From Sulfuricurvum sp. (lineage in GTDB: Bacteria; Campylobacterota; Campylobacteria; Campylobacterales; Sulfurimonadaceae): a stretch of DNA of 34,573 nucleotides. Shown piece after piece: positions 1 to 34,573 of the stretch (position 1 is the stretch's first letter; every line of letters begins with the position of its first letter). The translations under genes and the position numbers were made by a program. Location of the stretch: assembly GCF_028712165.1 (NCBI RefSeq), contig NZ_JAQTQR010000024.1, positions 1 through 34,573 of the forward strand, in the 5' to 3' direction. The notes below the pieces were generated by a model that saw nothing but the letters and a program-made list of their open reading frames with translations, was not told the origin of the DNA and did no database searches.

Positions 1-1
1 C

Positions 2-490
2 GCAATTGACCGGGGGAGCCCGCAGGCCATGGTGCAGGTGGGTTTTGAACTCGGCATGCGCTCGTTGACGTTGCGCCCGATGGCCAAGGAAATGCTGGCC
101 TGCGCGAAGAGCCAACAGGAACCTGAGGCCTACGGCGTCTTGGGTAAAATCGCATGGACCGAGGGGCGATGGGTTGATGCCTATCGATTATGGGAAGAGG
201 GTGCAAATTTTGGCTGTGAAGATTGCATCGACAAAATGGGAGAATTTATTGCGTTGACCCTTGAGTTTAATCCGAGAACCGGTGAAGTTCGGGAGTCAAC
301 GACACGAATGAGCGATGAGATTCGGAATTCGCTACCGCGTTTGGAGGCACTTAAGAAGTTTTACTCGGAGCAGTTCTTTTATAAGATTTCTAATATGACA
401 GAACTGCTTGTCACTGCGCCAACTGATATGGCGTTTCATGTGAGTGACGAACAGATTGTTGCGCTCATCAAGAAACAGCATCCTCAATAA
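2..490 (+). CDS. Sel1/TPR-like repeat protein, 5' end outside window
   Basis: The frame is open to the left edge, and the residues before the first ATG (base 29) read on smoothly as repeat protein, so this is the C-terminal part of a longer gene. About 160 residues are visible. The stretch from residue 28 to 70 of the ATG-started form (GKIAWTEGRWVDAYRLWEEG and following) has the A/L/Y/W/G spacing of a Sel1- or TPR-like helical pair. The last 80 residues are helical and not recognised. There is no membrane segment in the visible part. Sel1-like proteins commonly accompany toxin/immunity genes in polymorphic toxin and type VI secretion loci, and the next gene looks like an immunity protein, so a related role is inferred. 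The gene is more GC-rich than the genes from 1500 onward. The stop lies three bases before an inverted-repeat element. The repeat call is moderate; the function is unknown. Confidence 0.6.
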   Translation, partial: AIDRGSPQAMVQVGFELGMRSLTLRPMAKEMLACAKSQQEPEAYGVLGKIAWTEGRWVDAYRLWEEGANFGCEDCIDKMGEFIALTLEFNPRTGEVRESTTRMSDEIRNSLPRLEALKKFYSEQFFYKISNMTELLVTAPTDMAFHVSDEQIVALIKKQHPQ

Positions 491-492
491 AG

Positions 493-623
493 GGGTCATG
501 TATTCAACCCTCACTTTTATAGATAATCCAATCACTTCTAGTGTTAAATAATGTCAAAAATCAAAATAAAAAGATACAATAACTATCAGAAATGATGGAA
601 AGTGAAAGTTGGATACATGACCC
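493..623. mobile_element. MITE-like element with 25-bp terminal inverted repeats
   Basis: The left end (493-517, starting GGGTCATGTATTCAAC) and the reverse complement of the right end (599-623, starting GGGTCATGTATCCAAC) match at 22 of 25 positions. About 80 AT-rich bases lie between, with no ORF. Size and layout fit a non-autonomous miniature transposable element, or the joined ends of a deleted insertion sequence. No target-site duplication is evident at the edges (AATAAAG before, GCAATCT after). It lies three bases after the stop of the Sel1-like gene and runs into the start of the next gene. The family of the parent transposon is not recognised. Transcribed, the arms could also form a long hairpin. 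Confidence 0.6.
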
Positions 624-1414
624 GCAATCTCAGCCGCGAGGCACACCTCTGGTACACTATTACATCAGCCGAGTACATGGATCGTGCCCGCGATCATCTG
701 CAAGCCGCCTGTGATCGCTTTATCGCCAGCGCCAAGCGCCATGCTTTCATCGCCGACTATGCCCCCGTGCCCTACTGGGGCGGCAAGATGGAATATCTCC
801 TGCAGTCCTACGCCAATGCCCGTGCCCTGTTGGTGCAAGACGATTTCAGCGGCATGATCGCCTTTGGGGGAGGGCTGGAAGACATTCCTCGCGGTTTGCA
901 GGAAGGCAACTCCGCTTGGATGGGTGACGATGTTAATCCTTTCTGGGATTCGCTGGATGCCGCCTACAGCATTTGTAGTGATTTCGGCTTTGCGGTCACA
1001 ATGAGCATTCGGTATTCAAGTGACGATTACAAAACCGGCACCGCAGATTTGCATTATGAAAACCCCGTCGACGCAGGCATCGTCGGTAATTCCATTCTTC
1101 TTTATGAAGATTCTGCCTACCCCATCCGTCCCACCGAAATCCCCGAATACGCCGCCGACAAATCGGTGTCGTGCAAAACCGGCGAGATCGTGCCGTGGAC
1201 CGGCGTGTGGGTACCCTCGACTGGCATGGGCAAAGCCGCACTAGTCTTCGCCCGCCAAGGCATCCAAATCATGCAACCGGCCTACCACCTGATCCGTGAA
1301 GATGAAGAGACGGGCGAAGAAGAATACGAACTCGTGGATTGCATCTTCCACCCGGTACGTCCGACGGGTCGCAGGGTACCCCTGCCTGCTGCCGATGCAG
1401 AAAACTATCGCTAG
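602..1414 (+). CDS. Imm71/Imm72-like immunity protein
   Basis: This is a predicted cytosolic protein of 270 residues with no signal peptide or membrane segment. The aromatic-rich helical N-terminal half (WYTITSAEYMDRARDHL, PVPYWGGKMEYLLQSYANAR) and the C-terminal motif CKTGEIVPWTGVWVP resemble my recollection of the Imm71/Imm72 families, which are predicted immunity proteins of polymorphic toxin and type VI loci; no search was run. Such proteins would bind and neutralise a cognate effector, but none is in the window. The GTG start at 602 lies inside the right inverted repeat, so residues 1-5 derive from the element; the ATG at 617 (sixth codon) is an alternative start and neither has a strong ribosome-binding site. 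The gene is strikingly GC-rich against its downstream neighbours, suggesting separate transfer. Certainly a gene; family assignment moderate. Confidence 0.65.
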   Translation: MKVGYMTRNLSREAHLWYTITSAEYMDRARDHLQAACDRFIASAKRHAFIADYAPVPYWGGKMEYLLQSYANARALLVQDDFSGMIAFGGGLEDIPRGLQEGNSAWMGDDVNPFWDSLDAAYSICSDFGFAVTMSIRYSSDDYKTGTADLHYENPVDAGIVGNSILLYEDSAYPIRPTEIPEYAADKSVSCKTGEIVPWTGVWVPSTGMGKAALVFARQGIQIMQPAYHLIREDEETGEEEYELVDCIFHPVRPTGRRVPLPAADAENYR

Positions 1415-1511
1415 TAGGTTGATGTTGTGGCACTTGATGCTCTATTGGTAGAATTGCTATGATTAGCAGTCTATGGCAAATTGCTAACTTTATACCGAAT
1501 AGGAGCATGAT

Positions 1512-2813
1512 TTGAAAATAACCCCAAAACCTTTTCGACTTGCCGTTTTTGTATTGAGTGCCGTTTCATTTTTGAACAGTGCTCATGCTGATCAATTTGA
1601 CTGGGTATACTTTCCCATGTATGCAAGAGATACTGCTCATGCTGTCCATTTATCGGCATTAAAACGTCTTCCTGATGGTCTGCTTCACTCAGCCACGCGT
1701 TATCCTCGTGTTAACGAAGATCAATGGAGTAAGGAAGAATCCGATGCCGGTTGGTATGATTACAAAGAACGTTTGATTGATTGCGAAACCGGATTTTCCA
1801 TTGTTAATCGGGAACATTTACTCGATGAGGGTGGAAAGATTATAGCCTCGCGTGATAATACTGCCGCAAATCTTTCCCTTTGGAAAGGTGATTTACAAAA
1901 CGAGTTGCAGGACCATAAATGGCCAAGTGGGAGCGAAATTTTTCTCGCCTGTGCTGCTGCGGGTAATGAGCGCTTCCTCGCTCAGCGTCAGCTGGAGCGT
2001 AAAAAGAAAACCAAAGAAATCGTTTATTCTCCTGTTATAAAGGCATTGAAAGCCGATACAAATGATATTTTTTGGCGTAAGATACAATTCAATCTTGAAC
2101 TTGAACCATTGATGAAGCATCCACCCTCCAATGCACTTTTGATGTTTGGACAGTTGGAAGAGCAGTATCGTACTTGGCTGTCTAATTTTGCACCAGAGAT
2201 GGCTGTTGCCGTTCATGCTAGGAATGACGCACCAGCAGCCGAACTGAGCGAAGAAAACCTCCAGTGGTTGCTCGATCACAATGTGGATATTGCCAAAGTA
2301 TCGAGTCGACCGGACGGTACTGTGCGCTACACGAACAGGCAACCAAATCTCTTTGAACTTCCTCCCGAATACCAAGAAGCACCGCAAAAGCTTCATGATG
2401 TGGAGAATTCTGAACTAGAAATCTATTTGGACTGCCACAGCGGGCTACAAATCCCAACCCGTTTAACATGGTTTGGGGCTGAGCATCGGCAACTTGCGAC
2501 CAATGCGATCGGTGTTAAACCGTTGTTGGAGATGTTACGTGAGCGGATGTCGTATCGCGATGAAAATGCTGCCACTAATGTTTTGCTTCCGCCCTCAATT
2601 GGAGGCTCCGCGCAATGGATTTGCCAAGCCGTTGCTGCTCAGTGTAACGCTACCCCAGTTGTCGAATTGGAGCCTTTTCATTTAGCGACCGATGACGAGG
2701 AGGCAATTCAAAAGGTTGAAAGCCAAGAAGAGACACTCCTTGCAATACGCAATGCTTATCGCAATTATCGACGAAGTTTTATTCCCAACTGCGCTTTAGG
2801 CAAGCCTTTCTAA
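1512..2813 (+). CDS. Exported protein, possible protein-E-like N-terminal domain
   Basis: The product has 433 residues. The start is TTG at 1512, chosen because AGGAG at 1501-1505 sits six bases upstream and the translation opens with a good signal peptide (basic start, hydrophobic stretch about residues 9-22, cleavage after SAHA near residue 26). Mature residues 27 to about 150 follow a pattern seen in surface-adhesin protein E-like domains: an aromatic start (FDWVYFP), a lysine/tryptophan-rich strand region, then LIDCETGFSIVNREHLLDE with a paired cysteine in IFLACAAAG; this is an impression, not a search result. The remaining 280 residues contain two further cysteine pairs and are not recognised. 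It should be periplasmic. It is 15 bases upstream of the exported WG-repeat gene, so the two are probably one operon. Function unknown. Confidence 0.7.
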   Translation: MKITPKPFRLAVFVLSAVSFLNSAHADQFDWVYFPMYARDTAHAVHLSALKRLPDGLLHSATRYPRVNEDQWSKEESDAGWYDYKERLIDCETGFSIVNREHLLDEGGKIIASRDNTAANLSLWKGDLQNELQDHKWPSGSEIFLACAAAGNERFLAQRQLERKKKTKEIVYSPVIKALKADTNDIFWRKIQFNLELEPLMKHPPSNALLMFGQLEEQYRTWLSNFAPEMAVAVHARNDAPAAELSEENLQWLLDHNVDIAKVSSRPDGTVRYTNRQPNLFELPPEYQEAPQKLHDVENSELEIYLDCHSGLQIPTRLTWFGAEHRQLATNAIGVKPLLEMLRERMSYRDENAATNVLLPPSIGGSAQWICQAVAAQCNATPVVELEPFHLATDDEEAIQKVESQEETLLAIRNAYRNYRRSFIPNCALGKPF

Positions 2814-2846
2814 GGATAACATCTGCACATGAAAAGAGGAAAACAT

Positions 2847-5714
2847 ATGTCAAAACTATATCTGTCTTGGTTCATGATATTGCTTCTTCCGCTAAGTCTC
2901 TTTGGCGAGGTGCGTTGTAACAAAGTTTATTCAGAGTTTTCTGCGATAGAAGAACTTTGTCCCTACAATGAAGGGCTGGCAGCATTCAAAATTCGGGATC
3001 AGTGGGGCTTTGTCGATACATCCGGTAAAATCGTTGTCGAACCGACGTATGATGATGTTCGCGATTTTTCGTCGGGTTTGGCGGCCGTTATCATTGATGA
3101 AAAATATGGCTTCATCGACAAATCAGGGAGTCTTGTTATCCCTATGCAATATACCTCGGTTGAAAGTTTTAGTGAAGGGCTGGCCGTCGTTGAAGTGGAG
3201 GGTAAGTATGGCTATATCGATGCTACAAATCGACTGATTATTCCGGCTATCTATGAGAGAGCCCAACCTTTTATGAACGGTGTTGCGGTAGTCGAGGACG
3301 AAGCTAAACGGACTCTCTTGATCGAGAAAAGTGGCAAGACCATCAAGACTTTCGATAGCAATGTTTCTTTGGATGGTTGGAACCAGGATTTTGGTCACTA
3401 TGTTGCAACGGTGAAGTACCCACCTTTTTTGATCAATGTTGATGGTCGGCGTATGGAATTTCCCTATGAAGCGGATAACAACCCTACTTACAGTGAGGGA
3501 GTGTTGATCGTCAACAAATATATCAATAACGAGTCTCTGTATGGAATTATGGATTTGAACGAAAAATGGCTCGTAGAGCCTAGATTTGTCGAGCTCGAAG
3601 CTTATTCCTCCGGACTCGCCATTGCTACAATTGAAGACAAATCAGAGACACATAATAGAAAATCAGGGTTAATCGACAAGGGTGGAAAATTTGTCGTTGC
3701 CCCGATTTATGATAGGCTCGAACGCAGTGATCAAGGGACATATTTTGGACACCAAACATCTCCGGAAGAGAAAACGGATGTGCTCGATGCCGCAGGAAAA
3801 CTCTTGTTCTCCACAAAGTGTGGGATATACCCAAGCGCTACTGAAGGGAACTGGAAGACATATCCGGGTTGCGAAGGTGACAGCGGAATCTGGGTCATGC
3901 ACCTAGGTGGTAAGCCGCAGCATCTATCCATCACGGAACCTGAAATCAGTCAAGTCGGCGACTATCTGCTTTTATCGAAAAAGAAGGATCAGGAGTACAC
4001 TGGGGGCTATGACGCAAATGAAACCTTTGTCCTCCTTGACCCTCATGGGATCGTGTTGTCTAGTGAAGATTCTGATGTGCAAGGGAAGTATAATTGGGTG
4101 AGACTGATCACATCGAAAGGTGAACAGGCAAACGCAAATCCGTATCTGCTCCCTGCGGCGATAATAATCAAGGATTATGAGCAAATAGCTATTTTGACAC
4201 AAGATCATAAGATACTCACACAAAAAGAGTGGAACTACGAATCGGAACTGCTTGATTACAGCTACAACTCTTCTGGTGAAGCTCTTGAAGGGCCTTTTAT
4301 TATGAAAGCAGGAGAAGTTTGGGGTGCTGTGGATGGACAGGGTAGGTGGGTTATTCAACCCGATTTCGAACGTTTGACGTTGTTCCGTCATGGTCTTGCG
4401 TTCGCCACATTTCATGATGAGGAGGTCATCGTTGATAACAGCGGACGAATCATTCCATTTCCTCCCGGTCGTAGCTATCGTCGCATTGCCCCGTTCCTTA
4501 TAACTGGAATGGATGAATCGGAAAACTCGGTGCTTTATCGGGTTACGGAAGGGAAGCTGGAAAAACTCAGTTTACCATCAGGTGTCATCCTCGGGGAGCA
4601 TATTGAGCAAGGACTAATTACGGCTCAGATTGACGAAAAATGGGGATTGCTCGATACCCGTGACGGACAATGGACGCTAGCCCCTGCCTATAGTACTGAG
4701 CCAGAGCCCCTATTGCAAGGGGCACATTTGATCGGCTGGAAGAGTAAGGTTCTAGTTCAGTTGGAAAAAAGTTCGATTGAACTTAAAGGTTTGATTTCAC
4801 CACTTGGTAAGGAGCTTATTAAGCCGCAGTTTTCAGATATAGTGATCGACTATCAAAAAGGTGAATTATTACGCACCACTAAAGGAAGCCAGAATGAGGG
4901 TCTGATCGATATAAACGGCAAAGAGATTTTACCCAACATTCATGATACGATCAGTTATACTGACCATGGCTGGTATCTCGCCAACCGCAAGGAGGAAAAG
5001 GGTTTGATCAACACCCGTGGAGAGTGGACGGTAGCCCCCGGACCTTATTGGTTTAGTCAATTGGATAAGCGTCCTTATTCCAGAGAAGAGAATAATGATG
5101 AGAAGGTGCAACATGTGCACGTAGATGGGATGATATCAACCAAAGAGAAACCACAGCCTATGGCCGACGATCAGCCTTCTTATTGGTGGTTTGTCATCGA
5201 GGGGACTTATGATGACAAGCAAACGGTGTTTTATGGTTTTGATTGGAAAGAGCGCCTCCGCTTAGAAGGAGAAGCTACGGACGAATTTTCCGAAGGCTGG
5301 ATTGTCCTCAATACCGGTGAAAAGAAACGCGGCTTTCCGACTGCACTGGCAAATAGTGCGGGTAAGGTCGTCGGACCTCTTCCATATGAAGAAATAAAAC
5401 CCATGCATAACGGACTTTTCCGTGTCAAAAAATCCATCCCTGATAAGCAGAAAAAAGGTGGTGATGAATACAAAGAGAGCAGTGTTTATGGTTTCATAAA
5501 CAGTTCAGGAAAGGTTGCCATTCCTTCAAAATTTGAAGCTGCAGATGATTTCTCGGAAGAGCGTGCCATTGTTCTTCTTCAAGGCAACTTGGGTGTCATT
5601 GACAAGAGCGGAAACTTGCTCTTGCATAGTGGATGGCATTGCGGTGAAGATCCGATCCTGTTGGATGGAAAGGGCAAAATTATTTGGCCAAAAAACGTGA
5701 AGCCGGGGTGTTAA
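2847..5714 (+). CDS. Large exported WG-repeat protein
   Basis: The product has 955 residues from the ATG at 2847. That start is preferred to the in-frame ATG at 2829 because AGAGGA at 2835-2840 lies six bases before it and the protein then opens with a compact signal peptide (MSKLYLSWFMILLLPLSLFG). At least ten WG (KWG) repeats follow: aromatic/G-[FYL]-[VI]-D-x-x-G-K-x-[VI]-x-P, each followed by a strand with GLA. The clearest are in the first 130 mature residues (WGFVDTSGKIVVEPTYDD, YGFIDKSGSLVIP, YGYIDATNRLIIP) and near the C-terminus (YGFINSSGKVAIP); central ones are degenerate. WG repeats form beta-propeller-like folds and are probably protein-binding. Two cysteines lie near the mature N-terminus and two near the C-terminus. 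Export points to a periplasmic binding role; a role as immunity or accessory factor is inferred only from the neighbours. Confidence 0.85.
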   Translation: MSKLYLSWFMILLLPLSLFGEVRCNKVYSEFSAIEELCPYNEGLAAFKIRDQWGFVDTSGKIVVEPTYDDVRDFSSGLAAVIIDEKYGFIDKSGSLVIPMQYTSVESFSEGLAVVEVEGKYGYIDATNRLIIPAIYERAQPFMNGVAVVEDEAKRTLLIEKSGKTIKTFDSNVSLDGWNQDFGHYVATVKYPPFLINVDGRRMEFPYEADNNPTYSEGVLIVNKYINNESLYGIMDLNEKWLVEPRFVELEAYSSGLAIATIEDKSETHNRKSGLIDKGGKFVVAPIYDRLERSDQGTYFGHQTSPEEKTDVLDAAGKLLFSTKCGIYPSATEGNWKTYPGCEGDSGIWVMHLGGKPQHLSITEPEISQVGDYLLLSKKKDQEYTGGYDANETFVLLDPHGIVLSSEDSDVQGKYNWVRLITSKGEQANANPYLLPAAIIIKDYEQIAILTQDHKILTQKEWNYESELLDYSYNSSGEALEGPFIMKAGEVWGAVDGQGRWVIQPDFERLTLFRHGLAFATFHDEEVIVDNSGRIIPFPPGRSYRRIAPFLITGMDESENSVLYRVTEGKLEKLSLPSGVILGEHIEQGLITAQIDEKWGLLDTRDGQWTLAPAYSTEPEPLLQGAHLIGWKSKVLVQLEKSSIELKGLISPLGKELIKPQFSDIVIDYQKGELLRTTKGSQNEGLIDINGKEILPNIHDTISYTDHGWYLANRKEEKGLINTRGEWTVAPGPYWFSQLDKRPYSREENNDEKVQHVHVDGMISTKEKPQPMADDQPSYWWFVIEGTYDDKQTVFYGFDWKERLRLEGEATDEFSEGWIVLNTGEKKRGFPTALANSAGKVVGPLPYEEIKPMHNGLFRVKKSIPDKQKKGGDEYKESSVYGFINSSGKVAIPSKFEAADDFSEERAIVLLQGNLGVIDKSGNLLLHSGWHCGEDPILLDGKGKIIWPKNVKPGC

Positions 5715-5785
5715 GTACACTTTTTTGCATATCGTCATGGGTTAAAATAATAGTTTATTTTAAATATTAAAAGAGGAAGCTACAA

Positions 5786-7054
5786 ATGAAAATAACGGCT
5801 CTTACAATTTTTTTCCTATCATCAAGTTTGCTGTATGGTCAGAATACGCTACTTCAAGATATCGACTTTGACACAAAAGAAGATCGGGTATATCTTGATT
5901 CGAGCAATCGTATTGTGTGTGAACTATCAACCAATAAATATCAACAAATTTACAGCGAACCGATCAATTCGGGAGGGAATGATAGAATCGTTGGACTATC
6001 AGAAGGTTTCGCGTTTATATCAAGCGATAAGCGTGCATCTCATGTCAGTCGATTTCACTATGATAAAAAAAGCAATCAAATTCTTTTAGACTCTATAGAA
6101 AGTACTAATATCACTTATACACCGAACGATGATAACAGTTGTGACTCTTTGAATTTATTAACCAATACTTTTACAGCAGACTTTAAATATTTTGATGAAA
6201 ACGAGCAAAGACTTGTCTCACTACCGTTCGTTTATGAATCGGTTAGCTTTCCAAAAGTCAGTTTATCTCAATACGGTAATCTTGTTTATAAAAATTATCA
6301 ATCGCTTCGAGACAAATATTATCAAAATGATATTAAAAAATATACGTTACATAAATCTCCGGAAGAGATAGAGATAATTCTTTTAAATAAATTCTCAGAG
6401 TTAGAACAACAACTCAAAAACGATTCCGATTCGATAGAAGATGTTTCTGAACAACTATCCCAAGAGATCATTGATTTAATCAGCAGCAATCCAGAGACCT
6501 TGGAGTACGATTTTAAAAAATTAGTCAACACACTCAAAATCATCACATCCGATGACAAAAAACTCCGTTTCTACAGCTGGGATACTCAGACGGGCGGAAG
6601 TATGCATTTTTATAAAAATATAATCCAATACCAAACTGAGAACGGTGTTCAAACTCACGTTCCCGAAACAAAAGAAGATGATCCTCAGAGCTATTGTTCT
6701 GCCATTTATACTGTAAAAATTAAACAGCAGCCCCAATATTTGGTAATCACGAACGGTGTCTATTCATCAAGCGATTTACGGCAATCAGTGTTGGCATATA
6801 CGATCTCGAACACTGGAAAATTAGAAGATGCTTCGATTTTTAAAACCAAATCCAAAACGATGAACCATAAAATCGATGTCGATTTTGATTTTTTCAGTGT
6901 AGTTGATCGTCCGGAGAGACCGTTAAAACTTATCACATATAATAAACAAACGGGGATACTTACTCTACCATTGGTCGATGGGAAAAATGTTACTAGCAAA
7001 AATATCAACTATAGGTTCAACGGGAAATACCTAGAATACTACGGAATACGCTAA
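5786..7054 (+). CDS. Exported protein of unknown function, AT-rich
   Basis: The product has 422 residues. The ATG at 5786 has AAGAGG upstream and begins a signal peptide (MKITALTIFFLSSSLLYGQ). The early mature part, LQDIDFDTKEDRVYLDSSN, followed by IVC and a run of short strands, resembles the Asp-rich FG-GAP/XAC2610-type repeat start seen in many exported proteins near type VI immunity genes. The middle (about residues 165-245) is strongly helical and acidic, possibly coiled coil, and the last 170 residues return to beta-rich sequence. I do not recognise the family as a whole. Codon use is far more AT-rich than in the genes on either side, as in the next gene, with which it is directly joined (stop codon adjacent to the next ATG). 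The two probably form a pair acquired together. Confidence 0.65.
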   Translation: MKITALTIFFLSSSLLYGQNTLLQDIDFDTKEDRVYLDSSNRIVCELSTNKYQQIYSEPINSGGNDRIVGLSEGFAFISSDKRASHVSRFHYDKKSNQILLDSIESTNITYTPNDDNSCDSLNLLTNTFTADFKYFDENEQRLVSLPFVYESVSFPKVSLSQYGNLVYKNYQSLRDKYYQNDIKKYTLHKSPEEIEIILLNKFSELEQQLKNDSDSIEDVSEQLSQEIIDLISSNPETLEYDFKKLVNTLKIITSDDKKLRFYSWDTQTGGSMHFYKNIIQYQTENGVQTHVPETKEDDPQSYCSAIYTVKIKQQPQYLVITNGVYSSSDLRQSVLAYTISNTGKLEDASIFKTKSKTMNHKIDVDFDFFSVVDRPERPLKLITYNKQTGILTLPLVDGKNVTSKNINYRFNGKYLEYYGIR

Positions 7055-8155
7055 ATGACTTGGTGGAATCGATTAAAACGATTTTTTTACTATTTACATC
7101 AAAAAAAAGAGGAAAAGGGAATGATTTCGTTTGACATTTTAAATGCCATCTATTCGTACCTGTACGAAGAATCTTCTAGCGTAAATTTTAAAATGAAAGG
7201 TTTTTTTGACAAAATTTATCTAAATCGATACGCATTTCCCGAATCATTTGACGATCAGAAAAGTAGAAGTCAGATCAAAAATTGTGGGTTTAACAACGGT
7301 TTTGAAGTGCTTAATTTTATCTTTTCACAAATCGACATCGAACCATTGGATTTAGAGTTACTTACTCCCGACGCATCGTATGATTTTATCCATATTCAAT
7401 TCCATAGCGACGTTACATCCTATAATACAGAGAATAAAAAGAAAAAAAATGTACTGCACAATTTTATTATCTTTTTTTGTTGTGATGACGGAAGCCCGGA
7501 AACAAACTCCTATAGAATTTTGTACCAAAAAAAGAGTTATTTTACTTCGTATATTAGCTCTTTATTAAAGTGTCAATACATCAAAAATGCTATTATAGAA
7601 TCTGAAATTAATGAAGAAACGATAAAAGATTTTGAAACGGTTTTGATAGCTACTTGTCAGTATTTGCATATCGAATTACCTGAGATAGTTTCTGCACCTA
7701 ATTTACTTCTCGAAGAGTTCACGCAACATCATTTTGAAGAACTTTTATGTCTGATTACGAGAAATAAAGTAGAGCTAAAGATCATCAAAAAACAAGCTAA
7801 AAAAATGTTTGCTAAACATAAATTATCTTCTGAAGAGAATGAATTTTATGAGGATAACTACGAGTTTTTTGAAAGTGTTAACTGTTGGAATAGCGATTGG
7901 AAATTTGAACCGGAAGATGCCGAGTATTTTATTTCTGAAATGATTGAGGATGAATTTTCGTTTGATTATCCTGAAGAGACCTACAGTCATGATTTGTTTC
8001 CATATCTTCAAAGTGCTTTGGCTAAACGTGATTTAGAACTAATGAGCATCAATACAATGTGCGACAGTTATCTGTTTTTTGTTGCTTATCGCGGTGATGT
8101 TTCTCGAATTCTCGAGTTAGCCAATATACTTGATGTACAAATTGATCGACTTTAA
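7055..8155 (+). CDS. DUF6630-like cytosolic protein
   Basis: The product has 366 residues with no signal peptide. The C-terminal 90 residues, with YFISEMIEDEFSF followed by LELMSINTMCDSYLFFVAYR and a final ILELANILDVQI, recall the DUF6630 pattern (paired helices, then a strand ending in a Leu-rich helix); the match is from memory. The rest is mixed helix and strand, very acidic and AT-rich. The ATG at 7055 directly abuts the preceding TAA and has no ribosome-binding site of its own. The ATG at 7121 (residue 23) follows AAAAGAGG at 7105-7112 and is a strong alternative; the 22 intervening residues are basic and aromatic, unlike the rest. The coupling to an exported protein suggests a functional pair, perhaps effector-modifying or immunity, but this is inference. 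Confidence 0.6.
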   Translation: MTWWNRLKRFFYYLHQKKEEKGMISFDILNAIYSYLYEESSSVNFKMKGFFDKIYLNRYAFPESFDDQKSRSQIKNCGFNNGFEVLNFIFSQIDIEPLDLELLTPDASYDFIHIQFHSDVTSYNTENKKKKNVLHNFIIFFCCDDGSPETNSYRILYQKKSYFTSYISSLLKCQYIKNAIIESEINEETIKDFETVLIATCQYLHIELPEIVSAPNLLLEEFTQHHFEELLCLITRNKVELKIIKKQAKKMFAKHKLSSEENEFYEDNYEFFESVNCWNSDWKFEPEDAEYFISEMIEDEFSFDYPEETYSHDLFPYLQSALAKRDLELMSINTMCDSYLFFVAYRGDVSRILELANILDVQIDRL

Positions 8156-8234
8156 AGCTGCACCCCTTTTCTTAACGATATTTGGTTGTAATATGTGTTA
8201 TATTAATTGAATGAAAAAATGAGTAAGGATTATA

Positions 8235-8684
8235 ATGGATAAAAAAATTGCCAGTTCTCTTTTTCTACTACTGTTAGGGTTGTTACCCTCTCTCAACGCA
8301 GCAGATGTTCATTTCCAGACTAAATCCCCAACAGGAATTGATAACTTGAATATCACGCTGGTCTCACAAAAGCCTGCTGATGCTATCGCTATTACCATGT
8401 CACATAAAGAGACCTCTTCAGCCTGTAATTTTGAGCTACTAACTAACGCAAAACGCAAGTTTGAAAAAGGTTCACCCGATGATTTCAATGAAGCATTACC
8501 GAATGGCACTTGGGTGACCTTCGCAAATTATGAGCCCGACAATGAAACAATCAGTGAGTTGTCAGTAGACGTTTCATCCAAATCACCGCGCTTTGCCTCA
8601 ATAGCCCTACAAGTGCCTGCTAGCTATGACACAAAGAAATGTCTGATTAAGAACGGATACCTAGAAGTACTATTTTTTAAGTGA
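8235..8684 (+). CDS. Small exported protein of unknown function
   Basis: The product has 149 residues with a clear signal peptide (MDKKIASSLFLLLLGLLPSLNA, cleavage before ADVHF). The start is supported by TAAGGA eight bases upstream. The mature protein is about 127 residues, beta-rich, with two cysteines (in SSACNFELL and KKCLIKNGY) that could form a disulfide. The regularly spaced strands and Asn/Ser/Thr content suggest a small beta-sandwich, but I recognise no family. It lies 12 bases upstream of the next exported gene and shares its composition, so the two probably form an operon and may act together in the periplasm. Confidence 0.6.
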   Translation: MDKKIASSLFLLLLGLLPSLNAADVHFQTKSPTGIDNLNITLVSQKPADAIAITMSHKETSSACNFELLTNAKRKFEKGSPDDFNEALPNGTWVTFANYEPDNETISELSVDVSSKSPRFASIALQVPASYDTKKCLIKNGYLEVLFFK

Positions 8685-8696
8685 TGGAGTCTCCTT

Positions 8697-10355
8697 ATGA
8701 ATGCCTTTAGGTATATTTTATTCAGCATGATTGTTAATTTAATTTTGGAGCTTCCTATGCTTGCTGCTGAAGAGTTTAATAATGTCACACCAGACAAGGC
8801 GATAGGTCAAGGCGAGCATGTTTTGCGAGTTAAAATTTTAGATCCAGTTACACAGCAGGCTTGGAACAATAAACCTTACCACCTGATTACTTATGGCGAA
8901 GATGGTAAAGCGGTTACTGTGATTTATGGCGATACTGATAATCAAGGTTATACCGCAACGGTAAAATCCACGAACAAAGTTACTGATTTTATTGCACGGC
9001 CTAAAGTTCAGGCAGAGCGTTTTCCGTATATCACTCAAATGCGCATGATTAATGGCTTTGAGGGTAATGGAGTAGCAAATACTTATTACATCCATTTTTT
9101 CGGAGAAGGTGCCGTTTATACTGGCATGTGTGATGAACGCGGTGATGTGTCTGAAGTAGGTTTTAAAACACCTCAATCTGTTAAAACAAAAATAATTACC
9201 TCTTATAAAATTAATGAAGAATGTGATTGGCAGTCTGCTGCAACAATTCTGAATAAAAGTATAGAGAGCACACCGTCTCAAAGAATTGAGTTAATTAAAC
9301 AAATCAGTGAACTTCCTGCAGTAAAAAACAAAAATGGTAGTGGATGCAAGAGTCTTTATGAAGACTTCGCTGATGATTTTAATTTACAAATCCTTAAATC
9401 TGCAGCAGGTGGAGGTCAGGAATTACTCAACTCTACTGCTCCGGTTTTCGTTAATAAAAAAATAGATTTATTAGCCAAGGATGCAAAAAAATCAGTCGCT
9501 AAAAATCAAGATTCCACTAAAAAGTACCGCATCACAGCTATTTTAGAGATGCTGGATGAAGTAGTCGGTACATTTAGTGTATCAGCTGAATTTATTAACC
9601 AATGGGCAGATCAAGCAACAGGCCTAGTTAGTCAAACCAAAAATTTCAATGACAGCGGTGTATCACTAAACCTTGCTGAAAAATTGATAGTGCTTAAAGA
9701 ATACACCCTTGCCAATAAGTTCAATGTACTGGCAAAAAGCAATCACGATCAAACTCGAGAAGAGGATAAAGCTCGCCAATTAGCAGTGGATGCCATGATT
9801 GCTAAATCTACTGGGAATAATGCAGAAGCACAAAAGCTATTTGAGGATGCGAACAACTGGCTAGTGGAGTCTAAAGATGATGTGCTTGCAAAATATAGAA
9901 CAGAATTTAATGATGTACCTTTTGGCAAAATGAGAATTTCAGCATCTATGCTCCAAGATGCTCATCAATGGTGTCCACAAACTTCAGATAGAGATAACAG
10001 CTACGTGATTATGTTCCCGTTTTCTAATGAGGTCGATGATGCGATGATGTCTCGTATGCTTACGCTTGATGCATTGTTGTCCTATGGCACGTCCAAATCT
10101 GGAAAAGTTACGCTTACCAAAACATGTATTAATGATGCCCCTGAAACATTTGAACTTACCAAGCAAGATATTGAGCAAATACGAAATGCAAAAACCATGG
10201 GCTCGATATTATTGTTGCCGGATGTAAAAACAGATGATCCTAACACGGCGCGTATGCGGTTGGCATTACTTGCATGGTTACAAACAGTAAAATTAGAGCC
10301 TAATTTTTATAAGCCAAACAAAATTACGGAGAAAATGAATTTTGGCTTTTGGTAA
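8697..10355 (+). CDS. Large exported protein with regulatory/transthyretin-like N-terminal segment
   Basis: The product has 552 residues; GGAG at 8686-8689 lies seven bases before the ATG. Residues 1-24 form a signal peptide ending LAAEE. Residues 40-90 contain NKPYHLITYGEDGKAVTVIYG then DTDNQGYT, the layout of a carboxypeptidase-regulatory or transthyretin-like domain (easily recognised as a TDxxGxT turn), also frequent in type VI secretion-associated proteins. Residues 130-420 are helical with one long repeat-like section (LNLAEKLIVLKEY, KARQLAVDAMIAKSTG) that resembles TPR-type helical hairpins. The C-terminal part has two cysteines and is not recognised. It is the last gene of the accessory array; the following gene is on the opposite strand. 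Function unknown. Confidence 0.6.
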   Translation: MNAFRYILFSMIVNLILELPMLAAEEFNNVTPDKAIGQGEHVLRVKILDPVTQQAWNNKPYHLITYGEDGKAVTVIYGDTDNQGYTATVKSTNKVTDFIARPKVQAERFPYITQMRMINGFEGNGVANTYYIHFFGEGAVYTGMCDERGDVSEVGFKTPQSVKTKIITSYKINEECDWQSAATILNKSIESTPSQRIELIKQISELPAVKNKNGSGCKSLYEDFADDFNLQILKSAAGGGQELLNSTAPVFVNKKIDLLAKDAKKSVAKNQDSTKKYRITAILEMLDEVVGTFSVSAEFINQWADQATGLVSQTKNFNDSGVSLNLAEKLIVLKEYTLANKFNVLAKSNHDQTREEDKARQLAVDAMIAKSTGNNAEAQKLFEDANNWLVESKDDVLAKYRTEFNDVPFGKMRISASMLQDAHQWCPQTSDRDNSYVIMFPFSNEVDDAMMSRMLTLDALLSYGTSKSGKVTLTKTCINDAPETFELTKQDIEQIRNAKTMGSILLLPDVKTDDPNTARMRLALLAWLQTVKLEPNFYKPNKITEKMNFGFW

Positions 10356-10453
10356 ATCAAATCGGATATTGTCAATATAATTTCTGTTATGTAAACGAAA
10401 GCAAAATATGAATTTGTGTTAAAATCATTTTTATCTGGGGGTTACAAATCGAA

Positions 10454-10561
10454 ATGAAATTAACAGTGATTGAGTTTAGGCTAATTCTTGGATTTAAACT
10501 CGGAGGTATTGCGACTGCACCGAAAAAAGAATCGGTACATGTACGGTGTGTGAGCGAATAG
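10454..10561 (+). other. Possible decayed group II intron fragment containing a 35-codon ORF
   Basis: The 220 bases between the array and the next MCP have no recognised gene. Within them, 10517-10556 contain ACCGA and TCGGT as a short hairpin, followed by GTACATGTACGGTGTGTGAG. The last part resembles the GTACGGTTCTGTGAG sequence found just before the reverse transcriptase ORF in many bacterial group II introns. No reverse transcriptase or domain V was found, so only a fragment could be present. An ORF of 35 codons (10454-10561, no ribosome-binding site) spans the same bases and is probably not expressed. Very tentative. Confidence 0.25.
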
Positions 10562-10575
10562 CTGTTATTTGACTT

Positions 10576-12204
10576 TTAAGCACGAAATCGGCTGAGTTGG
10601 TTGTTTAGACCTTCCACAACATGGGATAAGTGTTCCGCCGTACTTGCTATTTCTTCGATACTTCGGGCGTTGGCACGTGTCAATTCATTAATATTGGCTA
10701 GACCGGATGCCATGGTTTCGACTTCTGACATATTCTTATCTGCATCGATCACCAGTTTTTTGATTGCTTCGGTAGTCTGTTGTACGACAGTAACGGCTTG
10801 GCCGATGCTATCCCCGACAAAATGGGATTTCTTTTCGATTTGTTGAATTTGTTTGACGTTTTGTCCCATTTGAACGGTCGCTTCTTCGATTGAGCTGACA
10901 ATCATTGAAATCGTGGCATTGGTCTGCGTCAAGCTCCCCTGTGTCCGTTCCGCAAGTTTCCGTACTTCATCGGCAACAACGGCAAAACCGCGTCCGTGTT
11001 CACCCGCGCGCGCTGCTTCGATTGCCGCATTGAGGGCTAGGAGATTGGTTTGGTTGGCGATATCTCCGATCACAGAGAGAACTTCACTGATTTGATGTGC
11101 CGTATTGGTCAATTCATGAAGTTTGTCGGCAAAAACCGTTTCCACTTCGGCGCTGCTTCGGATCATCAAAATCATGTCGTCAAGTTCATGTTGGGACGTT
11201 GTAAGTGTTTCATTAGCCGCAATAATTTCATTACGGGTTTGTTCATTGTCATGTTTGCTAAGATTGAGCTGGGTGATGAGATGTTCGGTATTGAAATGTA
11301 TGTTTTGAACCAGCTGCGCTTCATCTTCCATTCGGTGCCCGATATGAAGTGATGTTTGTGATAGCTCTGTTGCGACGGAAGCATTTTCTTCGGATGAGCG
11401 TTTAGCACTTTGTACCATCTGCTGGGTTGCTTCAATGAATGCATTAATGGAAGATGCTGTTTGTCCGGGTTCATCGTTTCCGGGAATATTTAACCGCTTG
11501 GTCAGATCGCCGTTTCCGCTAGCTAGTTCTTGTGCCATTGTCTGCATAATAGAAAGTTTGGTTGTGATGGAACGTCGAAGACCGATGATGGAAACAATCA
11601 AGAGAATGATGAGGAGCAAAGAAATACCGATCATACCGGCAGCTATCGACGTAAATTCGTTTTCAACATCGTCTATATAGACACCGGTACCGACAATCCA
11701 TCCCCATTTATTAAAGAGACGGACATAAGAGAGTTTTGGCAGAGGCGTATCATTGCCCGGTTTGGCCCACATGTAGTCCACATAGCCTTCGCCATGTTCT
11801 TTAGCCACTGTGCCAAATTCAACAAACAGTTTTTTTCCGTTTGGATCTTTGATATTGGATAAGTCTGTATTGTCCAATTTTGGTTTGATCGGATGCATGA
11901 TTCCGCGGATATCGGTATCGAGAATGAAAAAATACTCTTCCCCGCTGTAGCGGAGATTTTTAATGGCATTTTTAGCGGCATTTTGAGCTTCTTCTTGAGT
12001 CATTTTTCCACTGGTTGCCTCTTTATCATAATAGGCCATTAACGCACTTGCTGTGTCGATTTGCGTTTTTAGCATGGTTTTTTTGGCATCCAAGAGTTCA
12101 TTTTTAACAGTAGAGAGTGAAAAGGCGACTAAAATGATTAAAATTACGGGAATCACAATGGCCAATAGAGTTAGTTTGGCTTTTATGGTTATGTTGTCCG
12201 TCAT
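10576..12204 (-). CDS. Methyl-accepting chemotaxis protein with sCache sensor
   Basis: The product has 542 residues; AAAGGA lies upstream of the ATG. A transmembrane helix (about residues 10-30) is followed by a periplasmic single Cache domain (sCache_2 type, about 35-185) with the typical [15 protein letters not shown] and [12 protein letters not shown] strands. A second helix (about 188-210), a HAMP region, and a long cytoplasmic coiled coil follow. The signalling tip (about residues 378-410) has [20 protein letters not shown] and [15 protein letters not shown]. sCache domains usually bind small organic acids or similar ligands; none can be deduced here. It should form receptor arrays with CheA/CheW encoded elsewhere. 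It is a single gene, convergent with the accessory array and divergent from the malic enzyme operon. Confidence 0.95.
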
Positions 12205-12347
12205 ACTTTATCCTTTTCAAATGAAATTATTCAGACCCTATTGTATACCAAAATGTTCCAAATGTGACGGATAAAATAATTCTAAGTCAGTCATCAGTCA
12301 TATTTGAATAATACGGGCAGAATGGGCCTCTAAGGGACTGAGTGTTG

Positions 12348-12353
12348 TATAAT
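12348..12353 (+). promoter_or_regulatory. Probable -10 box of the malic enzyme operon
   Basis: TATAAT lies 27 bases upstream of the ATG at 12380, in the divergent region shared with the MCP gene. No good TTGACA is present upstream, which is usual for campylobacterotal housekeeping promoters. The ribosome-binding site is GAGG at 12371-12374. Confidence 0.5.
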
Positions 12354-12379
12354 TATCTATATCTTCTATTGAGGTCATT

Positions 12380-13645
12380 ATGAATCACGACTTTTCTCTC
12401 AATCAAAATGCATTGCTTTATCATGAAAAGCCTCAGCCTGGTAAAATTGCGACGCTTATTACAAAACCTTTTACTTCTCAAAGTGATTTGAGTTTAGCCT
12501 ATTCTCCCGGTGTTGCCGCGCCGTGTCTGGAGATCCAAAAAAATCCGGATGATGCGTATCGCTATACCTCGAAAGGAAATCTTGTCGCTGTTATTTCCAA
12601 CGGGACGGCGGTATTAGGTTTGGGGAATCTCGGTGCACTCGCTTCAAAGCCTGTCATGGAAGGAAAAGCGATTCTTTTTAAAAAATTCAGCGGACTTGAT
12701 TCGTACGATATCGAGGTGGATGAAACCGATATCGAACGTTTTTGCGACACGGTCGCTGCGATTGCTCCGACGTTCGGGGGGATTAATCTCGAAGACATCA
12801 AAGCACCGGAGTGTTTTGAGATTGAGCGGCGTCTGATCGAGCGTCTCGATATTCCCGTAATGCATGATGATCAGCACGGTACAGCGGTTATTTCGTTGGC
12901 AGGAATCATGAACGGATGTTTAGTAACCGGACGTACTTTGGAGTCGATTCGAGTCGTGATCGTCGGAGCAGGAGCTGCCGCGATCAGCTGCGGACGTATT
13001 TACCGTTTTATGGGAATCCGTGAGATTTATATGTCCGATTCAAAAGGGCTTATCCATGCGGGGCGAAGCGATCTCAACGCACAAAAGCTTGAATTTGTTG
13101 CCCCTGAGGGAATGAGCTTGCGGAGTGCATTTGAAAATGCCGACGTGGTTGTCGGGCTTTCGGCGCCGGGAAGTTTCTCACTTGAGGATATCGCATGTAT
13201 GGCACCTGAACCGATTATTTTCACCCTTGCGAATCCGGTTCCGGAACTTTTTCCTGAAGATGTCCGTTCCGCACGTCCTGATGCCATTGTTGCGACCGGA
13301 CGGAGCGATTATCCCAATCAGGTAAACAATGTTTTAGGTTTTCCGTTTATCTTTCGGGGAGCGATGGATGTACGTGCAAAAACGATCAATATGGAGATGA
13401 AAGTAGCCGCTTCACAAGCATTGGCCGCGTTGGCACGTACAGAAATACCCGATTATCTCAATGAACTTTATAAAACAGAGTTGCGTTTCGGAAAAGAGTA
13501 CATTATCCCAAAACCGTTTGATAAACGGCTGATCGTTGAAGTCTCTGCCAGTGTGGCGGAAGCGGCAGTGAAAAGCGGTGTGGCACGTGTGGAGAATTTT
13601 GATTTGAAACAGTACCGAATCGATTTGGCAAAACGGTTAGACTGA
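12380..13645 (+). CDS. maeB: NAD(P)-dependent malic enzyme
   Basis: The product catalyses oxidative decarboxylation of malate to pyruvate and CO2, linking the TCA cycle to pyruvate and supplying NAD(P)H. Its 421 residues correspond to the short form without the phosphotransacetylase domain. Seen in sequence: LAYSPGVAAPC with the catalytic tyrosine; TAVLGLGNLGALASKPVMEGK; the active-site segment with the Lys in KFSGLDSYDIEVDE; metal ligands in GGINLEDIKAPECFEIE and PVMHDDQHGT; the Rossmann-type VIVGAGAAAISCGRIY; and LANPVPELFPED. Cofactor preference cannot be read safely. A GAGG ribosome-binding site supports the start. The next two genes follow with a 1-base gap and then a 17-base overlap, so the three form an operon. 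Confidence 0.95.
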   Translation: MNHDFSLNQNALLYHEKPQPGKIATLITKPFTSQSDLSLAYSPGVAAPCLEIQKNPDDAYRYTSKGNLVAVISNGTAVLGLGNLGALASKPVMEGKAILFKKFSGLDSYDIEVDETDIERFCDTVAAIAPTFGGINLEDIKAPECFEIERRLIERLDIPVMHDDQHGTAVISLAGIMNGCLVTGRTLESIRVVIVGAGAAAISCGRIYRFMGIREIYMSDSKGLIHAGRSDLNAQKLEFVAPEGMSLRSAFENADVVVGLSAPGSFSLEDIACMAPEPIIFTLANPVPELFPEDVRSARPDAIVATGRSDYPNQVNNVLGFPFIFRGAMDVRAKTINMEMKVAASQALAALARTEIPDYLNELYKTELRFGKEYIIPKPFDKRLIVEVSASVAEAAVKSGVARVENFDLKQYRIDLAKRLD

Positions 13646-13646
13646 A

Positions 13647-14288
13647 GTGTCTGCTATGGTCAATAGAAATTTGAACGGGATTCTTCTGGGTGGGATTTCC
13701 CTCGTTGCTTTATTGGTATACACGGGTCTTCATGCATATGATTCCTTGACATGGGTGATGGAAGTGACTCCCGTCATCATAGCATTGCCGATTTTAGCGA
13801 TTAGCTATCGAACGTTTCCCCTGACGTCACTGCTTTATTTTGTCATATTCATTCATTCGATTGTGCTGATTTTTGGAGGAATGTATACGTATGCCCGTGT
13901 CCCGCTTGGATTTGAAATTGTGCAGTGGCTCGATCTTAGTCGAAATCCGTACGATAAAATCGGTCATTTCATGCAGGGTTTTGCTCCGGCTTTGATTGCA
14001 CGTGAAATCTTGATTCGCGGGAACTACGTCAACGGGCGACGTATGCTAAATTTTATCGTTATTTGTATCGTACTTGCAATCAGTGCGTCGTATGAACTGA
14101 TCGAATGGGGAGCGGCCGTATGGTTGGGGCAGGGTGCGGATGAGTTTTTAGGGACTCAGGGCGATATCTGGGATACGCAGTCGGATATGTTTTTTGCCCT
14201 GATAGGAAGCTGTGTTGCTATCAGTTTTTTCTCCGGTTTTCACGATAAATTAATTAAAAAAGTGGGTCAAAATGAAAATTCTCGTTGA
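13647..14288 (+). CDS. DUF2238 (YjdF-like) integral membrane protein
   Basis: The product has 213 residues with about six hydrophobic helices. The central segment YDKIGHFMQGFAPALIARE and the later ASYELIEWGAAVWLGQG followed by TQGDIWDTQSDMFFALIG, with conserved H, E and D residues close to the membrane, are typical of the DUF2238/YjdF family of unknown function. The reading begins at GTG 13647; an ATG at 13656 (fourth codon) is equally likely, with no clear ribosome-binding site for either. It lies one base after the malic enzyme stop and overlaps the next gene by 17 bases, indicating translational coupling. Inner-membrane location is safe; role unknown. Confidence 0.85.
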   Translation: MSAMVNRNLNGILLGGISLVALLVYTGLHAYDSLTWVMEVTPVIIALPILAISYRTFPLTSLLYFVIFIHSIVLIFGGMYTYARVPLGFEIVQWLDLSRNPYDKIGHFMQGFAPALIAREILIRGNYVNGRRMLNFIVICIVLAISASYELIEWGAAVWLGQGADEFLGTQGDIWDTQSDMFFALIGSCVAISFFSGFHDKLIKKVGQNENSR

Positions 14289-14718
14289 TGCGGACGCATT
14301 TCCAAACGCGCTCAAAGAGATACTGATGCGAGCAGTATTAAAACGGAAGATCACCACCGTTTTTATTGCCAATAAGCAAATCGGAATTCCAAATGTCCCT
14401 TTTGTGTCGATGGAAGTTGTAGCTCAGGGCCCTGATGAAGCGGATCACCGTATCGCCGAACTGTGCGAACCGGAAGATATGGTGATTACCGCCGATATTC
14501 CGCTGGCGGATCGGATCGTCACCATCGGAGCGGTTGCACTTGATCCACGCGGGACAATCTACGATGAAAATAACATCAAACATCTCCTTGCAATGCGCAA
14601 TCTGATGGAAGAACTCCGAAACAACGGAGAGATCACGGGAGGCCCCGCTGCTATCGGAGAAAAAACAGTGCGCTTATTTGCAGACGGACTGAATAAATTA
14701 CTCTCAAAGCGAGCATAA
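14272..14718 (+). CDS. DUF188 (YaiI/YqxD, UPF0178) family protein
   Basis: The product has 148 residues, normal for the family. Typical features are the N-terminal MKILVDADAFPNALKEIL, the middle PDEADHRIAEL, and MVITADIPLADRIV followed by ALDPRGTIYDENNIKHLLAMR, plus the C-terminal GGPAAIGEKTVRLFADGLN. The acidic residues in DAD, D-E-A-D and TADIPLAD resemble a PIN/NYN-type nuclease site, so an RNA-related nuclease function is possible; the family remains uncharacterised. Its start lies 17 bases inside the end of the DUF2238 gene. It is convergent with the following MCP gene, with only 12 bases between the two stops. Confidence 0.9.
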   Translation: MKILVDADAFPNALKEILMRAVLKRKITTVFIANKQIGIPNVPFVSMEVVAQGPDEADHRIAELCEPEDMVITADIPLADRIVTIGAVALDPRGTIYDENNIKHLLAMRNLMEELRNNGEITGGPAAIGEKTVRLFADGLNKLLSKRA

Positions 14719-14730
14719 AACAATAGACAT

Positions 14731-15831
14731 TTAGTGCATATTATCCATTGTATGCATCAGTTCATGCATTTGTGTATCAAGTGTACTGACATATTGGGTC
14801 AATAAACTCATCTCTTCCATATTCTTATTGAGAACTTCATTGTTATCGCTGATGGATTGAATGAGAATATTGATAGTCGCTGAACTCTCTGCAAGACTTT
14901 TTTGGGTTCTTTCCGCAAGTTTACGTACTTCATCCGCAACAACCGCAAATCCTCGTCCGTGTTCACCCGCACGGGCAGCTTCGATAGCGGCATTAAGTGC
15001 TAAAAGATTTGTTTGTTCGGCGATGTCTCCTATGGTCACTAAAATAGCTTTCGTTTCACGAGCATTATCTACGGATGTATGCAAATTTTCAGAAAGATTT
15101 CGTTCTTCATTCGCTACAAATTGGATTTTATGGACTGTGGAATTAATCGTATTGTTCAGTTCGACAAATTTTGTGTCTCGCATAGATTTAAATTGTTGTG
15201 TTTTCGTATTCAGTGCTGTTTCGGAAGCTTCATTTTGATTTTGCATCATTAACAGAGCATTTCCAAGTTCATTGACTTTTTCAAGCAATTGTCCCATTTT
15301 GCCCTCAACATTGATATTTGCTCGGGTTTCATATTTGCCTATTGTCAGTTCTGTTAGGACTATCATTATGTCATCGATACTATGCTCAATGGAATCAAGC
15401 ATGGTATTCATTGTTTTTCGCACTAGATGGACATGCGGAGTTTGTGTATCATTTATGACTCTCTCGTCATAATGTCCTCGTTTGACCTTATCTGCCAAAA
15501 GGACCATTTCACCAGCGACTTTTATATCGGTAATCAACCCTGATTCATGCATTTTGATAATTGTATTTAGTTTTTCTTCTACACTATCGGCTTCTGCATC
15601 TATCGGATGTAATTTAGTACGTTTATATGACATTAAATCCATAAAGTCGTTGAGGTAATTGTTTATAGAGAAGTCGTTTTTATCCTGCTGTTGATTAATA
15701 AACCATACAGCACTGCTTATAATCCCTGCAATTATGATGAAAACTCCAATAACAGTGTGTGTCATGTACCATAAAATCAGGGCAAAAATACCTAAAGCAA
15801 TTAAAAGTGCTGATTTAAAAAAATGTGTCAT
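14731..15831 (-). CDS. MCP-like energy-taxis transducer without periplasmic domain (CetA-like)
   Basis: The product has 366 residues. Residues 5-48 form two adjacent membrane helices with almost no periplasmic loop. Residues 50-190 hold HAMP-like linker helices. The signalling tip is [20 protein letters not shown] and [15 protein letters not shown] around 262-308. Only about 60 residues follow the tip, so the second arm of the coiled coil is short and the second methylation region is probably missing. The upstream gene on the same strand encodes a free PAS protein. In Campylobacter jejuni the pair CetA (transducer) and CetB (FAD-PAS) works as a split Aer receptor for energy taxis; the present pair has the same parts in reversed order. 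AAAGGA at 15837-15842 supports the start. Confidence 0.85.
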
Positions 15832-15843
15832 ATATATCCTTTT

Positions 15844-16230
15844 TTAGTGCATTGTTTTATATAAGTCTGAAGCGATTGCAATCTCTTCTCTGCTTGGTTT
15901 TCTGCGACATGATATATATGTAACTTCATTGCTCTTGCCACTGCGAATCGGATATACAATCGAATAAACCCAGTAATAGTTGCCATTTTTTGTTTTATTT
16001 TTGACGTATCCGGTCCATGTCTTATCGGCTTGAATCGTTTCCCACAAATCTCGGAAGGCAGCTCTAGGCATATCAGGATGACGTACGATGTTGTGTTCTT
16101 GACCTATTAATTCCTCTAAAGAATATCCGGCAACTTTGCAAAAATCTTCATTTGCAAAGAGTATTATCCCCATTGAATCGGTTTGTGAAACTAAAAAATC
16201 GGTTTCCTGTAATATATATTCTTCATTCAT
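15844..16230 (-). CDS. Aer-type PAS redox sensor (CetB-like)
   Basis: The product has 128 residues made almost entirely of one PAS domain. The signature of Aer/CetB-type FAD-PAS domains is visible: FANEDFCKVAGYSLEELIGQ, then EHNIVRHPDMPRAAFRDLW, TWTGYVKNKTKNGNYYWV, and a final IVYPIRSG strand. It has no membrane segment and no output domain, so it must pass its signal to a partner. The partner is very probably the transducer encoded 12 bases downstream. Predicted role: bind FAD, sense the redox state of the electron transport chain, and set the swimming response through the MCP-like protein. Cofactor binding is inferred from family, not seen. Confidence 0.85.
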   Translation of the reverse strand: MNEEYILQETDFLVSQTDSMGIILFANEDFCKVAGYSLEELIGQEHNIVRHPDMPRAAFRDLWETIQADKTWTGYVKNKTKNGNYYWVYSIVYPIRSGKSNEVTYISCRRKPSREEIAIASDLYKTMH

Positions 16231-16310
16231 TGAGTTAGTCCAAAGATTAAAAATGTTTATGAATCATAGTCTTTCTTTGGGTTAATATTGGTTATATATA
16301 ATCTTTTAAA

Positions 16311-16336
16311 TATGACCAATATATGACTATTATAAT
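16311..16336 (+). promoter_or_regulatory. 11-bp direct repeats plus -10 box before the response regulator gene
   Basis: TATGACCAATA (16311-16321) and TATGACTATTA (16322-16332) are tandem repeats exactly 11 bases apart, overlapping TATAAT at 16331-16336. OmpR/PhoB-type regulators bind such 11-bp direct repeats. The regulator encoded 77 bases downstream is of that type, so autoregulation is plausible. A similar repeat occurs before the PAS-GGDEF-EAL gene. The upstream TATAAT at 16297-16302 may be a second -10 box. The 182-base divergent region has no other evident feature. Confidence 0.45.
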
Positions 16337-16412
16337 TTTCTCAATAATATAAGTATCTTTTCAATAGAATTACATAAATACAAAATCTTAAGTTTGTCGG
16401 AAAGTTTTAATT

Positions 16413-17120
16413 ATGGCCTACAATATTTTGCTTCTCAAAAATAAAAGTATCTTATACGTTGAAGATGATACGATTGCACGAATTGAAACAGCTGAGATTT
16501 TGAATATGTTATTTGAGAAAGTCTATATTGCTATGGATGGAGACGAAGCGTTACGATTGTATGAGGATGAATCTCCTGATATTTTATTAACCGATATTAA
16601 AATGCCTAAAAAAGACGGATTAAGCCTGATCCGTCAGATACGTCATACTGATTATGAACTTCCTATTGTCTTGATGACAAGCTTTGCGGAACAGGATTTA
16701 TTATTAAATGCGGCAAATCTCTCTATAGACGGTTACCTGGTTAAACCTGTTGATCTTGAAACACTGACTTCTACACTATGTAAAGCATTGCAGCGTACCC
16801 ATAAAAATGAGGGATTGATTGAACTTGGGAAAAACCTTTTTTATAACTTTGCAACTAAAGAACTTTATCATAACGGTTCTGTCGTGACATTAGGAATTAA
16901 AGAACAGGAACTTTTAGTTTTACTATTAAAAAATAGGTTTATGACCGTCACTAAGGATGAGATAGGAAAAACCCTATGGCCGCTTGACCCGATCTGTGAA
17001 TCAGCTATAAAAAATATTGTTTTGCGATTACGTAAAAAACTGGGGGTTGATATCATTATCTCTGTTCGAGGGATCGGTTATCGGCTTGAAACAAAAGAAC
17101 TACCCAGACAAAACGTATGA
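16413..17120 (+). CDS. OmpR/PhoB-type response regulator
   Basis: The product has 235 residues. The receiver domain (about 11-125) has acidic residues E17, D18 and D19, the phosphorylated D61 in LLTDIKMPKKDG, T89 in VLMTSF and K111 in GYLVKPVD. The winged-helix DNA-binding domain (about 140-230) has KEQELLVLLLKN, the helix IKNIVLRLRKKLG and the wing IISVRGIGYRLE. All key residues are present, so it should be activated by phosphorylation and bind direct repeats. Its stop overlaps the next ATG by four bases (ATGA), coupling it to the histidine kinase, its likely partner. Likely targets are its own promoter and the c-di-GMP gene downstream (see repeat features). Confidence 0.93.
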   Translation: MAYNILLLKNKSILYVEDDTIARIETAEILNMLFEKVYIAMDGDEALRLYEDESPDILLTDIKMPKKDGLSLIRQIRHTDYELPIVLMTSFAEQDLLLNAANLSIDGYLVKPVDLETLTSTLCKALQRTHKNEGLIELGKNLFYNFATKELYHNGSVVTLGIKEQELLVLLLKNRFMTVTKDEIGKTLWPLDPICESAIKNIVLRLRKKLGVDIIISVRGIGYRLETKELPRQNV

Positions 17121-19519
17121 TTTTCCTCCTAAATGAACGTATCTTATTGCTCCTGATTTTATTATTTTCCGCAATTGTTCTATCCCTCTATTTCGCATAT
17201 AAAATTAAATATCTCCAAAAAGAATGTGATCGTTTGACGAAAGAGACAAAAGAGGAAGCAAAAATCTTATTTTTGCAATCACGTAATGCATCAATGGGTG
17301 AAACGGTCGGAAATATTGCTCACCAATGGAAACAGCCTCTCAATGCTATAGGATCGATTCAAAACAGTATTAAGGCGGCACTGATTTTTCAGGGGGAAAT
17401 TTCAAAAGAGAAGCTTTTGTACTCAGTTGATACCAGTTTCAAATTAATACAGCATTTAGGTGAAACGATTGATACATTTTATAGCTTTTTGTCGCAGCGA
17501 AAGAATGAAAGTACGAGCTTTTTAATCGCTGATGAACTGGAAAAAGTACGAAAAATCACTGAATACTCTTTTGAAAACAGCCGTATCAAATTAAACTTTG
17601 AATTGGATGTCAACCCACTGATTCAGGGTAATCCAAATGAATTTATCCATGCAATATTAAATCTGATTCTCAATGCAAAAGATGCATTTGATGATACGTC
17701 TTACGATTCTGCCGCAATTACCCTAAATGTAAAGGGAAGAGAAAAAACGTGTATTATCACGGTCTCTGATAATGCGGGAGGTATCCGGTTAAACCCGTTG
17801 GAAATGATATTTGATCTGCATATTACGACAAAGCCTGAAGGTTCAGGACTCGGTCTTTACATGACAAAAAATATTATCGAAAAACGATTTGGAGGTACTA
17901 TTGCTGTCGTAAACAGTAACGGTGGTGCTTGTTTTACGATTGTTTTACCATACTCACAGAATAGTGTAAATCCCTTTGACCCGGAAACATCTGACGAAAA
18001 ACTGACATTGGAACGGATCAAACAACTGACGCATAAAATCATTGAATTAGAAGAGATGGAAAAAACTCTTAAAAAATGGGCAGAAATTTTTGAACATGCG
18101 CAATGGGGAATCGTCATCGGCACGGTAGAAGATCAGACCTTTGGAGTGATGAATTCCGCATTTGCCAGAATGCACGGTTACAGTGTCAAAGAGTTGAGAG
18201 GCAAAAAAATTGCATCTGTATTTGCACCTGAATGCATTGAAGATATGCAGCACGCTATGCAAATCACACACAACAAGGGATATTACTCTTTTGAGTCGAT
18301 CCACATTCGTAAAGACGGCTCACGATTTCCGGTAGCGATAGAACTTATAGCTGTTAAAGACGAGCAAGGTAATGTTCAGTACCGAATCGCGAATATCTGG
18401 GATATAACTGAGAAAAAAGCAGCTGAAGAGAGACTGCTACTCAAACGTTTTGCACTTGATCATATAAAAGATGCCGTATTCCTGATTGATGAGAATTCGA
18501 TGTTTCATTATGTCAATGAGGGGGCTTGTCAGTCTTTGGGCTATAGCAAAGAAGAACTTCTTACAATGGGAGTGATTCACATTGATCCGAACTGTCCGAT
18601 AGAGTGGTGGAGAGAACATTGGAAAGATATTCAAGAACAGGGAACGACCCTTGGGGTAACAGAATACAAACGAAGCGATGGAACACTATATCCGATCGAA
18701 GTAAGTTCAAATTACTTTGAATACGACGGTGTCGGATACAGTCTCGCTATCTCACGTGATATTACTGAACGGAAAAGTACCGAAGAGGCATTACGACAGA
18801 GTGAAGAAGCTTTCCGGGCAATGGTTGAAAACTCTCCTGATGTGATTATGCGATATGATTTAGAGGGTCGGCGTACCTACGCAAACCCGATGGCACAGAT
18901 ACTTATAGGCAAACCACTCGAAGATATACTCGGTAAAACGCCTGCGGAATATTCACCGTTACCTGTTCTCAAAGAATTTCAACAACTGTTTGAACGTGTC
19001 ATTTCTGAGGGTAAAGAGTATGAGTTAGAAAGTCCATATCGTACTGCGGATGGAGAAATTCGTTTCGGAAGCCAGCGTATCGTACCCGAGTTTGATAATG
19101 AAGGCAAAGTAGCCGGGGTTATGGTTATAGGACGGGATATTACAGAACGAAAGAATGCGGAAAAACAATTGAAATTACTCGAAACCGCTATCAATCATGC
19201 GAGCGATGCGGTGTATATTTTAGGAGATGATCGTACTGTCCGTTACGTTAGTGATACTGCTTGTCGAATGTTGGGATATACCCAAAATGAGCTGATGGGC
19301 ATGAAGATAGAAGAGATTGATGTTTATTTATCCGTGGATAAGATTGATACTATGATTGAAGATTTACGTATGGTGAATGATATGGTTTTTGAGACAAAAC
19401 ATAGAGCTAAAGACGGGCATATTTTGGATGTGGAGATTAACGTAACCACATTTGAGTATGACGGTATACCTTTAAAAATATCAATTGTTAAAGATATCAG
19501 TGGACGAAACGTAGTTTAA
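17117..19519 (+). CDS. Histidine kinase with N-terminal core and four C-terminal PAS domains
   Basis: The product has 800 residues. One membrane helix (about 8-28) and a short coiled coil are followed directly by the kinase core: H69 in MGETVGNIAHQWKQPLNA, the N box NLILNAKDAFDD, G1 SDNAGGI, and G2 EGSGLGLYMTKNI. Everything after about residue 290 is sensory: a coiled coil, then PAS domains at about 318-435, 444-560, 565-680 and 688-798, each ending in a D-I-[TS]-x-[KR] motif. There is no receiver, HPt, GGDEF or second kinase after them, which reverses the usual PAS-then-kinase order. The core is complete, so activity is expected; the cognate regulator is the overlapping upstream gene. PAS ligands are unknown. 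PAS1 is very similar to the PAS of the next gene. Confidence 0.92.
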   Translation: MIFLLNERILLLLILLFSAIVLSLYFAYKIKYLQKECDRLTKETKEEAKILFLQSRNASMGETVGNIAHQWKQPLNAIGSIQNSIKAALIFQGEISKEKLLYSVDTSFKLIQHLGETIDTFYSFLSQRKNESTSFLIADELEKVRKITEYSFENSRIKLNFELDVNPLIQGNPNEFIHAILNLILNAKDAFDDTSYDSAAITLNVKGREKTCIITVSDNAGGIRLNPLEMIFDLHITTKPEGSGLGLYMTKNIIEKRFGGTIAVVNSNGGACFTIVLPYSQNSVNPFDPETSDEKLTLERIKQLTHKIIELEEMEKTLKKWAEIFEHAQWGIVIGTVEDQTFGVMNSAFARMHGYSVKELRGKKIASVFAPECIEDMQHAMQITHNKGYYSFESIHIRKDGSRFPVAIELIAVKDEQGNVQYRIANIWDITEKKAAEERLLLKRFALDHIKDAVFLIDENSMFHYVNEGACQSLGYSKEELLTMGVIHIDPNCPIEWWREHWKDIQEQGTTLGVTEYKRSDGTLYPIEVSSNYFEYDGVGYSLAISRDITERKSTEEALRQSEEAFRAMVENSPDVIMRYDLEGRRTYANPMAQILIGKPLEDILGKTPAEYSPLPVLKEFQQLFERVISEGKEYELESPYRTADGEIRFGSQRIVPEFDNEGKVAGVMVIGRDITERKNAEKQLKLLETAINHASDAVYILGDDRTVRYVSDTACRMLGYTQNELMGMKIEEIDVYLSVDKIDTMIEDLRMVNDMVFETKHRAKDGHILDVEINVTTFEYDGIPLKISIVKDISGRNVV

Positions 19520-19542
19520 TAGGGATAAAACAGTTTCATCGT

Positions 19543-19590
19543 CATGAGTAAAACATGACTGATACGTGACTGATGCCGTGATACTATAAT
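19543..19590 (+). promoter_or_regulatory. Tandem 11-bp TGA repeats plus -10 box before the PAS-GGDEF-EAL gene
   Basis: CATGAGTAAAA (19543-19553), CATGACTGATA (19554-19564) and CGTGACTGATG (19565-19575) follow each other in 11-base steps, with a weaker fourth copy CCGTGATACTA (19576-19586) running into TATAAT at 19585-19590. The TGACTGAT core is exactly repeated at 19556 and 19567. The layout fits a binding site for an OmpR/PhoB-type regulator. The promoter would start transcription about 40 bases before the ATG at 19638. Confidence 0.45.
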
Positions 19591-19637
19591 GAGATGAATA
19601 ACTCTGTACTTTCTCTATTTATCGTTAGATATTTTCT

Positions 19638-21320
19638 ATGTCGATAATTGAACCCCAAATGGAAAAATTAAAATACATTTTCGATAATGCAAAAGTAGGT
19701 ATCGCGATTTGCAATGCCGAGGATAACACCTTGGAAATGGTGAATCCTGCTTTTGCACATATTCACGGATATGAGCCACATGAACTTATCGGAATATCAC
19801 CTGCAGAAGTATTTGGTCCGGAATGCATGTTAAAATTGGAAACACATGAAATTCTTTTGGCTTGCGGAATGAATGATATTTCATTTGAAACGAATCATAT
19901 TAAAAAAGACGGCTCTCCTGTACCTGTTTCTGTCCATATTACAGTGATCAAAGATAAAAATGGAGTTGTAAAACATCGGATTGCAAATATTCAAGATATC
20001 ACAGAACGAAAAACGGTTGAAAAAAAAATAGAATTTATGGCGCATCATGATGCGCTTACGAGTTTGCCGAATCGTATCCTTGCAAAAGATAGGACGGAAA
20101 ATCTAATTTCCCAAGCAAATCATAACGGCTCAAAAGTAGCACTTCTCTTTATTGATCTTGACGGATTTAAATCGATTAATGATTCTTTAGGACATTCCGT
20201 CGGAGATGAGGTCCTAAAAATGGTCGCATTGCGCTTGATGGAAGATAAAAACCCTAACGATATTATCAGCAGACAAGGCGGAGATGAATTTCTTTATATC
20301 GTATCGATCAAAACATTGAATGAAATCATTTCTATAGTCAATAAACTTCTCAAGAAATTTGAAAAATCATTTTATGTCAAAAATCATGCTTTTAATACTT
20401 CAGCATCCATCGGAATAGCACTCTATCCTGACGATGGCGATTCTTTTGACATATTGCTTCAAAATGCTGATACTGCGATGTATGAAGCTAAAGAACACGG
20501 TAAAAATACCTACTGTTTTTACACTCAACAAATGAATTTGAATTTGATTGAACAACTGAAAATCCAAAATGACCTCAAAAACGCTTTGCAAAACAATGAA
20601 TTGGTACTGCATTTCCAACCACAAATCAATTTAGCGGATAATAAGATTATCGGGGCTGAAGCGCTGATCCGCTGGCAACATCCTGAACTAGGGATAATTA
20701 TGCCAATGGAATTTATTCCAATCGCAGAATCCAGAGGTTTAATTATTCAAATAGGGCAGTGGGTAATTGAAGAGTCATGCCGTCAAGCTGCAATTTGGCA
20801 ACAAAACGGAATAGATATCGTAATGGCAATTAACATTTCAGCGATGCAATTTTTACGCGGTAATCTAGAAAGTATAATTCGCAATGCACTCCAGATGAAC
20901 AAACTCAATCCTAAACAGCTTGAGCTCGAACTTACGGAGTCAATCATGATGCATAATACTGAAATTACATTACAATGCGTACGTAACCTAAAAGCCCTCG
21001 GCATTCAGCTTTCTCTGGATGATTTTGGTACCGGATATTCGAGTCTGGCATATCTAAAACGTTTTGCTGTTGATAAACTTAAGATTGATCAGTCATTTGT
21101 TCGTGATATTTTAAAAGATCGTGAGGATGCAACGATTGTCAAGACTATTATTCAAATGGCAAAAAATCTTAACTTAAAAACGATTGCGGAGGGAGTTGAG
21201 GATGCCAATGTCCTTGCTGTAATCGACGCATACGGGTGCGATGCGGTGCAAGGGTACCATTTCGCCAAACCGATGGGGGTATCCGAATTTGAAAAATATT
21301 ATAGGGAGAGAAAAATTTAA
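19638..21320 (+). CDS. PAS-GGDEF-EAL c-di-GMP turnover protein
   Basis: The product has 560 residues and no membrane helix, so it is cytosolic. PAS spans about 8-125, GGDEF about 135-290, and EAL about 310-555. The cyclase signature GGDEF is intact at residues 213-217, but the usual inhibitory RxxD site five residues before it reads NPND, so product inhibition is probably lost. The EAL domain keeps E341-A-L, the Asn in INISAMQF, the Glu in LELTESIM, DDFGTGYSSL, the Lys in KLKIDQSF, the Glu in IAEGVED and the Gln in AVQGYHF, so phosphodiesterase activity is expected. It may be bifunctional, controlled by its PAS. No strong ribosome-binding site; an internal ATG at 19659 is possible. Confidence 0.93.
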   Translation: MSIIEPQMEKLKYIFDNAKVGIAICNAEDNTLEMVNPAFAHIHGYEPHELIGISPAEVFGPECMLKLETHEILLACGMNDISFETNHIKKDGSPVPVSVHITVIKDKNGVVKHRIANIQDITERKTVEKKIEFMAHHDALTSLPNRILAKDRTENLISQANHNGSKVALLFIDLDGFKSINDSLGHSVGDEVLKMVALRLMEDKNPNDIISRQGGDEFLYIVSIKTLNEIISIVNKLLKKFEKSFYVKNHAFNTSASIGIALYPDDGDSFDILLQNADTAMYEAKEHGKNTYCFYTQQMNLNLIEQLKIQNDLKNALQNNELVLHFQPQINLADNKIIGAEALIRWQHPELGIIMPMEFIPIAESRGLIIQIGQWVIEESCRQAAIWQQNGIDIVMAINISAMQFLRGNLESIIRNALQMNKLNPKQLELELTESIMMHNTEITLQCVRNLKALGIQLSLDDFGTGYSSLAYLKRFAVDKLKIDQSFVRDILKDREDATIVKTIIQMAKNLNLKTIAEGVEDANVLAVIDAYGCDAVQGYHFAKPMGVSEFEKYYRERKI

Positions 21321-21363
21321 ATTATAGATAACTCTAAAAAGCTCCCCTTTACCCTCGAGACAC

Positions 21364-21369
21364 TATAAT
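21364..21369 (+). promoter_or_regulatory. Probable -10 box of dnaE
   Basis: TATAAT 29 bases before the dnaE ATG, in the 78-base gap after the PAS-GGDEF-EAL gene. No convincing -35 hexamer lies 16-18 bases upstream. It suggests that dnaE is transcribed from its own promoter. Confidence 0.45.
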
Positions 21370-21398
21370 CTATTTACTTTTTTTCAAGGCATTTTTTC

Positions 21399-24300
21399 AT
21401 GAGCACAGTCCCTCCGTTTACCCATCTGCATCTTCATACCGAATACTCCCTTCTCGACGGCGCGAACAAAATTTCTGCATTGGCGGCGCGAGTCAAAGAG
21501 CTGGGGATGACCTCGGTAGCGATGAGCGATCACGGGAATATGTTCGGAGCGATTGATTTTTATCAGCAGATGCGCGGAGCCGGACTCAAACCGATTATCG
21601 GTATGGAAGCCTACATCCATAACGGTGAAGATTTGGGCGATAAAACGATCAAACAGCGTTTTCACGTTTGTTTGTTTGCTAAAAACGAAGCAGGTTATAA
21701 AAACCTGATGTATCTCTCTTCCCAAGCCTATATCAACGGCTTTTACTACTTCCCGCGTATTAACAAACAGCTCCTTCGCGAGAACTCTGAGGGGATCATT
21801 TGCACCTCTGCGTGTTTGCAGGGTGAGATAAACTGGCACCTCAATACGAACAGCGAACGTAACGTTAAAAACGGGGCGTTAGGGTACGACGAAGCCAAAC
21901 GGATCGCGTTGGAGTACAAAGAGATATTCGGGGACGATTTTTACATGGAGATCATGCGTCACGGGATTGCCGATCAGCTCTTTATCGATGAGCAGGTGAT
22001 CAAAATCTCTCAAGAGACGGGGATTAAGCTCGTTGCGACCAACGATACCCACTACACCTATGCAGGTGATGCGCAGTATCACGAAGCGTTCATGTGTATC
22101 GGGATGAATAAACTCTACGATGATCCCAAGCGTATGCGCCACTCCGTCCATGAGTTTTACATCAAATCCCCTGAGCAGATGGCACGGCTGTTTGCCGATA
22201 TCCCCGAAGCGCTCTATAACACTCAGGAGATCGTCGATAAATGTCAGCTGGAACTGAAACTCGGGAATCCGACTCCGCCGAACTTTAAATTTACCACTGA
22301 ATACGCCCTCGAAGAAGGGTTGAATATCGAAGAAGATTCCGAATACTTTATCCACCGATGTCGTATCGGGCTGGACATGCGTCTTGAACATGTCCCTGCT
22401 GAACGTCATCAGGAGTATCGTGAGCGCCTAGAGTTCGAGATGCAGGTAATCAACCAGATGAAATTCCCCGGCTATATGCTCATCGTTTGGGATTTCGTCC
22501 GCGAAGCGAAACGGATGGGGATTGCGGTAGGACCGGGACGCGGATCGGCGGCGGGAAGTCTCGTTGCCTACTCTTTGGAGATTACGGATATCGACCCGAT
22601 GAAATACGATTTGCTTTTTGAGCGTTTTCTCAATCCGGAACGGGTATCGATGCCCGATATCGATATGGACTTTATGCAGGCTCGTCGCGGCGAGATCATC
22701 GACTACGTCGTCCGTAAATACGGGCGTGAGCAGGTAGCGCAGATCATCACTTTCGGTTCGCTGTTAGCCAAAGGGGTCATTCGCGACGTTGCACGTGTTT
22801 TAGAGATGCCGCTCTCCCAAGCCGACATGATGGCTAAACTGATCCCAGATGAGCTGGGAATCACCCTTAACGGTAAAACCAAAGGGGGAGAATTCAAACC
22901 CGGAGCTTTCCAAAAAGAACCGAAGATACAAGAGCTGATTGAAAGCGATGCGGCAGCAATGCGTGTATGGGAATTCAGTAAAAAACTAGAAGGACTCAAA
23001 CGCAATGCCGGGATGCACGCGGCGGGGGTTGTTATCTCCAACGAACCGCTCTGGAAGAAAACGCCGATCTACAAACCCTCCGGCGAGGAGACATTCGTCA
23101 CCCAGTACTCACTCAACTATCTCGAAGATATCGACCTGATCAAATTCGACTTCTTGGGACTTAAAACACTCGATGTTATCGATAACGCGATCAAACTGAT
23201 CAAAAAGCGTTACGACGTGGATGTCAATTGGCACAAAATCGATGAGAATGATCCGAAAGTTTATGAGATTATCCAAAGCGGCGATACGATCGGGATGTTC
23301 CAGATTGAGAGTTCGGGGATGCAGGATTTGAACAAGCGGCTTAAGCCCAGCGTGTTCGAGGATTTGATTGCGGTACTCGCTCTCTATCGTCCGGGGCCGA
23401 TGGAATCGGGAATGTTGGATGATTTTATCGAACGTAAACACGGTCGTCAAGCGATTACCTATGTATTTCCGGCACTAGAGTCGATCCTAAAACCGACCTA
23501 CGGAGTCATTGTTTACCAAGAGCAGGTTATGCAGATCGTACAAACGATCGGGGGGATGAGTCTCGGCGGGGCGGATATCGTTCGCCGTGCGATGGGTAAG
23601 AAAAAACTCGAAGAGATGCAAAAATACAACCGTGAGTTTAGTGAAGGGGCTCAAAAGCAGGGGCTGGATTATCAAAAAGCCTCAGAACTCTTCGACCTGA
23701 TCGAAAAATTCGCCGGATACGGGTTCAACAAATCCCACTCTGCGGCGTATGCGATGGTCACGTTCCAAACCGCGTGGCTCAAAACCTACTATCCTCAGGA
23801 ATTTATGGCGGCACTTTTGACGTCGGAGAAAGACAACACGGATAAAGTCGTCAAATACATCGATGAAGCCAAACGGATGAAAATCTTCCTCGGTGCTCCC
23901 GACATCAACCACTCACAGCTCGAGTTTTCTGCGATCAACAAAGACGATCAGGATCAGATTCTCTTCGGTCTCGGAGCGATCAAAGGGGTCGGAGAAGCAG
24001 CCGTTGAATCGATCCTCGAAGCCAGAACCGAGGGTGAGTTCAAAGACATTCAGGATTTCATCAACCGCATCGAACCTCAAAAAGTGAACAAGCGGGTGAT
24101 CGAGTGTATCATCAAAGCAGGGGGGCTGGATCATTTCGGCTTTTCACGACGTGCCCTTTTGGAGCAGGTCGAAACCCTTGTAGAGACGGCAAAAAAAGGC
24201 TCATCTTTGAAAAAAGATGCCCAATTCAGCCTCTTCGGAGATGACGAAGAGGTGACGGCAGTAGAGCTTACCCTCAAAAATATGGACGAATTTGATCTTA

Positions 24301-24932
24301 AAACCCTCCTCGATTTTGAGAAAGATACCCTCGGGTTTTATGTCTCCGGTCATCCGCTCGATAATTTCCGTGATCAAATCGATGCCATCAACTACACCCT
24401 CTCTTCCGAGGTTGAAAATATCGAGGATGGTTCCACTGCCATCTTCATCGGTAAGGTCGAAACGATCACCAAAAAAATGTCGAAAAAAGGGTCGCAATTC
24501 GGACTCGTAAGCCTCATGGATTTCCACGGCAATATCGAGGTGATGCTCTTTAGCGACAAGCTCGAAGAGCTGGAGAAAATGGACTTGGACGAACCGATCG
24601 CGTTCAAGGTAAAAGTGACTCACACTGAAATGTTCACCCGTATCAGTGTCAGCAAGATCATGACCCTCGCAGAGGCGAAAAAAGAGGCGAAAAAGGTCGA
24701 GACGAAAATCGTCGAAGCACCGCAGGAGCCGTTACTGCTCCGTATCCGTCTCAGTGAAAATCTCGAATCGCTCGAAAAACTTTACACCCTAGTACGCCGT
24801 CATCCGGGACGCCGTCCGATCAAGCTTACAATCGTCTCAAAACTGTGTGATGTTGTGATCGACTCGGCGATACGTGTGGATAACAAGGTAATTGAAGAAT
24901 TAAGTGCGCTAGAAGATGTGGATGTAGTTTAA
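21399..24932 (+). CDS. dnaE: DNA polymerase III alpha subunit
   Basis: This is the catalytic subunit of the replicative DNA polymerase, at 1177 residues close to the usual length. The N-terminal PHP domain has THLHLHTEYSLLDGANKI and AMSDHGNMFG. The palm follows, with VGPGRGSAAGSLVAYSLEIT, the catalytic aspartates in MPDIDMDFM (about residues 418-426) and FDFLGLKTLDV (about 582). The fingers contain ALYRPGPMESGMLDDFIERKHG, IVYQEQVMQI and GYGFNKSHSAAYA. The helix-hairpin-helix region (about 860-930) and the OB fold (about 1000-1075, TAIFIGKVETITKKMSKKGS) are present, so the gene is complete. It acts with beta clamp and the tau complex. Ribosome-binding site is weak (AAGG). Large antisense frames inside it are shadows of its codon bias. 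Confidence 0.98.
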   Translation: MSTVPPFTHLHLHTEYSLLDGANKISALAARVKELGMTSVAMSDHGNMFGAIDFYQQMRGAGLKPIIGMEAYIHNGEDLGDKTIKQRFHVCLFAKNEAGYKNLMYLSSQAYINGFYYFPRINKQLLRENSEGIICTSACLQGEINWHLNTNSERNVKNGALGYDEAKRIALEYKEIFGDDFYMEIMRHGIADQLFIDEQVIKISQETGIKLVATNDTHYTYAGDAQYHEAFMCIGMNKLYDDPKRMRHSVHEFYIKSPEQMARLFADIPEALYNTQEIVDKCQLELKLGNPTPPNFKFTTEYALEEGLNIEEDSEYFIHRCRIGLDMRLEHVPAERHQEYRERLEFEMQVINQMKFPGYMLIVWDFVREAKRMGIAVGPGRGSAAGSLVAYSLEITDIDPMKYDLLFERFLNPERVSMPDIDMDFMQARRGEIIDYVVRKYGREQVAQIITFGSLLAKGVIRDVARVLEMPLSQADMMAKLIPDELGITLNGKTKGGEFKPGAFQKEPKIQELIESDAAAMRVWEFSKKLEGLKRNAGMHAAGVVISNEPLWKKTPIYKPSGEETFVTQYSLNYLEDIDLIKFDFLGLKTLDVIDNAIKLIKKRYDVDVNWHKIDENDPKVYEIIQSGDTIGMFQIESSGMQDLNKRLKPSVFEDLIAVLALYRPGPMESGMLDDFIERKHGRQAITYVFPALESILKPTYGVIVYQEQVMQIVQTIGGMSLGGADIVRRAMGKKKLEEMQKYNREFSEGAQKQGLDYQKASELFDLIEKFAGYGFNKSHSAAYAMVTFQTAWLKTYYPQEFMAALLTSEKDNTDKVVKYIDEAKRMKIFLGAPDINHSQLEFSAINKDDQDQILFGLGAIKGVGEAAVESILEARTEGEFKDIQDFINRIEPQKVNKRVIECIIKAGGLDHFGFSRRALLEQVETLVETAKKGSSLKKDAQFSLFGDDEEVTAVELTLKNMDEFDLKTLLDFEKDTLGFYVSGHPLDNFRDQIDAINYTLSSEVENIEDGSTAIFIGKVETITKKMSKKGSQFGLVSLMDFHGNIEVMLFSDKLEELEKMDLDEPIAFKVKVTHTEMFTRISVSKIMTLAEAKKEAKKVETKIVEAPQEPLLLRIRLSENLESLEKLYTLVRRHPGRRPIKLTIVSKLCDVVIDSAIRVDNKVIEELSALEDVDVV

Positions 24933-24946
24933 ATACTATACTTCTT

Positions 24947-24975
24947 GCATTATAAAAGTAAAAAGCTTATAATGC
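24947..24975. terminator. Perfect 9-bp inverted repeat after dnaE
   Basis: GCATTATAA (24947-24955) and TTATAATGC (24967-24975) are perfect complements around an 11-base loop, 14 bases after the dnaE stop. A T-run follows only at 24985-24990, so terminator activity would be weak. The right arm contains TATAAT and the left arm its mirror, so the site could equally be the promoter of the lipoprotein gene or an operator. The choice is open. Confidence 0.4.
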
Positions 24976-25003
24976 TTAATATTGTTTTTTGTAGGGGAAT
25001 CTC

Positions 25004-25411
25004 GTGTCAATTTCAAAAATGTTATTTATCTTTTCCACTTTATTTATCTTAGTTGGTTGTGCCACACCTTATCAGCCTTTTGAACTGTTTGGGAGAGGTG
25101 GTTATAGTGAAAAACAAAATGACGATGGTACATTTCAAGTGGCTTTTTATGGTAATCATGTAACGGGAATGGAAACAATTACGTCCTTATTACAATATCG
25201 ATCTGCAGAATTAACAGTGTCGAATGGGTATGACTATTATGAAGTTATTAATAGTAATGGACATATCCCATTGAATCAATTTGGAGGATTTAGATCTTCT
25301 CAACAAGTAATTAAAATGTATAAAGGTTCACCTCAAACTTCTTCACCTAATATTTTTGTAGCAAAAAAAGTTCTGCAAGATTTTGGACCATATGTATCGC
25401 AGCAGAAATAG
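25004..25411 (+). CDS. Small lipoprotein of the CC0125/CC1285 type
   Basis: The product has 135 residues. The start is GTG at 25004, supported by AGGGGA six to ten bases upstream. The signal sequence ends in the lipobox LVGC, so C19 is the lipidated residue. Conserved-looking elements after it, TPYQP, GRGGYSEKQNDDGTFQVAFYGN and a helix with YRSAELTVSNGYDYYEV, match the pattern of the CC0125/CC1285 lipoprotein family, recalled from memory; function of that family is unknown. The anchor sequence has no Asp at +2, compatible with transfer to the outer membrane if the organism follows that rule. It stands alone between dnaE and the toxin-antitoxin pair. Confidence 0.75.
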   Translation: MSISKMLFIFSTLFILVGCATPYQPFELFGRGGYSEKQNDDGTFQVAFYGNHVTGMETITSLLQYRSAELTVSNGYDYYEVINSNGHIPLNQFGGFRSSQQVIKMYKGSPQTSSPNIFVAKKVLQDFGPYVSQQK

Positions 25412-25450
25412 GGCAAATTAATATTCAACATGGATGGATAAGTATCCGGT

Positions 25451-25486
25451 TTGACAAAGCGTACGCTTTTGGGTACGATTTGTACA
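25451..25486 (+). promoter_or_regulatory. yefM-yoeB promoter with three GTAC operator cores
   Basis: TTGACA at 25451-25456 and TACGAT at 25474-25479 are separated by exactly 17 bases. A perfect 12-bp palindrome, AAGCGTACGCTT (25457-25468), fills the spacer. GTAC recurs at 25473-25476, centred 12 bases from the first, and as TGTACA at 25481-25486. YefM of E. coli binds TGTACA-type palindromes centred 12 bases apart, so these are likely operators for autorepression. AGGAG at 25489-25493 is the ribosome-binding site. Confidence 0.7.
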
Positions 25487-25499
25487 TAAGGAGCTAACT

Positions 25500-25745
25500 A
25501 TGACCAAAGTTATCACAGCCAGTCAAGCTCGATCAGACATCTACAATCTCATCGATGAGACGGCACAGAGCCACGAACCGATCATTATCACGGGCAAACG
25601 CCATAATGCCGTTATGGTCTCCCAAGAGGACTGGAAAGCGATAGAAGAGACGTTATACCTCATTTCTATCCCAAACATGGCACAATCGATTACCGAAGCT
25701 ATGAATGCACCCGACAGCGAATTTAGCGAATCGGTCGAATGGTAG
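25500..25745 (+). CDS. yefM: YefM/Phd-family antitoxin
   Basis: The product has 81 residues. The N-terminal MTKVITASQARSDIYNLIDE and IIITGKRHNAVMVSQEDWKAIEETLYL are the standard YefM/Phd DNA-binding fold; the C-terminal 25 residues, acidic and flexible, should wrap the toxin. It overlaps the toxin gene by seven bases, as usual for this pair, which favours excess antitoxin. It should repress its own promoter, which has clear palindromic sites. Chromosomal modules like this typically modulate translation under stress or stabilise nearby DNA. Confidence 0.93.
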   Translation: MTKVITASQARSDIYNLIDETAQSHEPIIITGKRHNAVMVSQEDWKAIEETLYLISIPNMAQSITEAMNAPDSEFSESVEW

Positions 25746-26008
25746 AATATACGATCCTCTATAGCAAAGAGGCGCAAAAAGATGCGAAAAACCTCTCTGT
25801 GGCAGGATTAGCCGATAAGGTAAAAGAGCTGATCGAGATTATCAAATGCAATCCGTTTCAAAATCCTCCTAGTTATGAAAAGCTTGTTGGTAATTTGAGT
25901 GGAGCCTATTCTCGTCGTATCAATATCAAGCATCGTTTGGTGTATCAAGTGATCGAAGAGACGAAAACGGTAAGAATATTGCGAATGTGGAGCCATTATG
26001 GGGAATGA
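25739..26008 (+). CDS. yoeB: YoeB-family mRNA interferase toxin
   Basis: The product has 89 residues of the RelE/YoeB fold. It cleaves mRNA on the ribosome when free of antitoxin. The segment NLSGAYSRRINIKHRLVYQV is nearly the family signature, and the residues equivalent to catalytic E46, R65 and H83 of E. coli YoeB are E47, R66 and H86 by alignment from memory. All are present, so the toxin should be active. The length is a few residues more than in E. coli because the tail runs on (YGE). The start overlaps the antitoxin stop (ATGGTAG). Confidence 0.93.
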   Translation: MVEYTILYSKEAQKDAKNLSVAGLADKVKELIEIIKCNPFQNPPSYEKLVGNLSGAYSRRINIKHRLVYQVIEETKTVRILRMWSHYGE

Positions 26009-26044
26009 GAGTGAGAAAATTACTACAAAAGGTAGGTTTATAAA

Positions 26045-26506
26045 ATGAAACGAATATTGGGTATTTTATTGATTATGTCGTCTTATGTTGCTATTGCAGG
26101 TGTCGTACCTGCTTCTACTCGTGAACCATTGCTTAAAGAGACATTGAAAGTCTTTTGGAGCAAAGGAAAAACAGCTGACGGAAAGTCTATTCAGCCAACA
26201 TCCAATAGTGATCGTCAAACTATGCCAGTAAATATGAATGTTGCAAATTTTGCTTTCGATATGGGTGAACTTTCCGGCCTTGCGGAATGGTGCGGTGTAG
26301 ATTGGAGAGAAAATTTTGCGGCACTGACACGTCAAGCACGAAAAAACAATCAAACCGAAAAACAAGTAGCTTTCATTTCTATTGTACACGGTACAGCTCA
26401 GGGGTTTGTTGCTTCATCCATGGCCAAGTCAGGGTCATGTAGTGCTCAACAGCGAGAACAGATAAAATCGCAAATCGACTCTATGTTGGCACATGAACCT
26501 AGATGA
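26045..26506 (+). CDS. Exported protein of unknown function
   Basis: The product has 153 residues with a signal peptide (MKRILGILLIMSSYVAIAGV, cleavage near residue 19). AAAGGTAGG upstream supports the start. The mature protein is mostly helical with two cysteines (in EWCGVDW and SGSCSAQQ) that may form a disulfide. NFAFDMGELSGLAEWCGVDW and VAFISIVHGTAQGFVASSM are reminiscent of small periplasmic helical proteins found in many proteobacteria, but no family can be named. It lies between two small toxin-antitoxin-type modules, with no operon partner. Real gene, function unknown. Confidence 0.65.
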   Translation: MKRILGILLIMSSYVAIAGVVPASTREPLLKETLKVFWSKGKTADGKSIQPTSNSDRQTMPVNMNVANFAFDMGELSGLAEWCGVDWRENFAALTRQARKNNQTEKQVAFISIVHGTAQGFVASSMAKSGSCSAQQREQIKSQIDSMLAHEPR

Positions 26507-26557
26507 GTAGTAAAAACAACTCGATATTGATGTGGGGAAGTATCACGAAATATTTGC

Positions 26558-26563
26558 TATAAT
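26558..26563 (+). promoter_or_regulatory. Probable -10 box of the DUF433 gene
   Basis: TATAAT 26 bases before the ATG at 26590; a GAGG ribosome-binding site (26579-26582) follows. No recognisable -35 hexamer. It indicates that this small gene has its own promoter. Confidence 0.45.
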
Positions 26564-26589
26564 CTTTTAACTTTCCATGAGGAAACATC

Positions 26590-26814
26590 ATGGCTGAATA
26601 CCAATCCATTATCACCATCAACCCTCAAATCCATTCAGGTAAACCGACGATCCGCGGTATGCGAATCAGCGTATATGACATCCTTGATATGCTTGCAAAT
26701 AAGATGAATTTTGCAGAGATCATCGAAGATTTCCCCGAACTCACCGAAGAGGATATCCTCGCGGTACTGTCGTATGCGGCGGATAAAGAACATAAAGTTT
26801 CGATATGCGCGTAA
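26590..26814 (+). CDS. DUF433 antitoxin-like protein, without its toxin
   Basis: The product has 74 residues. The motif ITINPQIHSGKPTIRGMRISVYDILDML, followed by a short helix and EDFPELTEEDILAVLSYAADKE, is the complete DUF433 winged-helix-like domain. In many bacteria DUF433 proteins precede a PIN-like DUF5615 toxin, with overlapping genes. Here the next 20 bases lead into the aminopeptidase gene and no toxin is present. An ATG at 26805 overlapping the DUF433 end could be a remnant (see separate entry). It may act as an orphan antitoxin or DNA-binding protein. Confidence 0.85.
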   Translation: MAEYQSIITINPQIHSGKPTIRGMRISVYDILDMLANKMNFAEIIEDFPELTEEDILAVLSYAADKEHKVSICA

Positions 26815-26867
26815 AATTAACTAACCCCTTCATTTTTAAGAGAAAGAGAAACTATGAGAGAATTTAA
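26805..26867 (+). pseudogene. Possible truncated start of a DUF5615-type toxin gene
   Basis: An ATG overlapping the end of the DUF433 gene starts a 20-codon frame, MRVKL followed by unrelated residues, running into the aminopeptidase start. DUF5615 toxins often begin M-[RK]-x-K-L/F followed by DEN, and their genes typically overlap the DUF433 stop in just this way. Only five residues fit, so the resemblance may be chance. It would mean the toxin was deleted and its first codons left behind. Confidence 0.25.
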
Positions 26868-28092
26868 CGAAGAACTGATCCAGTTTATCGATGCTTCCCC
26901 GACTCCGTTTCATGCGGTAGCATGGCTGGCAAAGATGTTGGAATGTCATGGGTTTATCCGACTCGAAGAAGATCAGGTCTGGAACCTCGAAGAGGATAAG
27001 GACTATTACGTTACCCGCAATGATTCCTCTATTATCGCATTCACCTATCCTCCGTGCGCCGAAAAGGGATACACCATCGTCGGTGCGCATACCGACTCGC
27101 CTCATCTGCGTCTCAAACCTAATCCCCTCACTACGGTAGCGGGTGTTAAACGACTCGGTGTCGAGCCCTATGGCGGAGTGTTGCTGAATCCATGGTTTGA
27201 TAGGGATTTGTCTCTGGCAGGGCGTGTGGTGTATCTGGAGGGAGATGTACGGCGTGAAGCGCTTATCAACATCGCTTCTGCGATCGCAGTTATCCCCTCT
27301 CTGGCGATTCATCTCGATCGTGATGCGAACAGTTCCCATTCAATCAATTCCCAAACCGATATCGTTCCTATCATCGCGACGGGTGATGTCGATTTTGAGC
27401 ACTTTATCCTCTCTCAAATCCGGGAAAATACTACCGGTTTGACACTGTTGGCACATGAACTCAGTTTTTACGATACTCAAAAAGGCTCCTTTGTCGGTGT
27501 GAACGAAGAGTTTATCACTTCCGCACGTTTGGACAATCTGTTGAGCTGTTATGTGGGAATGAGTGCATTAATGGAGACATCGTATCCGATGATGGTTGCC
27601 TGTATGGATCACGAAGAGGTGGGAAGCGATTCACATGTCGGTGCGGGTGGGACGTTTGTCGAAGAGACTCTGCGGAAAATTGCGGGAGAGTCGTTTACTA
27701 CCCTTATGCGTCGATCTCTGATGGTATCGTGTGATAATGCGCACGCACAGCATCCCAACTTTCCAACAAAACATGAGTCTGAGCACGCACCGCTTTTAAA
27801 TCAAGGTGTTGCGGTTAAAATCAATTCGAATCAGCGTTATGCGACTTCTGCACGGACACAGGGGCGGTTTGTTCAATGTGCCAGATCATTGCATATCCCT
27901 ATCCAAACTTTTGTAACACGCAGCGATATGGGATGCGGTTCGACGATCGGACCGATTACGTCGACTCGTCTGGGGGTAGAAACAATCGATGTAGGGGTTC
28001 CTACGCTTGCAATGCACTCGATTCGTGAACTTTCCGGTGTGAGTGATGCATACGGGCTTTATCGTATTTTAATGCATCTGGGCGACTTCTGA
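26854..28092 (+). CDS. apeB: M18 family aspartyl aminopeptidase
   Basis: The product has 412 residues, near the family length. It is a cytosolic metal-dependent peptidase that removes N-terminal acidic residues. Metal-site regions of M18 enzymes are clear: GAHTDSPHLRLKP, a YGGVLLNPWFDRDLSLAG segment, ARLDNLLSCYV, ACMDHEEVGSDSHVGAGG with the two catalytic glutamates, SCDNAHAQHPNF, and the C-terminal VPTLAMHSIRELSG with the last His ligand. AAGAGAAAGAG upstream supports the ATG. It overlaps the next gene by one base (TGATG), so it forms an operon with the flagellar kinase, a neighbourhood I recall in related Campylobacterota. Complete gene. Confidence 0.95.
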   Translation: MREFNEELIQFIDASPTPFHAVAWLAKMLECHGFIRLEEDQVWNLEEDKDYYVTRNDSSIIAFTYPPCAEKGYTIVGAHTDSPHLRLKPNPLTTVAGVKRLGVEPYGGVLLNPWFDRDLSLAGRVVYLEGDVRREALINIASAIAVIPSLAIHLDRDANSSHSINSQTDIVPIIATGDVDFEHFILSQIRENTTGLTLLAHELSFYDTQKGSFVGVNEEFITSARLDNLLSCYVGMSALMETSYPMMVACMDHEEVGSDSHVGAGGTFVEETLRKIAGESFTTLMRRSLMVSCDNAHAQHPNFPTKHESEHAPLLNQGVAVKINSNQRYATSARTQGRFVQCARSLHIPIQTFVTRSDMGCGSTIGPITSTRLGVETIDVGVPTLAMHSIRELSGVSDAYGLYRILMHLGDF

Positions 28093-29078
28093 TGAGTGAT
28101 ACCATTTCACCTACCGAGCTCAAGGCTCTAATCGATCAAACGTACAAGGTCGAAGAGGAGTACGTGGCATTACGCCAGTCGTATGAGTTTCTGCAATCGA
28201 CGATTGAGCAGGTGATCGAATTCCTCCCCAATGCGATTTGGATCGTAGAACAAGACGGTGCGATCTTTCTGCAAAATTCTCAGGCCAAAGAACTTGATTC
28301 TCTGTTCGAGACGCTCCGTTTCGGAGAAGAAGATTATGAAGTAAACTTCAAAGAGCGTTCGTATTTGATCAAATCGGCCCATCACAATGAAAAGCATCTT
28401 TTGAGTGCAACCGATATCACAGAACAAAAGCGGAAAGAAAATCTCGCCACAATGGGGCAGATGGCGGCACATCTTTCTCATGAGATCCGTAATCCGATCG
28501 GTTCTATCGCTCTGCTCGCATCCACTCTGATCAAGAGGGTACTGCCTGAAAATCGTCCTATCGTGGAAGAGATCCAAAAATCGCTGTATCGGATTGAGCG
28601 GATTATTAAAGCGACTCTGATGTTTTCAAAAGGGGTGAGTGCCCAAAAAAACGCTCTCAGGTGGTGGCAAATCCGCGAAGCACTCGTGAGCGCTATCGGC
28701 TATTACAGTTATGCAAAGCCGATTGAGTTTATCTTTCCTGAGGAAGATTTTGATCTTATAGGGGATTTGGATCTACTCAGCATGCTCTTTTCCAATTTTG
28801 TCTTTAATGCAATCGACGCGATTGAACTGGATGAAGAAGAAGAGGGAAAAATCGAGATTGTCCATCATCAAGATGGGCTTATTCATACGTTCGAAATCTA
28901 TGATACCGGAATTGAAATCGAGAATAAAAAATGGCTGTTTGAGGCTTTTAAAAGCACTAAAGAGCGCGGAAACGGCTTGGGGCTGGTATTGGCTAAAAAC
29001 ATTGCCCAATCGCATGGGGGTGAGATTACGTTATGTGAAGGAGCTCGCAAAGGATTTCGGGTTTCCCTCTCATCCTAA
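28092..29078 (+). CDS. flgS: Flagellar regulatory histidine kinase FlgS
   Basis: The product has 328 residues, cytosolic, NtrB-like. An N-terminal coiled coil (about 5-45) and a short PAS-like domain (about 40-110, FLPNAIWIVEQDGAIFLQN) lead to the phosphoacceptor H130 in HLSHEIRNPIGSIALLAS. The N box NFVFNAIDAIELDEEE and G2 ERGNGLGLVLAKNIAQSHGG follow; the G1 box DTGIEIEN is weaker. In Campylobacter and Helicobacter, FlgS phosphorylates the sigma-54 activator FlgR and starts class 2 flagellar genes. The sequence HEIRNP-x-GSI-x-LL-x-S is the best indicator. Coupled to the aminopeptidase. It ends in a nine-base overlap with the convergent gene on the minus strand. Confidence 0.85.
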   Translation: MSDTISPTELKALIDQTYKVEEEYVALRQSYEFLQSTIEQVIEFLPNAIWIVEQDGAIFLQNSQAKELDSLFETLRFGEEDYEVNFKERSYLIKSAHHNEKHLLSATDITEQKRKENLATMGQMAAHLSHEIRNPIGSIALLASTLIKRVLPENRPIVEEIQKSLYRIERIIKATLMFSKGVSAQKNALRWWQIREALVSAIGYYSYAKPIEFIFPEEDFDLIGDLDLLSMLFSNFVFNAIDAIELDEEEEGKIEIVHHQDGLIHTFEIYDTGIEIENKKWLFEAFKSTKERGNGLGLVLAKNIAQSHGGEITLCEGARKGFRVSLSS

Positions 29079-31277
29079 CGGTTTAGGCTCGCTTATATAA
29101 TACCCTTGTAAATAGTCGACACCGAGTTCGTTACATTTATTATAAACGGCTTCGGAATGGACGAACTCCGCTACGGTTTTAAGCCCTAAGCGTTTAGAAA
29201 ACTCAGTAATTGCGGTAACGACGGTTTGGGCATTATGATCGTTATCGATATTACGGATCAATGAACCGTCGATTTTCAGGATATCGACTTCAAGCTGTAA
29301 GATATGGGCAAAGTTAGAATAGCCCGTCCCGAAATCATCGATTGCAATACGACAGCCGCATTGTTTGACTTCGGTGATAAAGGCTGAAACCTCATGGTAG
29401 TTTTCTATCCCTTCACTCTCCAAGAGTTCAAAAATCATCCGTTTGGCATGTGCAGAGGTACGGAGTTTCTGCATTAAAAAGTCTTTAGTCGGTTTGTCGA
29501 AAATGTCATCTACGGAGAGATTGATAGAATAGTTGTGCGGCGTACTTTCCAACATTTTAAATACTTCGGTAATGACGAACTGGGAGATTAGCGGATAAAG
29601 ACGTGATTGTTTTGCCGCCGGGAGAAAATAGCTTGGAGGGATCGTCGAACCATTGCTGTCTATCATACGGATAAGCGCTTCGTACTCAATAATATCTCCA
29701 TTTTTAGGGTCAGTGATCGGCTGATAATAAAGACAAAAACGTTTTTCTTCGATGGCTTCTTTGACTTTTTTACTCCAAAAAATATTGTTTTGATACTCTT
29801 GTTTGATTTGCATGGTCTCATCGTAGAGCATATAGCTGAGATGCCTTTTTTTAGCTGCTTTCAGTGCCATATCGGCATTGGCCAAGAGGCTGTTTGTGCG
29901 ATTTCGCATAGAAATATCCATACCCATCGTTAAAGCGACATAGATACTGGCACCGTGTACATCGTAATATTTGGAGTGCAGGTAGTGAACGATTTCGGTG
30001 CGTGAGGCTTCGAGCTGCAGAGAACTCATCGGCTCTGTGATAACTATAGCGTATTCATCCGAAGGCATTTTATAGAGTTTCATAGGATATTTTTGAATAG
30101 CTTCTCGGATCGATCGACTGAGTGCCAAGAGTGTTTCATCACCTATCGCATGGCCGTAAAAGTCATTGATCTCTTTAAAATTATCGATATTCAATAAGAT
30201 AAGTGCATAAAATCGGCTGGAGTGGATATCTCGAATTAGAGCATTGCGATTGGGCAAAGAGGTGAGATGATCGGTGTGGAGCTGATGCTCGAGTTTTTGG
30301 TTCAGCTCCCGGGTAATTTTGGCATCACTGTCGATACGGCGAATCAAAATTCTAAATCCGTATTGAAGTACAATTGCTACAATCGTGAGTAAAATAAGGC
30401 TGATGATCAGAAGATTGCGTATTTCTGCGTTGTATTCTTTGACATCATTGGTAATATCAAAGGCACAAATCATCATCGCAATCGTCTCATTTTGATAATT
30501 GGTTAATGATCGTGAAGCGATGACATAGTCCAGAGTATCGATTTCATATCGATTACTCTGATTGAAGCTAAATGTGGCAGGAAGATGTTCAAAAAGAGGA
30601 TCATTGGATGAGACGAGGGAAAATCCGCTGTAACTGATTTTTTTATCATCCGGCAACACCATTTTAAGTTTTTGCGTATTAAAAGCGATGGCACTTTTGA
30701 TTCCAGAATGGGCATCAAGCCGTTTTTGGACTCGATCGATTTTTGCTACCGTCTGAATAATCCCTATAAAGGTGTTGTCTTTGAAAATAGGGATGATAGT
30801 GACCAACGCAACATCGTAGATTGTGACATCCAAAGTGGTAATCGGTTTGCGGGTTTTAAGAGCATAAGCCAATAATGGACGTTTTTTAAGAATATTGTCC
30901 CCGTATTTTTGAGGATCTTGTAGACGTAGAAAATGGGCACCGTCTGCACCGACGAAGCCGCTCATATCCACTTCACCCCGTCTTTTTGCTTCTTGAAAAT
31001 AGGGGAGGGTCAGGCGGTAGAGTGTTTCTCGGTCACGTGCCGCGAAGGCATCGACGATGTCACGGTTGGAAGAGATCTTGCAGGCTAAATCGCTCAGCCC
31101 TTTTTCGGTATCGAGGAGGGATAAATCAAACGCATTTCGAAGCAGTGAACGATGAGCGGAAGTTTTCTCATCAAGTACTTTTTTTTTGTCTTGGATAATG
31201 GTGGAAATAAAAATAACAACGAGTAAAACGACCAACCCCATGGCATAGAGTATCGCTCGCTGTTTGATTGTTTTCAC
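29070..31277 (-). CDS. Cache-GGDEF-EAL protein, probable c-di-GMP phosphodiesterase
   Basis: The product has 735 residues; the start is GTG at 31277 with AAGGG upstream. Membrane helices at about 8-27 and 290-312 flank a periplasmic Cache-like sensor (dCache type; FVGADGAHFLRLQDPQKYGD and ITTLDVTIYDVALVTIIPIF). A degenerate GGDEF domain (about 340-490) reads PSDEY near residue 404, so no cyclase activity is expected; it may bind GTP as regulator. The EAL domain (about 500-730) keeps EAL in EYEALIRM, the Asn in YSINLSVDD, the Glu in IFELLESEG, DDFGTGYSNF, KID in DILKIDGSL, the Glu of VAEFVHSE and the Gln in YLQGYYIS, so it should hydrolyse c-di-GMP. Beside flgS, a role in motility versus attachment is reasonable but inferred. 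Confidence 0.92.
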   Translation of the reverse strand: MKTIKQRAILYAMGLVVLLVVIFISTIIQDKKKVLDEKTSAHRSLLRNAFDLSLLDTEKGLSDLACKISSNRDIVDAFAARDRETLYRLTLPYFQEAKRRGEVDMSGFVGADGAHFLRLQDPQKYGDNILKKRPLLAYALKTRKPITTLDVTIYDVALVTIIPIFKDNTFIGIIQTVAKIDRVQKRLDAHSGIKSAIAFNTQKLKMVLPDDKKISYSGFSLVSSNDPLFEHLPATFSFNQSNRYEIDTLDYVIASRSLTNYQNETIAMMICAFDITNDVKEYNAEIRNLLIISLILLTIVAIVLQYGFRILIRRIDSDAKITRELNQKLEHQLHTDHLTSLPNRNALIRDIHSSRFYALILLNIDNFKEINDFYGHAIGDETLLALSRSIREAIQKYPMKLYKMPSDEYAIVITEPMSSLQLEASRTEIVHYLHSKYYDVHGASIYVALTMGMDISMRNRTNSLLANADMALKAAKKRHLSYMLYDETMQIKQEYQNNIFWSKKVKEAIEEKRFCLYYQPITDPKNGDIIEYEALIRMIDSNGSTIPPSYFLPAAKQSRLYPLISQFVITEVFKMLESTPHNYSINLSVDDIFDKPTKDFLMQKLRTSAHAKRMIFELLESEGIENYHEVSAFITEVKQCGCRIAIDDFGTGYSNFAHILQLEVDILKIDGSLIRNIDNDHNAQTVVTAITEFSKRLGLKTVAEFVHSEAVYNKCNELGVDYLQGYYISEPKPLG

Positions 31278-31307
31278 CTATACCCTTTTAATCCATAATG
31301 ATGGATG

Positions 31308-31313
31308 ATTATA
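31308..31313 (-). promoter_or_regulatory. Probable -10 box of the Cache-GGDEF-EAL gene
   Basis: On the minus strand TATAAT is 31 bases before the GTG start. An inverted repeat ATCCAT/ATGGAT (31291-31306) follows in the leader and could form a small hairpin near the ribosome-binding site. No clear -35 element. Confidence 0.4.
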
Positions 31314-31365
31314 GCACAGCTATGACTTTTTTATGATAGCAAAGTAGTGAAAAAAAGGGTATTTT

Positions 31366-32043
31366 TTACGCTTTTGAGAAGAGAATTGATCCTAAGCGAA
31401 CCATATTGGAACCGCATTCGATCGCAAGCTCAAAATCGCCGCTCATTCCCATCGAACAGGTGGTTGCGTTCGGAAGGGAATCGAAAATTTTTCGTGTTAT
31501 TTCAAAACTTTTAGTAACAATTTTCGGGTCATCAATATGTGCTCCGATGGACATTATCCCTTGCAGGTGTAGCCGCGGGCACTCTTCGAGGATACGGGTG
31601 TAATTTTCATGAAATGCTTCCGGGAGGAAACCGCTTTTGGACTCTTCATAGGCGGAGTTGACTTGAACCAGCGCACGCAATGTCATGTTTTCTCGTTCCA
31701 GACGCTCATTGAGGGCATGGGCAAGTTCCACGGAGTCGATGGAATGAATCAGGTGCGGGCGTACACTCAAAAGATGATTGATTTTATTTTTTTGGAGCGT
31801 CCCGATAAAATGCCATTCGATAGGCAAAGCATCCAATGTTTCGCTTTTACTGATGAGATCTTGAACTTTATTTTCTCCGAATGCCCGTTGTCCTATAGCA
31901 TATAGGGATGCGATGGCTTCTGCATCGATGTATTTGCTAGCAGCGACAATTTTGACAATATAATGATCGTTTACCCGTAAACGGGCTTTCTCAACCCGCT
32001 CAATAATTCGGTCAAAATGGAGTTTCTGTTCCAGTGTGGTCAT
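31366..32043 (-). CDS. yggS: YggS/PROSC-type PLP homeostasis protein
   Basis: The product has 225 residues, a single PLP-binding TIM-barrel protein like alanine racemase N-domains. It holds and buffers pyridoxal phosphate. K37 in IVAASKYIDAEAI is the expected Schiff-base lysine. Other family marks are AFGENKVQDLISKSE, IEWHFIGTLQKNKINHLL, IHSIDSVELAHALNERL, VQVNSAYEESKSGF and the phosphate-binding CSMGMSGDFELAIECGSNMVRLGS. It overlaps rseP by four bases (ATGA), the last gene of the pgsA-rseP-yggS operon. Complete. Confidence 0.95.
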   Translation of the reverse strand: MTTLEQKLHFDRIIERVEKARLRVNDHYIVKIVAASKYIDAEAIASLYAIGQRAFGENKVQDLISKSETLDALPIEWHFIGTLQKNKINHLLSVRPHLIHSIDSVELAHALNERLERENMTLRALVQVNSAYEESKSGFLPEAFHENYTRILEECPRLHLQGIMSIGAHIDDPKIVTKSFEITRKIFDSLPNATTCSMGMSGDFELAIECGSNMVRLGSILFSKA

Positions 32044-33092
32044 TGCATTAACCTCGTAATATCGTTATAAAGCCCCAGACTCATAAGTCCGAGCAATAAG
32101 ACCCATCCGCCGATGGTCAGTTGGGTCATTACCGCTTCACTCGGAGCTTTACGACGGATGATCTCATAGAGATTGAACATGATATGTCCTCCGTCGAGCG
32201 CCGGAATAGGGAGGAGATTGAGGACTCCCAAGTTAACCGAGATAAGTGCCGAGAAAAAGAGGAGACTCATCCATCCGTACGCCGTCGCATCGGCAGTGAT
32301 TTTGACGATACTGACGACACCGCCCACTTCTTTTGCCGGAACGACACCGGTGAGAAGTTTTTGAACACTTTGAAAAATGAGTAATGAAGAGCTATAAGTC
32401 TCTTTGGATGCATACGAGAGTGCCGTAATCGGATTGAGTTCCAATCTTTGGGTTATACCGGATGGGGCAATACCGACCATAGGCTTATATATTTTTTCTT
32501 TAAACATATTTTGGGATTCGGTTATCTTCGGAGAGACATAGATCTCTTGGAGTGTATTGTTTCGTTCAACGGTTAATGTTAATGTACCGACAGAGTTTTT
32601 AATCTTATCGGAAAGATCATTCCACTCAAGGATTTTTTCATTATTGATCGAAAGGACACGATCCCCTTTTTGCAGACCTGCACTGTACGCGGGAGAATCT
32701 TTGAGAACATTTCCGATTACAGGTGAAAGGGTTTGAGGTCCTCCCAGTGCGATAGCATAAAAAAAGATCCAAGCAAGGACGAAGTTGGCCAATGGACCTG
32801 CGAGGAGGATGATGATCCGCTGCCACGGCTTTTTGCTGTTATAGCTGTCATTGTCGTTGCTGATAGCGCCCGGATCAAGATCATCCTGTCCTTTCATCTT
32901 GACATAACCGCCCAAAGGGATTGCCGAGATTTGCCAGTCGGTATTCAGCCATCGAAACGATGCGAGTTTTTTACCGAAACCGATGCTAAAGACTTCAACG
33001 TAAACACCGAACAGCCGTGCTGCGGTGTAATGTCCCAATTCGTGAAAAAAAATCAGAACGGAGAGAACGAGGAGGGCAGCTATCCAACTCAT
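32040..33092 (-). CDS. rseP: RseP-type site-2 membrane metalloprotease (M50)
   Basis: The product has 350 residues. It cuts membrane proteins, classically the anti-sigma factor RseA or signal peptides, inside the inner membrane. The zinc motif HELGH is at residues 17-21 in the first membrane helix, the third ligand region is NLLPIPALDGGHI near residue 300, and one PDZ domain (about 115-190; NVLKDSPAYSAGLQKGDRVL) lies between. Four membrane helices are predicted. E. coli RseP has two PDZ domains; this shorter form, with one, is common in Campylobacterota. It overlaps both neighbours by four bases, so the operon is tightly coupled. Physiological substrate unknown here. Confidence 0.93.
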   Translation of the reverse strand: MSWIAALLVLSVLIFFHELGHYTAARLFGVYVEVFSIGFGKKLASFRWLNTDWQISAIPLGGYVKMKGQDDLDPGAISNDNDSYNSKKPWQRIIILLAGPLANFVLAWIFFYAIALGGPQTLSPVIGNVLKDSPAYSAGLQKGDRVLSINNEKILEWNDLSDKIKNSVGTLTLTVERNNTLQEIYVSPKITESQNMFKEKIYKPMVGIAPSGITQRLELNPITALSYASKETYSSSLLIFQSVQKLLTGVVPAKEVGGVVSIVKITADATAYGWMSLLFFSALISVNLGVLNLLPIPALDGGHIMFNLYEIIRRKAPSEAVMTQLTIGGWVLLLGLMSLGLYNDITRLMQ

Positions 33093-33646
33093 GCTGTATG
33101 CTCCTTGCTTTTATATGCTTTGCTGAATCCGACGAGGTATTCTCCACCGGAATAGAGCGTTAGTGCAACGGCAATCCAAAGGAGAACATCTCCAAAAGGC
33201 CAGTGCATCAATAAAAAGCCGATTGCAATCATCTGTGCAACCGTTTTTACTTTGCCTGCCCATGATGCGCTGATATCGATTCCCTCTGAAAGTGAGAGGG
33301 TACGAAGTCCTGTAATAAAGAGTTCACGGACGATAATGATGTAAATGGCCCATGCCGATGCGGCACCGGTCATCATCAAGCCTAAAAAAGCGGCGAGGGT
33401 AAGCATCTTATCCGCCAGAGGATCGAGAATCTGTCCGACAATGGTGATTTGATCCAGTTCGCGGGCAACATAACCGTCAAAAAAGTCGGTTGTACTGGCG
33501 ATGACAAACAGTAACGATGCAATGTAATAGTTCCAACTGATATGCCATCCCATATCGGTAAATATTTGAGGATTAAGGATAATCCAAAACATTATTGGAG
33601 CGATGCAAAGGCGGATAAATGCTAAGATATTGGGAATATTGAACAA
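33089..33646 (-). CDS. pgsA: CDP-diacylglycerol-glycerol-3-phosphate 3-phosphatidyltransferase
   Basis: The product has 185 residues, an inner-membrane enzyme making phosphatidylglycerol phosphate. The CDP-alcohol phosphotransferase motif DG-x2-AR-x8-G-x3-D-x3-D is complete: D57, G58, A61, R62, G71, D75, D79. About five membrane helices. The start is TTG at 33646; AGGT lies five bases before it and no nearer ATG precedes the first conserved helix, so the unusual start is well supported. First gene of the operon with rseP and yggS. Confidence 0.93.
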   Translation of the reverse strand: MFNIPNILAFIRLCIAPIMFWIILNPQIFTDMGWHISWNYYIASLLFVIASTTDFFDGYVARELDQITIVGQILDPLADKMLTLAAFLGLMMTGAASAWAIYIIIVRELFITGLRTLSLSEGIDISASWAGKVKTVAQMIAIGFLLMHWPFGDVLLWIAVALTLYSGGEYLVGFSKAYKSKEHTA

Positions 33647-33676
33647 AAGTGACCTGCAATCTATTTGATTTTCGTG

Positions 33677-33682
33677 ATTATA
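33677..33682 (-). promoter_or_regulatory. Probable promoter of the pgsA-rseP-yggS operon
   Basis: On the minus strand TATAAT lies 31 bases before the TTG start of pgsA. The octamer AGCTATAA occurs twice 15 bases apart (33679-33686 and 33694-33701), the upstream copy lying in the spacer/-35 region. No TTGACA. This places hepT in a separate transcription unit unless it reads through. Confidence 0.45.
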
Positions 33683-33724
33683 GCTAAAAAGGGTTATAGC
33701 TTAGACAATACGTCCGTCATTGGG

Positions 33725-34168
33725 TTATTTAAAGCGCAAGTTTTCTAATAAATTTGTTAATAAAGCAACCGTTTTTTCACTGTATTTGAAATCTTCGAAA
33801 TTACTCTCGATGACATCCTGTAAAATCTCTTTGTTGCTATTGTTAAACAGCTTTGTAATTTCAAGTTCGAATGTATCCAAATAAATCGTAATCACTTCCC
33901 AAATCTCATCAGAGTCTATACCGAAATATTCATGGGCTATTACGTTACGAAAATCGACAACAATCTGCCATTCATTATCTAAAAGATTTCCTCGTATTAG
34001 ATGTTTAGTAGCTTCACCGATAATTTCCAATTCTCGCATCGTCGCATCAAAGCTTTTTTCATCGTGCATAAAATCTTGGGCACACTTAAATTCAGTGGTA
34101 TAGCGTCTAACTTTTTCAATAGCGATCAAAATATCTACGATAAAAAACTCTACGACCCTTTTAGACAT
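33725..34168 (-). CDS. hepT: HEPN-domain toxin HepT (DUF86)
   Basis: The product has 147 residues, mostly helical. The HEPN RNase motif R-x4-H-x-Y is complete: R74, H79, Y81 (in FRNVIAHEYFG). In known pairs HepT degrades RNA and is silenced when its partner MntA transfers AMP groups to the motif tyrosine. The helix MRELEIIGEATKHLIRG is typical of DUF86. The last 35 residues (after about 112) exceed the minimal HepT length and are not recognised. It overlaps mntA by eight bases. Confidence 0.9.
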   Translation of the reverse strand: MSKRVVEFFIVDILIAIEKVRRYTTEFKCAQDFMHDEKSFDATMRELEIIGEATKHLIRGNLLDNEWQIVVDFRNVIAHEYFGIDSDEIWEVITIYLDTFELEITKLFNNSNKEILQDVIESNFEDFKYSEKTVALLTNLLENLRFK

Positions 34169-34448
34169 AGATAATATCTTTTGCCACTTCTTTGGCGATG
34201 AAACTACGTAATGTGTTCATATAACCTACATCCAGTGATCGTTTTAAATCAGATTCTATTTGTTTTTTGAATGCGATGCGTCGTTCTAAACTTTTAGGAT
34301 TCATTTCAATAACCAAGTCAATATCACTGTTTAGCGTTGCTTGATCTCGTGCAAAGCTACCAAAAAGCCCTATTTTGATCACACCAAAATCACTTTGGAA
34401 TTTCTCTTTATGTGATGATAAATAGTTTAAAACATCTTGCTTTGTCAT
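34161..34448 (-). CDS. mntA: Minimal nucleotidyltransferase antitoxin MntA
   Basis: The product has 95 residues. The nucleotidyltransferase motif GS-x10-D-x-D is complete: G30, S31, D42, D44 (in GLFGSFARDQATLNSDIDLV). Proteins of this type use ATP to AMPylate the HepT partner. AAGAGGA just upstream of the ATG acts as ribosome-binding site; a TACAAT-like -10 lies at 34477-34482. Gene order (antitoxin first) and overlap with hepT indicate one transcript. The pair is likely a stress or phage-response module. Confidence 0.9.
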   Translation of the reverse strand: MTKQDVLNYLSSHKEKFQSDFGVIKIGLFGSFARDQATLNSDIDLVIEMNPKSLERRIAFKKQIESDLKRSLDVGYMNTLRSFIAKEVAKDIIYV

Positions 34449-34506
34449 ACATCCTCTTTGGCAGCATAAGTGTGTAATTGTAGCGCATTATCAATGAAGT
34501 ATCTCC

Positions 34507-34572
34507 TTCATTTAGCGGTTAAATATTTTTTTCTCGTTTCCACATTTCAAGTGGGAATGCATATCCTTTGTA
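34507..34572 (-). CDS. Possible 3' end of a minus-strand gene running off the window
   Basis: On the minus strand, one frame open to the window edge gives 21 residues, GYAFPLEMWKREKKYLTAK at its end, then TGA at 34507-34509. The composition is protein-like and the distance to mntA (58 bases) would fit, but the stretch is too short for certainty. It contains no recognisable domain. Confidence 0.3.
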
Positions 34573-34573
34573 G

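Follow-up and report, generated by a model that had tools for sequence, protein, structure and literature searches.

In models of histidine kinase signaling, an N-terminal sensor passes the signal along a helix to the DHp domain. The contig of Sulfuricurvum sp. analyzed here (NZ_JAQTQR010000024.1; the whole stretch of 34,573 nucleotides is referred to as the window) encodes a kinase in which four PAS domains instead lie behind the ATP-binding domain, raising the question of whether this order is real and, if so, what a tail of this kind could do for the kinase that carries it. The original prediction, made from the nucleotide sequence and its open reading frames, proposed that signals travel backward from the tail or that the tail acts as a partner-binding or inhibitory module.

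Sequence and structure analysis

Relatives of the kinase were searched at four levels (relatives, family, order, and phylum), and their domains were mapped by using profiles built here. The N-terminal and C-terminal pieces were aligned separately. AlphaFold models were generated as monomers, with an alignment of 17 sequences used for the core model. Coordinates of the features discussed are given in Table 1.

Table 1. Features of the kinase locus (window positions; aa, residue numbers of the encoded protein)
Feature	Position	Strand	Basis or comment
OmpR-type response regulator (REC + winged helix)	16413..17120	+	Pfam Response_reg, Trans_reg_C; 4 bp overlap with kinase start
PAS-tailed histidine kinase	17117..19519	+	800 aa, ATG to TAA, in a single unbroken frame
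Single TM helix (aa ~9-30)	17141..17206	+	Hydrophobic sequence; part of helix 2-91 in AlphaFold model
DHp domain (aa 48-126)	17258..17494	+	Motif and alignment; two-helix DHp in model
Phospho-acceptor His69 codon (putative)	17321-17323	+	Inside DHp
HATPase_c / CA domain (aa 172-280)	17630..17956	+	Pfam PF02518, E 8e-17
Conserved linker helix (aa 293-327)	17993..18097	+	Alignments and model; W321, I324, F325 invariant
PAS1 (aa 324-440)	18086..18436	+	Sister of PAS1 of neighboring GGDEF-EAL protein
PAS2 (aa 446-559)	18452..18793	+	Second conserved tail PAS
PAS3 (aa 569-685)	18821..19171	+	Counterpart of penultimate PAS in longer tails
PAS4 (aa 691-800)	19187..19516	+	Counterpart of terminal PAS in longer tails; protein stops 7 aa past its last strand
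PAS-GGDEF-EAL protein, 560 aa, likely partner	19638..21320	+	GGDEF, EAL, DDFGTGYSS, EGVE motifs present

Domain architecture of the window protein

The kinase ORF encodes, in order, a single TM helix, DHp, HATPase_c, a conserved helix, and four PAS domains. Its catalytic motifs are intact (H-box NIAHQWKQPL with His69, N-box, G1 DNAGGI, and G2 GSGLGL), and in an alignment of 17 sequences the key motif residues vary little or not at all, with His69 invariant in all 17. The Pfam HisKA model gave no match to the DHp of the window protein, and this domain was recognized by motif and alignment. Judged by its sequence, the protein would be an orthodox histidine kinase, having the HATPase_c boxes, a DHp histidine, and an adjoining regulator gene, and it is predicted to carry out autophosphorylation and phosphotransfer.

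The four PAS stretches C-terminal to HATPase_c were found by Pfam and again by using TIGR00229 (E 8e-79). A Pfam search of the 800-aa protein returned only PAS behind the core, with no receiver, second kinase, or other output, and neither Pfam nor our own profiles placed a PAS N-terminal to DHp. A periplasmic domain is absent from the N-terminus in the window protein and in its genus. Among the 34 HATPase_c ORFs counted in the genome of the window (from genome stretches, using profiles that recognized 34 of the 44 Pfam matches), PAS follows the core in one, the window protein, and precedes it in nine.

In the AlphaFold core model (mean pLDDT 76.8, pTM 0.40), the membrane helix runs into a two-helix DHp, followed by CA, the helix at 293-327, PAS1, and PAS2, with pLDDT under 50 in the hinge at 283-302. 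A second model, covering PAS3 and PAS4 (mean pLDDT 87.9), places the last strand 7 residues before the stop. The core-first order, TM helix, and four trailing PAS domains that had been read from the sequence were borne out by Pfam, alignment, and these models. The best 50 matches of a PDB fold search, judged by length and title, corresponded to the kinase part or to PAS pairs, and none was identified as spanning both in the window order; among solved structures, the best sequence relatives of the core are FixL chimeras.

The linker helix and PAS tail

Mean identity across the family is 52% in the CA domain and 49% in the linker helix (298-329), and falls to 17% in the hinge (281-297). PAS1 and PAS2 can be aligned throughout the family, with a mean identity of 43-44% across four families. 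No invariant His or Cys, LOV motif, LOV Cys, or other cofactor residue was found in the two domains.

Given that the counterparts of its four PAS domains in longer tails are type 1, type 2, the penultimate type, and the last type, the tail of the window protein reads as an internally shortened array in which both ends have been kept. For the terminal PAS pair, counterparts could be aligned in seven relatives, and the majority of these proteins end no more than a few residues from its last strand. Several other relatives end in a different PAS type. At L034 (5360-7876, minus strand), the tail stops sooner, with a coiled coil (LEQKVKERTLQL) and no terminal PAS of the kind present in the relatives.

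Distribution and phylogeny of tailed kinases

The same kinase core with 3-12 PAS domains behind it was found at 17 other Campylobacterales loci, giving 18 loci with the window. Domain mapping using our own profiles identified no receiver, GGDEF, second kinase, or other output behind the tail at any of the 18. The core-first, PAS-last order is beyond chance, since it recurs at 17 other loci. Neither of the refuting findings named with the original prediction, an assembly error or a homologue whose tail runs on into an output domain, was seen. The window protein is a member of this family, with the core, the conserved linker helix, PAS1 and PAS2, and a PAS end lacking output.

Tailed kinases are spread over four families of the order, and the longer relatives carry 8-12 PAS domains, a range that went beyond what had been predicted from the window. 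Within the genus, 6 of the 41 genomes examined contain a tailed kinase, so that the distribution is patchy. Other related loci come from Sulfurospirillaceae. In a maximum-likelihood tree of DHp and CA, the tailed kinases and tailless 7TM kinases of Sulfurospirillaceae (L072, L074, L075, and L078) form one clade (100/99), which stands apart from the other sampled kinases and within which the tail label needs one change. Because the tailless group is nested among tailed kinases in the drawn tree, an early gain followed by a loss is no less likely than a late gain. Several of the tailless kinases also adjoin the same type of regulator gene, but they stop at the end of HATPase_c and have a long N-terminal module that is absent from the window protein.

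A long N-terminal module is also present in roughly half of the tailed relatives; Pfam identified that of L036 as 7TMR-DISM, and for the others this identity was inferred from the position of the core and the hydrophobic sequence. In the genus of the window there is one helix only, the end of which (YKI[KR]xL) is similar to the final helix of the relatives' 7TM module. At L045 the N-terminus looks soluble (coil), and the tail is still kept. Since the N-terminus varies (7TM receptor, single TM, or soluble) while the linker helix, PAS1, and PAS2 are kept, the front end is exchangeable and the tail is not.

No PAS followed the core in any of 103 HATPase ORFs from 80 loci of other genomes across many phyla, a scan with the core alignment that serves as a rarity control only and leaves tailed kinases outside Campylobacterales possible. 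The patterns used in this contig scan fell on general kinase motifs, so the matches were ordinary kinases. Literature searches for kinases with C-terminal PAS domains (subscription papers lay outside the search) returned hybrid kinases or unrelated proteins only. The PAS-tailed kinase is a real, conserved, and apparently undescribed variant of signaling protein, no described equivalent having been found in the literature searched.

Gene neighborhood and the c-di-GMP enzyme

Not foreseen by the original prediction was the placement of the kinase between its regulator gene and a PAS-GGDEF-EAL gene. An OmpR-type regulator gene is adjacent, on the same strand, in 16 of the 17 loci with upstream flank, and an orthologue of the window regulator (60-78% identical) adjoins the tailed kinase in all eight tested relatives whose contig reaches it. 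At L045 (4378-5918) and L046 (1762-3306), two tandem OmpR-type regulators precede the tailed kinase, and the GGDEF-EAL gene lies upstream.

The PAS-GGDEF-EAL gene of the window begins 118 bp downstream of the kinase. A GGDEF-EAL gene is found on the same strand at 13 of the 16 loci with enough flank (window included; 11 downstream and 2 upstream) and is absent at the other three. Of 34 kinases in the genome of the window, the window kinase alone has an EAL gene within 2.5 kb.

The PAS domains of the kinase tails and of the enzymes were compared in a FastTree of 242 domains, a tree with few columns per row and unreliable deeper forks. The 18 tail PAS1 domains form one group (94), the sister of which is PAS1 of the neighboring GGDEF-EAL gene from six loci including the window (together 99). 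Tail PAS1 and enzyme PAS1 of the window are 42% identical, and each of the 18 tail PAS1 domains finds its best enzyme match in a first-position PAS. Further PAS types are common to kinase tails and enzyme arrays, and several neighboring enzymes have other types in first position. The kinases at L031 (3168-5840) and L032 (6169-10185) are 93% identical in PAS2 and 46% in PAS1, which looks like domain-wise exchange.

Several other arrangements were observed around these genes. At L047 (13835-19900), the tailed kinase of G160 has no GGDEF-EAL neighbor; 3.6 kb downstream of it lies a hybrid kinase consisting of 11 PAS domains, then HATPase and a receiver. At L068 (8847-10412), the tailed kinase and the GGDEF-EAL gene are separated by a 522-aa ORF with two PAS domains and no recognized output. 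On the minus strand of the window at 14731-16230, divergently oriented to the regulator gene, are a 128-aa PAS protein and a TM-MCP signaling protein, a pair that we take to resemble the CetB/CetA energy-taxis pair of Campylobacter. The same MCP is divergent beside the tailed kinase in G025 too. Elsewhere in the window, a 961-aa protein made up mostly of WG repeats is encoded at 2829-5714 (plus strand). Promoter and terminator scans gave results at chance level.

Discussion

Each of the known systems compared here shares part of this architecture. PAS-containing sensor kinases of the FixL and ZraS/AtoS type combine PAS, DHp, and HATPase_c with a regulator partner, but the window protein has PAS behind the core rather than before it and nothing after PAS. 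Hybrid histidine kinases (HK-REC) have a long C-terminal extension past HATPase_c, whereas the extension of the window protein holds PAS only and no receiver. Multi-PAS GGDEF-EAL enzymes (DosP and DibA type) contain a PAS array of the same types, including the sister of tail PAS1, but their array precedes a c-di-GMP enzyme and that of the window follows a kinase. In double-sensor hybrid kinases of the TodS type, a PAS lies C-terminal to the first kinase core, and in TodS its dimerization restrains output (PMC4861429). However, PAS2 of TodS continues into a second kinase and TodS holds a receiver, neither of which is present in the window protein.

The reading that we favor, and to which we give about an even chance, is that the regulator and kinase are a two-component pair in which the PAS string is a constant C-terminal regulatory module, a dimeric rod that tethers CA. 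Tandem PAS domains commonly form parallel dimeric rods, and we infer that the linker helix and PAS domains may do so through their helices. The mobile CA, on its flexible hinge, would be confined between two dimer anchors, with DHp ahead of it and the PAS rod behind. Binding of a ligand or partner by the rod would shift where CA can go, and altered CA placement would in turn shift the balance of autophosphorylation versus phosphatase activity towards the regulator. PAS-PAS contact between the kinase and the c-di-GMP enzyme is a plausible second role, because tail PAS1 is the sister of enzyme PAS1.

Consistent with a tether are the same order at 18 loci, their grouping in one clade, the conserved linker beside a variable hinge of low pLDDT, and the linked genes. 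Against it stand the search for cofactor residues in PAS1 and PAS2, which found none, the three loci without a GGDEF-EAL neighbor, and a signal direction that is invisible in sequence. Where relatives have a 7TM receptor, a classical front-end sensor is present as well, so the tail cannot act as sole input there. Among the papers surveyed, the nearest experimental precedent is TodS, in which PAS2 follows the first kinase module and basal output rose when its dimerization helix was deleted (PMC4861429). Backward signaling and partner binding, as originally proposed for the tail, are still a fair pair of hypotheses.

The relationship between the two PAS1 groups also allows readings in which the enzyme matters more. 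Tentatively, kinase tail and GGDEF-EAL protein could form one complex in which PAS1 pairs with PAS1, the arrays share an exchangeable PAS stock, and the two-component kinase governs c-di-GMP turnover, or is governed by it, by way of its C-terminal end. It is likewise possible, if rather doubtful, that the tail is mainly a docking platform for the enzyme through PAS-PAS contacts, coupling kinase state and c-di-GMP turnover while the kinase itself is unregulated by the tail. The sister grouping, the first-position matches of all 18 tail PAS1 domains, the gene linkage at 13 of 16 loci, and the PAS types common to both arrays all suggest docking, but homology by itself does not demonstrate contact, three tailed kinases have no such neighbor, and the first PAS of several neighboring enzymes is of another type.

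Classical signal entry through the N-terminal membrane helix, with the tail serving for oligomerization or clustering only, would agree with the modeled continuity of TM helix and DHp and with the long N-terminal module (7TMR-DISM where tested) that precedes the core in roughly half of the relatives. We consider it unlikely, given that the tail is kept nonetheless in the window and its genus, which have no periplasmic domain, and at L045 with its soluble-looking N-terminus. That the tail is a functionless remnant of a fusion that lost its output (GGDEF-EAL or a second kinase) is very improbable. The next gene, 118 bp downstream, opens with a related PAS and then GGDEF-EAL, and such fusions are easily imagined; the tails of the relatives nevertheless disfavor a remnant, since no output domain follows in any of them, seven share an alignable terminal PAS pair and mostly end no more than a few residues from its last strand, and PAS1 and PAS2 retain 43-44% mean identity over four families. 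The prospect of an assembly chimera or frameshift artefact is negligible. The window assembly does consist of 130 contigs, but the kinase is a single open frame and the same order in 17 other genomes, in some of them within one contig, rules such an error out.

The mechanism of the PAS-tailed kinase is testable. This conserved family, whose only recognizable sensory-type domains sit C-terminal to the ATP-binding domain, offers a natural way of testing whether a kinase can be controlled from that end, and its varying number of PAS domains (3-12) supplies ready-made natural variants. The family is also suggestive of a physical connection between two-component signaling and c-di-GMP enzymes.
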